39,678 nt of DNA, from IMG/VR virus record IMGVR_UViG_3300009285_011135, positions 1-39,678 of that record; one strand, given 5' to 3'. A program made the position numbers and the translations under genes. The notes beneath the pieces are model-generated. The model was not told the origin of the DNA. It did not search any database and saw nothing but the letters and a program-made list of their open reading frames with translations. Shown piece after piece: positions 1 through 39,678 of the stretch; position 1 is the stretch's first letter; the number at the start of each line of letters is the position of its first letter. The stretch comes from a virus.

Positions 1-1086
1 ATCGAGGGCGGTGGCGAGATGGGTCAGGGTCTGATGATGGATGTAATGGGTCGACGTCGTGGCGAACTCGCTGTGGCGCATCAGGACTGTGATCCACTGG
101 GCCGGTAAACCCGCCTGGTCTCCCCACGTCGCCAGGCACGAGCGCAGGGCATGGAAATCGACGGTCTCGCCACGGAACTCATCCGGGATGTCGGCGGCTC
201 GGAGGTCGTGCCGCAACATTTCGGCCGAGCGTACCAGCCCCCAGCCTGGGAAACATGGGGCACCATGCGCAAGAGTGGATAGCCAGGGACGGAATTCAGA
301 GGCCAGCCATGTGGGGATGATGATAACCGAGCGCCGGCGATTTTTGGTGCGCCCAACGGCGAACAGGATCGTCATGATAGGGCCAGTGGTATCGAAATGG
401 ACAGGGGTAAGCTGCTCGATCTCGGAGCGTCGCAGACCGCAGTAGGCGGCGAGGCAGTAAATGCGGCCGCGGTCAATGCCCGGCGTGCCCATGATGATTG
501 GCCCACGATGGGAGGCGACGATGAGGCGCTGGAACTCGTCGATGGTGAGCGCTCGGCGCCGGATGGACGGGATGGACGGGATGGACCGCACCGTACGAGC
601 GGGACTCCGCACGAGCACATCGGTATCGACGAGATACTGGAGCCAGGATTTGAGGCTCACCAAGTGGGCGTTCGCGGTCCGATGGCTATACCGGCTGGCT
701 GTGCGTAGGGCTAACAGCGCGCTTTCGATGGAGCGCGGTGTCATCTGGGCGATGTGGGTCCACGATGCAGTGTCGAGAATATGGCGAATCCTGGTGACGG
801 TATCGCGGATGTGGCCTTGGGTGACTCCGGATGCCGTGAGATGCTCTCGATATCGGGCGAGGAGGTCATCGAGGAAGGTTTCGGCGATGTCGATGACATC
901 CGCTAGGCCGAGCCTGGCGAGTTGGGAACGGCGCTCGATGATTCGCCAGTATTCCCAGGCGGCCGCGGCATCACGGAAACCGCCCTTGGTTTGTTGTCGC
1001 CGGGCCAGGCGGTATTTCAACGTCCATGTGGGCTCTCTGTAGGTGTGACCGTCGTGGGTGCGTCTGCGCCGGTACACTGACGCCAC
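1..1086 (-). CDS. int: Tyrosine-family site-specific integrase (3' end cut by window edge)
   Basis: Phage integrase that would recombine attP with the host attB. The reading frame is open from a GTG at 1084-1086 to the left edge, giving 362 residues without a stop. An N-terminal Arg-rich part and a SAM-like core-binding domain precede the catalytic domain. All six catalytic positions are visible: Arg in AAYCGLRRSEIEQL, Lys in GRTKNRRRS, HxxR in DFHALRSCLATWG, His in LMRHSEFATT, and the Tyr nucleophile in THYIHH (codon at 43-45). Only the extreme C-terminus is missing. The GTG has GGAG about six bases upstream, inside the preceding small gene, so translation is probably coupled. The linker between the two domains is an RSIPSIPSIRRR stretch encoded by a 9-bp tandem repeat (about 559-588). 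The attachment site is not visible and may lie beyond the left edge. Confidence 0.93.
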   Translation of the reverse strand, partial: MASVYRRRRTHDGHTYREPTWTLKYRLARRQQTKGGFRDAAAAWEYWRIIERRSQLARLGLADVIDIAETFLDDLLARYREHLTASGVTQGHIRDTVTRIRHILDTASWTHIAQMTPRSIESALLALRTASRYSHRTANAHLVSLKSWLQYLVDTDVLVRSPARTVRSIPSIPSIRRRALTIDEFQRLIVASHRGPIIMGTPGIDRGRIYCLAAYCGLRRSEIEQLTPVHFDTTGPIMTILFAVGRTKNRRRSVIIIPTWLASEFRPWLSTLAHGAPCFPGWGLVRSAEMLRHDLRAADIPDEFRGETVDFHALRSCLATWGDQAGLPAQWITVLMRHSEFATTSTHYIHHQTLTHLATALD

Positions 1087-1088
1087 AA

Positions 1089-1358
1089 CTATCTCCGGAG
1101 CAAGCGGATGATTTCATCCAGGCGTGCCGCAAGCCCACGCGCTGCTCGAATCATCTCAATGAGGATGGCGGCGCAGAACACCGCAACCGCGGAATGGAAG
1201 GCCGGGCTGGGGAGAACGAACCCAGCGAGAATGAGAACGAGGAGGATGGCCGTGAAGTGCCACGCGCAGGGTATTGACGGCGGTTTTTGTGGGATTCCGT
1301 ATGCTGCACTTACGTTGAACATTTCCCCGCAATTTCCGCACTTTGTCCTAGAATTCAT
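1089..1358 (-). CDS. Small membrane protein with N-terminal CxxC motif
   Basis: An 89-residue protein not recognised as a named family. It begins MNSRTKCGNCGEMFNV, with a Cys-x2-Cys pair like those of short zinc-ribbon leaders. Two hydrophobic segments follow (WHFTAILLVLILAGFVLP and AVAVFCAAILIEMI) and a basic tail with LARLDEIIRLLRR. The stop codon lies two bases before the integrase GTG start, and the integrase ribosome-binding site lies inside this gene, so the two are probably co-translated. The start at 1358 has AGGG about nine bases upstream; a GTG at 1397 in the same frame would add 13 residues. A second Cys pair was not found, so zinc binding is inference. Confidence 0.5.
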   Translation of the reverse strand: MNSRTKCGNCGEMFNVSAAYGIPQKPPSIPCAWHFTAILLVLILAGFVLPSPAFHSAVAVFCAAILIEMIRAARGLAARLDEIIRLLRR

Positions 1359-1420
1359 CTGATCTGCCCTGATTTTCAATGGAAAGCGGCACTCCACACA
1401 CAGGATTTCGAACGTTTTTG

Positions 1421-1436
1421 GCGTGAATGCTCACGC
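1421..1436. terminator. Short perfect hairpin upstream of the small membrane gene
   Basis: GCGTGA-ATGC-TCACGC is a perfect 6-bp stem with a four-base loop. On the plus strand TTGTT follows it; on the minus strand CAAAAACG follows. The surrounding 1398-1655 holds no convincing gene. A weak minus-strand promoter candidate (TTTACA, 17 bases, TGTATT) lies near 1500-1535 and could drive the small membrane gene and integrase. Confidence 0.3.
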
Positions 1437-1614
1437 TTGTTAATCAAATCCATTGGAATTTCGAGAGCCACGGCTGAAACGTAAGGCCAATCTCACGAAA
1501 TACAAAACTCAACTCCTTACTTGTAAACCAGTTGCAGCAGCATCGGTTCAGATTGTTCTTGACACGATGATTTACTCCGGGCCCTCCCTGCCTTCCATCC
1601 ATCCAACCATCCTC

Positions 1615-1653
1615 CTCTGCGCCTTTGCGCTCGAAACGGCGCACGGCGCAGAG
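1615..1653 (-). terminator. Hairpin just after the repressor gene
   Basis: Perfect 9-bp inverted repeat CTCTGCGCC (1615-1623) and GGCGCAGAG (1645-1653) with a 21-base loop that itself contains GC-rich inverted segments. It starts immediately downstream of the repressor stop on the minus strand, so it is a candidate terminator. No clear U-run follows, so it may instead be a repeat-derived element. Confidence 0.4.
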
Positions 1654-1655
1654 GC

Positions 1656-2120
1656 CTATCCCTTCCCATACACCGCGCCAGCCTCAGCCACCCCCTTGCT
1701 CGCCGTCGAACTCTCTCGCCGGACCCTCAGCGCTACCATGAATGCCACCACCCCATCCAGGTCGTAATCGCTCAACCCATCCGACACATCCACCATTTCT
1801 CTCAGACACCCACGTTCCATGACCTTCTTGCCCAACGCTCCAATCTCGACCGCATCGGAATCCTGCACATCCATCAATATCCCCTCAGGCCGTATCAGCC
1901 AATCCAGGGAAACGTTTAGTAATCGACAGAGATCGACCAATTCACCCACCTTGGGTTTCGCCGTGTTCATGAGGCGATAGATTCGGCTCCTCGATATCCC
2001 CAATTTCTCGGCCACGGTCTCCGCAGTCATCCCGGACCTTCGGATGCCGATCATCAACCGTTCCGGGAAAACGTTTCCTCGCTTTCGCTCTCTATTGCCC
2101 TGGTCTGCTCGGTCTGCCAT
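1656..2120 (-). CDS. Helix-turn-helix (XRE/CI-like) repressor
   Basis: Protein of 154 residues from the ATG at 2118-2120, which has GAGG eight bases upstream. An in-frame ATG at 2213 would add 31 residues but lies in the control region. The core, MIGIRRSGMTAETVAEKLG followed by ISRSRIYRLM and KVGELVDLCRLLNVSLDWLI, is a typical XRE/Cro/CI helix-turn-helix. The C-terminal half (about 80 residues) is acidic and has no visible LexA-type Ser-Lys protease motif, so RecA-stimulated self-cleavage is not indicated. It is transcribed away from the early operon across a short shared control region, which fits the lysogeny repressor. Its -10-like TATAAT sits inside the palindrome at 2165-2188, consistent with autoregulation (inference). 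Confidence 0.75.
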   Translation of the reverse strand: MADRADQGNRERKRGNVFPERLMIGIRRSGMTAETVAEKLGISRSRIYRLMNTAKPKVGELVDLCRLLNVSLDWLIRPEGILMDVQDSDAVEIGALGKKVMERGCLREMVDVSDGLSDYDLDGVVAFMVALRVRRESSTASKGVAEAGAVYGKG

Positions 2121-2164
2121 TACGTGGCCTCGTTCGTCCAGATACCCGTCTCCATTCCGGAAAC

Positions 2165-2188
2165 TGAAACGTATTATACACGTTTTCA
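2165..2188. promoter_or_regulatory. Candidate operator palindrome over a minus-strand -10 box
   Basis: TGAAACGT-ATTATAC-ACGTTTTCA is an imperfect inverted repeat. Read on the minus strand it contains TATAAT at 2173-2178, about 55 bases upstream of the repressor start. No good -35 was found at 16-18 bases. It is a candidate operator/promoter for repressor autoregulation. Confidence 0.4.
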
Positions 2189-2269
2189 TTTTCATTTCAC
2201 CCATTTTGACCATTCACCGCTATCGCAGTTTCACAAAGCGCGCAATCTGTCACGTTCCGATTTATTCTA

Positions 2270-2297
2270 TTGACATCAAACAGACAATCTTTATACT
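2270..2297 (+). promoter_or_regulatory. Early rightward promoter (sigma-70 type)
   Basis: TTGACA at 2270-2275, a 16-base spacer, then TATACT at 2292-2297, about 40 bases before the first early ATG. A perfect -35 and a 5/6 -10 in an AT-rich gap between divergent regulators make this the likely early lytic promoter. Confidence 0.7.
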
Positions 2298-2337
2298 TTT
2301 AGCAATTTGTGGCATTTTTTGAAATTGAAAGGTCCAC

Positions 2338-2559
2338 ATGACAGACGTACCATCGAGTTCAGAGCAATGGGTCAAATCACCTGCGGTCGCAAACCATTTC
2401 AGGGTTACACAGGCGACCATCTCGCAGTGGCGTAAGAGCCACCGCATTCCCCCCCACGCCGTTCGGCGCATCACCAGCAAGACGATACTGTACGACCTGC
2501 CAGCTATCATCAACGCCCTCGAACCCCAGATTGATATCCCAAGTGCCCATGCAAACTGA
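2338..2559 (+). CDS. Small helix-turn-helix protein (Cro-like)
   Basis: A 73-residue protein, the first gene of the early operon and divergent from the repressor. The motif SPAVANHFRVTQATISQWRK, followed by IPPHAVRRITSKTILY, is a DNA-binding helix-turn-helix with a wing-like tail, as in short Cro or YdaS-type regulators. AAAGG lies five bases before the ATG and the promoter at 2270-2297 precedes it. By position it probably shuts down repressor transcription after induction; this is inference from position and fold, not from an identified family. Confidence 0.65.
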   Translation: MTDVPSSSEQWVKSPAVANHFRVTQATISQWRKSHRIPPHAVRRITSKTILYDLPAIINALEPQIDIPSAHAN

Positions 2560-2565
2560 ATCACG

Positions 2566-3276
2566 ATGCCCAACTATGACATCCGGCTCTGCCCACATTT
2601 TCCCTACCACCCGAAGCTCCGGAAGCTGCAGGCGAGACTTGGCATCCGCACCCGATATTACCTCGAAGACCTCTGGCTGGCCGTCAGAGTATCTAAACCC
2701 GATGGCCTCCTCTCCAATTGGTCCGAGCAGATGGTGGCAGACGCAGCCGGTTTCAGGCCCTCGAAGCGGTGCCCCACGGCATCGGACTTCATCCGCATCT
2801 TGCTCGAGGAGCGCTGGCTCGATCGAATTGGCGGTGTCCTGGCCTGCCATGAATGGTCCGAGCATCAGCCCTATGCTGCCGGGATTGCCCGGCGCACGGC
2901 AGAACTTGGAGCGCCTAATGGTGCAGAACCGGAACCCAGGCGTCAACAGAGATCATCCCCAAAATCGCCACGACAGGCCTCGGAGTCGGATGGGCAGGGT
3001 TCGGGTCGCCCCACAGCCCCGCCAAACCCTGGCGCCTCCATCGCCCAGTCCGGCCCCGAGCCTGTCGAGTACTCCGTGCAGATGGTCCGCTCGCTCCTGG
3101 AGGGCGTGGATTTCCGGGCGCCGGACGCTGACCGCCAGGTCCGCACCCGGGTCAACTGCATCGAGCCGCTCCGCCGTCATCTCGACCAGGCGCTGGCAAA
3201 TCTGGCGGAAACGCAGGTTGACGACCCGCTCGAGGCCATCGCCGGGGAACTGACCCGGCTTGCAAGTGAGAAGTGA
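2566..3276 (+). CDS. Replication-initiator-like phage protein
   Basis: A 236-residue protein. The first 100 residues (DIRLCPHFPYHPKLRKLQ, then RYYLEDLWLAVRVSKPDGLL, AGFRP, and LLEERWLDRIGGVLACHEW) resemble the N-terminal winged-helix of phage replisome-organiser proteins: a small domain that asks whether a residue set is present at the start of replication proteins of temperate phages. A low-complexity linker rich in Pro, Ser, Gln and Arg (about 115-160) leads to a helical C-terminus that may bind a helicase loader (inference). Its place right after the Cro-like gene fits a replication role. No ATPase motif is present. Assignment is by layout and weak resemblance only. Confidence 0.45.
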   Translation: MPNYDIRLCPHFPYHPKLRKLQARLGIRTRYYLEDLWLAVRVSKPDGLLSNWSEQMVADAAGFRPSKRCPTASDFIRILLEERWLDRIGGVLACHEWSEHQPYAAGIARRTAELGAPNGAEPEPRRQQRSSPKSPRQASESDGQGSGRPTAPPNPGASIAQSGPEPVEYSVQMVRSLLEGVDFRAPDADRQVRTRVNCIEPLRRHLDQALANLAETQVDDPLEAIAGELTRLASEK

Positions 3277-3313
3277 ACGGTGAACAGTGAACAGTAAAAC
3301 AGTGAACAGTAAA
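3277..3313. repeat. GTGAACAGT tandem repeat at a gene junction
   Basis: Four degenerate copies of GTGAACAGT/GTGAACGGT fill the gap between the replication-like gene and the excisionase-like gene. One copy supplies the GTG at 3287 and another a GTG at 3302. The same repeat recurs at 4067-4089, 18159-18212, 27739-27769 and 29589-29680. Confidence 0.75.
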
Positions 3314-3538
3314 GCGACCTGGCTGACGACGCGCGACCTCGCTGAGAGGCTACAGGTCTCGCCGCGCACGATCCGGCGGGCAGTACGGGACGGGAAATTC
3401 CTGGCGCCGGTATCGCTGCCCGGGGGCCAGCGCTGGAATAGGGCACAGGTCGAGGAGTGGGAACGCCAGAGGTGTGAGCACGTGTTCGAGTTTTACCTGG
3501 GTCGATTGAATACCCAGAGGAGCACATCATGCCGATGA
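3287..3538 (+). CDS. Excisionase/AlpA-like helix-turn-helix protein
   Basis: An 83-residue protein. WLTTRDLAERLQVSPRTIRR, then AVRDGKFLAPVSLPGGQRWNRAQVEEWERQR, is the MerR-like winged helix of excisionase/AlpA proteins, where the substrate is a DNA direct-repeat site near att or a promoter. The GTG start at 3287 comes from a GTGAACAGT repeat; a GTG at 3302 is an equally good alternative that gives 78 residues. No purine-rich ribosome-binding site is seen. The gene overlaps the next small gene by 10 bases. An excisionase role is plausible from family and size, but a regulator is equally possible. Confidence 0.6.
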   Translation: MNSKTVNSKATWLTTRDLAERLQVSPRTIRRAVRDGKFLAPVSLPGGQRWNRAQVEEWERQRCEHVFEFYLGRLNTQRSTSCR

Positions 3539-3648
3539 GCGTAACGCAACTCCGCCGGATGACGGATTGCCCGTCGCCAAACCAGCGCTGGAGCGGAAAG
3601 CTAAAATTAGCTCGGCCCGAAAACTGGAGAGAATTCAAGAGGGGATGA
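3529..3648 (+). CDS. Small basic protein, unknown
   Basis: A 39-residue open frame, MPMSVTQLRRMTDCPSPNQR onward, ending in REFKRG. It starts inside the end of the excisionase-like gene and has a strong GAGGAG seven bases before its ATG, which supports translation. Its stop overlaps a 14-codon frame (3645-3689) whose tail leads into the AGGAGG of the next gene, a chain typical of coupled small phage genes. No family recognised. Confidence 0.4.
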   Translation: MPMSVTQLRRMTDCPSPNQRWSGKLKLARPENWREFKRG

Positions 3649-3698
3649 TTCTCGCCTGGATTGTCCGGCGGATTCTCCGAATGCTGTAGGAGGTCTTC

Positions 3699-4082
3699 AT
3701 GGAACCGAACGAACTGCGCCGTAACCATACTGACCGATATCAGTCCGTGAGTGCTGCGCTCGCCGAGTCCGAGCGGCAGGTCGACCGGTTGGCGACCGCG
3801 GTCGAGACGCTCCGGGCCGAGATCGGACAGATGCGGCTCCGGTGTGACCGCCAAACCGTGTGTATCGAGGAGCAATCAAACGTCCTGCGGGAGTGCCATG
3901 GGAATTACGCCGCGGTTCATCGGGCGCTGGTTCGCCGGCATCACTGCGATGTCTGCGGCGGCAGCGGGATGAAAATCTCCATCCTGGCTGGCGAGGAGGC
4001 GGCGGACCTGTGCGATTGCTGGAATGAGGCCGAGAGCGCGATCGAGACGCTGCCGCCGGGCGAAGTGAACAGTGAAGAGTGA
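3699..4082 (+). CDS. Coiled-coil protein with CxxC zinc motif
   Basis: A 127-residue protein with AGGAGG five bases before the ATG. Residues about 15-65 (SAALAESERQVDRLATAVET and following) have heptad-type spacing of hydrophobic residues, indicating a coiled coil. Near residue 83, CDVCGGSGMK is followed about 20 residues later by LCDCW, giving two Cys-x-(x)-Cys pairs like a DnaJ-type or rubredoxin-like zinc site. The C-terminus GEVNSEE is encoded by the start of a GTGAACAGT repeat array. Function unknown; a DNA- or protein-binding accessory role is possible. Confidence 0.55.
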   Translation: MEPNELRRNHTDRYQSVSAALAESERQVDRLATAVETLRAEIGQMRLRCDRQTVCIEEQSNVLRECHGNYAAVHRALVRRHHCDVCGGSGMKISILAGEEAADLCDCWNEAESAIETLPPGEVNSEE

Positions 4083-4089
4083 ACAGTAA
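4067..4089. repeat. GTGAACAGT repeat between two early genes
   Basis: GTGAACAGT GAAGA GTGAACAGT spans the last codons of the coiled-coil gene and the gap before the DUF488 gene. The downstream ATG (4094) has no other ribosome-binding site. Confidence 0.65.
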
Positions 4090-4093
4090 ATCC

Positions 4094-4588
4094 ATGATTG
4101 ACCCGCCCATCCCTCCAGATGAAATCAGCCCGAACGGTCAGACAAGTCGGACGTGTCCGACCGATCCGACGTTGTTGCTCCACGACGATCGGGATGCTTG
4201 GGTTCTCTACACCATCGGGTACGGCAATCGCAGCGCCGACGATTTCGATGCGCTGGTACCTCCGGAGGGGTGGCTGATCGATGTTCGCCTGAATCCGTAT
4301 GGTAGGCCGGAGTTCACGCGGCCCGCCTTGATGGCGAGGTTTGGGACGCGGTATTGGCACCTGCCGAGCCTCGGGAACTCGGCGTACAAAGACCCTGAGG
4401 GTCAAACCGTGCTGGCCGATCCTGACCGTGGTATAACGCTGCTCGAGGATCGATTTCTGCTCAGCTCAGTCAACACGATTTTCTGTGCGTGCCTGGATTA
4501 CCGGGTCTGTCATCGGCTCCTCGTAGCGAGGCTGTTTAAGGATTACATGGCCGCCATGGACCAGCCCATCACCATCGTGCACCTATAG
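4094..4588 (+). CDS. DUF488 family protein
   Basis: About 164 residues. The family signature is clear: YTIGYGNRSADDFDALV, LIDVRLNPYGRPEF, YWHLPSLGNSAYKDP and, near the end, CACLDYRVCHRLLVARLF. DUF488 proteins are small alpha/beta proteins of unknown biochemical activity found in bacteria and phages, often beside DNA-modifying or antiviral genes. The first 25-30 residues are a non-conserved extension in which TSRTCPTDPT is encoded by the octamer repeat at about 4133-4172, which includes a perfect palindrome GTCGGAC-GT-GTCCGAC (4146-4161). The ATG at 4094 is preferred over an earlier frame opening inside the GTGAACAGT repeat. Confidence 0.75.
   Translation: MIDPPIPPDEISPNGQTSRTCPTDPTLLLHDDRDAWVLYTIGYGNRSADDFDALVPPEGWLIDVRLNPYGRPEFTRPALMARFGTRYWHLPSLGNSAYKDPEGQTVLADPDRGITLLEDRFLLSSVNTIFCACLDYRVCHRLLVARLFKDYMAAMDQPITIVHL
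4133..4172. repeat. Octamer repeat (TCGGAC/GTCCGAC type) inside DUF488 gene
   Basis: Short array of TCGGACG-like units including a perfect 7-bp palindrome. It encodes a Pro/Thr-rich part of the N-terminal extension and belongs to the same family as 9576-9616, 16226-16262, 17236-17282, 23693-23717 and 31114-31148. Confidence 0.6.
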
Positions 4589-4610
4589 TCATATTTGTTA
4601 GGAGGTTTCA

Positions 4611-5357
4611 ATGCCACGCCTGACCCTCGAATTTGGGACGCTGGACAAAATCGACCACGCCCGCATCGCCAGCACTTATGACCGATATCTCCGGGAGATC
4701 GTCCGCGATTGCACCGTTCATCCGCACATTGACACGGCCAGGAAACTGAAACTGGCCGTTGCGATGTCCCCCATAAATGAAGCGGGCGAGCTCACGGACA
4801 TCAATGTCAAGTTCACGTTCACCGTCACGCGGCCTGGCCGCAGCTTCATGTATACCATGATTCCCGGCGAGGAATCCGGCATCGATTTCTCCGTCGCAGC
4901 CCCCAGCGACCATCAGGATGAGTGCGACGACCTCATCCAGCGCATTTCTGAGGTCCTGGACGCCGATCCCAAACGTGCCGCTCCGGTACCCCAGCACGGA
5001 GAGGTTCCGATGAGCCTGCGGACCCTGCGGGTGTTCGATGGCGAGACGGTAGCGACCCTCTGGGACATGCAGTTGCGGCAACTCGATGCTGATATCCGGG
5101 ACCGTCAGTTTCTGAAGGCTCCGCGCTCGATGCACTTTGTGCTGCGGTTATCGCCGCAGCTCAGCGACCGCGGGGAGTTGAAGCGCCTGCTGGTCCAATT
5201 CTCGACGGCTGTCATGCTCCCCGAGTACAAGACTCCGCCATATCCGGTCCTCCTCGGAGCGGGGGCGGAGCTCCTGTTCCGGCCCGACAGCCCCGCAGAA
5301 CCTGCCCAAATGACGCTCGCGGAAGCATCCGGCCTGCCGCAAAGCGCAGGCAGGTAA
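4611..5357 (+). CDS. Unknown early phage protein
   Basis: A 248-residue protein with AGGAGG upstream of the ATG. Not recognised. Residues 1-100 (LEFGTLDKIDHARIASTYDR, then KLKLAVAMSPINEAGEL and INVKFTFTVTRPGRSF) look like an alpha/beta domain with an extended sheet; a linker with QHGEVPM near residue 130 leads to a second beta-rich part. No transmembrane segment, Cys cluster or nucleotide motif is visible. The C-terminal end SGLPQSAGR is encoded by a degenerate CCTGCC-type repeat (about 5332-5354). It sits between DUF488 and DUF5131 in the early operon, so it is probably a replication or recombination accessory, but nothing in the sequence proves that. Confidence 0.6.
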   Translation: MPRLTLEFGTLDKIDHARIASTYDRYLREIVRDCTVHPHIDTARKLKLAVAMSPINEAGELTDINVKFTFTVTRPGRSFMYTMIPGEESGIDFSVAAPSDHQDECDDLIQRISEVLDADPKRAAPVPQHGEVPMSLRTLRVFDGETVATLWDMQLRQLDADIRDRQFLKAPRSMHFVLRLSPQLSDRGELKRLLVQFSTAVMLPEYKTPPYPVLLGAGAELLFRPDSPAEPAQMTLAEASGLPQSAGR

Positions 5358-5375
5358 ACAATAATCGAGGTAATC

Positions 5376-6110
5376 ATGGGAGCTAATTCCGCGATCGAAT
5401 GGACCGAAGGCACCTGGAACCCCGTCACTGGCTGCACCAAGATCAGCCCCGGCTGCAAGCACTGCTACGCCGAACGCATGGCCATGCGCCTGCAGGCCAT
5501 GGGCCAGCCCAACTATGCCAACGGCTTCGAAGTCACTATCCATGACCACATGCTCAAGCGGCCCCTTGTGTGGAAGAAGCCCCAGCGCATCTTTGTCAAC
5601 TCTATGAGCGACCTCTTCCACAGAGATGTCCCCTTCAGCTTCATCCAGCAAGTGTTTCAGGTCATGAACCGGGCCAACTGGCATCAATACCAAATCCTGA
5701 CCAAGCGTTCCGAGCGCCTCCTGGAACTCTCCCCGCTTCTCAACTGGCAACCCCACATCTGGATGGGTGTCAGCGTTGAAAACCAGGATTACACCTTCCG
5801 GATTGACCACCTTCGCCCCACCGAAGCCCATGTCAAGTTCCTCTCTCTCGAACCGCTCCTCGGCCCACTGCCGCGTCTGGATTTGTCAGGGATCGACTGG
5901 GTCATCGTCGGTGGCGAATCGGGCCCTGGCGCTCGCTTGATGGACCCTTCCTGGGTCATGGACATCCGCGACCAGTGCCAAAAGGCCTCCGTCGCCTTCT
6001 TCTTCAAGCAATGGGGCGGCGTGCTCAAGAAACGGACTGGGCGGGAACTCGAAGGTCGAACTTGGCACGAAATGCCCGAAGTGATTCATTCTATTCATTC
6101 CTTTGTTTAG
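5376..6110 (+). CDS. DUF5131 (phage Gp37/Gp68 family) Cys-cluster protein
   Basis: A 244-residue protein of the phage Gp37/Gp68 family. The start [20 protein letters not shown] is followed by [12 protein letters not shown]: a Cys-x5-Cys-x2-Cys cluster that resembles a radical-SAM iron-sulfur motif. Later conserved family segments are [41 protein letters not shown] and FFFKQWGG. Such proteins occur in many phages and mobile elements, sometimes beside the three-Cys-motif partner TcmP; no TcmP is seen here. The biochemical function is unproven; an RNA- or nucleotide-modifying role is often suspected. GAGG precedes the ATG. Confidence 0.9.
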
Positions 6111-6121
6111 GAGACCGAACC

Positions 6122-6925
6122 ATGTCAGATAGCCTCCTCCCGGTCCTCGAATTTGTCGCTGGCGAACGCCAGAAATGCGGCACCCCAGTTCCCGTTCACC
6201 TTTCGGACGACGATGGCCGCGAATGGCGCGGCCTCAGCTTCAACGGCGTCATCCAGCCGGTGAAACTCTCGAAACCTGAGCGCCACGATTACGATCACCA
6301 CGTCCGCACCCTCGATGACCTCGGAACCCTGTCCAGGATGTGGGCAGCGTCTGGCGCCGACCTGTCCGTGTGGATTGCCGAGAATCAGGTCATCCTCGCA
6401 GCGGGGGCGGCGCTCTGGGACCGTGCCACGTGCGATCTGCCGTACCACCAGAGTTTCAGCACGCTTCAGAACCTCGAAAGCACGCCGGCGCTGCGGGACC
6501 AGACGCAGTTCGTCCGCCTTCTCCGGCACACCCTCGCCGGGCGCCTCGATACGTGCCCGGAACTGCTGCCCGCGGTGCGCCAGGTAAAATTCACGAAATC
6601 GAGCCAGGTCGAGGGCGACGTGCAGCACGGGATCGAGGCGCTGGGCACTCAACATCGCCTCGAACTCTGCGGGGCGGACCGCATCCCCGAGAGCGTTGTC
6701 ATTTCGTGCGACGTATATGAGCCGATGGCCCTCAGCCTGGAGGCCCAGGTGGCATGCAGCGTAGACATCGACCTCAATCGCCAGGCGTTCCTGCTGCAGC
6801 CGATCCCGGGCGAGATCGACCATGTGAAATGGGTCGGGCTCTGCACCATCCGGGCGAGGCTGGAGGCCATTTTCGCTGAGAACGAAGCCAATATCCCGCC
6901 CGCCATTTATTTCGGAAAACCATAG
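6122..6925 (+). CDS. DUF2303-like phage protein
   Basis: A 267-residue protein starting at the ATG after AGGAGA. The arrangement (an aromatic and Asp-rich middle, ADLSVWIAENQVILAAGAAL, LPYHQSFSTLQNL, FVRLLRHTLAG, and a C-terminus GADRIPESVVISCDVYEPMA then VSIDLNRQAFLLQ-like strands) resembles the YfdQ/DUF2303 group of phage early proteins, whose function is unknown. The match is from memory of the family's general layout, so confidence is moderate. It lies between DUF5131 and the ParB-like gene, in the same orientation. Confidence 0.5.
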   Translation: MSDSLLPVLEFVAGERQKCGTPVPVHLSDDDGREWRGLSFNGVIQPVKLSKPERHDYDHHVRTLDDLGTLSRMWAASGADLSVWIAENQVILAAGAALWDRATCDLPYHQSFSTLQNLESTPALRDQTQFVRLLRHTLAGRLDTCPELLPAVRQVKFTKSSQVEGDVQHGIEALGTQHRLELCGADRIPESVVISCDVYEPMALSLEAQVACSVDIDLNRQAFLLQPIPGEIDHVKWVGLCTIRARLEAIFAENEANIPPAIYFGKP

Positions 6926-6978
6926 AGCGTCACAGTCCTTGGCCGCAACCTGCAACCTGCAACTTTGAGGATATCCCG

Positions 6979-8631
6979 ATGCCCAGAAAGAAGAAGGTTC
7001 CCGTACCTGCCTGCGCCGCGGCAGGCAGGGTAGACGAATCGAAAACCGCGCGGCCCGAACGGCCCCCGCTCCGCGTGATGGACATGCCAACCGAAAAGCT
7101 CGATCTCAATCCCTCGAATCCTCGATACCACGATGTCGATAAACCCGAAAATGATTGCGACCTGATAGCCCTCAGCCAAAGTATTGCCGCTGTGGGCGTG
7201 CTCCAGCCGGTGATTGTCCGCCGGAAAATCGGGACGTTGGATCGATATGAGATCGTCGCCGGAGAGCGGCGAGTACTCGCCGCCCGCATGGCCGGGCTGG
7301 AAACCGTCCCCGCCATCAACATGGAATGCACGGACCGTGACGAGGTTGGGGTGCGATTCGCCGAAAACGCGTTTCGGCGTGACCTGCACCCCCTCGATGA
7401 ATCGGTTGTCATCCAGCAGATGCTCGACCTCGGCTGGGACCTCAAAACCATCGCCGAACACACCGGCTGGAGTTATCACACGATCCATCGCCGCCTCCAT
7501 CTGCGCCATCTGGCTGCGTGCTGGAGCTCCGATTGGGTTCCCAAGAACGGGTCCAACGCGCCAGAATCATTCGTAATCCGCCAGATTCGCGTGATGTCCG
7601 CCGGGCACATGGAGCTCATTGCGCGGCTTCCCGTGCCGGTCCAGCAGCGGCTCCGGAACTCTGCGGACGGGTGGATCGAACATACGATGAGCCTGTCCGA
7701 GACCCAGAAGGTCATCGATACGGAGCTGTGTGCGTTAGATTCGGCTGGCTGGCCCACGGACTCGTCTGACCTCTATCCCGAGGCCGGCCCGTGCACGACC
7801 TGCCCCAAAAACTCCCTGAACCAGGAGGTGCTCTTCGCAGACCTCCACGACAATGGGGGCGGTGGCCGGTGTCTCGACCCCGCGTGTTTCGGCCAAAAGC
7901 AGCTCCGCTGGGTCAATCTGCAGATCGAGGCCGTGACTGCGAAGGGCGTGGCACCGATCAAGCTCGACACTCGCCACCACTGGATGCGCCACGAGCAGCC
8001 GCTCCCGGACGGCCATGATGACGCAGCATTCATTGATAATTTCCAAACGTCTGACAAACCGGAGCGCGGCTTTGTCTCCGGCATCCTGGTAAACGGTCCA
8101 GATGCCGGGAAGCAGACGTGGGTCAAACCGTATCCCGAGCGGAAGCGGGCCGCGGAGCGGAAGCGGGCCGCGGATATGAGCCTCAAGGAAAAGCGCGCGG
8201 GGCTCGAGGTGCGCCGCGCGAATACCGCCATCTTGCACCTCCGTGAAATTATCGAGGCGCTGCCGGCAGAGCAACTCGAAGCCCATCTCATCATCAGCCT
8301 GGCCGCGGTGTTCGGGATGACGCTCGACACGCGCCAGAGTAGAGATACTGAGTATGATGAACATTGGGCGCGTTTCCGGACCATCCTCCCCGCCAATGGC
8401 AGATTCGATTTGAACCGGGCTGCCGTGGCGATGTGGCCACACGTCAGGGGCGTGATGGCGCAGCGCCTGGGTATCTATCCCGGGGCCAGCCCAATGACGG
8501 CCAGGGACGGGGCCAAAACTGAGGCGCGGCATCAGGCCGATATCTTCGGCATCGATTACGCCGAGCAGCAGCGCCGCAGCATCGAGGAACTCCCCGAGCC
8601 GAAATGTTGGACCGGCAAGGGAGCGAGCTAG
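6979..8631 (+). CDS. ParB-like nuclease-domain protein
   Basis: A 550-residue protein with GAGG before the ATG. The ParB N-terminal domain is clear: LDLNPSNPRYH, then LIALSQSIAAVGVLQPVIVR, YEIVAGERRVLAARMAGL and VRFAENAFRRDLHPLDE (the CTP-binding GERR box and the EN-R-DL motif). A helix-turn-helix, TIAEHTGWSYHTIHRRLHLR, follows. The middle has CTTCPKNS and RCLDPACFGQK, a Cys-rich pattern also seen in PRTRC-type ParB proteins. ERKRAA is duplicated (about 8148-8173). Near the N-terminus PACAAAGRVDES is encoded by a CCTGCC...GGCAGG repeat. Chromosome or plasmid partition is possible, but in phages such proteins may act as nucleases or regulators. No ParA partner is present. Confidence 0.85.
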   Translation: MPRKKKVPVPACAAAGRVDESKTARPERPPLRVMDMPTEKLDLNPSNPRYHDVDKPENDCDLIALSQSIAAVGVLQPVIVRRKIGTLDRYEIVAGERRVLAARMAGLETVPAINMECTDRDEVGVRFAENAFRRDLHPLDESVVIQQMLDLGWDLKTIAEHTGWSYHTIHRRLHLRHLAACWSSDWVPKNGSNAPESFVIRQIRVMSAGHMELIARLPVPVQQRLRNSADGWIEHTMSLSETQKVIDTELCALDSAGWPTDSSDLYPEAGPCTTCPKNSLNQEVLFADLHDNGGGGRCLDPACFGQKQLRWVNLQIEAVTAKGVAPIKLDTRHHWMRHEQPLPDGHDDAAFIDNFQTSDKPERGFVSGILVNGPDAGKQTWVKPYPERKRAAERKRAADMSLKEKRAGLEVRRANTAILHLREIIEALPAEQLEAHLIISLAAVFGMTLDTRQSRDTEYDEHWARFRTILPANGRFDLNRAAVAMWPHVRGVMAQRLGIYPGASPMTARDGAKTEARHQADIFGIDYAEQQRRSIEELPEPKCWTGKGAS

Positions 8632-8656
8632 AGAATTGCACCCAGCAGAATTCAAC

Positions 8657-8710
8657 CCTGCCTGCGCCGCCGCGGCAGGCAGGCCGGCCTGCGCCGCCGC
8701 GGCAGGCAGG
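8657..8710. repeat. Two tandem CCTGCC...GGCAGG hairpin repeats
   Basis: Two near-identical copies (8657-8683 and 8686-8710), each with a CTGCCTGC arm, a CGCCGCC centre and a GCGGCAGG arm. They lie between the ParB-like and ASCH genes. Other copies: 29203-29229, degenerate ones inside genes near 5332, 7008, 14900 and 23680. Confidence 0.75.
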
Positions 8711-8758
8711 GCAAGGACGCAAGGAATAATCTTTCTGTTTGCGCCTTGGCGTCCTTGC
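8711..8758 (+). terminator. Long hairpin from GCAAGGACGCAAGG repeats
   Basis: GCAAGGACGCAAGG (8711-8724) pairs with CCTTGGCGTCCTTGC (8744-8758) with one bulged base and a 19-base loop. GTTTTGTCTAATTTT follows. It could end or attenuate the early operon upstream of the ASCH gene, or be a host-type repeat. The ASCH start at 8785 lies just downstream. Confidence 0.5.
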
Positions 8759-8784
8759 GTTTTGTCTAATTTTCCGAGGTAGAG

Positions 8785-9507
8785 ATGACTCTCGCCGGCC
8801 GGCTCGAAACCCTATGCAGCGGTATCCCGAAGCGCCGGCTCACCGAAGCCAGGCATTTCGCCATCGATCGCCTCCGCCAGTGTGCCGGGCACACCCCTTG
8901 CTGGTTCGATGCAGCGGAACTCGCTCACCTGTGGAAATGCCCCCAGTGCTCGGAGGAGTTCGACCGCCTCGATGAGGCGATGCGCCAACGGCCCGTCAGA
9001 GCCCTCACGCTCTACGAGCCGTGGGCTACGCTCATGGCCCATGGACTGAAGCGTTTCGAGTTCAGGACCTGGGTGCCGACTCGCGAGGGTAAGCGCCTGG
9101 ACGAGTTTCCACTGGCGATCCACGCAGGGAAAACCATCTCAGACCCTGCCATGTCCGAGCCCGTGATTCAGGCGGCGCTCGCGGGTCTGGGCATCCGGAG
9201 CGCTAACGATTTCCGCCTCGGACACGTCATCGGAATGGCATGGGTGGCCAAGAGCTACCACCTATCGGATCTGAGACGAAGCGGGGCCGCCTGCGGCGGA
9301 GAGACCGCCCCCACGAAGAGCGTCATGAATCCCATCGATGAACTCGCGTGCAAGGGGCTGGACAACAACGCCTGCGGCTGGCATCTCGTCGAGGCCGCTG
9401 CGCTCATCTATCCATTGCCGGCCCGCGGCTACCAGGGCTTGTGGGACTGGCAGCCAACGAAAAAATATCTGTGGTTCCAGGGCTGCACCACCAAAGGCGA
9501 AACATGA
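8785..9507 (+). CDS. ASCH/PUA-like RNA-binding protein with zinc motif
   Basis: A 240-residue protein with GAGG before the ATG. The first 70 residues hold CPQCSEEFDRLDEAM, a CxxC pair. From about residue 75 the ASCH fold (ASC-1 homology, PUA-like) is seen: VRALTLYEPWATLMAHGLKR, FEFRTW, PLAIHAGK, GHVIGMAWV and a C-terminal ACGWHLVEAAALIYPLPARG then GLWDW. ASCH domains bind nucleic acid or modified nucleosides. A spacer RRSGAACGGETAPTKS near residue 175 is encoded by a CCGCCTGCGGCGG hairpin unit, an in-frame repeat insertion. Last large gene of the early operon; a 14-codon frame follows and is not called. Confidence 0.75.
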   Translation: MTLAGRLETLCSGIPKRRLTEARHFAIDRLRQCAGHTPCWFDAAELAHLWKCPQCSEEFDRLDEAMRQRPVRALTLYEPWATLMAHGLKRFEFRTWVPTREGKRLDEFPLAIHAGKTISDPAMSEPVIQAALAGLGIRSANDFRLGHVIGMAWVAKSYHLSDLRRSGAACGGETAPTKSVMNPIDELACKGLDNNACGWHLVEAAALIYPLPARGYQGLWDWQPTKKYLWFQGCTTKGET

Positions 9508-9575
9508 CCGTCCGCAGCATCACGATCGATGAGGTTCTATCGTCGTAACGTCGTCGAGGCGATAGCCCGTGAAAA

Positions 9576-9616
9576 GCGAGTCTGATCGGTCAGATCGGTC
9601 TGACCGGTCTGATTTG
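9576..9616. repeat. Octamer repeat array at the convergent junction
   Basis: Five to six copies of TCGGTCTGA/TCGGTCAGA-type units between the ends of the early and late operons. TCAGA-TCGG-TCTGA can fold as a short hairpin in either direction. It also encodes the C-terminal residues QIRPVRPI of the small minus-strand gene. Confidence 0.7.
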
Positions 9617-9808
9617 CCTGGCTATCGGGCACAACATCCGCAGGTGCAGGCGCTCGGCGCCCTGAAGGCGACCGTTCAGCGCACTGCGAACGTCCAGCAC
9701 TGCGGTTTCGTATTCCAGGATGGCGCGTTTCTCTTTCACTTCTGCGGCCTCGGCACTGCGGCGCGCGCGTGCCAGGCGCTTACTCGGCGAGGATTCTGGC
9801 GATTGCAT
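9590..9808 (-). CDS. Small coiled-coil protein, last late gene
   Basis: A 72-residue protein with a strong AAAGGAGG seven bases before the ATG at 9806-9808. Residues about 8-50 (SKRLARARRSAEAAEVKEKR, AILEYETAVLD) are charged and helical, probably a coiled coil. The end, ARQIRPVRPI, comes from the octamer repeat at the operon junction. It overlaps the preceding membrane-protein gene by 29 bases. Small overlapping genes at the end of late operons are often lysis or spanin-type, but no lipobox or signal is seen here, so no function is assigned. Confidence 0.6.
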   Translation of the reverse strand: MQSPESSPSKRLARARRSAEAAEVKEKRAILEYETAVLDVRSALNGRLQGAERLHLRMLCPIARQIRPVRPI

Positions 9809-10055
9809 CGATAACCTCCTTTGGCGCGAGGGCGGCGCTCAAACATATCCGTTCGATCTTCCTGTGCACCGCAGTCATCGATTCGATGAGCAACGCCTTC
9901 TGCTCTCGTTCGTATGCCAGGTCTTCGAGCGCGATGGCCAATACCCGGTCCTTCTGCCGGATCAGCAGCCAGAATATCACGACCACGCAGGCGCTGAGTG
10001 TGGTGAGCGCCCCGCCGCCAAGCATGACTAACTGAGTGAGAAGCTGCTCTTCCAT
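9780..10055 (-). CDS. Small membrane protein with coiled-coil tail (holin- or spanin-like position)
   Basis: A 91-residue protein. One hydrophobic segment (about residues 9-33, LVMLGGGALTTLSACVVVIF) is followed by a charged amphipathic helix (LAIALEDLAYEREQKALLIE, then MTAVHRKIERI). One membrane helix plus a coiled coil fits an i-spanin- or holin-like lysis accessory at the end of a late operon. Its ATG overlaps the stop of the previous gene (TAACGATG). The lysis role is inference; no endolysin was recognised elsewhere. Confidence 0.55.
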   Translation of the reverse strand: MEEQLLTQLVMLGGGALTTLSACVVVIFWLLIRQKDRVLAIALEDLAYEREQKALLIESMTAVHRKIERICLSAALAPKEVIDAIARILAE

Positions 10056-10057
10056 CG

Positions 10058-10696
10058 TTACGGTTCGATCTCAAAGTCTATCGTCCACTCGATCCGGACG
10101 GCCAGATTCGCATCGAACTCAGGGCTCCAGACCTCTGCCCAGACACTGTAGGCATCGGATGGAGCGTAATAGGTGATATCATCACTAGGGATCACCGTCT
10201 CCGCAGCGATATAGCCCCAATTGCCGCCCTGCCCCCAGTTATCACTCTGGACGGAGCCGATCATCCCATAGTTTTTCAGGTTTCCGCCCTCGGTGAAATT
10301 CCACCCGGGGCCATGGCAACCGGTCAATCCGCAGACCTTGAGCTTGGCGCCAACGGCCGTAATCGTGGCTCCGACCGGCATCGACTGCGAGACACATGCC
10401 ATCTTTTCGTAGTTGTCCGCCACGAGATCGAAGCAGTAGACCGTCTCATAGACGATCTGGCTTGCGGCTGGTTCGCCCCCGCCGCTCTGCCTAAAAAAAA
10501 ACCACAGGTTGCCGCGCTCGTCGATCCCGCCGGGGTACCGCAAATCCAACGTCGCCGTTGTGAGCAGATTCAATTCCTGGACCCCGGTCAGACCCGCCTT
10601 GATCACGTTCCCATCCGCATCCACGAGATCGCAGGTATAGAGTCCCGCCCCCTCGTGGACGGTTGGCTTGAAGCGCATCAGGTTATCTGGATTCAC
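10058..10696 (-). CDS. Phage virion-associated protein, unknown
   Basis: A 212-residue protein from the GTG at 10694-10696, which has AAGGAGG eight bases upstream; an earlier frame opening at 10720 lacks this. Beta-rich and aromatic with Gly-rich loops (DNWGQGGNWGYIAAE, YYAPSDAYSVWAEVW), and near the end VRIEWTIDFEIEP. No family recognised; its place behind the hub-like protein suggests a distal tail protein. A T9 run on the coding strand (10493-10501) encodes Phe-Phe-Phe: a -1 slip there would end translation at once, so it is a possible slippage or sequencing-sensitive site. Confidence 0.6.
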   Translation of the reverse strand: MNPDNLMRFKPTVHEGAGLYTCDLVDADGNVIKAGLTGVQELNLLTTATLDLRYPGGIDERGNLWFFFRQSGGGEPAASQIVYETVYCFDLVADNYEKMACVSQSMPVGATITAVGAKLKVCGLTGCHGPGWNFTEGGNLKNYGMIGSVQSDNWGQGGNWGYIAAETVIPSDDITYYAPSDAYSVWAEVWSPEFDANLAVRIEWTIDFEIEP

Positions 10697-10722
10697 GGGA
10701 CGATCCTCCTTATGCCACAATG

Positions 10723-12927
10723 CTACAGCAGGCCCAGCACGTCCGCCCTCATCGTGTTTATTTGTTCCGCCAGGTTCTCGCCGCTGTGGATGCCCATCCG
10801 GTCCCAGACCTTCAAAGCGAAGCCGACGGGATCGAGTTCGACGTACCCAGTCTCGACCGTGACTGAGCCCCCGTCCTTCTCGCTCCCGAAATCCCAGACC
10901 ACGCGGGACACGAGGGCATTCACATCCTGGAGGTGATGAGCCTCCATAAACTGAGTGACGATTTCGCCCGGCTCGGCGATGCGGATCAGGCGGCGGTAGC
11001 GGAAAACGATCTTCTCGGCCACGGTCCCGTACCAGCGCTCGGCCAGGGCGGCGACGGCCTGGAGCTGCGGGATATCGTTCCGAAGCTCGACGTAGGCATC
11101 CGGCGACCGCAGCACGTCCGTACCGTCATCCTCGATGCCGACGACCGTGTCGGGCATCAGGATATCCAGCCGGGCATCCTGGACGTGGATTATCTTCTCG
11201 CGGTCGAGCCCGGCCACCTGGTCGGCCGAGATGCGGCGTGAGACCTGCACCGGCTGATCGATCTCCATGGTGGCCGTCAACATCAGCGTCGAGTAGTTCA
11301 GGAGGAGATCGAGCTCGATTTCCTGGGCGGTCGGCGCCGCCATGTGGTCCATCGCCGGCACGTGCTGCGGTTGGAATCGGAGGCGCATCCCAATGTCCTT
11401 CGAATCAGGCGCCAAACCCGCTCCGGAAAACCGGCGGTTCCAGCCCCCGGCCCGCGTGGCGTCGAAATAGAGCTGGGTATCGGCCGTGTCCTGGATGATG
11501 GCTAGCGGGGGCCTGAAATCGGGGACAGTGCTCTGAAGCGAGGCATCGACGGGACTGATCGCCAGGTATTCCCACCCGTAGCGCAGCGGGATTCGGGGCA
11601 TGAACCGCTTTTCGTGAAGCCAGAGCGGCGAGGTGAGGTCAGTCCGGATCGTGCCGTCCGGTTCGATGGCCACGTTCACGGCATGGGCCGTGCCCACGTC
11701 CTCGCCGTTTTTCAGCGTCCCATCCCAATCGGGGTTGACCACGTGGAGGACGTACACGTCCGCATAGTCTGGGGACTCCGGTTTGAGGCCCTGATCGACC
11801 TGCGCGTCGTATGCGTTTTCCGCGGCGACGGTCCAGCCCTCGGTCAGCGATTGCTCCGCGTAGCTCCATGTGCCGGTGACGGTGACGCGGCTGCCCACGA
11901 TGCGGACGTAGTTGTACGCGGCCCGGATGCTCTCGATGATGCGGGGGTCGTCCGCAAACGGGTCGTCGAAGGCCGAGAGGTCCGCGGTATTCCGGTTCCC
12001 GACGATAGTCGTTTCCGGAGTCAGGACTAGATCCGTGGCGAACGTTGTGCCCACCCGAATCTCGATCTCGTCCGTATCCTCGTTGTACACACATCGCCAC
12101 CAGTGGCCGTGCGCCCGGGAGATGAGCGAGTTTAGCACGTCGCGGCAATTCCACCGGGAGAAATCGGAGACCGACTTCTGCAGGTCCAAACCATCTGTAT
12201 ACCCGGTGATGGCGAACGTAATGCCCGAGGCCGGAAACACCCAGTCGTTCAGGTACCGAATCAGATACTCGATGTAATCCAGGTGCGTCCAGACGTCCCC
12301 ATCACCGGAGTAGATATAGGAATCCCCGATCTTGGCATCGCTCCTGTTTCCGAGGAGAGTGCCGTCCCTGTCCGAGCGCCGGTTCATGCCGGGCACGTGA
12401 TCGACGAGGGTGGCGACTCCGGCGATATCCACGTAGGCCGATTCGATGGAGAAGTCCAGCAGCGCCTCGAGACCTTGCGCTGGGGGCAGTCGCACTCCGA
12501 CGTTCCGGCCCCCCGCATCCTGGCCGTGGTAGGTCGTCTCCTGCTGTTCGATGCGGCCCACAAATCGAATCATCTCTTCGGTTTCGGTCTCATCGTCCTC
12601 GTCCGAGGGCACCGCGGTGGATTCAATGACCTGGGCGATCTTGATGAACGTGCCGAGGTAATTGGCCGGCCGGAGATGCTCTGGCTCAGCGTCCCATGGC
12701 CGGCGCACGTAACCGAAACCGGCAGGCTCGGGCAGCAGCCGGATCTGAGCCTGGGGCATGGCGGGCTGGACGGTCTGGTCGAACGACGCCCAAGTCAGGT
12801 CAGGATCGATCGCCCAATCGTCCTCCCAGGAATCCCGGGTGTAGACGAGCCACGTGCCCCTGGCCGTGGAGAACCAGGCGGCGCTGGAGGTTTCGGGAAC
12901 AGGAACATCGACGACGGCTTCGGACAC
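10723..12927 (-). CDS. Large tail protein (baseplate/hub-like)
   Basis: A 734-residue protein from the GTG at 12925-12927, with AAAGGAG about nine bases upstream. The N-terminus has beta-rich segments, IRFVGRIEQQE and YHGQDAGGRNVGVRLPPA, resembling the domain that in tail-hub (gp27-like) proteins sets up ring-like packing; the middle has DVLNSLISRAHGHWWRCVYN, and later beta-strand repeats and RRISADQVAGLDREKIIHV. No lytic enzyme domain is visible. The last large late gene in transcription order, separated from the other tail genes by the 12800-18158 enzyme cassette. The hub assignment is by size and position, not a proven family. Confidence 0.55.
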   Translation of the reverse strand: MSEAVVDVPVPETSSAAWFSTARGTWLVYTRDSWEDDWAIDPDLTWASFDQTVQPAMPQAQIRLLPEPAGFGYVRRPWDAEPEHLRPANYLGTFIKIAQVIESTAVPSDEDDETETEEMIRFVGRIEQQETTYHGQDAGGRNVGVRLPPAQGLEALLDFSIESAYVDIAGVATLVDHVPGMNRRSDRDGTLLGNRSDAKIGDSYIYSGDGDVWTHLDYIEYLIRYLNDWVFPASGITFAITGYTDGLDLQKSVSDFSRWNCRDVLNSLISRAHGHWWRCVYNEDTDEIEIRVGTTFATDLVLTPETTIVGNRNTADLSAFDDPFADDPRIIESIRAAYNYVRIVGSRVTVTGTWSYAEQSLTEGWTVAAENAYDAQVDQGLKPESPDYADVYVLHVVNPDWDGTLKNGEDVGTAHAVNVAIEPDGTIRTDLTSPLWLHEKRFMPRIPLRYGWEYLAISPVDASLQSTVPDFRPPLAIIQDTADTQLYFDATRAGGWNRRFSGAGLAPDSKDIGMRLRFQPQHVPAMDHMAAPTAQEIELDLLLNYSTLMLTATMEIDQPVQVSRRISADQVAGLDREKIIHVQDARLDILMPDTVVGIEDDGTDVLRSPDAYVELRNDIPQLQAVAALAERWYGTVAEKIVFRYRRLIRIAEPGEIVTQFMEAHHLQDVNALVSRVVWDFGSEKDGGSVTVETGYVELDPVGFALKVWDRMGIHSGENLAEQINTMRADVLGLL

Positions 12928-13693
12928 TGTTTACTTCTCCTTTCAGTCTCGAATCGAGTTCGCTCATCCTCGGGGTGAAAAACGAATGGTAAATCGGATC
13001 GGACTGGTAACGTTGCCAGCGGTCATTCACTTTCATTTCGCTGGCGCGGCCATCGAACGTCAGATTGTCCATCGAATCTCCCACTGCGTTCGGGCCGTAA
13101 CGGGAGACGTCCTGGCGGCCGGCATCGCTGAATTCCAGCCCCAGTAGATTCGCGATTGAGCGGCGATATTCCACGGACGCGGCCCACTGGTCGAAATAGA
13201 TCACCACCTTGTTAGGGCACCAGGGCGCCGCGGAAAGCGCCTCCTCCGCGTGATTGATCCAACGGGGCACGAGCGAGTGGATCAGTTTCCGGCTCGGCAC
13301 CGTCTGGCACCCGTAGAACCAGCGCATGTAGGAGGCCAGCCAATTGCCGGCGCTCCGGACGAGGAGGATATTGTAGCGCTCCCGGCTCGCTCCGACGTGC
13401 TCATCCCGGAGCGCCTCCATCTCCTCCGACCAGACGTCTTGAACCCATTGGTTCTCGTAGTTGTACGTCAAGCAGTCTTTCCGGCTGAGGATGCCGGCCA
13501 AATTGGTTGCGGCCTCGCAGCCCGTCCAGGTCGAGTCGCCGCCGCAGGTGGCGAACGGATTCCCCGCGGGATAGCAGGAGTTCAGGTGCACGTGCACAGT
13601 GCCAGGGCACTGCGCAGCAATCCAGTGCAGGATTGCGTGCGACCCGGACCGCCGCATGGCGAGCAGCTTGAATTCCCTCTCATTGATCCACAA
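12800..13693 (-). CDS. Sulfotransferase-like protein
   Basis: A 297-residue open frame. It begins with a TTG at 13691-13693 (AGGGA about nine bases upstream); an ATG at 13657 would remove part of the first strand. The PAPS 5'-phosphosulfate loop is seen as LAMRRSGSHAILHWI (Arg14-Arg15-Ser-Gly-Ser-His), and the 3'-phosphate motif as LLVRSAGNWLASYMRWFYG (Arg113, Ser121). These are the two PAPS-binding boxes of the cytosolic/carbohydrate sulfotransferase superfamily. The last 50 or so residues are Arg- and Cys-rich and overlap the next tail gene by 128 bases in another frame, so the functional protein may end earlier. Probably sulfates a sugar built by its neighbours. Confidence 0.75.
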   Translation of the reverse strand: MWINEREFKLLAMRRSGSHAILHWIAAQCPGTVHVHLNSCYPAGNPFATCGGDSTWTGCEAATNLAGILSRKDCLTYNYENQWVQDVWSEEMEALRDEHVGASRERYNILLVRSAGNWLASYMRWFYGCQTVPSRKLIHSLVPRWINHAEEALSAAPWCPNKVVIYFDQWAASVEYRRSIANLLGLEFSDAGRQDVSRYGPNAVGDSMDNLTFDGRASEMKVNDRWQRYQSDPIYHSFFTPRMSELDSRLKGEVNSVRSRRRCSCSRNLQRRLVLHGQGHVARLHPGFLGGRLGDRS

Positions 13694-14813
13694 TGTCGGT
13701 TTTCCCTTGCGTCATGGCGTCCTCGCGTCCCAGCGTTACGTATTCCTCCATTTGCCAGCTCCTGCCGAGGAGTTCCAACTTCTCAGTTAGTGGCAGGCCT
13801 TCGAGGTCTGCCGCCAGTAGCGGGAGGTTCCTTCCCAGTTTTTTGCCGGGCAGCCCGATGCCGATGGGGGCGTGCCGGCGCCGGGCCGCCTTCCAGTCCC
13901 ATGCTGGCTGGCCATCCACGGCCCCGAAGACCCACCATCCCAGCCAGATTTTCCCGCAGCCCCGGCACACGTGCCATGGCCAGCCGTCCGCATCCACCTG
14001 GGTCTCGATGCGCCCGGCCTGGCGCAGTGCCTCAACTGCCGCGTACTGATTCTGGTAGTTCCCCAACCACTGCGGCATGCAACATTGTCGGTGGTTTTCG
14101 TTCGGTGGGACGTCGGGTGCGACTTTGGAATAGCCGACGCGCTGCACCTTCTCGTCATCGTGCCATTCGCGGTAGAGGATGTTCCGCACCACACGGCACT
14201 GGATGCGAGCCGTGACCATGCGTACGCCGAGGTCCACGTCGATGAAATGATAGCTCGATCCCAACACCTCGTTGATGCCGCCGAGCGCGATGAACCGCTT
14301 TCGCTCGATAACCCAGTTCCCGTAAATGGTGAGAGGACAGGTTCGCTCATCTGACCAGTTGGCCTCGCAGGTCGGGAGCGCCATCGGGTTGCCGGCTCGG
14401 GGGATGATGTCCGAGTGGCCGGTGGTCCCCAGGACCTCCCAGCCGCAATCGATCACGCGGTCAGGCCAGGTCTGGGTGCAATAATCGATCACGTCCAGAT
14501 AGCACGGTGCGGCAAATCGCCAGTCGAGGAACATGGCCACGTGGCTGCCACGAGCCAGCAGCGCCGCCTGATTCCACGCGGCGTAATCCAGGTCCCGAGG
14601 CACTGAGACATCAGGGACGTAGGGGACGTGGAGGAGATCGTAGCGCAGTTTGGGCCGGAGCGCCTCGACGTCCTCGCGGCGTTTCTGGTAGTGAGAATCG
14701 ACGATGACGACCTGGAAGTCGAACCGGTTCTGGCAGTTCAAGTTGAGCAACTGCGCCCGCATCAGGGCGTTGCCGGGCAGGATATAGGAGGACGGCCACA
14801 GGAGTGAAATCAT
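13680..14813 (-). CDS. Glycosyltransferase (family 2-like)
   Basis: A 377-residue protein from the ATG at 14811-14813, which overlaps the stop of the upstream methyltransferase (ATGA). GT-A layout: MISLLWPSSYIL, then FQVVIVDSHY, YAAWNQAALLARGSHVAMFL followed by DWRF (a DxD-like site), DCGWEVLGTTGH, and GGINEVLGSSYHFIDVDLGV, the typical acceptor-loop with Glu and Asp-x-Asp. HVCRGCGKIWLGWW near residue 290 holds a CxxC pair. The C-terminal TLGREDAMTQGKTD is encoded by a GCAAGGACGC-type repeat (13706-13736). It adds a sugar, donor unknown, and it is next to a sulfotransferase and methyltransferases. Confidence 0.72.
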   Translation of the reverse strand: MISLLWPSSYILPGNALMRAQLLNLNCQNRFDFQVVIVDSHYQKRREDVEALRPKLRYDLLHVPYVPDVSVPRDLDYAAWNQAALLARGSHVAMFLDWRFAAPCYLDVIDYCTQTWPDRVIDCGWEVLGTTGHSDIIPRAGNPMALPTCEANWSDERTCPLTIYGNWVIERKRFIALGGINEVLGSSYHFIDVDLGVRMVTARIQCRVVRNILYREWHDDEKVQRVGYSKVAPDVPPNENHRQCCMPQWLGNYQNQYAAVEALRQAGRIETQVDADGWPWHVCRGCGKIWLGWWVFGAVDGQPAWDWKAARRRHAPIGIGLPGKKLGRNLPLLAADLEGLPLTEKLELLGRSWQMEEYVTLGREDAMTQGKTDIVDQ

Positions 14814-15631
14814 GACGGAAGCTCCGGGCAAAACAGCAGACGATCCCATCGCGCCGGGTCGTATTCGAGCAATTCAACGTACACGGATCCGCCAGGTCTA
14901 CCTGCGCCGCTGCGGCAGGCAGGCATCCCGAGATATTTGGAAAAGAGAGCCAGCGCTTCTGTTTCCGACCGCGCGGCTCCGATGTGGGAGAACCTATCCC
15001 AATTCGGTTGCTGTTCGACCCCGCGGAACTGTTGCAGGGGCGCGAGGGGCCAGCGGACGCGCCACGAGCCGGCCACGTTGAGGCGTTGCCACGGCCAGCG
15101 GAAGAACTCCTGGATGGCCCGCTTCACGCCGGGCATGGCGGAGTCGTGTCCCGCGAAAATATGGCCCGGGTCGACCTTCGAGGCCCAAGCGGCGAGGTCG
15201 GCTGCCACGGCATCATACGTGTGATCGCCGTCGATGAAGACGCCATCGAGACTCGCGTCATCGAAGAGCTTGGCAGCCACCACGGAATTCATCCGCATCG
15301 GCAGAATCTTCTTTTCGAATCCGGCCTCCCGGACGTTGCGCATGAACACCTCGAACGGATCGATCCCCTGGGACCGCAACAAATTGAACTGGGTATCGAC
15401 CTGGGTATCGTTTCCTGAGCCGGCCCAGTTATCCACCGCATAGATTCTCGTCTTCTTGCCGAGGAGCTTGAGCCGTTCCGCGAGATAGATGATCGAGCGG
15501 CCGTAGAGTACTCCCACCTCGACGATGCTGCCATTGTTGCCGGCCTCCTCGGCCATCTGGTCGTAGATGCTCTCCCAGTTGAACCAGCCTGGGATTTTGA
15601 GGTAGAGACTGGGCTGTTCATCGAATTTCAT
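14810..15631 (-). CDS. Class I SAM-dependent methyltransferase
   Basis: A 273-residue protein from the ATG at 15629-15631, with GGAGG about eight bases upstream; the reading frame stays open further up but without conservation. SAM motif I is SIVEVGVLYGRSIIYLAERL, then TRIYAVDNWAGSG (acidic end of the second strand) and GVFIDGDHTYDAVAADLAAW, the Methyltransf_24-type motif, and HIFAGHDSAMPGVKRAI. Such enzymes O-methylate sugars or small molecules. The segment PACRSGAGRPGG near residue 245 is encoded by a CCTGCC...GGCAGG repeat inserted in frame. Overlaps both flanking genes by a few bases. Confidence 0.8.
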   Translation of the reverse strand: MKFDEQPSLYLKIPGWFNWESIYDQMAEEAGNNGSIVEVGVLYGRSIIYLAERLKLLGKKTRIYAVDNWAGSGNDTQVDTQFNLLRSQGIDPFEVFMRNVREAGFEKKILPMRMNSVVAAKLFDDASLDGVFIDGDHTYDAVAADLAAWASKVDPGHIFAGHDSAMPGVKRAIQEFFRWPWQRLNVAGSWRVRWPLAPLQQFRGVEQQPNWDRFSHIGAARSETEALALFSKYLGMPACRSGAGRPGGSVYVELLEYDPARWDRLLFCPELPS

Positions 15632-18158
15632 CGAGGCGCCTCCGGAGGAAAATCTGGAACGCGTACGGGTCGAGGTCGATGATCTGCCACCCCTGGTTCT
15701 GGTAGATGAACTGGTCCACTGCGAGTTTAGCGCCCGGGCACTCCGGCCGGCCGTAGTCGTCGATGGCAATGATGCCGCCGGGGGACATGCGGGGAGCGAA
15801 GTAGGCGAGTTCGTGGCGGATCGTCTCCTCGGTATCGGTATCGAGGACGGCGAACGAGTAAGCACGCTCCTCGGTGGTCCCGGGCTTGATGGTCTCGAAT
15901 ACATCGCCCTGGACGGGCACGATGGGGAGGCGGCTGGCGTAGGACTGCAGGTCTGCGAGGGCGTTGTAAGGTGGCCGATATTTGCCGGCCTTGGTGGCGG
16001 CGCCCGGCGTCGGATCATCCTTGGCGAATCCACTGAACGTGTCGAAGGCCCAGACCTTTTTGGGCTGACCGTTGACCAGCGTGGCCATGCGGAGCGCGGT
16101 CCCGCCCAGATAGCAGCCCACCTCGGCCACGTCCCCGGGGATTTTCATGGTTTCGCGGAAGCGGCGTACCAGGAACGGCATCCAGGCATTGGCTGGCACG
16201 TGCTCGATATCGATCGGGAATTCAGGATCAGACGGATTAGCCGGATCGGTCGGATTTGTCGGCGAAATCCACCGCCGCCGCCGCATGTCCTCAATGATGC
16301 TCGCCGCGGTACAGCGCCCATAAACGAGCGGGATGTAACTCTCACGCTCGTAGACGTATGGTGGCATCATATTTCGCTTCATCCGCTCCGAGAACGAGAC
16401 CAGACGCCTCGGGTGGATCGAATCGCCATAGGCGCGCTGCCACATGACGGCAGGGACTCCGAGCCAGCACGAGAAGATGCTGATCCCGGCGGGGTAGCCG
16501 ATGATCGCCTTGGCCGCCTGGCAGACCGCGAATGCCTCGTGAACGGTCGTCGTGCCGACCAGGTTTATCACACGGCTCTCGAATGATGATAGGCGATCTA
16601 TGAGCCGGCCGGCGTACGTCATGTCCTGATCCCAGTTGGCGCCGACCAGAATCACGTTCAGACCGTACTCGTGGACCAGGCTGCGGGCAAGGAGGACCCA
16701 ATCGTCGATGCGCCAGTAGCTCCCGCGGTTTTGGCCCTCGCCCTCCATGCCCATGTTCCCGGCGTCGGGGCCGGGATAGAACACCACGTAGGGCGTTTGG
16801 TTCCGCATACTCTCCCGCAGTTTTTCGCCCGACGGGCCGAGCTTCCAGCGCTGTGCGATATCCCAGTCGGTCGGGATATCCGGCAGCCATTCATCGAGGG
16901 TTTGGCCGCGCTCCAGAGCTCCGTTGGCACAGAGCCAGTAGTCATAGCCGAGGACGTTCCGACCGGAGTCCACGTAATTGTACGAGCCATCCTCGTTCAC
17001 TTGAGGCTCGTCCGGCCGCGTGATTTGCATCCGTCCGAAGCGGACTTCATCCACGAAATCGAAGGCCTCGAGAAATTCCTGAGACCGATTCATCGCTCCG
17101 CAATCCTGGACTACGACCACGATTTTGGCATTGGGATACTGTGCGCGGATCGCGGGCACTTTCACCATCGACCAGAGCGAATCGCCGATGCCTGGCGGAA
17201 CCGCGATGGTGACTGTGGCCGGCGGGATGGCCCTGGATCGGTCTGATCCGTCTGATCGGTCCGATCGGGCTGATTGGGCTGGCAACGTTACTGGCCTCAG
17301 CGACTGCGCCTTCAGCGCGGTATAGCGCCCCAAGCCCATGCGCGGATCGGTCAGGATCGAATCCGGGTAGTGCCCGCCGTAAACGCACTGGGTCGGGATG
17401 CGGAGCGCGATCCCGAGCATCTGGGCGTAACAGGGCGGAGTGAGGATAGCATCCGCAGCCGCATATAGCCCGAGCAACTCCTCGATGCCCATCTCGCCCC
17501 GCTCCGGCACACTGATGCGCTGGTCCGCGAGCCGTTCGACCTCATCAAAGCCCGGGGCCAGCGTCTCGATCTCCGGTTCCTCCCGGCTGAACATGATGAG
17601 CGTGTAGCCCTCGTCCGCCAGCGCTTTGGCTGCCACCGCGTATTTGGACGGCTCCGGGAGCCGATCAGGTATCTCTGCCCCCATCAGAATCGTGGGGAGT
17701 TGGATTACCGCATACGTGCGCTCGGTGTTTCTTTTGAACCAGGTATGCCCCGCGGCCCTCAGGTACGGCGGCAGCAGGAGTCCGAAATCCGTCACCGGAA
17801 ACGGTGCGCCAAAGAGTTTTTCCCAGTGCCTGACCAGCCGCCCGTAAAACGATTCATTGGGATCGCCCAAGGCCCTGGGCTTCAGATCGATGATCGTCGT
17901 TTCCCCGTTAATGGGCCGCGGCGAGAAATAGAGTTGCGGGCACTGCTCGACGTTCCGCTCCGCGAGCGGCAGACCATGGCCCGCCGGAATGAGGTACCGC
18001 AGCGCAGGCCATCGCCAGAGATGGACCTGCGGATAGCACGTCTCCAGGTAGACCTGCCCCGGCCACTGTTCGGCCGCGCGGCCCGCGAACGGGCTGACCA
18101 GAATGTTATCGCCCAAGCCCTGGAGACAGCGGATGATGAGTGATTTGCGGATAGCCAT
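15618..18158 (-). CDS. Fusion: two GT9 (heptosyltransferase-like) domains plus TylF-like methyltransferase
   Basis: An 846-residue protein from the ATG at 18156-18158; the frame upstream is repeat-derived. Domain 1 (about 1-290): SLIIRCLQGLGDNILVSPFA, then YTLIMFSREEPE and GLYAAADAILTPPCYAQMLG, a GT-B heptosyltransferase-like fold. Domain 2 (about 310-630): VTIAVPPGIGDSLWSMVKVP, YVVFYPGPDAGN, NLVGTTTVHEAFAVCQAAKA and IIGYPAGISIFSCWLGVPAV, the same fold again. Domain 3 (about 650-846): GDVAEVGCYLGGTALRMATL, VWAFDTFSGFAKD and AVLDTDTEETIRHELAYF with IIAIDDYG, a TylF/macrocin O-methyltransferase-like enzyme. The linkers ARSDRSDGSDRSR (293-308) and PTNPTDPANPSDP (633-645) come from one octamer repeat family. 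It may build and methylate a glycan. Confidence 0.85.
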   Translation of the reverse strand: MAIRKSLIIRCLQGLGDNILVSPFAGRAAEQWPGQVYLETCYPQVHLWRWPALRYLIPAGHGLPLAERNVEQCPQLYFSPRPINGETTIIDLKPRALGDPNESFYGRLVRHWEKLFGAPFPVTDFGLLLPPYLRAAGHTWFKRNTERTYAVIQLPTILMGAEIPDRLPEPSKYAVAAKALADEGYTLIMFSREEPEIETLAPGFDEVERLADQRISVPERGEMGIEELLGLYAAADAILTPPCYAQMLGIALRIPTQCVYGGHYPDSILTDPRMGLGRYTALKAQSLRPVTLPAQSARSDRSDGSDRSRAIPPATVTIAVPPGIGDSLWSMVKVPAIRAQYPNAKIVVVVQDCGAMNRSQEFLEAFDFVDEVRFGRMQITRPDEPQVNEDGSYNYVDSGRNVLGYDYWLCANGALERGQTLDEWLPDIPTDWDIAQRWKLGPSGEKLRESMRNQTPYVVFYPGPDAGNMGMEGEGQNRGSYWRIDDWVLLARSLVHEYGLNVILVGANWDQDMTYAGRLIDRLSSFESRVINLVGTTTVHEAFAVCQAAKAIIGYPAGISIFSCWLGVPAVMWQRAYGDSIHPRRLVSFSERMKRNMMPPYVYERESYIPLVYGRCTAASIIEDMRRRRWISPTNPTDPANPSDPEFPIDIEHVPANAWMPFLVRRFRETMKIPGDVAEVGCYLGGTALRMATLVNGQPKKVWAFDTFSGFAKDDPTPGAATKAGKYRPPYNALADLQSYASRLPIVPVQGDVFETIKPGTTEERAYSFAVLDTDTEETIRHELAYFAPRMSPGGIIAIDDYGRPECPGAKLAVDQFIYQNQGWQIIDLDPYAFQIFLRRRLDEIR
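16226..16262. repeat. Octamer repeat encoding the second linker of the GT9-GT9-methyltransferase fusion
   Basis: GATCAGACGGATTAGCCGGA-type units translated on the minus strand as PTNPTDPANPSDP. Confidence 0.7.
17236..17282. repeat. Octamer repeat encoding the first linker of the fusion
   Basis: Six or so units of GATCGGTCT/GATCCGTCT/GATCGGTCC type, translated as ARSDRSDGSDRSR. The unit is the same family as in the second linker but read in a different register. Confidence 0.75.
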
Positions 18159-18212
18159 GGTGAAGAGTGAACAGTGAAGAGTGAATCCGCCTGCGGCGGA
18201 AACAGTGAACAG
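18159..18212. repeat. GTGAACAGT array with CCGCC hairpin forming a gene leader
   Basis: On the coding (minus) strand: CTGTTCACTG, then the perfect TCCGCC-GCA-GGCGGA hairpin, then TTCACTCTTCACTGTTCACT units, directly abutting the ATG of the fusion gene. No purine-rich ribosome-binding site is visible. A near-identical leader precedes the ATG at 29588. Confidence 0.8.
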
Positions 18213-18213
18213 A

Positions 18214-19302
18214 TCAGACGGTATTGATGGTTGCCACGTTTGCGATCGGGACTGCGTTGATGGCTGCGATGTCCGCTGCGGGGACCCCGCAGACACTTGC
18301 GAAATTCCCCGAATAGAAGTTCCACAGCGTGTTGTTGCCTGAATCCGTGGATTCCGTCGCCGTGAATGGTGCGCTCGCCCCCGCCGCAGTGGAGTCCATC
18401 ACGTCCACGTCCGTGATGGCAATCGCACCATCAGAGCTGAGCGTCCAGGCAACCCCGTCCGTTGTGCTCCGGAGGAGGTGCTGGCCCGAGGTCGCCGAAG
18501 TCGTAATAGGTCCGACGCTTCTCGTTATTACTCCCTCGCCGAATTTAATCGTCTTGGCCGCGCCCGAAATGGTGAGAGATGCGAACGTTGGCGCATCCGC
18601 GATGGTCAGGAGGTTCCCTGTCCCTGCGCCCTGGATGGTCACTGCGCCGAATTCCTCGCCGTTCGAATCGAACGTCACGGACTGCGAGCTCGCTGACAGG
18701 TAGATGCTGAGGCTCGCGGTCTGGTGATTGAGTGTCCCGGAATCGATATCCGGGGCGGCATTCACGATCTGCCAGGTCCCTGAACCCATGTTCACGGTTC
18801 CGCCATCCAGAAGGAACTGATTGCAGTTCATGACCGAGTGCGTGCCCGCGGAGAACGTGCCCGAGGTGATCCACAGCTTGAACGCGGTCAGGTTGTCGCC
18901 AAGCGTGACGACCGAGGTGACATCGTTCACGCGGAACCGCACGAACCCATTGCCTGACGTTCCCCCGAGGTCGAGGGTCCCGGTCCCGATGATTGCGAGG
19001 GTGCCGCTGCCATCGAAATCAGCAATGGCCGAGCCAAAGGTGATATTCCCATAGACCGTCAAAGTGGAATTCAGGGTGATGAACGTGCTCGCTATGATGC
19101 CAGCATTCCATGACATGGAATCGCACTCTGCCGGTACACCGATCAAGACCTGTTGATTGGTGAGCGAGAATGAATTCGTGCTGAAATAGACGTCATCCGC
19201 CAGTGTGGGCACGGAAGCTCCGGACGGCCCGCCATCGGATTCGCTCCATTTGGTGGTCGAGTTCCAGTTCCCACCGTTTCCGACCCAGTAACGCGCGGCC
19301 AT
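18214..19302 (-). CDS. Beta-helix tail fibre-like protein
   Basis: A 362-residue protein. The start, MAARYWVGNGGNWNSTTKW, with LADDVYFSTN, resembles the leading segment of phage and adhesin beta-solenoid proteins. The body is a run of short strands with Gly-Thr-Leu repeats (FDGSGTLAIIGTGTLDLGGT, FLLDGGTVNMGSGTWQIVN), as in right-handed beta-helices. The C-terminus ADIAAINAVPIANVATINTV is a well-known type of phage-fibre ending. Overall a receptor-binding or glycan-binding tail appendage is likely. It lies directly upstream of the glycan cassette and directly downstream of another fibre gene (one base gap). Confidence 0.7.
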   Translation of the reverse strand: MAARYWVGNGGNWNSTTKWSESDGGPSGASVPTLADDVYFSTNSFSLTNQQVLIGVPAECDSMSWNAGIIASTFITLNSTLTVYGNITFGSAIADFDGSGTLAIIGTGTLDLGGTSGNGFVRFRVNDVTSVVTLGDNLTAFKLWITSGTFSAGTHSVMNCNQFLLDGGTVNMGSGTWQIVNAAPDIDSGTLNHQTASLSIYLSASSQSVTFDSNGEEFGAVTIQGAGTGNLLTIADAPTFASLTISGAAKTIKFGEGVITRSVGPITTSATSGQHLLRSTTDGVAWTLSSDGAIAITDVDVMDSTAAGASAPFTATESTDSGNNTLWNFYSGNFASVCGVPAADIAAINAVPIANVATINTV

Positions 19303-19303
19303 G

Positions 19304-20923
19304 CTACGCTACCTCCACGAGGACGAGCGAAGGCTGAAAACGGATGATGGTCGCATACTCCGCGATGCCGATCACCTGCACCTGGTCGCCTGAACCTGCC
19401 GGCGGGGTGGCCGTGATTCCGCCAGCCGCAGTCGCGGCATAGAGAATCGCTCCCGGAAACCATGCCCACGTGTCATCGCGGACCTGAGAACCCGGCGAGA
19501 TGACGCGCTGGGTGCCGACTGCAGCGCCGGTCGCCATGTAAAGCGCGGGCATCGAGGCCGCGGCGTCCGCATCCGCCGCCTCGAGTTCGCTGTCCGAGGC
19601 CACGAACAGGAGGCTGCCAAAACCGATGCTGGCGCCGGCGTCGATGACCTTGTACGTCGACGGCCCGTTCCAGGTGTGATCCTCTGCCGGGTAGGCGTGA
19701 GTGGTCTGGATTTCATCCAATGCCTCGGCGGAATAGGCGGCAAACCGGTCGATCTGCACGGAATTCTGCGCCGGCGAGGTGCTCCCGTCGCTCACGTCCA
19801 TGACGAATCCCACGTAACCCTCATCGGTGATGAGCCGGGTCGATTCGGTCAAAGGCCATGGCCACGTGTCGCCCTCGGTAATCCAGTGCTTTACGTCGCC
19901 ATTTTCCTGGGTCTGGATGCGCCAGGTATAGTGCCGCAGCGTGTCGTCCATCACCGCGGTACACCCTGCGGACATGAGGTATTCGACGCCGGCAATGCAG
20001 GCGTAGAGATTCGGCGTTGCCGACCCGCCCGGCCACTCGAGTTTGTAATACTCGGTCGGCGCCGAGGTATCGTTCGCCCTGGCCAGGACGGCGAACAGCG
20101 TGTCTGGCGAAGCCTCCCGGAGCGCGCTCCAGTGGAGAATGATGTCATCCCCCATAAGCTTGCGGCGGTTGATGACCGTGCCGATGGCCGTGCCGCCGAT
20201 GCCGGTGACCTCGGCCGTGGCAGCGTTATCCTCGAGGGCGATTCCGTTCCCGCTCTCCGCTGACACGATCCATTGTTCCGACGGGTCGTCCGCATCCTCG
20301 CCGGTGAAGTCGTCGAAAAGAAAATGGGTTCGGTTGACCGCTGCAGCGCTCGTCGACGTTCCGCCGGTCTGGTATTCATTTTCCAGGGTGTCCTCGTCCC
20401 ACTGGGTCGCGCCGTCCGTCTCGCAGCTCCCGAGATAGCGCCACCGTTTCTGTTCGGTGGTGCCAATGCCGAGGTATTTGACGCCGTTGTAGGCCGTCGG
20501 GGCCGTGGCGCTGGCCCGGACAGCGCTGGGGATGGCGGAGTTTGCATTCGAGCGATAGACGTAGTAAGTCGTGCTCGATCCCGGGGGCGCTCCGGAGTCC
20601 GCACCGGCCGCGTTGATCAGATTCGCGGAGACGAGAAGCGTCTCACCCGCGGCATTTAGGGCTTCGAGGAGAGCATCGGAACCGTAGCCGATGACGAGCT
20701 TGTCACCCCCGAACCGGTCGAGCCGCAGGGTATTGGCGTCCACCCAGACGAGTTTGACCGGGGGCCGGGATTGCCAGGCGAGCAGATCGAGCTTGTCGAA
20801 TGACGTGTTGACCTCATCGCCCCAGCCGCGTTCTCCGGTATCGGCATCCGGAGCGACGTAGGGGTCGCCGCCGGTCGGGGGCGCCGGCTTGATGAAAAAC
20901 CCGGTCCGAGTGGTGTAGCTCAT
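19304..20923 (-). CDS. Phage tail/fibre protein with lectin-like middle
   Basis: A 539-residue protein. N-terminal part: FIKPAPPTGGDPYVAPD, GWGDEVNTSFDKLDLLAW, and YNGVKYLGIGTTEQKRWRYL, a pattern seen in tail-fibre attachment regions. A beta-rich middle (FDDFTGEDADDPSEQW, VINRRKLMGDDIILHWSALR, YYKLEWPGG, HYTWRIQTQENGDVKHW, EGYVGFVMDV) resembles a concanavalin/laminin-G-like carbohydrate-binding sandwich. The end holds an IGIAEYATIIRF strand. Overlaps its upstream neighbour by four bases. Probably the distal tail fibre or a carrier for it. Confidence 0.6.
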   Translation of the reverse strand: MSYTTRTGFFIKPAPPTGGDPYVAPDADTGERGWGDEVNTSFDKLDLLAWQSRPPVKLVWVDANTLRLDRFGGDKLVIGYGSDALLEALNAAGETLLVSANLINAAGADSGAPPGSSTTYYVYRSNANSAIPSAVRASATAPTAYNGVKYLGIGTTEQKRWRYLGSCETDGATQWDEDTLENEYQTGGTSTSAAAVNRTHFLFDDFTGEDADDPSEQWIVSAESGNGIALEDNAATAEVTGIGGTAIGTVINRRKLMGDDIILHWSALREASPDTLFAVLARANDTSAPTEYYKLEWPGGSATPNLYACIAGVEYLMSAGCTAVMDDTLRHYTWRIQTQENGDVKHWITEGDTWPWPLTESTRLITDEGYVGFVMDVSDGSTSPAQNSVQIDRFAAYSAEALDEIQTTHAYPAEDHTWNGPSTYKVIDAGASIGFGSLLFVASDSELEAADADAAASMPALYMATGAAVGTQRVISPGSQVRDDTWAWFPGAILYAATAAGGITATPPAGSGDQVQVIGIAEYATIIRFQPSLVLVEVA

Positions 20924-22473
20924 GATTGCAATCCCTCCTGGCTGATGGCCCCGAGGTGTGCGGCCGCGGGTGTAGGCGCTGCAGGGCCCAACAACGTGGC
21001 CGTTATCGTGGTGATGGTCGCGTTCTCGCTATCGACGTCAGGAGTGGCGCTGCGCCGGGCACGGAGGATGAGTTTCACGGTCGTGCCCTCGAGCCACGGC
21101 CCCGGCAGGTCGCCGGTGCCGTCCAGGCGGTGCACGAAATGGGCGACGTCATCATACCAGGTCATTGCCTCCTCGTAATCTGCGGGATCGTTATCCGGGT
21201 CAGGCACTGAGCCATCATCGGTATACCAGAGGGCCCAGGAGTCCGCACGATTGGCGCTGAGGTCGAGGAGTCGGTGATACTCGACTTCCACGTCCACTGA
21301 CCCGGCAGGTCCGGCGGAGATATCGATGATGACGGGATCGCTCGGCGGCGTTGGCACCTGGTCTCCGAGAGCGTCCACCTCGAGCAGCCATTCGCCGACG
21401 TGGCGGTCCCATAGGCCGTACTCGTTCCGCTGGCGGACGACCAGGTGATAGGTATGGCTCGGCGCCCAGACGTAACTGGGCGTGTACGGGAGCGCATCAA
21501 ACGTCTCGTCCGCACTGGCAGTCAGGTCGGGCGCGGCATCGACGCCGATCCAGAGACCGTAGTCGTCCAGGGTAGTATCCTCGATGCGGAACCTGTCGCG
21601 AATCGGCTGCTTGCGCCAATCGAAGTCGCCACCCCATGGCATTGAACCCCATCCGCCGTCACCCCAGCCCTCGCCGTCGTCCCCCACGTGTTTGAGTTCG
21701 ACGGCGAGGAGTTCCGAGGCCGAGGCGGCCGCTGCGGGCTGGATGATGGACTTTACATGGAGCGCCAGTTCCTCGCCTGCTGCCAGGTTGACGGGGGCGG
21801 CCAGGGGCGAGGCCGGGGCGGCGCTCGAATACGACAGCCCCGCGTCATCATCCTCGTCCGAGTGCGTGGTGAAAACGCCGTTGGGCTGGGCGGATGGCTC
21901 TTCCCAGGCGAGTTGCACCTCGGCGCTCTCGGCCGTCGAGTAGGCATACAGCGCAGCAGCCGATTGAGCGGCCCGCACTTTAACGGCGAGAGCACGATAC
22001 TTTGCAGCGCCAGCCACACGAGCTGCATTCGCCCAATTGTTGAAGAGAACATTGTAGTGATCCTCGACCAGGAACGTTTGATCGCCCTCGAGGTCTGAGG
22101 CGGACGTCCGGTTGACCTCGACCCAGTAATCGGTGTTGGCGCCGTAAATGACCTTGGTCTCGCCGTTGGCGACGGCGACCGCGCTGCCCCAGGCCGTCTC
22201 GCCGTAGCACTTGAGCTTCAGGGCGCCGGTCGTAGCGGCCCTGAGGGTGGCGAGTCCGCTCGGTGTTTTGCCGGCCACGTCCACGATCTGGAGGTTGGGG
22301 AGTGCGTTCGAATCGAGGTTGGTGTGCATCTCCGAAACGATCTGCCACCCGCGGGACGAATATCGGTCCGCGGCCATGTAGTCCCCGAGGCTGGCGTCGG
22401 GATCGGACTGGGCCGCCTCGTAGGAGGCCGCGCCAGTGAGGCGGAGTTGGAGGGTTGATGAGTTTGTTGGCAT
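20920..22473 (-). CDS. Phage tail structural protein, unknown
   Basis: A 517-residue protein with no named family that I recognise. N-terminal LQLRLTGAASYEAAQSD and QIVSEMHTNLDSNALPNLQI, a middle with AAKYRALAVKVRAAQSAAAL, then an acidic Gly-rich loop (GDDGEGWGDGGWGSMPWGG) and repeated fibronectin-like strands (SYVWAPSHTYHLVVRQRNEY, GSVDVEVEYHRLLDLSANRA, SWALWYTDDG). The start codon is preceded by a GCAAGGACGCAAGG repeat that supplies the nearest AAGGA (about nine bases before the ATG). Sits between the Ig-like gene and the fibre genes, consistent with a long tail or fibre-connecting protein. Confidence 0.55.
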   Translation of the reverse strand: MPTNSSTLQLRLTGAASYEAAQSDPDASLGDYMAADRYSSRGWQIVSEMHTNLDSNALPNLQIVDVAGKTPSGLATLRAATTGALKLKCYGETAWGSAVAVANGETKVIYGANTDYWVEVNRTSASDLEGDQTFLVEDHYNVLFNNWANAARVAGAAKYRALAVKVRAAQSAAALYAYSTAESAEVQLAWEEPSAQPNGVFTTHSDEDDDAGLSYSSAAPASPLAAPVNLAAGEELALHVKSIIQPAAAASASELLAVELKHVGDDGEGWGDGGWGSMPWGGDFDWRKQPIRDRFRIEDTTLDDYGLWIGVDAAPDLTASADETFDALPYTPSYVWAPSHTYHLVVRQRNEYGLWDRHVGEWLLEVDALGDQVPTPPSDPVIIDISAGPAGSVDVEVEYHRLLDLSANRADSWALWYTDDGSVPDPDNDPADYEEAMTWYDDVAHFVHRLDGTGDLPGPWLEGTTVKLILRARRSATPDVDSENATITTITATLLGPAAPTPAAAHLGAISQEGLQS

Positions 22474-22521
22474 GGGAAGAATTCCTTGCGTCCTTGCGCC
22501 TTTGCGTCCTTGCGTTCCGTT
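22474..22521. repeat. Rearranged TTGCGTCCTTGCG repeat in a gene gap
   Basis: The 48-base gap between the Ig-like and tail genes is mostly TTGCGTCCTTGCGCCTTTGC repeats. On the coding strand this is a purine-rich GCAAGGACGC array. Relatives lie at 8711-8766, 13706-13736, 26813-26887 and 29230-29244. Confidence 0.7.
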
Positions 22522-23031
22522 TTACGCGGCGGCGATAGTTACCTCATTCGTGTCATCGGAGTAACTAAAAGCGAGGTCGGGGGGATCGGGATTGCGAACC
22601 ATGAAAATCGAGAACTCTACTGCCGTGCCATTGTTGCCGTTTTTGCCGACCGGCCGGCACCGGAACTGGTGCGTCGTCACGTCGGCCAGCCAATCAGTCC
22701 GGTAGGAATAGGTGCCGGACTTATCGACCGGTGTCTCCCGCCGTGTGACCCATTCACCTCCGGAGTACTCCTGCCACTGGAGGTAATCGTGGTCCTCGGC
22801 GGAATTGTCGATGTTCGCCTGAAGGACCGCGTAGCCCGGATGGAAATCGCCATCGTCCCCATAGCCCACGTCTGAGACCCAGACCTGATGTCCACCGCTG
22901 ATGACCAGGCTGGCATCAGGCCCTTCGAAGTAGCGGCGGCCATCCACGCGCCAATAGTAGTAGGCCGCGCCGGCAACATCGAAGCGCCAGGTATAATCGC
23001 CGAGGCGGGTTTGGGTGATCGTTATGGGCAT
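22522..23031 (-). CDS. Ig-like tail accessory protein, unknown
   Basis: A 169-residue protein from the ATG at 23029-23031. The larger open frame extends 45 residues upstream but that part is the shadow of the DUF1353 gene. Beta-strands VTITQTRLGDYTWRF-like, then YYWRVDGRRYFEG, QVWVSDVGYGDDGDFHPGYA and VTTHQFRCRPVGKNGN, end in DTNEVTIAAA. This is a domain like fibronectin type III or Ig-fold modules on tail proteins, for protein or sugar contacts. It overlaps the DUF1353 gene by ten bases. Function by position only. Confidence 0.55.
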   Translation of the reverse strand: MPITITQTRLGDYTWRFDVAGAAYYYWRVDGRRYFEGPDASLVISGGHQVWVSDVGYGDDGDFHPGYAVLQANIDNSAEDHDYLQWQEYSGGEWVTRRETPVDKSGTYSYRTDWLADVTTHQFRCRPVGKNGNNGTAVEFSIFMVRNPDPPDLAFSYSDDTNEVTIAAA

Positions 23032-23471
23032 TGGGGACTCACTTTCATTCTCGGCGCTCTGAGCACGGGGCGGTTCTGTTCCGGTCTGGCGGCATACCCG
23101 GCGAACCGGCGGACGCCGCGATAGACCCACCAGGCGCGCATCCGGCACATGCCGTCTTCGATGCACAGTGCCTGCAGGATGCGGTCAGCGGATTCTCGAT
23201 GCTCACGCCAGTTGAGATGGCCTTCTCGCATCAACTGATATAGGGCATCGTGGACGAGGCTTCCACGCATGAATGTATGGGTGTCGATCGTCGGACCGGA
23301 CGGACCATCCCAGGCGTAGCCATGGCGAATGACCAGGAGACCCCCACGAGTCAATGTAATCCAATCGGCCTGGATATCCTCTGCGGGCATGATAGGGACG
23401 TGGAGACTGCAGGTCTCGCAGAGCTGGTACTTATATCCGGCGCGATAGGAAATCTGATTCACGATTCTCAT
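23022..23471 (-). CDS. DUF1353 family phage protein
   Basis: A 149-residue protein. Family signature: YRAGYKYQLCETCSLHVPI, GGLLVIRHGYAWDGPSGPTI, DTHTFMRGSLVHDALYQLMR, ADRILQALCI and RAWWVYRGVRRFAGYA. DUF1353 proteins are common in phage tail/lysis regions; their function is unproven, although the pattern of conserved His and Asp residues has suggested a peptidase-like role. The tail VLRAPRMKVSPQCP is not conserved. Overlaps the next gene. Confidence 0.85.
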   Translation of the reverse strand: MRIVNQISYRAGYKYQLCETCSLHVPIMPAEDIQADWITLTRGGLLVIRHGYAWDGPSGPTIDTHTFMRGSLVHDALYQLMREGHLNWREHRESADRILQALCIEDGMCRMRAWWVYRGVRRFAGYAARPEQNRPVLRAPRMKVSPQCP

Positions 23472-23500
23472 AACCTTTCAGGTTAACGGTTTTTCCCGGC

Positions 23501-24376
23501 TTACGCCTTGGCGGCCAGAGCATCGATGAGCGCGGAATAGTCGGCCTCGGCGATGAACTGCCGCTGATTCTCTAGCTCGGCGGAGACCCGCGATAATGCC
23601 TCTGTTCCGGAGGCCGATGCGATTTTCGCACGGAAATTTTTGACCACGATTCGCGCCCGGCGCTGTTCCGGAGATTCCGCGGCAGGCAGGTTGGTCGGAC
23701 CCGTCGGATCGGTCTGAGGGGTACCGGCGTTGGACGGGGGCACTGCCGGCGGCTTCTGGCGCCGCTGGGTTGGGCCCGGTGCCGCGGTTTGAACGGCATC
23801 TGCATCCTCATCGGCTGCCGCCAGGTTCAGCAGATTGGCGAGCAGCGCCTTCCGCGCGCTCGTGCATGCCTTCGCCGTGGCCTTCTCGCCGCGGTCCTCG
23901 CCGTCGCCAGTCGCCAGAACTTCGATCCACTGGCCGGAGGAGTGCATCAGGCGGCCGACCATCCAGACCCGTGCCCGCCACATCGTTTTCCCCTCGCCAC
24001 TCTCTCGGGAACCCAGATCGAGGTGTCCCGACTGGGTAACGAGAAGCGAGAGTCCATGCGTTGCGAGGGGTCGGCGAACCGTAGCGGTGTGGTCGGAGAG
24101 GGTGGGGTACCGGTAATGGTCGTAGCGGTTCTCGCCAGATTTGGGCATTTCCTGCATGTCCCCTTGAGCGGCGGCCAGAGCCGCGGCGAGCTCCGAAATA
24201 TCCGGAGAGGTCGAGAACGCCGAGCCTCGTGCAATGGGCGTCCCGCCCATTTTGAGTGGAATGGGCATCCGGCCCATTGTGGGTTTCCCATCAATCGGCG
24301 TTCCCGGCGAGACCTCATAATCGTCGATCTCATCGAACATGGTTCGTTCGGTCGGAACTTGGTCATTGTCGCCCAT
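23501..24376 (-). CDS. ERF-family single-strand annealing protein
   Basis: A 291-residue protein from the ATG at 24374-24376, with AAAGGAGA seven bases upstream. The ERF core is clear: ELAAALAAAQGDMQEMPKSG, RYDHYRYPTLSDHTATVRRP, THGLSLLVTQSG, MVGRLMHSSGQWIEVLATG and GEKATAKACTSARKALLANL. ERF proteins anneal complementary single strands in phage recombination. A flexible linker follows, with TDPTGPTNLP encoded by an octamer repeat (23693-23717), then a helical tail. It is unusual to find a recombination gene in the middle of the tail operon, between a tape-measure-side gene and DUF1353; normally it is in the early region. Confidence 0.8.
   Translation of the reverse strand: MGDNDQVPTERTMFDEIDDYEVSPGTPIDGKPTMGRMPIPLKMGGTPIARGSAFSTSPDISELAAALAAAQGDMQEMPKSGENRYDHYRYPTLSDHTATVRRPLATHGLSLLVTQSGHLDLGSRESGEGKTMWRARVWMVGRLMHSSGQWIEVLATGDGEDRGEKATAKACTSARKALLANLLNLAAADEDADAVQTAAPGPTQRRQKPPAVPPSNAGTPQTDPTGPTNLPAAESPEQRRARIVVKNFRAKIASASGTEALSRVSAELENQRQFIAEADYSALIDALAAKA
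23693..23717. repeat. Octamer repeat in the ERF linker
   Basis: GGTCGGACCCGTCGGATCGG, read on the minus strand as TDPTGPT. Same family as in the DUF488 and glycosyltransferase linkers. Confidence 0.65.
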
Positions 24377-24390
24377 AATTTTCTCCTTTG

Positions 24391-24795
24391 TCAGCTTGCG
24401 AACAACCCCGTCCACACGGCCCGTACAACCCACAGGCCGCTCCCGTAGGCGCTGGAGACCTGCCCCTTTAGCTTCGGCGAGCCATCAGGGAAACGGACAT
24501 CGAGCAACTGGAGGTTACTCCAGGTGACATTTCCGGATGTGACCAGACTGGCGAGTGTCCCGGTGTAGGCCGTCAGGAGCTGGGGATACGTCGTCAGGAT
24601 CAGTGTTTTTGCGGCGTCTTCGGTGGCGGCCCGTTCCCACGTCAGTATCTGGAACGGTTCCGCGTGGGCCGCCTGTTGGGTGGCCCAATTGCCGTCGCAA
24701 CCGGCCCGGCGTGCGATGGCCAGATCAGCCTGCAGCGGAGTGGGCGAGAATTGGATGATCGAAAAACTATGGCCGGCGAGCGTTGGCTGGCTCAA
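24391..24795 (-). CDS. Small tail protein, unknown
   Basis: A 134-residue protein whose ATG overlaps the end of the tape-measure gene by four bases. Strand and helix pattern: QPTLAGHSFSIIQFSPTPLQ, TLILTTYPQLLTAYTGTLAS, NVTWSNLQLLDVRFPDGSPK, ending in GSGLWVVRAVWTGLFAS. It has the size and place of a distal-tail or tail-completion protein after the tape measure. No family recognised. Confidence 0.6.
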   Translation of the reverse strand: MSQPTLAGHSFSIIQFSPTPLQADLAIARRAGCDGNWATQQAAHAEPFQILTWERAATEDAAKTLILTTYPQLLTAYTGTLASLVTSGNVTWSNLQLLDVRFPDGSPKLKGQVSSAYGSGLWVVRAVWTGLFAS

Positions 24796-26183
24796 TGTGC
24801 GGCCTCCGTGAGTCGGCTGTTGAGCGCCTTCATTTCGTCCAGGATATCGGAGAGGATTTTGGGCGAGTCGGCCGCCCCGATGCCCGTCTCTGACCGATAT
24901 CGGGCGATATCGGCCTCGGTGTATCCGGGCCGCGTTTGGCGGAGAGCGGTTTCAGGCCCCGCGCCGAGCGCCATCGAGAGCTTCAATTCCTTCTCCCTGA
25001 GTCCCACGAGGAGCTCGTCCAGCCCGCCCCGCTTTTCCTCTGCGGTGCGCAGCCATCGGGTAGTCAATTCGCCCTCCATGCCGGCGATCTCGTCGGTCCG
25101 TTTTGCGCGTTCGAGCTGCACGTCCATCGCTTGCATCTGAAGTTGACGCCGGAATTCAGGGTCAGCGGCAAATTGGGCCTGGCGCTGGACAAATACGTTC
25201 CCGCTCTCCCCGGCCCTGATCTGCTGTTCGATGTCCCTGGGTTGCGCGGCCATCAGCGCCCGGATGGAATCGGACTGGGTTTTGAAAACGGTCTCTATGA
25301 GCGCCGAATCGCGTTCGAGCATGGCCAGGCGCCGTTCTGGGCCGGCCTCGGCAAAGCGCCTCAACGCCTCCGGGGCGCGGCGCTCCGGCTCGACCTTCTC
25401 CGTCAGTTTCTGGAAGAGGCTCGATGCGCCTTCGGCCGCGCCCGTCGCCTTCAGGCTCGCCAGGACGAAGGCCATGCCGGTCTCGACCTCGCCGCCCCCG
25501 GCGGTGAACTCAGCGACGGCCTTCCTGCCGCCGCGCTCGAATTTGGTGCCGAACTTGCCGGTGAGTTCTCCGGTAATGGTGGCCAGGTCGGCCAGGTCGC
25601 CGACGGTTTTTTTGGCGTCCAATTTTGACATGGTCCCGAGCAGGCCGGCGAACTTTTCGAGTTCCGGGGCAGTGAGGATTCCCGCGGCCGGCGCGGTTTT
25701 CATGACGTCAAACAGTTCTTGGATTCTCTCGATGCCTGCATCCGGGAGCTCGCCGCGGAGGCCCCGGTACGCGCCGACCGCGGCCTCTTCGGTCATGAGC
25801 GGCCCCTTGCGGAATCGGAGCATTTGGCGGACCTCTCTGGAGATGGGCATATCGCCGGCCCCGAGGATCGCGGCGCGGATGTCATCCTGGATTTTAATCG
25901 AGTGCTTGGCGGCCTCGTCCATCTCGGCGATCGCCTGGCTGATTAGGTATCGGATCCCGCTGACCGCGGCGCCGACGGTGGCGAATCCCACGACCATGCT
26001 CCGGGCCTGGCTCATCACCGATGCGCCGAGGTTCTGGAACGAGGATCGGGTCTTTTCGGTCTCCCTGCCGATTTTGCTGATCCCGCCTTCGATCTCAGAT
26101 TCCTTCCGGATGATCGAATCGTAGTCCTGGAGCAACTTCGCCGCTTTGGATGACATGACGACTGAGACGTTTCCACCGGCCAT
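24792..26183 (-). CDS. Tape-measure protein
   Basis: A 463-residue protein, short for a tape measure. It has an N-terminal helical region (LLQDYDSIIRKESEIEGGIS), a hydrophobic stretch MVVGFATVGAAVSGIRYLIS near residues 62-82, long helical segments (GMAFVLASLKATGAAEGASS, MLERDSALIETVFKTQSDSI) and a helix-rich C-terminus. Placed after the tail tube and chaperone-like genes, it fits the role that sets tail length. At a helix rise of 1.5 angstrom per residue, 463 residues predict a tail of about 70 nm. Its ATG overlaps the stop of the preceding gene. Confidence 0.7.
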   Translation of the reverse strand: MAGGNVSVVMSSKAAKLLQDYDSIIRKESEIEGGISKIGRETEKTRSSFQNLGASVMSQARSMVVGFATVGAAVSGIRYLISQAIAEMDEAAKHSIKIQDDIRAAILGAGDMPISREVRQMLRFRKGPLMTEEAAVGAYRGLRGELPDAGIERIQELFDVMKTAPAAGILTAPELEKFAGLLGTMSKLDAKKTVGDLADLATITGELTGKFGTKFERGGRKAVAEFTAGGGEVETGMAFVLASLKATGAAEGASSLFQKLTEKVEPERRAPEALRRFAEAGPERRLAMLERDSALIETVFKTQSDSIRALMAAQPRDIEQQIRAGESGNVFVQRQAQFAADPEFRRQLQMQAMDVQLERAKRTDEIAGMEGELTTRWLRTAEEKRGGLDELLVGLREKELKLSMALGAGPETALRQTRPGYTEADIARYRSETGIGAADSPKILSDILDEMKALNSRLTEAAH

Positions 26184-26794
26184 TAGAGCAGCTCCATGGT
26201 GAGAGTGGTGTTCTCGACCCGCAGAGTCTCGGTGATCGCGTGCTCGATGAACTTAACGAGTTCTTCGATCTCGGCTGAATTAAACGCGCTGAGCATGGCG
26301 CGGAAGGTTTCTTTGGCCGTCTCGCTGTAGCCGACACGCCATTGCCTGGGGTCATTTGCTCCGAATTTCTTTCGCGCCTGGGGCCGTCCGAAATACATCC
26401 GGCCGACGACTCGATTGGCACTGCCGCTGATGGCGATGCGGCCCAACACGTTCTGCCTCAGATTCCCGGAGGCGATCAATGGGAATCGCTTTGGCTTGAG
26501 TTCCATCGGCGGCTGGCTGGGAGGGTCCTTCAGGCGCGCGCGGGCTTCCCGTTGCGCTGCGCGCCGCCACGCGGCATACAGCCGGTAATAGACGAGCGAG
26601 TACCGGGAGTAGCCCTCGGCGGTGAAATGGATGGGAACGATCTCACGGTGCCAGTAGGCCATCATTGCCTGGAGCGCCGCCTTCTCCGCCTCCCGCAGAG
26701 CCTGCCTGCCCGCGGCGCCCTTGAGCCCGAATTGCCGCGGCTTCAGGCCGCTCAGGTACCGCAGAATCTCATTTTTCGGGATGGTCTTGGCCAT
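26183..26794 (-). CDS. Unknown phage protein between chaperone and tape measure
   Basis: A 203-residue protein, helical and very basic. ILRYLSGLKPRQFGLKGAAG, EAEKAALQAMMAYWHREIVP, RYSLVYYRLYAAWRRAAQRE, SGNLRQNVLGRIAISGSANR and LVKFIEHAITETLRVENTTL are the main segments. RMYFGRPQARKKFG gives an HK97-gp10-like feel, but no family is established. It could be a tail-completion or minor tail protein. Its start is separated from the chaperone-like gene by repeats and a short hairpin, with no strong ribosome-binding site. Confidence 0.55.
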   Translation of the reverse strand: MAKTIPKNEILRYLSGLKPRQFGLKGAAGRQALREAEKAALQAMMAYWHREIVPIHFTAEGYSRYSLVYYRLYAAWRRAAQREARARLKDPPSQPPMELKPKRFPLIASGNLRQNVLGRIAISGSANRVVGRMYFGRPQARKKFGANDPRQWRVGYSETAKETFRAMLSAFNSAEIEELVKFIEHAITETLRVENTTLTMELL

Positions 26795-26812
26795 GGGAAT
26801 CTTAAGAGCTCA

Positions 26813-26887
26813 ACGCAAGGGCGCAAGGCACTCAAATAAAAAGTCGGCTTTGTTTGCGTCTTTGCGTCCTTCGTCTTTGCGTTTCGT
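26813..26887. repeat. GCAAGG/TTTGCGTC repeats around a short hairpin
   Basis: ACGCAAGGGCGCAAGG (about 26816-26831) and a later TTGCGTCTTTGCGTCC array flank AAAGTCGGCTTTG, a small hairpin. The coding-strand orientation puts them between the chaperone-like gene and the next gene. Confidence 0.6.
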
Positions 26888-26984
26888 CTATCCGGTCATC
26901 ATCACGTCCGCCCACGTGGGCAGATATCCATCAGCCTGACCGGCTATCCAGAGCCGGTGGATTGAGTCGCCTCCTTTTTTTTTT
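26888..26984 (-). other. Probable -1 frameshift site and extension in the tail-chaperone-like gene
   Basis: On the coding strand GAC GAA AAA AAA AAG G contains A10 (26975-26984). A -1 shift there replaces the zero-frame ending (EATQSTGSG) with a 28-residue tail GGDSIHRLWIAGQADGYL then PTWADVMMTG, stopping at 26888-26890. The tail reads like a real protein sequence. A missing or extra base in the homopolymer is the alternative explanation. Confidence 0.6.
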
Positions 26985-27717
26985 CGTCAAGGATAATCTG
27001 GCGGAGACGCGGGAAATCGAGGGCGGCCTCGATGATGCCCCACTCCGGACTCGGGCGCTCGAGGGGCCGGACTGCGATGTTCGCCTCGTTCAGCAGCCCC
27101 AGGGCGCTGCAGTCGAATGCGCCGAGCCGGTAATTCCAGCCGAGCGCCTGCGCGGCCAGGTCGAACCAATCGCGGTCCGTGGGGATAGGTGCATCCGTGG
27201 CCCGAGTCCCGAAGACGATCTCGCCGATGGCAAAGACCTTCTCGGAGAATGCGCGGAACCGCGGCATGGGCTGATAGATGACATTCCCATCACGATCGAG
27301 GGAGAGCGTCCGCGGGAATTTCCGGGCGCACGGGACGTGCCAGCGATTGCCGTCGGCCAGGAGCACGTCGTAGCCCTCTAGGATGCCGTGGCGCAGAAGC
27401 TCCGCCGGGCGGGGTGGCGAATCACTCCGCCACCCCACCCAGAGCGGAGAACCCCGATGCGCAAACTGTGTCCAGGTCTCCGCGCCGAAATCGGCGCAGT
27501 CGATCTGATAGGGATAATCGGGATCGTCGGGCCTACGATGGGTGGCGCAGAATCCGGCGAGCCCGTCGGGGCCGCGGGTGACGCCGCGGTAATGGGTTTC
27601 GAGGGCGAAGCCCAGTGCCTGTGCCGTTGCGGCAGACAGGCCGATGGGGGCGCCCTTTAGGGCCGCCAGGGCGGCCCCCTGCGTGGCTGCGGCGGGGATG
27701 TAGTAGATGAGGTCCAT
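26944..27717 (-). CDS. Tail-assembly-chaperone-like protein with frameshift
   Basis: A 257-residue protein in zero frame; about 276 residues if -1 shifted at the A10. N-terminal IYYIPAAATQGAALAALKGA, then YPYQIDCADFGAETW, GYDVLLADGNRWHVPCARKF, FAIGEIVFGTRA and FDLAAQALGWNYRLGAFDCS, ending LRQIILDEKKK. It lies between the major tail protein and the tape measure, the lambda G/GT position, where a frameshifted chaperone is conserved in many long-tailed phages. The family is not recognised by sequence, so the chaperone role rests on position plus the A10. The leader is a GTAAACAGT repeat with no clear ribosome-binding site. Confidence 0.6.
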   Translation of the reverse strand: MDLIYYIPAAATQGAALAALKGAPIGLSAATAQALGFALETHYRGVTRGPDGLAGFCATHRRPDDPDYPYQIDCADFGAETWTQFAHRGSPLWVGWRSDSPPRPAELLRHGILEGYDVLLADGNRWHVPCARKFPRTLSLDRDGNVIYQPMPRFRAFSEKVFAIGEIVFGTRATDAPIPTDRDWFDLAAQALGWNYRLGAFDCSALGLLNEANIAVRPLERPSPEWGIIEAALDFPRLRQIILDEKKKEATQSTGSG

Positions 27718-27738
27718 CGGGGTAGACGGATAGGAATA

Positions 27739-27769
27739 AACAGTAAACAGTAAACAGTAAACAGTTAGG
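27739..27769. repeat. GTAAACAGT repeats upstream of the chaperone-like gene
   Basis: Four TAAACAGT units fill the gap between the tail-tube stop and the chaperone-like start. On the coding strand ACTGTTTACTGTTTACTGTT precedes TCCTATCCGTCTACCCCG and the ATG. No Shine-Dalgarno is seen. Confidence 0.7.
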
Positions 27770-28670
27770 GCAAGGCCGAGTCAGCGATCTGAATGAAATC
27801 GTTCGTACTCTTGCGGATCTGGGCGTAGCCGACGGCCATCGTCTGGCGGCCGAGGTTCAGGGTCCGGAAGTGAAACATGCCAGCCTCAATGGTCAGTTTT
27901 TTCGAATCCGCACTGGCGGAGAACCTGGCGCCAGGCGCGGCCTTGGCTAAATAGACCAATACGTTCGAGGTGACGTTCACCGCGTCCAGACCGAGCGTGG
28001 CAAGCACATCCATATCTCGACATGAGAATTGGAGAAATGGCTCGGACTGCTCGATGCTGGCCCACTCCGGCAAATTGGCGTCTCCGTATACGACGTCGGA
28101 CTGGTGCCCGAATCCGATGCGGGCATCAACGACCCATGGAACCTCCGTCCCGTTCACGCTGATGTAATTCCGCTTCCACGCCTGGGCCGCGCCGAGCGTC
28201 GCGGGCAGGGCGACGTTCGAGTTGAGAACCACAATATTGTTGGAGCCGTCATGGCTGGCCTGGCACTCGGCGGACATGGTGACCGGTCCCTGTCCCGGGA
28301 TGACCAAATCCACGGGATAGAGTACTCCGGCCGCGATGACGAGGTTTTTGTGAACGCTCCCCGTGGCGTAGCCGGTGCGGTCCTTTTTCGCGAGGTATGC
28401 GGTCAGGCCGGTATCACCGGAGCCAGTATCGATCGCGATTCCCTTGACGCCGATGTTCGTCAACATCGTCGCCACGTCGGTGGACCGGAAATTGAGGGTG
28501 GGACGCTGGGCATCCTCGGAGACCCATTGGGGACCGAGGTCGGTATCCCCTCGCACGAGCATCGCTTGGATTCCCTTATCGAGCGTGCCGTCCTGGATGC
28601 CGGCAATCGTGATGCCCTCGACCGTGGTCGTATCGATCAGGACTCCCCCGACCCCATAAACGGTAGCCAT
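27765..28670 (-). CDS. Major tail (tube) protein
   Basis: A 301-residue protein with GAGGGG before the ATG at 28668-28670. It is beta-rich with an ordered fold: MATVYGVGGVLIDTTTVEG, TIAGIQDGTLDKGIQAMLVR, LNFRSTDVATMLTNIGVKGI, and AWKRNYISVNGTEVPWVVDA with GFGHQSDVVYGDANLPEWA and EAGMFHFRTLNLGRQTMAVG. Size and place, directly before the chaperone-like and tape-measure genes, match a long-tailed phage tube protein. No family name is claimed beyond that. Confidence 0.65.
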   Translation of the reverse strand: MATVYGVGGVLIDTTTVEGITIAGIQDGTLDKGIQAMLVRGDTDLGPQWVSEDAQRPTLNFRSTDVATMLTNIGVKGIAIDTGSGDTGLTAYLAKKDRTGYATGSVHKNLVIAAGVLYPVDLVIPGQGPVTMSAECQASHDGSNNIVVLNSNVALPATLGAAQAWKRNYISVNGTEVPWVVDARIGFGHQSDVVYGDANLPEWASIEQSEPFLQFSCRDMDVLATLGLDAVNVTSNVLVYLAKAAPGARFSASADSKKLTIEAGMFHFRTLNLGRQTMAVGYAQIRKSTNDFIQIADSALP

Positions 28671-28691
28671 TATTTGGTCCCCCTCACGTTT

Positions 28692-29183
28692 TCAGTCCGT
28701 GGACGTGGAAAATCTGTAGGTGCTCCGGATGACATCTCCGGCGCTATCGTCGTCCGTATAGAGTCCGCGCTCCTCGCGCATCGGCGTCTCCGTCTCCGAG
28801 ATATCACCGAATCGCGTCTGGCCGACCGTGCGTTGCCCGGTCTGCATCTCGTTGAGGATGGCGCCGACGTGGTTGTCGTGGATCACGAAACTGTCCTTTT
28901 CATCGATGCCCGCGGGAACTGAGTAAAACGTCACGTCCACGCCGCAGGCCTGTTCGCCGGTGAGGAATTCCGGGGTATCCCTGCGATGCCCGAATCCGAT
29001 GCGTTTCACGAGCGCGCAGGGGAACGTTACGTTTCCGATCAGCTCGTGCCAGTGGATGTAAGCTGCAGCGGCATCGGCATCCGCGGCGCCGGTCCACGAC
29101 TGGAACGTGGCCGACGCTGCAATCAAGTCTTCGATGCCGTCGAGCGGCAGCGAGAGGTCTCCGGATGGGGTTGCAGCGGGCAT
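28692..29183 (-). CDS. Tail-terminator/head-tail joining-like protein
   Basis: A 163-residue protein with GAGG close before the ATG. Segments: LDGIEDLIAASATFQSWTG, AAYIHWHELIGNVTFPCALV, FGHRRDTPEFLTGEQACGVD, FVIHDNHVGAILNEMQTGQR and DVIRSTYRFSTSTD. The DUF-like pattern of a small alpha/beta protein reading Leu-Ile-Ala-Ser near the start and ending in beta-strands fits tail-terminator or minor-tail-completion proteins found between the capsid and tube genes. No firm family assignment. Confidence 0.55.
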   Translation of the reverse strand: MPAATPSGDLSLPLDGIEDLIAASATFQSWTGAADADAAAAYIHWHELIGNVTFPCALVKRIGFGHRRDTPEFLTGEQACGVDVTFYSVPAGIDEKDSFVIHDNHVGAILNEMQTGQRTVGQTRFGDISETETPMREERGLYTDDDSAGDVIRSTYRFSTSTD

Positions 29184-29202
29184 TGGAACCTCAGAAGTGA
29201 AC

Positions 29203-29229
29203 CCTGCCTGCGCCGCCGCGGCAGGCAGG
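29203..29229. repeat. CCTGCC...GGCAGG hairpin repeat
   Basis: CCTGCCTG, a CGCCGCC centre, and GCGGCAGGCAGG, identical to the copy at 8657-8683, in the gap between two head-tail genes. A TGCGTCTTTGCGTTTC repeat follows. Confidence 0.75.
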
Positions 29230-29246
29230 TGCGTCTTTGCGTTTCA

Positions 29247-29588
29247 TCATATCCGTTGGCCCTTCCGGATCATGGCCTCCTCGTGGATCCCGGTCACCTG
29301 GTCGAGTTCGCCATCATGGGCGATCACGTCATAGACCCGGCCATCCACGGCAAACTTGTCTCGGTTGGTCTTGTCCTTTCCGATGGTGATGGCCGGGGGC
29401 GTGGAGGTGAAGACGATCCGGCACGTTTTAGTCAGCGTGCCTTCAATAACAGTTTCATCCGTGGGCCGGAACACGATGCAAGTGTAATCGGCGGCCGCGG
29501 CCCCGACCGGGGTATAGACGACGTTCTCGCCGAAATGATCGGCGAGAACGGTTTCGGCATCGGCGGTGAGAATATCGAAAACGGACAT
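29247..29588 (-). CDS. Head-tail joining-like protein
   Basis: A 113-residue protein. SVFDILTADAETVLADHFGE, VVYTPVGAAAADYTCIVFRP, RIVFTSTPPAITIGKDKTNR and DKFAVDGRVYDVIAHDGELD. The final strand pair VTGIHEEAMIRKG, after a Val-Tyr-Asp-Val-Ile motif, is the layout of small head-tail attachment proteins (lambda FII-like). Its ATG is directly preceded by the shared repeat leader (29589-29645) and has no other ribosome-binding site. Located immediately downstream of the capsid gene. Confidence 0.6.
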   Translation of the reverse strand: MSVFDILTADAETVLADHFGENVVYTPVGAAAADYTCIVFRPTDETVIEGTLTKTCRIVFTSTPPAITIGKDKTNRDKFAVDGRVYDVIAHDGELDQVTGIHEEAMIRKGQRI

Positions 29589-29645
29589 GGTGAACAGTGA
29601 ACAGTGAATCCGCCTGCGGCGGAAACAGTGAACAGTAAACAGTGA
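29589..29645. repeat. Second copy of the GTGAACAGT/CCGCC-hairpin leader
   Basis: On the coding strand: CACTGTTTACTGTTCACTG, TTTCCGCCGCAGGCGGATTC and ACTGTTCACTGTTCACC, then ATG. It matches the leader at 18159-18212 almost unit for unit, including the perfect TCCGCC-GCA-GGCGGA hairpin. Confidence 0.8.
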
Positions 29646-29667
29646 GGCTCTTTACTGTTCACTGTTT
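29623..29667 (-). terminator. 17-bp perfect inverted repeat after the capsid gene
   Basis: AAACAGTGAACAGTAAA (29623-29639) and TTTACTGTTCACTGTTT (29651-29667) pair perfectly with an 11-base loop. It is formed by GTGAACAGT repeats in opposite orientation. No U-run follows; it may act as a processing or attenuation hairpin between capsid and joining genes. Confidence 0.55.
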
Positions 29668-29699
29668 ATTGTTTACTTCTTTCTTTACTAAGTATGGGA

Positions 29700-29733
29700 C
29701 CGGGGCGGCTCCATTACCGGACTGCCGCCCCGG
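29700..29733 (-). terminator. GC-rich hairpin just after the capsid gene
   Basis: CCGGGGCGGC (29700-29709) pairs perfectly with GCCGCCCCGG (29724-29733), loop of 14 bases. It starts 24 bases past the capsid stop on the minus strand. No U-run follows, so it is a partial terminator or RNA-stability element. Confidence 0.6.
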
Positions 29734-29756
29734 TGCCCATGACCCTGACGACGATG

Positions 29757-30725
29757 CTACGCGTGGGCTCCGGTCAGCCGGTAGCCGCAGAGTTCCTCGA
29801 CCAGTTCGATCTTTTCGTGGCGGCGTGCCCGGATGTAACGCGTCCGCGTTGCCTCGTCGTAGTACTCCTCGGTGCGGAAATTCCGTTCCGAGTCGTCCCC
29901 CGTCCAGTGGAGGGTTCTGCTGAGCGTCAATCCGTGGCGGCCCTGAAGGGTCGGCGCGGGATCGACGTAGCCGACGAGGACGGTGCCGACGGGCCACATC
30001 ACGGCGAGGGAAGCGGTCTGGCCTTTATCCGCTGAGTCCTTGAGGCCCTGATGGACGATGACCTCCGCGACATCGAAAATTTTGGCGAGCAGCGGATCGC
30101 TCGGCCGCTTGAAATCGTCGCTGTTGAACGCGCCGAGTTTGTCGATGATCTCGTCGCATTCGCGGAGGTCGCCGTAGGCCTCTTTGCCCATGCAGACCAT
30201 GTTGGGCCAGCGGCCAGTCGATTTCCAGATCGCCTCAGAGGCGGTCCGGATATCTGCGATCGGCGTAGCCGTGCTGTGACTGGAAAACGCGGCGGTAACG
30301 GCGGAGGTCTGCGTGACGCCCGCTCCGGTGATCAGGCTGATGCAGTCCTTTTCGAACTCTCGGTTCACGATGAGCAGGGCGAGCTCGGCGGCTTCGATTT
30401 CCGCATCGAAATACTGAGCGGCCTCCGCAGCCATGGAGTCCTCGACGGCGACCTGGTGGCCGCGTTCCTTGGTGTTGTAATTCGCCTCGGTGTATCCGAA
30501 CACCGTGGTGGGATACGAACCGGTCCGGCGCGCGGTGTCCTTCGCTTTGATGAACTCCTCGCGGTCGATTTTCTTGTAAGTGCCCGACCGCGTGGGCACA
30601 TCGGCTATGGGGCAAAGCATCGCGCCTCGGTAATTGGCGAGCTCGCCGGCCTTGTCCCATTCGTCATAGACCGAATCCCGAAGGTCCGGTCGGGTGACGG
30701 CTGAGGATGGTTGGGGTCCTGCCAT
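29757..30725 (-). CDS. Major capsid protein
   Basis: A 322-residue protein with AGGAGA before its ATG. It follows the major-capsid layout: an N-terminal arm with SVYDEWDKAGELANYRGAML, DVPTRSGTYKKIDREEFIKA and RGHQVAVEDSMAAEAAQYFD, then AELALLIVNREFEKDCISLI, IADIRTASEAIWKSTGRWPN followed by MVCMGKEAYGDL, then LLAKIFDVAEVIVHQGLKDS, SLAVMWPVGTVLVGYVDPAP and RTRYIRARRHEKIELVEELC. These blocks (a helix-WP-N-V-MG segment, then an F-x-V-V segment) are typical of HK97-fold capsid proteins of the lambda E-like type. Bracketed by hairpins on both sides, which fits its need for the highest expression. Confidence 0.8.
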   Translation of the reverse strand: MAGPQPSSAVTRPDLRDSVYDEWDKAGELANYRGAMLCPIADVPTRSGTYKKIDREEFIKAKDTARRTGSYPTTVFGYTEANYNTKERGHQVAVEDSMAAEAAQYFDAEIEAAELALLIVNREFEKDCISLITGAGVTQTSAVTAAFSSHSTATPIADIRTASEAIWKSTGRWPNMVCMGKEAYGDLRECDEIIDKLGAFNSDDFKRPSDPLLAKIFDVAEVIVHQGLKDSADKGQTASLAVMWPVGTVLVGYVDPAPTLQGRHGLTLSRTLHWTGDDSERNFRTEEYYDEATRTRYIRARRHEKIELVEELCGYRLTGAHA

Positions 30726-30816
30726 GGTTAGGTCTCCTGTTTAGTGCGGTCGCAAGGGCCGCGTGGGGAAGCCTCTGCCACTCGAGGCGGGCGCCACCAA
30801 TCCCCGGACCGTCCGC

Positions 30817-30832
30817 CGCGCCGTGAGGCGCG
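30817..30832 (-). terminator. Short GC hairpin upstream of the capsid gene
   Basis: CGCGCC-GTGA-GGCGCG, a perfect 6-bp stem with a four-base loop, inside the 170-base gap between the small gene and the capsid gene. That gap otherwise holds no convincing gene. Confidence 0.4.
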
Positions 30833-30895
30833 ACGGATTGAATCCGGTTCGTTCTCGACCTGGCGGCGACGTGGCGTTCGCGTTCGCTGATCGGG

Positions 30896-31075
30896 CTAGC
30901 CAGGTTGTACGTTCGGCGCTTTTTCGATCTCTCGTAACAGTGCGAGCGTTCGTTCCGCCTCCTGTGCGGCACCATCGAAGGCGTTGCTGAGGGCCAGATG
31001 GTAGTTCTGTTTGGCTCTGTAATCGTCTCGCCGCTTTTGGGTCGCGGCAATGAGTTCGGTTATGGTCATTGGCAT
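30896..31075 (-). CDS. Small helical protein upstream of capsid
   Basis: A 59-residue protein from the ATG at 31073-31075, with GGAG about six bases upstream; the frame opens further up through the octamer-repeat hairpin but that part is not conserved-looking. MPMTITELIAATQKRRDDYR is followed by a helical segment with NYHLALSNAFDGAAQEAERT and LLREIEKAPN. It has the size of small head-associated or scaffolding-like proteins next to capsid genes. Unknown function. Confidence 0.55.
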   Translation of the reverse strand: MPMTITELIAATQKRRDDYRAKQNYHLALSNAFDGAAQEAERTLALLREIEKAPNVQPG

Positions 31076-31113
31076 CAGGGGCTCCATCATGAAAAAACGG
31101 GTCTTGAAAAAAT

Positions 31114-31148
31114 GGTCAGACCGGTCGGACGAGTCCGACCGGTCTGAC
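31114..31148 (-). terminator. Strong intrinsic terminator formed by octamer repeats
   Basis: GTCAGACCGGTCGGAC (31115-31130) and GTCCGACCGGTCTGAC (31133-31148) form a perfect 16-bp stem with a two-base spacer. On the minus strand the stem is followed after two bases by TTTTTT, then a second run of T six bases long further on. This is the strongest terminator-like element in the window, sitting between the decoration and capsid genes. Confidence 0.75.
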
Positions 31149-31159
31149 GACAATCAGGT

Positions 31160-32803
31160 CTAGGCCGCGTCGACGAGGCCGAGGGCGGCCAGGGCGCCGG
31201 CCACGTCGGTAGCCGCCGCCCAGTTGTTGTAGTTCGCCTTGGCCAGTCGGGCGGTGGGCGTGGCGCCGAAAAATGCGAGCTTCTCGGCGGCAGTCGGGCA
31301 GATCGTAATCTGCGGGATGGTGGCGTGGCTCTCGATTTTCACCATCTCCAGATAGGCCGTGCCGTCGATGTCATAGGCCTGGAGAGAGAGTTTGTCCGCG
31401 GCAGCCGTTCCGCATTTCAGCACGATATCGCCGGTACCGGCAGTGAGATTCAGATCGCCGGTCCCCTTTGTAGCGACATTGAGCCCGACGTTCGTCTCGC
31501 CGGATGCGGTGATGCTCGGATTGTTTCCGGTGGCTGCGCTGGCGATGGTGATCTCGTTCACAGAGGTGGCGATGGAATCCAAAATAAGGATTTCTTCGCC
31601 TTCGGAGTTCTGGAACGTGATCCCCGTATCGGCCTCGCCCGTGCACGAGATCGTCGGATTGGCGCCGGTCGCGGCATTCGTAATAGTGATCTCGTTCACC
31701 GCGCTTGCCACTGAGGCCAGGATGAGGAGTTGCTCCGCCTGGTCGTTGTGGAACTCGATACCGTTATCGGCCTCGCCCGTGACGGAGATGACGGGCTTGT
31801 TGCCCGTCGCTGCGTTGGCCACGGTGATCTCGTTCACGGCCGAGCCGGTGGCTGTGAACTTGACGAGCTCGTTTGCGTTCTGGTCGAGCAACGGCTGAGT
31901 GGCGACGAGTTTGACTCCACCACTGGTGGCCTGGCCGAGGAGAACCTGGCCAGTGCCCTTGCCTGCGAGAGTGATGGGGACGTTCGTCTCGCCCGTCGCG
32001 GCAACCGATGGACCATTGCCTGTCGCGGCATTCGTGATCGTGACCTCGTTCACGGCGGTCGGAGTGCAGGCCAGAATGAGGAGCTGCTCGGCCTGGTCGT
32101 TGTGGAACTCGATACCGTTATCGGCCTCGCCCGTCGCTGCGATGATCGGCTTGTTGCCGGTCGCTGCGTTGGAGACGGTGAGTTCGTTCACCGCGCTAGC
32201 AACTCGGGCCGTTTTCAGCAACTCGAGTCCGCCTCCGTCCTGGAGCGTGATGATGCCCGAGCCCTTCCCCTTGAGGGTCAACCCGACGTTCGTATCATCG
32301 CCACTCGCCACGATGGTGGGCGCTGCCCCTGTGACCGAATTGGTCACGGTAACCTCGTTGACGGCTGACGCGGTTGCGGTGATGCGGATGGACTCGTTGC
32401 CGTTCGCGTCATTGATCGCTGTAGTGATGATCGGCGTAGTCAACGCGGCATCCACGTCGATGATGACCTGGATGATGCTGCCGGACCCGGAGGCTGCCTC
32501 CAGGGCCTTGCCCACCTTGACGACGCCAGTCGCTGCGACTTTTCCGTCGGCCGCGGCAAAAATGTCCGCCTCGGTGGTGATGGCCCCGGCGGCCTCGATC
32601 TCGTGTGTGCCGGGCTTGTTCAGCAGCACGCCTGACAACGCGTCGCCGCTCGCTTCGGCGGTATCACTGACTGCGAGAGGGATTTCGCCCGCGTCGCAGT
32701 AGACCCAGGCGCCGCTGCCGTTGAGCCGAATGAGGCGGTACTGGGAGATGGCCTCCGCAGTCAGCTTGGTCAGATACGGGGAATCCTGATGTTCTCCGGC
32801 CAT
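31160..32803 (-). CDS. Capsid decoration protein with six beta-repeats
   Basis: A 547-residue protein with GGAG six bases before the ATG. Residues 1-125 (SQYRLIRLNGSGAWVYCDAG, ALSGVLLNKPGTHEIEAAGA, KVGKALEAASGSGSIIQVII) look like a DUF2190-type capsid decoration domain. Residues about 130-460 are six repeats of the pattern SAVNEVTITNAATGNxP, then TGEADNGIEFHNDQAEQLLIL or the longer TNVGLTLKGKGSGxI variant, a module common in phage fibres. Two repeats share a 44-bp perfect DNA match (31737-31780 and 32091-32134). A C-terminal module (AEKLAFFGATPTARLAKANY) follows. It may project outward as a capsid fibre. Confidence 0.75.
   Translation of the reverse strand: MAGEHQDSPYLTKLTAEAISQYRLIRLNGSGAWVYCDAGEIPLAVSDTAEASGDALSGVLLNKPGTHEIEAAGAITTEADIFAAADGKVAATGVVKVGKALEAASGSGSIIQVIIDVDAALTTPIITTAINDANGNESIRITATASAVNEVTVTNSVTGAAPTIVASGDDTNVGLTLKGKGSGIITLQDGGGLELLKTARVASAVNELTVSNAATGNKPIIAATGEADNGIEFHNDQAEQLLILACTPTAVNEVTITNAATGNGPSVAATGETNVPITLAGKGTGQVLLGQATSGGVKLVATQPLLDQNANELVKFTATGSAVNEITVANAATGNKPVISVTGEADNGIEFHNDQAEQLLILASVASAVNEITITNAATGANPTISCTGEADTGITFQNSEGEEILILDSIATSVNEITIASAATGNNPSITASGETNVGLNVATKGTGDLNLTAGTGDIVLKCGTAAADKLSLQAYDIDGTAYLEMVKIESHATIPQITICPTAAEKLAFFGATPTARLAKANYNNWAAATDVAGALAALGLVDAA
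31737..32134. repeat. Direct repeat in the decoration gene
   Basis: 44 identical bases at 31737-31780 and 32091-32134, 354 bases (118 codons) apart, covering the NGIEFHNDQA segment. Recent duplication or gene conversion is likely. Confidence 0.85.
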
Positions 32804-32866
32804 GTTTGTCTCCGTGTAATGATGGTTCTGATGATTCGCGAATAATGAGGACTTCAGACACTCGGC

Positions 32867-33403
32867 CTAACGCCGGCCGGATTTGAACCTGAGATAGGCG
32901 GCCTGCACCGCGGGAAATTGTCCGGCAATCGTACGCCGCGGGTTAGGGTCCCCGGCGCCCCGCAGTTCATCGACTTTCGCGAGGTACTCGCCCTCGGGGT
33001 CTCCTCCGGGGCCGTCGGTCTCAATCACGGCCAGGGGCTTCGCTCCGGTGGTGCCGACGAGTTTCTGGAGTTCCGCTTTTTCTGCGGCCGCGGCCTGCAA
33101 CTGCTGCCGGAGCGTTTCGATCATGATTCGGCTCTGGCTGATCTCGGCGGCGAGGACCGCGTAGTGTGCGGAGCGGGCCTGCTCCGGCGTGTGCCCCGCT
33201 TTCCATTCGGCCCTGGCAAAATCCGGATGGTCCGGGAAAGCGGACTCCAACGCCTCGAGTGCCTCTGCCGGATTCGCCGCAGGTGGTTGGGGACTTTGCT
33301 CCGGCGACTTTTCGCCGAGCCCGAGGAACTTCTGAACTTTCTGCCAAGCGGACAATTCGTCCCCAGTGGGCAGATCTGGAGTCGCGGTCTGTTTTTCAGA
33401 CAT
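32867..33403 (-). CDS. Internal in-frame scaffold product
   Basis: Begins at an ATG at 33401-33403 (residue 295 of the protease-scaffold protein), with GAGGAGGT at 33411-33418 and a seven-base spacer. The predicted product, MSEKQTATPDLPTGDELSAW onward, is 178 residues and includes the whole helical scaffold-like part. Nested scaffold genes of this type are known in lambda-like phages. Expression is inferred from the ribosome-binding site only. Confidence 0.6.
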   Translation of the reverse strand: MSEKQTATPDLPTGDELSAWQKVQKFLGLGEKSPEQSPQPPAANPAEALEALESAFPDHPDFARAEWKAGHTPEQARSAHYAVLAAEISQSRIMIETLRQQLQAAAAEKAELQKLVGTTGAKPLAVIETDGPGGDPEGEYLAKVDELRGAGDPNPRRTIAGQFPAVQAAYLRFKSGRR

Positions 33404-34285
33404 CGCTGTGACCTCCTCAGTGTGGATGGTGACCTGCCGTGCGGAACCGGCAGAAATGGATTGCGGAACGGATTCAAGCGACATCAAAGCCGCGATAATC
33501 GAGGCGAGCTGCTCGGCATACTGGGGCCTGGACGAGCCGTAGCGCTCGAGGAATGCGATCCAGTTCGTGACCTCGTATCCAGTGGCCAGCAATTCATCGA
33601 GAGTGCTCGTCGCATCCGCGGCGAGCTGCGCATCTCCGGAGAGCATCCCGCGGGTCGCCGCCCCTTTGTCGACGACATCGATTTCGCTGACCGCCTTGGG
33701 CCGCGACAGGCCACGTAACGGCTTCTCATCGGGAGCGGTGGCCGGCCGGCCGTCATGGTCCATTAGAAAAATTATGTCGTGCCGCATGACTATCGAATTC
33801 ATCACGCTCGCCGGGTCGGACTCGATCCGGGATAACAGATAATCGGCTACGTCGCCCTTGCCGGGGATATCGTGGGCCGTGGGATCTAAATGAAGATCGC
33901 CGCGGATTTGCAGCCATCGTTCCAGTTTTGCCGAATGTTGGGAGGCCGCGCGCTGTTCTGCACTCGGGCTGAATTCCTCGAGGGTAAAATCTCGGTACCT
34001 GCCCAGGAAATTCGCGGGGTCCCCGTTGGATGAAAGTCCGGGATGGCCCAACCGTGACTTGAGGCCCTGCACGTTTGCGGCCATTAGTTTGTGCAGCGTG
34101 GAAAGGGCGTCGGCATCAAATTCGAAGTCGTGGCCGGTGACATTGCCCTGCTGGGCAATGACGGCTCCATGGATGATCTCGCGCTTCCGGTCCACCCCCA
34201 CGTCGCGGGCGCCCGCGGCCGGCGGGGTCCGCAGCCACGCGGTCTCCGGATGCGCGGCGCTCGGCCTGAAAAGATGAGTGGTCAC
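32867..34285 (-). CDS. Prohead protease-scaffold fusion
   Basis: A 472-residue protein; the GTG start overlaps the portal stop (GTGA). Residues 30-200 show a prohead-protease-like pattern: REIIHGAVIAQQGNVTGHDF, LSTLHKLMAANVQGLKSRLG, HPGLSSNGDPANFLGRYRDF, LERWLQIRGDLHLDPTA and VSEIDVVDKGAATRGML. The C-terminal third (from about residue 295) is a helical, charged scaffold: WQKVQKFLGLGEK, EALEALESAFPDHPDFARAE, MIETLRQQLQAAAAEKAELQ. An internal in-frame ATG with GAGGAGGT upstream would make the scaffold alone, as with lambda C/Nu3. Catalytic residues could not be fixed with certainty. Confidence 0.75.
   Translation of the reverse strand: MTTHLFRPSAAHPETAWLRTPPAAGARDVGVDRKREIIHGAVIAQQGNVTGHDFEFDADALSTLHKLMAANVQGLKSRLGHPGLSSNGDPANFLGRYRDFTLEEFSPSAEQRAASQHSAKLERWLQIRGDLHLDPTAHDIPGKGDVADYLLSRIESDPASVMNSIVMRHDIIFLMDHDGRPATAPDEKPLRGLSRPKAVSEIDVVDKGAATRGMLSGDAQLAADATSTLDELLATGYEVTNWIAFLERYGSSRPQYAEQLASIIAALMSLESVPQSISAGSARQVTIHTEEVTAMSEKQTATPDLPTGDELSAWQKVQKFLGLGEKSPEQSPQPPAANPAEALEALESAFPDHPDFARAEWKAGHTPEQARSAHYAVLAAEISQSRIMIETLRQQLQAAAAEKAELQKLVGTTGAKPLAVIETDGPGGDPEGEYLAKVDELRGAGDPNPRRTIAGQFPAVQAAYLRFKSGRR
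33411..33418 (-). promoter_or_regulatory. Strong internal ribosome-binding site
   Basis: GAGGAGGT on the coding strand, seven bases before the in-frame ATG at 33401-33403. It marks a nested scaffold start inside the protease gene. Confidence 0.65.
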
Positions 34286-35871
34286 CGTTCAGTTCCTCCA
34301 GTGGGTGCGGTCTCTATCGTGCCCGAGTAATTGACGCGTGCGCCGCGCGGATTGAGGATGTCGCGCCAGGAAACCGGGGGCTGAAGCGCCGGGTAGCGGG
34401 CATTGATCGCTCCCGCCTTCGCTTGAGCGGACCCAATCAATAGACTGTTATCGTCGCAGGTCTCGCTGACCACCTCGTCCCATATCTGCTGGGTTTCGGC
34501 ATGGATGTCGCGCGGGGACTTCAGGTGATTGTCCTGTACGATCGTGGCCGCATTGGCATCGTCCACCGGCTGAACGTAGGGCCATCGGGAGGGGCTGATT
34601 TTGTGGGAGTAGTACGGTGAGTTGAGGCCCGCGGCCGCCATCGCTCTCGCCACCCGACCGAACCGCGACAGGAATTGGAACATCTTCCAGACGTAGAGGG
34701 GGCGCCAGAATTGGGTGATGGACTCCTCCTGCAGGATGCGCCAGGCATCGCGGGCCGCGTCCAGCGCCCCGCGCCATCCGGAGAAATTGGTTTTGCTGGC
34801 ATCCATCATCAGGATAATCCACGGCATGTCCTGCGACGCGCCGAGTTGCATGACAAGCTGCTCGTAGTACTGCATGAACTCCGGATTGGGGATCGGCGGC
34901 GCGTGTGCCTTATACCGGACGCCCTCCGGTAGCTCGACCGTCGAGCCGTGCTTCGGCAGATAATTCGTCTGGTGCGTGTCGTATTCGTCGGTATCGCCCG
35001 GCACGTTCTCCGAGCCGAGGGAGATTTTTGGACCCGGAGCACTGCTCTCTCGCTCGACAAATCCTTCCCGACTCGCCGAGAGCTGGGCCTTCAGGATCAT
35101 GGCGAAATCCAAATCATCGACCATACCCAGTTTCACCATGACGGGGGCAAGCCACGGGATGCCACGATTAGCGGAGAACCGCTCGAGGTTGGCGAGTTGG
35201 AGGACGACCTGGAGTCCGTTCCCCGCATCGATGGGGTACCGGATGGCGGGGTTCTTAGTGGACTCGGCCGCGGCCACGGGGTTCTCGGCGCAGAGCCAGT
35301 AGGCGACCGGGGCGCCCCGGATCAACTCGACGCCGTTGACGATGTTCGCGGTTTGGGCGCGATTCTTTTTCGGGCTGATGCACCGGTCGGCCTCGATCAT
35401 TTGAACCCGGCCTTCGGACGTGAGGATAGGGATCGTGTCGCCGTCTCTGGCCTCGCCGAACAGGCCGAGCCGCGCCAGTTGGGTGATGTTGCGGCGGCGC
35501 TGGTGATCGCACTCCCGCGGGTTTTGCGCCCACTCCTGCCACGCGAGATTCATTTCCGTGTTCAGGCCCTGGTCGGGTGTGGTCGGCGTAATGACGTACT
35601 CATGACGGACGACGTTGCGGGCGAGGCGACGAAACAGCATCGCGGCGAGGAGGTCATTATCGAACATGTGCCGGCTGCGCTCCCGCATCCGCCACAGGGG
35701 CATGGCCGTTAGATGCGAGTCCCCGGACCCACCGAGACCTCGCCGCTCGCGCATGAAACGATTGGTGGCGTCGCCAGCGTCATAGTGGAGGTGGGCCCGC
35801 GCGGCCTCCCGCTGGCCCTCCCATACGGTGGCCCAATCAGGCGGCGGATTGCCATTGTGCGTTGCAGTCAT
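34282..35871 (-). CDS. Portal protein (lambda B-like)
   Basis: A 529-residue protein, starting at an ATG that overlaps the stop of the preceding gene. Portal layout: SRHMFDNDLLAAMLFRRLAR, RHEYVITPTTPD, NRAQTANIVNGVELIRGAPV with AYWLCAEN, and RFSANRGIPWLAPVMVKLGM then DDLDFAMILKAQLSASREGF. Later HGSTVELPEGVRYKAHAPPI and PNPEFMQYYEQLVMQLGASQ then DMPWIILMMDASKTNFSGWR are the canonical lambda-type blocks, followed by QFWRPLYVWKMFQFL. It forms the dodecameric DNA entry port. Next to the protease-scaffold gene, as in lambda. Confidence 0.88.
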   Translation of the reverse strand: MTATHNGNPPPDWATVWEGQREAARAHLHYDAGDATNRFMRERRGLGGSGDSHLTAMPLWRMRERSRHMFDNDLLAAMLFRRLARNVVRHEYVITPTTPDQGLNTEMNLAWQEWAQNPRECDHQRRRNITQLARLGLFGEARDGDTIPILTSEGRVQMIEADRCISPKKNRAQTANIVNGVELIRGAPVAYWLCAENPVAAAESTKNPAIRYPIDAGNGLQVVLQLANLERFSANRGIPWLAPVMVKLGMVDDLDFAMILKAQLSASREGFVERESSAPGPKISLGSENVPGDTDEYDTHQTNYLPKHGSTVELPEGVRYKAHAPPIPNPEFMQYYEQLVMQLGASQDMPWIILMMDASKTNFSGWRGALDAARDAWRILQEESITQFWRPLYVWKMFQFLSRFGRVARAMAAAGLNSPYYSHKISPSRWPYVQPVDDANAATIVQDNHLKSPRDIHAETQQIWDEVVSETCDDNSLLIGSAQAKAGAINARYPALQPPVSWRDILNPRGARVNYSGTIETAPTGGTER

Positions 35872-36170
35872 ACGGGGCCTGTCCGGGTAAATCGGAGGTC
35901 GGGAACGAGGGTGCGGACGGATGCCTGGGTCTGTGCTGAGTCATTGAGCGCGAGCCATCTCTCGACCCGTGCCATTTCGTTTTCGATTTGAGCGACTTCC
36001 ATGGATAGGGAGGCGCCGCCTTTGCTCGACTGCGCGGGCAGGAGCACTTTCAGCGCCCGACAGGCGGTCCGGAATGCCCGCGCTGATGCGATGTCGCCAG
36101 CGCCGTCGGACCAGTCAGAGTTCTCGAGGTATGCGGTTCGAGCGGCCGCGAGGGTCGAGTAGGTGGCCAT
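35868..36170 (-). CDS. Head-tail connector-like small protein
   Basis: A 100-residue protein whose stop overlaps the portal start. YSTLAAARTAYLENSDWSDG, ASARAFRTACRALKVLLPAQ, LSMEVAQIENEMARVERWLA. An N-terminal helix and a coiled-coil-like helix pair fit a gpW-like or portal-associated protein, small and upstream of the portal as in lambda W. Position and size only; no family proven. Confidence 0.55.
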   Translation of the reverse strand: MATYSTLAAARTAYLENSDWSDGAGDIASARAFRTACRALKVLLPAQSSKGGASLSMEVAQIENEMARVERWLALNDSAQTQASVRTLVPDLRFTRTGPV

Positions 36171-36431
36171 TGCGGGATCAATCTAAGCATCGTGGCCCGC
36201 GTCCACGCAACCAAAACCGGCGATGGGAGATTAGATCACAGCGATCACTGCGATCAGTGCGGACATCAAAGCGCTTAACGATTTTGACGATTTTCGCTTT
36301 TTTCGTGCTCAGCCAGGTCGCGGAGAGGCTGCAGTTGTCACGCTCAGCGGTCCTCCGCCTCGCGTTCCTGTCCTACGCCCAGGGCCACAGAGATGCCAGC
36401 CCGAGAAATAATTGGGAGCGGGGGCGTCCCC
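36171..36431. other. Gene-free gap with 9-bp repeats
   Basis: About 260 bases between the connector-like and small unknown genes. It holds three units of ATCACAGCG/ATCACTGCG/ATCAGTGCG type (about 36234-36260) including CACTG-CGAT-CAGTG, and two ACGATTTT units. A plus-strand frame with SQVAERLQLSRSAVLRLAFL looks like a ribbon-helix-helix segment but has no good start, so it is not called a gene. Confidence 0.4.
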
Positions 36432-36782
36432 TCAGCCACCCAACTCCACCTGGTCGATGATCCACATCATCACGTGCTGTAGTGTCCGCACGAGCATCTG
36501 GTCTGCCTCAGTGCGGCCCCGGTGACATTGCACGTGCTCGCCCCGCTCCTGGAGGGCATCGAGGATCGCATGTAGTTTCCGCCGTCGCTCGTGGTGCAAC
36601 GGGACATCGATCCGCCGCACAGTCGGCAGTGGCGTATCTGCGGCCAACGGCGGGAACGGCAGCCGCAACGTCCCATTCCGAGTGTTCCCCGGCGGTGGCT
36701 GCGGCGCCCGCCTCAGATTCTCCAATTCCGCCAGTGCCTCATCGCGCTGGCGCTGTAACTCTTCATAGCTCGGTCGTCCCAT
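36432..36782 (-). CDS. Small unknown protein between terminase and connector
   Basis: A 116-residue protein from the ATG at 36780-36782 (AAGGAG eight bases upstream); an upstream GTG in the same frame is less likely. MGRPSYEELQRQRDEALAEL gives a short helix, then a Pro-rich stretch (RRAPQPPPGNTRNGTLRLPF) and LHHERRRKLHAILDALQERG with an end MLVRTLQHVMMWIIDQVELG. Not recognised; possibly a head-completion or terminase-associated protein. Confidence 0.5.
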   Translation of the reverse strand: MGRPSYEELQRQRDEALAELENLRRAPQPPPGNTRNGTLRLPFPPLAADTPLPTVRRIDVPLHHERRRKLHAILDALQERGEHVQCHRGRTEADQMLVRTLQHVMMWIIDQVELGG

Positions 36783-36794
36783 TGGATTCACTCC

Positions 36795-38933
36795 TTATCG
36801 ATCTGTGACGAGAAATGGTCTGCCGTCAGGCGTCGTCAGACCGTGATAATCGCGTTTCAATCCCCGTCGCCGGCGTCCCTCAGCCGTCATGGCCTCCACG
36901 GTTTTTTCAAGCGTCAGATGATAGGCCACCTTCCGAAAATACGCGTAGGCCAGGGCGTAGTACTCGCAGTCCCAAAGATGATTCTTTGCCGGCATCGTCT
37001 TCGGGACCCAACGCCACTCGGCATCGACTTGGATGCAGTGCTCCGATGTCATCTGGAGGATGTAATCGATCTCCACTCCGCGGTGTAGTCCCCAGTAATT
37101 TTCCGCCTCGACCGGCTGCCGGATGTGCGCATCCAATTGATCCTTCCACTCGTCCGTATTCAGCCGGAGATATTCGATGTCCACCACGTCGTCCCGCCAT
37201 TGGAATTTGAGCCGCGAGAGTCGCCAACTCTCCGGCATGCGTTTCTGTCCACCGTGCCCGCGGACCGGTACGATTCGCGAATCCGAGAGCGAAAATTCAT
37301 AGACCCGGTTCCGCAGCACTCCGCCCAGGCGCTGCTTCTCCGCCAATTCAACGTCTTCCCCCTGTTCCTCCCGGGGGCGGAAAACCTCGCCGCCGCCCGC
37401 GTCGATGACCAGCACGCTCGGCGACATCCCAGGCAACCGATTATCCGAACATGGATACGCCGCAGTCAGGCCCACGGTCCGCAACTCCTCGAACGTTTGC
37501 ACCTGGCCGTAGGCCACGAGTTGCGATTTGTAGGCCGGTCCGAAGGCGCGCACGACGTACCAGAATGAATCTTTTTGAGTATCGGCCGCGGCGACGAGGT
37601 AGGTTGTCCACGGCGGGATGGTGCCCGGCGCCGGCGCGCCCTCGACTTTTTCCTTGAAAACATGCGACGTGATTCGCTTCGAATCCGGCTCATAGATCCA
37701 GCCCAAGAAGCTGGAGTAAAAATTTGACATCGCTCTCGGCCGGCCGATGGCCGAGAGGTAGATCGATGCGAGCTCCGAGAACGTCACCCATGGCGAGTAC
37801 AACGCGGTCACGTGATACCCGATCTGTCGGGTCGCTCGGTCGAGCCCGTTCCATTGGAGGGCTCCGTATCGGTAGGGCGGCGGGTCGTCGATTTCCGCGG
37901 CCAGCGACTTCTGTAGTTCGTATTCTTCGTCGATGTCCGCCTGCGTGATCTCCTCCTCGGGGCCGGCCCAGACCCCGCGGAGATTCATGTCGCGCTTGTG
38001 CTCCTCCGTCAGCCTCGCCGAGCAATGGATGCACTCATACCACGCCAGATCACGATTCTCGATGATGGAGGCCGCCAGCCGATATCCGTGCTGCTCGGTC
38101 ATGTCGTCGGGCCAGCGCACCTGAGACCACTGCATCACCTGATATCGGCCGCAGACGGGACACGGTACGTGCCAGGCGAATCGCACGAGGACCGTCTCCC
38201 ACAGCCGCCACATGCGGCCGTGTCGAGAACGGGGATGGCCGAAGATCGCGATGCTGGCCCGATCCCCGTATGTCCGGGTTCTCAGTTTCGCGAACTCGAC
38301 GATGTCGATTGGTCCCGTGTCGCTCATATCCTCGATCTCGTCGAACCGCATCCGCCTGAACGTCCGGCCGGTCAAAGTCGTGATGTTTGAGGACCAGACC
38401 AAATCGATCTGGCAATCGTACAGTCGGATTCGGCGCCGGGCGAGATTTGCCTTCCGGGTGCCGAGCTTCCGCTGCAGGGCCGGCGTGTTCGACACCATCG
38501 GCCCTATCTCGATTTCCATCGCCTTCTCTGCATTGGCACGCTCGGGCCAGACGTACGCCAGGTTTCCGGGGTCGTTCGCCAAAGCGTACGCGTCCGCCAC
38601 CTGGATGGCCTTCGAGATGCCGACGCGCTGCGCTTTCAGGATCACTACCTCCCGATAACTCTGCACGGAGTCCACGATCGCGCGGCAGAAAGGCGTTCGC
38701 TCGAATTGGTACGGTCCCGGCTCGGCAGACTCCTCCTCGGTCAGCGTGACGTTATCCTCCACCCAGACGGATGCCAGCGCATGTGGCGGGACAGTGAATC
38801 CCGACAGAACCCTGGCGTTTGCGGCGAGCGCGGACGTCAGGATTCGATAACGCGAGCCATCAGTTTTTCGAAGTCGGCGGCCACGTCTTCGGGCACGAGG
38901 ACCTTGCCGTGCTGCATGCGCTCGAGCAGCCAT
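36795..38933 (-). CDS. terL: Large terminase subunit (GpA-like)
   Basis: Open frame of 712 residues. The GpA ATPase is seen as EPGPYQFERTPFCRAIVDSV, a Walker-A-like VILKAQRVGISKA and a Walker-B MRFDEIEDMSD, with TRTYGDRASIAIFGHPRSRH. Two Cys pairs (CPVCGRYQVMQW, CIHC) form a zinc site. The RuvC-like nuclease follows: AAADTQKDSFWYVVRAFGP, VLVIDAGGG and HLWDCEYYALAYAYF supply the three acidic residues. The first 32 residues (Arg-rich) lie inside the small terminase gene and are probably not translated; conservation begins at RYRILTSAL, where a CTG at 38840 overlaps the TerS stop. Cuts and pumps DNA during packaging. Confidence 0.9.
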   Translation of the reverse strand: MAARAHAARQGPRARRRGRRLRKTDGSRYRILTSALAANARVLSGFTVPPHALASVWVEDNVTLTEEESAEPGPYQFERTPFCRAIVDSVQSYREVVILKAQRVGISKAIQVADAYALANDPGNLAYVWPERANAEKAMEIEIGPMVSNTPALQRKLGTRKANLARRRIRLYDCQIDLVWSSNITTLTGRTFRRMRFDEIEDMSDTGPIDIVEFAKLRTRTYGDRASIAIFGHPRSRHGRMWRLWETVLVRFAWHVPCPVCGRYQVMQWSQVRWPDDMTEQHGYRLAASIIENRDLAWYECIHCSARLTEEHKRDMNLRGVWAGPEEEITQADIDEEYELQKSLAAEIDDPPPYRYGALQWNGLDRATRQIGYHVTALYSPWVTFSELASIYLSAIGRPRAMSNFYSSFLGWIYEPDSKRITSHVFKEKVEGAPAPGTIPPWTTYLVAAADTQKDSFWYVVRAFGPAYKSQLVAYGQVQTFEELRTVGLTAAYPCSDNRLPGMSPSVLVIDAGGGEVFRPREEQGEDVELAEKQRLGGVLRNRVYEFSLSDSRIVPVRGHGGQKRMPESWRLSRLKFQWRDDVVDIEYLRLNTDEWKDQLDAHIRQPVEAENYWGLHRGVEIDYILQMTSEHCIQVDAEWRWVPKTMPAKNHLWDCEYYALAYAYFRKVAYHLTLEKTVEAMTAEGRRRRGLKRDYHGLTTPDGRPFLVTDR

Positions 38934-39493
38934 TGGTAATGTCTCATCAGGAGTTTACGGAGATCGGTGGCTGTCCATTTCTGACCTTTCAGAACCGCCA
39001 CGAGTTTCGGTATCTGCCCAAAAATGTTCGTCTTGATCTCGAGGGCCATCGCACACTTCTCGGCATCGGCACGTTCTCGTGATATCAGTTCCATTTGCCG
39101 CTCGCCGCGATCGAGTTCCGCAATGTCCGCCTGGACGGCGGTGAGCCGAGTTTTCTCTGCCCGGTATTCCTGGACCTCCTCGATATCCGACGGGCGTCCC
39201 ATTTTGATTGCCCGAGAGTAGAGGTAATTGATGAGCGCCCATAGGTTGTACCGTTTCGCTTTCGTCGCCAGGCCGTTTGAGATGCCGGGACAGAACTGTT
39301 CGAACTCGATGAGCCGAGCGCGGCCCAGCTTCGCGGCGTGCGCCACAATGTCCCGCTGGAGTACCCGGTCCGCCTTTATCCATCCCGCATCGGACAGCAG
39401 CATCTCCACATCCGGCCGTTTCCCATCTATGGTTTCCTGCAGGATCGTTTCGAAGGCAAGGCGTTCGGACCGGCCGAGAGCGGGCAAAGGCAT
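38837..39493 (-). CDS. terS: Small terminase subunit
   Basis: A 218-residue protein. RSERLAFETILQETIDGKRP and LLSDAGWIKADRVLQRDIVA resemble the DNA-binding N-terminus of Nu1-like proteins. The C-terminal half is a long charged helix: EVQEYRAEKTRLTAVQADIA, GERQMELISRERADAEKCAM then ALEIKTNIFGQIPKLVAVLK. This small-terminase layout, upstream of the GpA-type large subunit, is typical. It overlaps the large-terminase frame by about 97 bases. Recognises the packaging site; no cos or pac site was identified. Confidence 0.75.
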   Translation of the reverse strand: MPLPALGRSERLAFETILQETIDGKRPDVEMLLSDAGWIKADRVLQRDIVAHAAKLGRARLIEFEQFCPGISNGLATKAKRYNLWALINYLYSRAIKMGRPSDIEEVQEYRAEKTRLTAVQADIAELDRGERQMELISRERADAEKCAMALEIKTNIFGQIPKLVAVLKGQKWTATDLRKLLMRHYQWLLERMQHGKVLVPEDVAADFEKLMARVIES

Positions 39494-39496
39494 TCG

Positions 39497-39595
39497 TCAT
39501 CGTCTGGGTTTTGTGCGGTTCAGCAATTTCGAGAATCGCCGCGGCAGTTTCGGCTGAGGCCGTCCGGTATCGTCGTCGTGTCGTCGTCTGAGCAT
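39497..39595 (-). CDS. Small basic peptide upstream of terminase
   Basis: A 32-residue open frame, MLRRRHDDDTGRPQPKLPRR onward, ending TKPRR four bases before the terminase start. The ribosome-binding site is weak. An overlapping frame reads CPTCGDELTRVSRC but has no start codon unless one T is added to the T10 run at 39644-39653. Very low certainty. Confidence 0.3.
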   Translation of the reverse strand: MLRRRHDDDTGRPQPKLPRRFSKLLNRTKPRR

Positions 39596-39678
39596 CGGGA
39601 CACTCGCGTCAGTTCATCGCCGCATGTTGGACATATTTTGGTGAAAAAAAAAACACTTTTACACCGAAACCAAATACC

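Follow-up and report, generated by a model that had tools for sequence, protein, structure and literature searches.

Glycans on virions have been measured in only a few phages, most of them actinobacteriophages, in which they change antibody recognition. Phage sets of glycosyltransferase and O-methyltransferase genes are already known, as is virion glycosylation itself. Cluster O mycobacteriophages carry three glycosyltransferases and an O-methyltransferase, for which modification of the capsid and tail tube proteins is reported (PMC11600133 citing Freeman et al. 2023). The authors of work on a Rhodococcus phage likewise infer virion modification by such sets (PMC13313380). In the Actinoplanes phage phiAsp2 the genes pas33-pas35, which encode in this order a glycosyltransferase, a glycosyltransferase-methyltransferase fusion and a second glycosyltransferase, lie right after the tail genes. 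In the Pseudomonas phages D3 (orf12/orf13), PAJU2 (gp11/gp12) and P7869, in Psp6 and in the Enterobacter phage Mulvp2 (gp58/gp59), a GT9-like gene is paired with one for a methyltransferase, and the pair separates the head or head-tail genes from the tail genes. Sulfotransferase genes of the Sulfotransfer_3 type are carried by OM43-type marine phages, with a function that is 'unclear' according to the authors (PMC10580990); our targeted searches of the openly licensed literature retrieved no paper on phage sulfation.

The locus described here lies in the genome of an uncultured bacterial virus. The window, i.e. the whole stretch of 39,678 bases that was analysed, is the entire IMG/VR virus record IMGVR_UViG_3300009285_011135. 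From the terminase downwards its minus strand carries small and large terminase, portal and major head protein genes (PHROG match), beyond which a putative short tape measure gene and then tail genes can be recognised by eye. The plus strand encodes a ParB-like protein, a DUF5131 protein and a replication-initiator-like protein at about 2.5-9.5 kb. Inside the tail module, on the same strand as the virion genes, are four intact open reading frames, here called A, B, C and D in the order of transcription. The initial annotation had placed four consecutive minus-strand genes at 12800-18158, and the reading frames are indeed found at these positions. The features of the region are the following.

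18214-19302, minus strand: upstream fibre-like tail gene, N-terminal match to a tail-module gene of phage P19250A
15618-18158, minus strand: gene A, GT9-like domain 1, GT9-like domain 2 and TylF-type O-methyltransferase
17236-17280, plus strand: nonamer array encoding the linker between the two GT9-like domains (SARSDRSDGSDRS), found by TRF and pattern scan
16226-16261, plus strand: nonamer array encoding the linker between GT9 domain 2 and the methyltransferase (NPTDPANPSDP), found by TRF and pattern scan
14810-15631, minus strand: gene B, class I methyltransferase of the Methyltransf_24 / CmcI-RhmsylMT type
13680-14813, minus strand: gene C, putative transferase, 'GT2-like' by eye only
12800-13693, minus strand: gene D, sulfotransferase-like P-loop protein with homology over residues 1-253 (12935-13693)
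10723-12927, minus strand: downstream 734-aa tail-module protein, 'hub-like' by eye, with a GTG start and a GGAG ribosome site

Genes A and B overlap by 14 nt (15618-15631), B and C by 4 nt (ATGA, gene C starting at the ATG at 14813) and C and D by 14 nt (13680-13693). An overlap by a few bases, as described initially, therefore holds within the cassette but not at its downstream end, where gene D and the next gene share 128 nt (12800-12927). We infer from this layout that A to D are co-expressed late. Neither GC nor GC3 shows a discontinuity across the cassette and both match the rest of the phage, which speaks against the recent chance insertion of foreign DNA that the initial annotation had considered. 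It is also very unlikely that the four genes are a chance cargo island without a role in the phage. Single-sequence searches of IMG/VR with the whole phage and with A, C, D, the tail gene and the terminase gave no close relatives, and hence none that would show the exact set to be conserved, but the four overlapping frames are intact, their composition fits the phage and the same enzyme families recur in unrelated phages.

Repeats of a different kind are scattered over the window. Heptamer arrays of the AGTGAAC/AGTAAAC type, mostly intergenic, are present at 3286-3313, 4064-4087, 18160-18185, 27737-27765 and 29590-29677, one of them directly upstream of gene A, and an identical palindrome, TCCGCCTGCGGCGGA, is flanked by heptamer arrays at 18170-18215 and 29600-29640. 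The combined heptamer and palindrome motif, searched with two patterns, had no match in 84,980 genomes.

Gene A is a three-domain fusion, with GT9-like domain 1 at about residues 1-283, domain 2 at about residues 285-630 and the TylF-type O-methyltransferase at about residues 640-846, and the original proposal of two GT9-like domains and a TylF-like domain is supported. Domain 2 matches PF01075 (GT9) with an E value of 1.8e-6 and 27.9 bits against a curated cut-off of 22. The C-terminal domain matches TylF (3e-9, 37.0 bits against a cut-off of 23), Methyltransf_24 (1.8e-6, also above cut-off) and phrog_2675 (1e-8), and its PDB matches are the natural-product and sugar O-methyltransferases MycF (mycinamicin 3''-O-methyltransferase, 2e-7), CalS11 and NovP. 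A Pfam search with domain 1 was empty, and this domain is assigned through its match to phrog_6804, the family of phage D3 orf12 (2.6e-8), some members of which are annotated as GT9 in public records. Aligned with five D3 orf12-like proteins, domain 1 shares 34 invariant columns, including GLGD in 6 of 6 sequences. Both GT9-like domains carry an N-terminal G-x-G-D motif, GLGD in domain 1 and GIGD in domain 2; the aspartate of this motif is the catalytic one known from heptosyltransferases.

The closest relative of domain 2 among the fetched loci is encoded on a viral contig (L034), where separate genes for a domain-1-like protein and a methyltransferase follow it directly, so the three fused domains of gene A occur elsewhere as three adjacent genes. 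Both linkers of gene A are encoded by nonamer arrays, and a degenerate family of such nonamers (GATCGGTCN-like) is also present at 9584-9619, 23689-23715 and 31118-31144 of the window. The repeats may have helped to fuse formerly separate genes into gene A. One of the arrays lies within a gene for an Erf-like single-strand annealing protein (23501-24433, ERF 1.1e-11), which itself is positioned amid virion genes, flanked by putative tape-measure and fibre genes.

The class I methyltransferase proposed for gene B is confirmed by Methyltransf_24 (PF13578, 2e-18, 67.6 bits against a cut-off of 26.3), and RMNT_CmcI (PF04989) also scores above its cut-off (1.4e-7). Of the genes in the fetched loci, the one closest to it encodes a methyltransferase (1.7e-7) and directly follows a gene-D homolog on another contig (L020), so that B and D are associated in an unrelated phage as well, though with their order reversed. 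Gene C is a different case. It has no match in Pfam (E<10), PHROG, NCBIfam or PDB and no homologs among the phages or plasmids searched. Against a small GT2 profile it scored 14.1, no better than shuffled sequences (mean 13.7, max 24.8), in a test that lacks power because the positive controls were weak. The GT2 label, which came from visible motifs with no search behind it, is therefore unsupported. Single-sequence AlphaFold models of genes C and D reached a pLDDT of 33, too low for them to be used.

Gene D had been called a sulfotransferase, a claim that stands on motifs, neighbours and a weak profile match but finds no counterpart in the databases: neither the protein nor its family profile matches Pfam, PHROG or PDB entries, and none of the Pfam sulfotransferase models matched gene D or five of its homologs. 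Six viral relatives in all came from two profile scans of IMG/VR. With tblastn, full-length relatives were also found on plasmids (E values from 1e-17 to 1e-2), the best in Gemmatirosa (1e-17) and further ones in Jannaschia, Paracoccus and other bacteria. P-loop proteins from these three genera and from Ruegeria share 22-31% identity with gene D over its full length as well as the same invariant motifs, and these relatives are cellular and mostly located within glycan or secondary-metabolite clusters. In the 11-member family R15, S16, G17 and H19, R113, N117, A120 and S121, and Y176 and R177 are invariant. In both order and character the motifs RSG-H and R-x-x-x-N-x-x-A-S resemble the phosphosulfate-binding motifs of sulfotransferases, with which they are collinear. 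An hhalign comparison of the family with nine sulfotransferase sequences aligned both motifs and scored 27.9, above 60 of 60 column shuffles (max 18.2), at a probability of only 7% (P 0.005). We call the protein sulfotransferase-like in view of the motifs and the profile score, while noting this low probability.

The surroundings of the family members point in the same direction. In Jannaschia and Paracoccus the homologs belong to exopolysaccharide-type clusters that also contain glycosyltransferases and annotated sulfotransferases. The Gemmatirosa homolog comes after a GT2-like ORF and has a sulfotransferase-like ORF 4 kb off (both by eye), and in Ruegeria and Tritonibacter the homolog adjoins a sulfotransferase within a succinate dehydrogenase operon. 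Among viruses, two T4-like uncultured myovirus contigs carry the homolog directly after the gp23 major capsid gene and before the tail sheath genes (L018, 4377-5195; L019, 2181-2963). In three further contigs the homolog is followed by a GT4 glycosyltransferase and a Sulfotransfer_2 gene (L017), is followed by a nucleotide-sugar epimerase and a double sulfotransferase (L016), or shares an island with an epimerase and methyltransferases (L020). The second of these contigs encodes a viral protein of 741 aa (L016:13656-15881) that has two matches to sulfotransferase domains and, in its C-terminal part, a weak GT9 match (0.0007, below cut-off).

The lack of a Pfam, PHROG or PDB match for protein and family profile, together with the hhalign probability, would also fit another type of P-loop phosphotransferase or a binding protein, in which case the cassette would never sulfate. 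This possibility, which is compatible with a cassette acting on the virion, has somewhat less than even odds. It has to account for two motifs that do not vary among 11 sequences and are collinear with those of true sulfotransferases, for a score that no shuffle reached, and for neighbours that often are true sulfotransferases. We consider it somewhat more likely than not that gene D encodes a real sulfotransferase. A more far-reaching proposal is that gene D founds an unrecognised sulfotransferase family, present in bacteria that produce glycans as well as in several phage lineages, which sulfates the glycans of phage virions, so that the tail or capsid would bear a methylated and sulfated glycan; this is a tentative idea, and on balance a doubtful one. 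The last 44 residues of gene D appear to be a run-on into the next gene, since homology ends near residue 253. In the segment 12800-12931 there is a TAA in a neighbouring frame just before the GTG start of the next gene, and it looks as if the natural end of gene D had been lost through a small shift. Taken together, what had been described as a full glycan-decorating set can be maintained as a glycan-building and O-methylating set in a late tail module, with the GT2 member unsupported and sulfation proposed from motifs and profile.

The genes on both sides had been described as a fibre gene and a hub-like tail gene. The N-terminal 44 aa of the protein encoded at 18214-19302 are 59% identical to a gene product of the tail module of phage P19250A, where the counterpart adjoins host-specificity protein J and a tail-fibre gene. 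On the other side, the protein encoded at 10723-12927, whose start codon and ribosome site sit inside gene D, has no family match in Pfam or PHROG, and 'hub-like' remains a description by eye.

The distribution of the domain-1 family gives information on the role of the cassette. In IMG/VR the family was found at 80 loci, in 14 clusters at 60% identity, with one cluster of D3-like prophages contributing 45 of the 80. A methyltransferase is adjacent in 59 loci. A virion gene on the same strand lies within 6 kb in 72 loci, which taken as mere nearness is weak evidence because phages are compact. That the family is found again and again within the run of structural genes in phages of different hosts, as in D3, PAJU2, P7869, Psp6 and Mulvp2, is stronger evidence. 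Two gene runs (L034:4624-7456 and L028:5405-7462) combine an ORF starting with CIASGPSLT, one or two GT9-like genes and a methyltransferase; by eye, these ORFs resemble proteins of the D3/PAJU2 region annotated as alpha-2,3-sialyltransferase.

Two targets had been proposed, tail or fibre proteins of the virion and the host surface. If the host surface were modified, LPS or exopolysaccharide would be altered late in infection, blocking superinfection or the re-adsorption of progeny. Serotype conversion by phage glycosyltransferases is established, GT9 includes LPS heptosyltransferases (PF01075; TIGR02195 1.7e-7), and the cellular relatives of gene D in exopolysaccharide-type clusters would be in line with such a role. 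Still, all four proteins are without a membrane segment, as none has a 19-residue hydrophobic segment above 1.41, and the cassette has no flippase-like or membrane-embedded glucosyltransferase neighbour. It forms part of the late virion operon and not of a separate conversion module, and the GT9-like family is recurrently located between virion genes. Modification of the host surface, the chief rival reading, is therefore unlikely in our judgement. Serotype conversion of the gtr type was rejected because the cassette has no membrane proteins.

Of the two targets, the virion is the better supported, since the GT9-like family repeatedly occurs together with a methyltransferase in runs of virion genes and the gene-D family is positioned next to a T4-like capsid gene. 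We suggest that the cassette serves late glycosylation and O-methylation of a virion protein, possibly with sulfation, and put the probability of this reading, which derives from gene content and context, at roughly 0.55. The cassette would be a translationally coupled late set of soluble enzymes that act in the cytoplasm while virions are assembled. Nucleotide sugars of the host would serve as donors, from which both GT9-like domains of gene A, perhaps together with gene C, would transfer sugars to at least one virion protein, with the fibre or tail proteins encoded nearby as the most likely targets. The sugars could then be O-methylated by the TylF-type domain of gene A and by gene B, and gene D may sulfate the resulting glycan with PAPS. 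Direct action of GT9 enzymes on protein is known from bacterial autotransporter heptosyltransferases. Operon continuity does not point to the substrate; the adjacent fibre (18214-19302), with its N-terminus matching a P19250A tail-module gene, is the natural first candidate.

A further option is that phage DNA or a small molecule is the modified substrate instead of a glycoprotein or polysaccharide. Phages can glucosylate DNA, and methyltransferase families homologous to those found here are labelled 'DNA methyltransferase' in PHROGs (phrog_2675). The proteins scanned included no base-modification genes, however, and the cassette lies in the tail module, which makes this option highly improbable. 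Modification of DNA was also rejected on the grounds that the methyltransferase domains match sugar and natural-product O-methyltransferases and not DNA methyltransferases.

If virion decoration is indeed the role of the cassette and other GT9-methyltransferase sets in tail and head modules do likewise, glycosylated virions would be far more widespread than the measured cases, and the classical lysogenic Pseudomonas phage D3 would be among their sources. With a sulfotransferase-like family next to capsid genes, sulfation would become part of the chemistry known for phage particles. The initial statement that no described phage system has this exact composition was too strong, because glycosyltransferase and O-methyltransferase sets reported to act on capsid and tail tube exist in mycobacteriophages (PMC11600133 citing Freeman et al. 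2023) and an annotated set exists in phiAsp2, but the exact four-gene set was found nowhere else in the collections searched. We found no description of a gene-D-like family or of a methylated and sulfated virion glycan. What is new is the fusion of three domains through linkers encoded by nonamer repeats, and the association of such a set with a sulfotransferase-like family that Pfam does not cover.

Compared with the known systems, the cassette combines familiar and unfamiliar elements. In the mycobacteriophage sets, of cluster O and others, virion glycans were measured; those sets are non-homologous in composition as far as tested, and no sulfotransferase is described for them. The sulfotransferases of OM43-type phages are recognised by Pfam (PF13469), while gene D belongs to an unnamed family outside Pfam. 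With D3, PAJU2, P7869 and Mulvp2 the cassette shares a domain-1 homolog followed by a methyltransferase within the virion genes, but the D3-type pair consists of separate small genes, with a single GT9-like protein and a methyltransferase of the Methyltransf_23 type, and is without a gene-C or gene-D homolog. In phiAsp2 the glycosyltransferases are of other types, there is no sulfotransferase-like gene and the host group is different. Yet phiAsp2 has, like the cassette, glycosyltransferase and methyltransferase genes next to its tail genes, and its Pas34, a fusion of a glycosyltransferase with a Methyltransf_24 domain, is the closest named relative of both methyltransferase domains found here.

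Follow-up and report, generated by a model that had tools for sequence, protein, structure and literature searches.

Probable -1 recoding on a conserved A10 run in a candidate tail-assembly chaperone gene of two distant phages

The tail genes G and T of phage lambda are joined by a -1 frameshift, which takes place at the sequence G_GGA_AAG. Frameshifting of this kind is widely conserved among long-tailed phages, even though the ORFs concerned show low similarity; the tape measure is coated by gpG, and the rare gpGT uses its T part to bind the tail shaft protein (PMC5009743). Slippery heptamers made of As differ in their efficiency: in E. coli A_AAA_AAG is much more shift-prone than A_AAA_AAC and A_AAA_AAA (PMC5009743).

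Here we analyze a gene in the IMG/VR record IMGVR_UViG_3300009285_011135, the whole of which (39,678 bp, 61% GC) is called the window in the following. A sequence-only reading of this DNA had suggested a frameshift like that of lambda G/GT at this place. The position of the gene, its A10 run and a conserved extension in the -1 frame all support this suggestion, with the chaperone function as the inferred part. We consider it highly likely that a tail-chaperone-type gene undergoes programmed -1 recoding here, and a -1 slip on the A10 run very probably provides the phage with two forms of a protein that helps to build the tail.

The gene, its neighbors and its two reading frames

The head module of the window lies on the minus strand and is lambda-like; it includes a GpA-type terminase, a lambda-type portal, a major head protein and a head-tail attachment protein. 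It is followed by a 163-aa gene, the 301-aa putative tail tube, the frameshift gene, a 203-aa gene and the 463-aa tape-measure candidate (Table 1). The labels tube and tape measure are based on this order, on the duplication in the tube and on the hydrophobic segment of the tape-measure candidate, not on family matches; a convincing Pfam or PHROG family was found neither for the frameshift gene nor for its tail neighbors. The gene had been described as standing between tail tube and tape measure. This slot is confirmed, with the amendment that one more gene precedes the tape-measure candidate.

Table 1. Positions in the window of the frameshift gene, its shift site and the adjacent tail genes.
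Feature	Position	Strand	Basis or remark
Tape-measure candidate (463 aa)	24792..26183	-	position; one hydrophobic segment near residues 63-81
203-aa gene separating the frameshift gene from the tape-measure candidate	26183..26794	-	likely homolog in the relative (blastp E 9e-4)
-1 frame extension, 28 codons + TAG: GGDSIHRLWIAGQADGYLPTWADVMMTG	26888..26974	-	homology to the relative's -1 extension; codon usage
Predicted hairpin 3' of the shift site	26920..26962	-	weak, z -1.2 to -1.8 by stretch folded; not conserved
Zero-frame product (257 aa, P0001), candidate tail assembly chaperone in G-like position	26944..27717	-	ORF; homolog P0002
In-phase slippery heptamer A_AAA_AAG (relative: A_AAA_AAC)	26974..26980	-	formed by the last two Lys codons
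A10 run, shift site, uninterrupted	26975..26984	-	same length and phase in the relative
In-phase heptamer A_AAA_AAA within A10, common to the relative	26977..26983	-	codon layout GAA AAA AAA AAG
TGA in the -1 frame, two bases 5' of the A-run	26987..26989	-	the extension frame cannot be entered earlier or independently
Upstream gene, putative tail tube (301 aa), internal duplication	27765..28670	-	position and duplication, without family match; relative has a homolog in the same order

On the coding strand the shift site reads ...GAC GAA AAA AAA AAG GAG GCG... The zero frame terminates nine codons past the run with EATQSTGSG and a stop, while the -1 frame stays open up to the TAG at 26890-26888, so that the shifted product has 276 aa. 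The uninterrupted A10 and the 28 additional residues of the sequence-only reading are hence present. Its description of the site as a homopolymer in place of the usual heptamer does not hold, because the A10G sequence contains A_AAA_AAG, and also A_AAA_AAA, in the phase of the zero frame. Runs of this length are rarely expected in such DNA. When the 39.7-kb window was simulated 300 times with a first-order Markov model, an A/T run of at least 10 came up in only 2 simulations; the real window has two, namely the shift-site A10 and an intergenic A10 at 39644. The latter (39644-39653) is located upstream of the terminase genes. Another long run, at 10493-10501, is an A9 of the plus strand inside the minus-strand ORF 10058-10720, where it is a coding T9 and the frame stays open.

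The -1 frame opens at coding-strand index 731 and the A-run starts at 733. The TGA two bases before the run means that, in the window, the extension can be entered only within or right beside the run. Upstream of the run the -1 frame contains no start codon in either phage; the extension is therefore reachable only via a shift and joined to the upstream protein, and an independent translation start of the extension is ruled out.

The codon usage of the window extension is phage-like, with a log-odds score of +5.8, which corresponds to the 18th percentile of the in-frame range. At most 0.16% of the stop-free out-of-frame windows on the same strand reach this value. Since 12% of the stop-free antisense windows score that high, codon usage serves as a supporting point only.

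Two further observations concern the surroundings of the tail genes. An 892-aa ORF at 15618-18296 has domain matches to TylF/methyltransferase and to family 9 glycosyltransferase, which is unusual near a phage tail module. The window also contains families of short interspersed repeats, mostly in intergenic gaps (GTGAACAGTGAACAG..., GATCGGTCTGATCGG... and CGTCTTTGCGTCCTTGCG...), with starts, family by family, at 3270, 4062, 18157, 27733 and 29580; at 9580, 17232 and 31115; and at 8739, 22494 and 26854. One repeat stands directly after the -1 stop codon of the frameshift gene. These repeats look like host-type intergenic repeats and might be host identifiers. A search for a host with the repeat pattern gave no viral contig and only one Bacteroidales MAG of 44% GC with nothing useful; a search of 198 genomes from the phylum of that MAG was empty.

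A distant relative with the same site

A scan with an alignment of TerL (terminase) produced 80 distant loci, in which the tail genes of the window were used as tblastn queries. One record, IMGVR_UViG_3300031565_000215 (locus L096), matched with homologs of the tube and of the frameshift gene. The comparison of conservation is thus one of two sequences, the window and this distant relative. Single-protein scans of viral contigs with the frameshift gene, MCP, tube, portal or TerL resulted in no relatives, and the same is true for a scan of genome contigs with the frameshift gene. There was also no tblastn match of P0001 and P0002 in 50,697 phage genomes, of P0002 in plasmids or, again in phage genomes, of the relative's extension alone. 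The alignment of P0001 and P0002, used for a further scan, returned the same relative and nothing else.

The homologous gene P0002 (L096:2175-2957) is 31.7% identical to P0001 over 189 aa (E 1e-19). Its sequence GAG CAA AAA AAA AAC AGC contains exactly A10 in the phase of the window, with A_AAA_AAC as the final heptamer. The relative's record has 32,148 bp and 64.6% GC, and this A10 is its sole A/T run longer than 7. Behind the run the -1 frame encodes QRPNDHPRWLQFQRWITGRLTGYWPTMTDLTWESEI, which is homologous to the window extension. The core of the two extensions, WIAGQADGYLPTWADV versus WITGRLTGYWPTMTDL, aligns with a local score of 49. This score was equalled by 3 of 50,000 residue shuffles and by none of 20,000 nucleotide shuffles; the eight other frame pairs of the extensions give scores of 12-36. 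The view that the extension looks like genuine protein is borne out by its codon usage and by this homolog, and the proposed comparison with relatives indicates conservation, in the -1 frame and behind an A10, in the one relative found.

The order of genes in the relative is tube, frameshift gene and tape-measure candidate without an intervening gene, and the stop codon of the -1 frame (3005-3007) lies immediately next to the GTG (3009) of the tape-measure candidate. The putative tube directly precedes the frameshift gene in both phages. The tape-measure candidate of the window has a weak full-length similarity to the 474-aa gene that adjoins the relative's chaperone gene (score 86, equalled in 0 of 300 shuffles). 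A local change in gene order is seen for a likely homologous gene of 169-203 aa, which follows the frameshift gene in the window (26183-26794) and stands before the tube in the relative (L096:731-1240). Both putative tube proteins are built as an internal tandem duplication (27765-28670; L096:1237-2157); in a comparison of N half and C half within each phage, 0 of 1000 shuffles scored as high. The tail tube protein pb6 of T5 also has a duplicated domain and forms trimeric pseudo-hexameric rings (PMC5717097); the putative tubes of both phages resemble it in being internally duplicated.

P0001 and P0002 had no match in Pfam and PHROGs apart from a single hit (E 0.04) to a PHROG without known function, and profile comparison with hhalign gave no match to the chaperones annotated in phiSHP3 and Lsp-JY19. 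AlphaFold predictions from two-row alignments reached a pLDDT of 35 for the frameshift protein and 29 for the tube, which makes them unusable. By sequence, the gene shows no match to a described chaperone family. Because ORFs of this type share low similarity, the missing family match does not exclude a chaperone function. The gene occupies the slot of lambda G/GT between putative tube and tape-measure candidate, and it has a slippery site near the 3' end and a conserved extension in the other frame. By position and anatomy it appears to be a tail-assembly chaperone of the lambda G/GT type. Events of this kind are well known; for the protein family and its conserved pure-A10 site, no description turned up in the searched libraries and papers.

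The role as a chaperone is inferred, as are both products and the ratio between them. The bulk of expression would stop in the zero frame and yield the 257-aa G-like protein, and a fraction would slip by -1 within the A10 to produce the 276-aa protein, which ends in a small and conserved domain rich in W and G. If the scheme of lambda G/GT applies, the part shared by both products would serve to coat the tape-measure protein, and recruitment of tail-tube subunits would fall to the rare extended form. The rate of slipping would set the ratio of short to extended form.

Which machine slips, and other explanations

The -1 slip on the A10 could be made by the ribosome or by RNA polymerase, which would transcribe A10 as A11. 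Both are compatible with the sequence at the site: an in-phase heptamer of the form X_XXY_YYZ exists in the window (A_AAA_AAG) and in the relative (A_AAA_AAC), and the A10 of both phages exceeds the length of about 8-9 A/T at the frame transition that is associated with transcriptional slippage. We consider it possible, with the balance leaning the other way, that RNA polymerase slippage acts alone, without any ribosomal shift; this would differ from our main reading in the machine only. Consistent with such slippage, the run stays at A10 in both phages while a heptamer requires only 6-7 As, and 9A runs are known as transcriptional slippage sites (PMC1088944). The base after the run differs, with G in the window and C in the relative, so that the last heptamer of the relative is the less shift-prone A_AAA_AAC. 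Conserved stimulators were not found either. The weak hairpin predicted 3' of the site in the window has no equivalent in the relative, where z is 0 to -0.5, and the 30 nt upstream of the shift site showed no SD-like sequence. Neither a 3' structure nor a 5' SD-like sequence is a strict requirement for a -1 frameshift.

The in-phase A_AAA_AAA and A_AAA_AAN in both phages make ribosomal slippage equally available, and the characterized tail-chaperone shifts in the literature consulted are described as ribosomal (PMC5009743). No tail-chaperone shift ascribed to transcriptional slippage was found in open-access titles and abstract openings, which is weak evidence. The kept A10 length, the relative's A_AAA_AAC and the lack of conserved stimulators lead us to favor the view that transcriptional slippage has at least a share in the shift. 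The chances that it is a major contributor are roughly even. That RNA polymerase slippage on the conserved A10 is the main determinant of the chaperone ratio, in an undescribed family with a very short extension domain, is a tentative proposal which we hold to be somewhat less probable than its opposite.

An assembly or sequencing indel would be a trivial explanation for the two frames. Homopolymers are prone to error, and the two sequences come from a metagenome-derived record (the relative) and an IMG/VR record (the window). The sequence-only reading had expected the -1 frame to become continuous if the true run were A9 or A11. This is correct for A11 and would also apply to A8, but A9 opens the +1 frame with RRLNPPALDSRSG before a stop. 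An indel is nonetheless improbable. Exactly A10, with the extension in the same -1 frame, is found in separate records whose proteins are about 32% identical, and an identical error would be needed twice at one site.

Even less probable is that the A10 is a tract for phase variation, in which replication slippage toggles the C-terminus within the population. Long homopolymers are hypermutable, and phase variation by homopolymers is known (PMC3711429). A structural-module gene beside the tail tube is, however, expected to require constant expression, and a switching tract should show mixed lengths, whereas length and phase are identical in both phages. Least probable of all is a chance origin, with a gene that consists of the zero frame alone and an open -1 stretch without meaning: an open stretch of 28 codons is not long by itself, but chance would have to account for the relative's homologous extension with its shuffle statistics, for the codon usage and for an A10 kept in the same phase.

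Comparison with known frameshift systems

With programmed -1 recoding as the preferred reading, the tail genes with a conserved -1 shift gain a family without detectable sequence relatives. Annotators could join both reading frames in cases where neighbor genes escape recognition by homology. The locus also offers a natural test case for whether transcriptional slippage can be a means by which phages set the chaperone ratio; the case is clean because an uninterrupted A10 is kept in two distant GC-rich phages.

The gene resembles lambda G/GT in the -1 shift near the 3' end, in the slot between tube and tape measure and in the short and C-terminally extended proteins. It differs in the A10 as shift site, in an extension of 28-36 aa and in a zero-frame protein of about 250 aa in the two phages, in the extra gene before the tape-measure candidate of the window and in the lack of a match to described chaperone families. 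Lambda gpG, with about 140 aa, is smaller than this zero-frame protein. Stenotrophomonas phage phiSHP3 has orf39/orf39', annotated as gpG/gpGT, in the same slot between orf38 and the tape measure. Its major capsid protein is related to that of the window, but orf39/orf39' have no detectable similarity to P0001/P0002. The A_AAA_AAG sites for -1 ribosomal frameshifting in E. coli dnaX and in IS elements have a heptamer identical to the in-phase one of the window; here the upstream SD-like sequence is missing, the hairpin is weak and not conserved, and the run exceeds the heptamer. Thermus thermophilus dnaX (A9) and the 9A runs of bacterial IS elements share with the present site an uninterrupted stretch of at least nine As within coding sequence of a GC-rich genome. 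Slippage has been demonstrated experimentally in those systems, whereas the A10 described here is known from sequence and stands alongside in-phase ribosomal heptamers.
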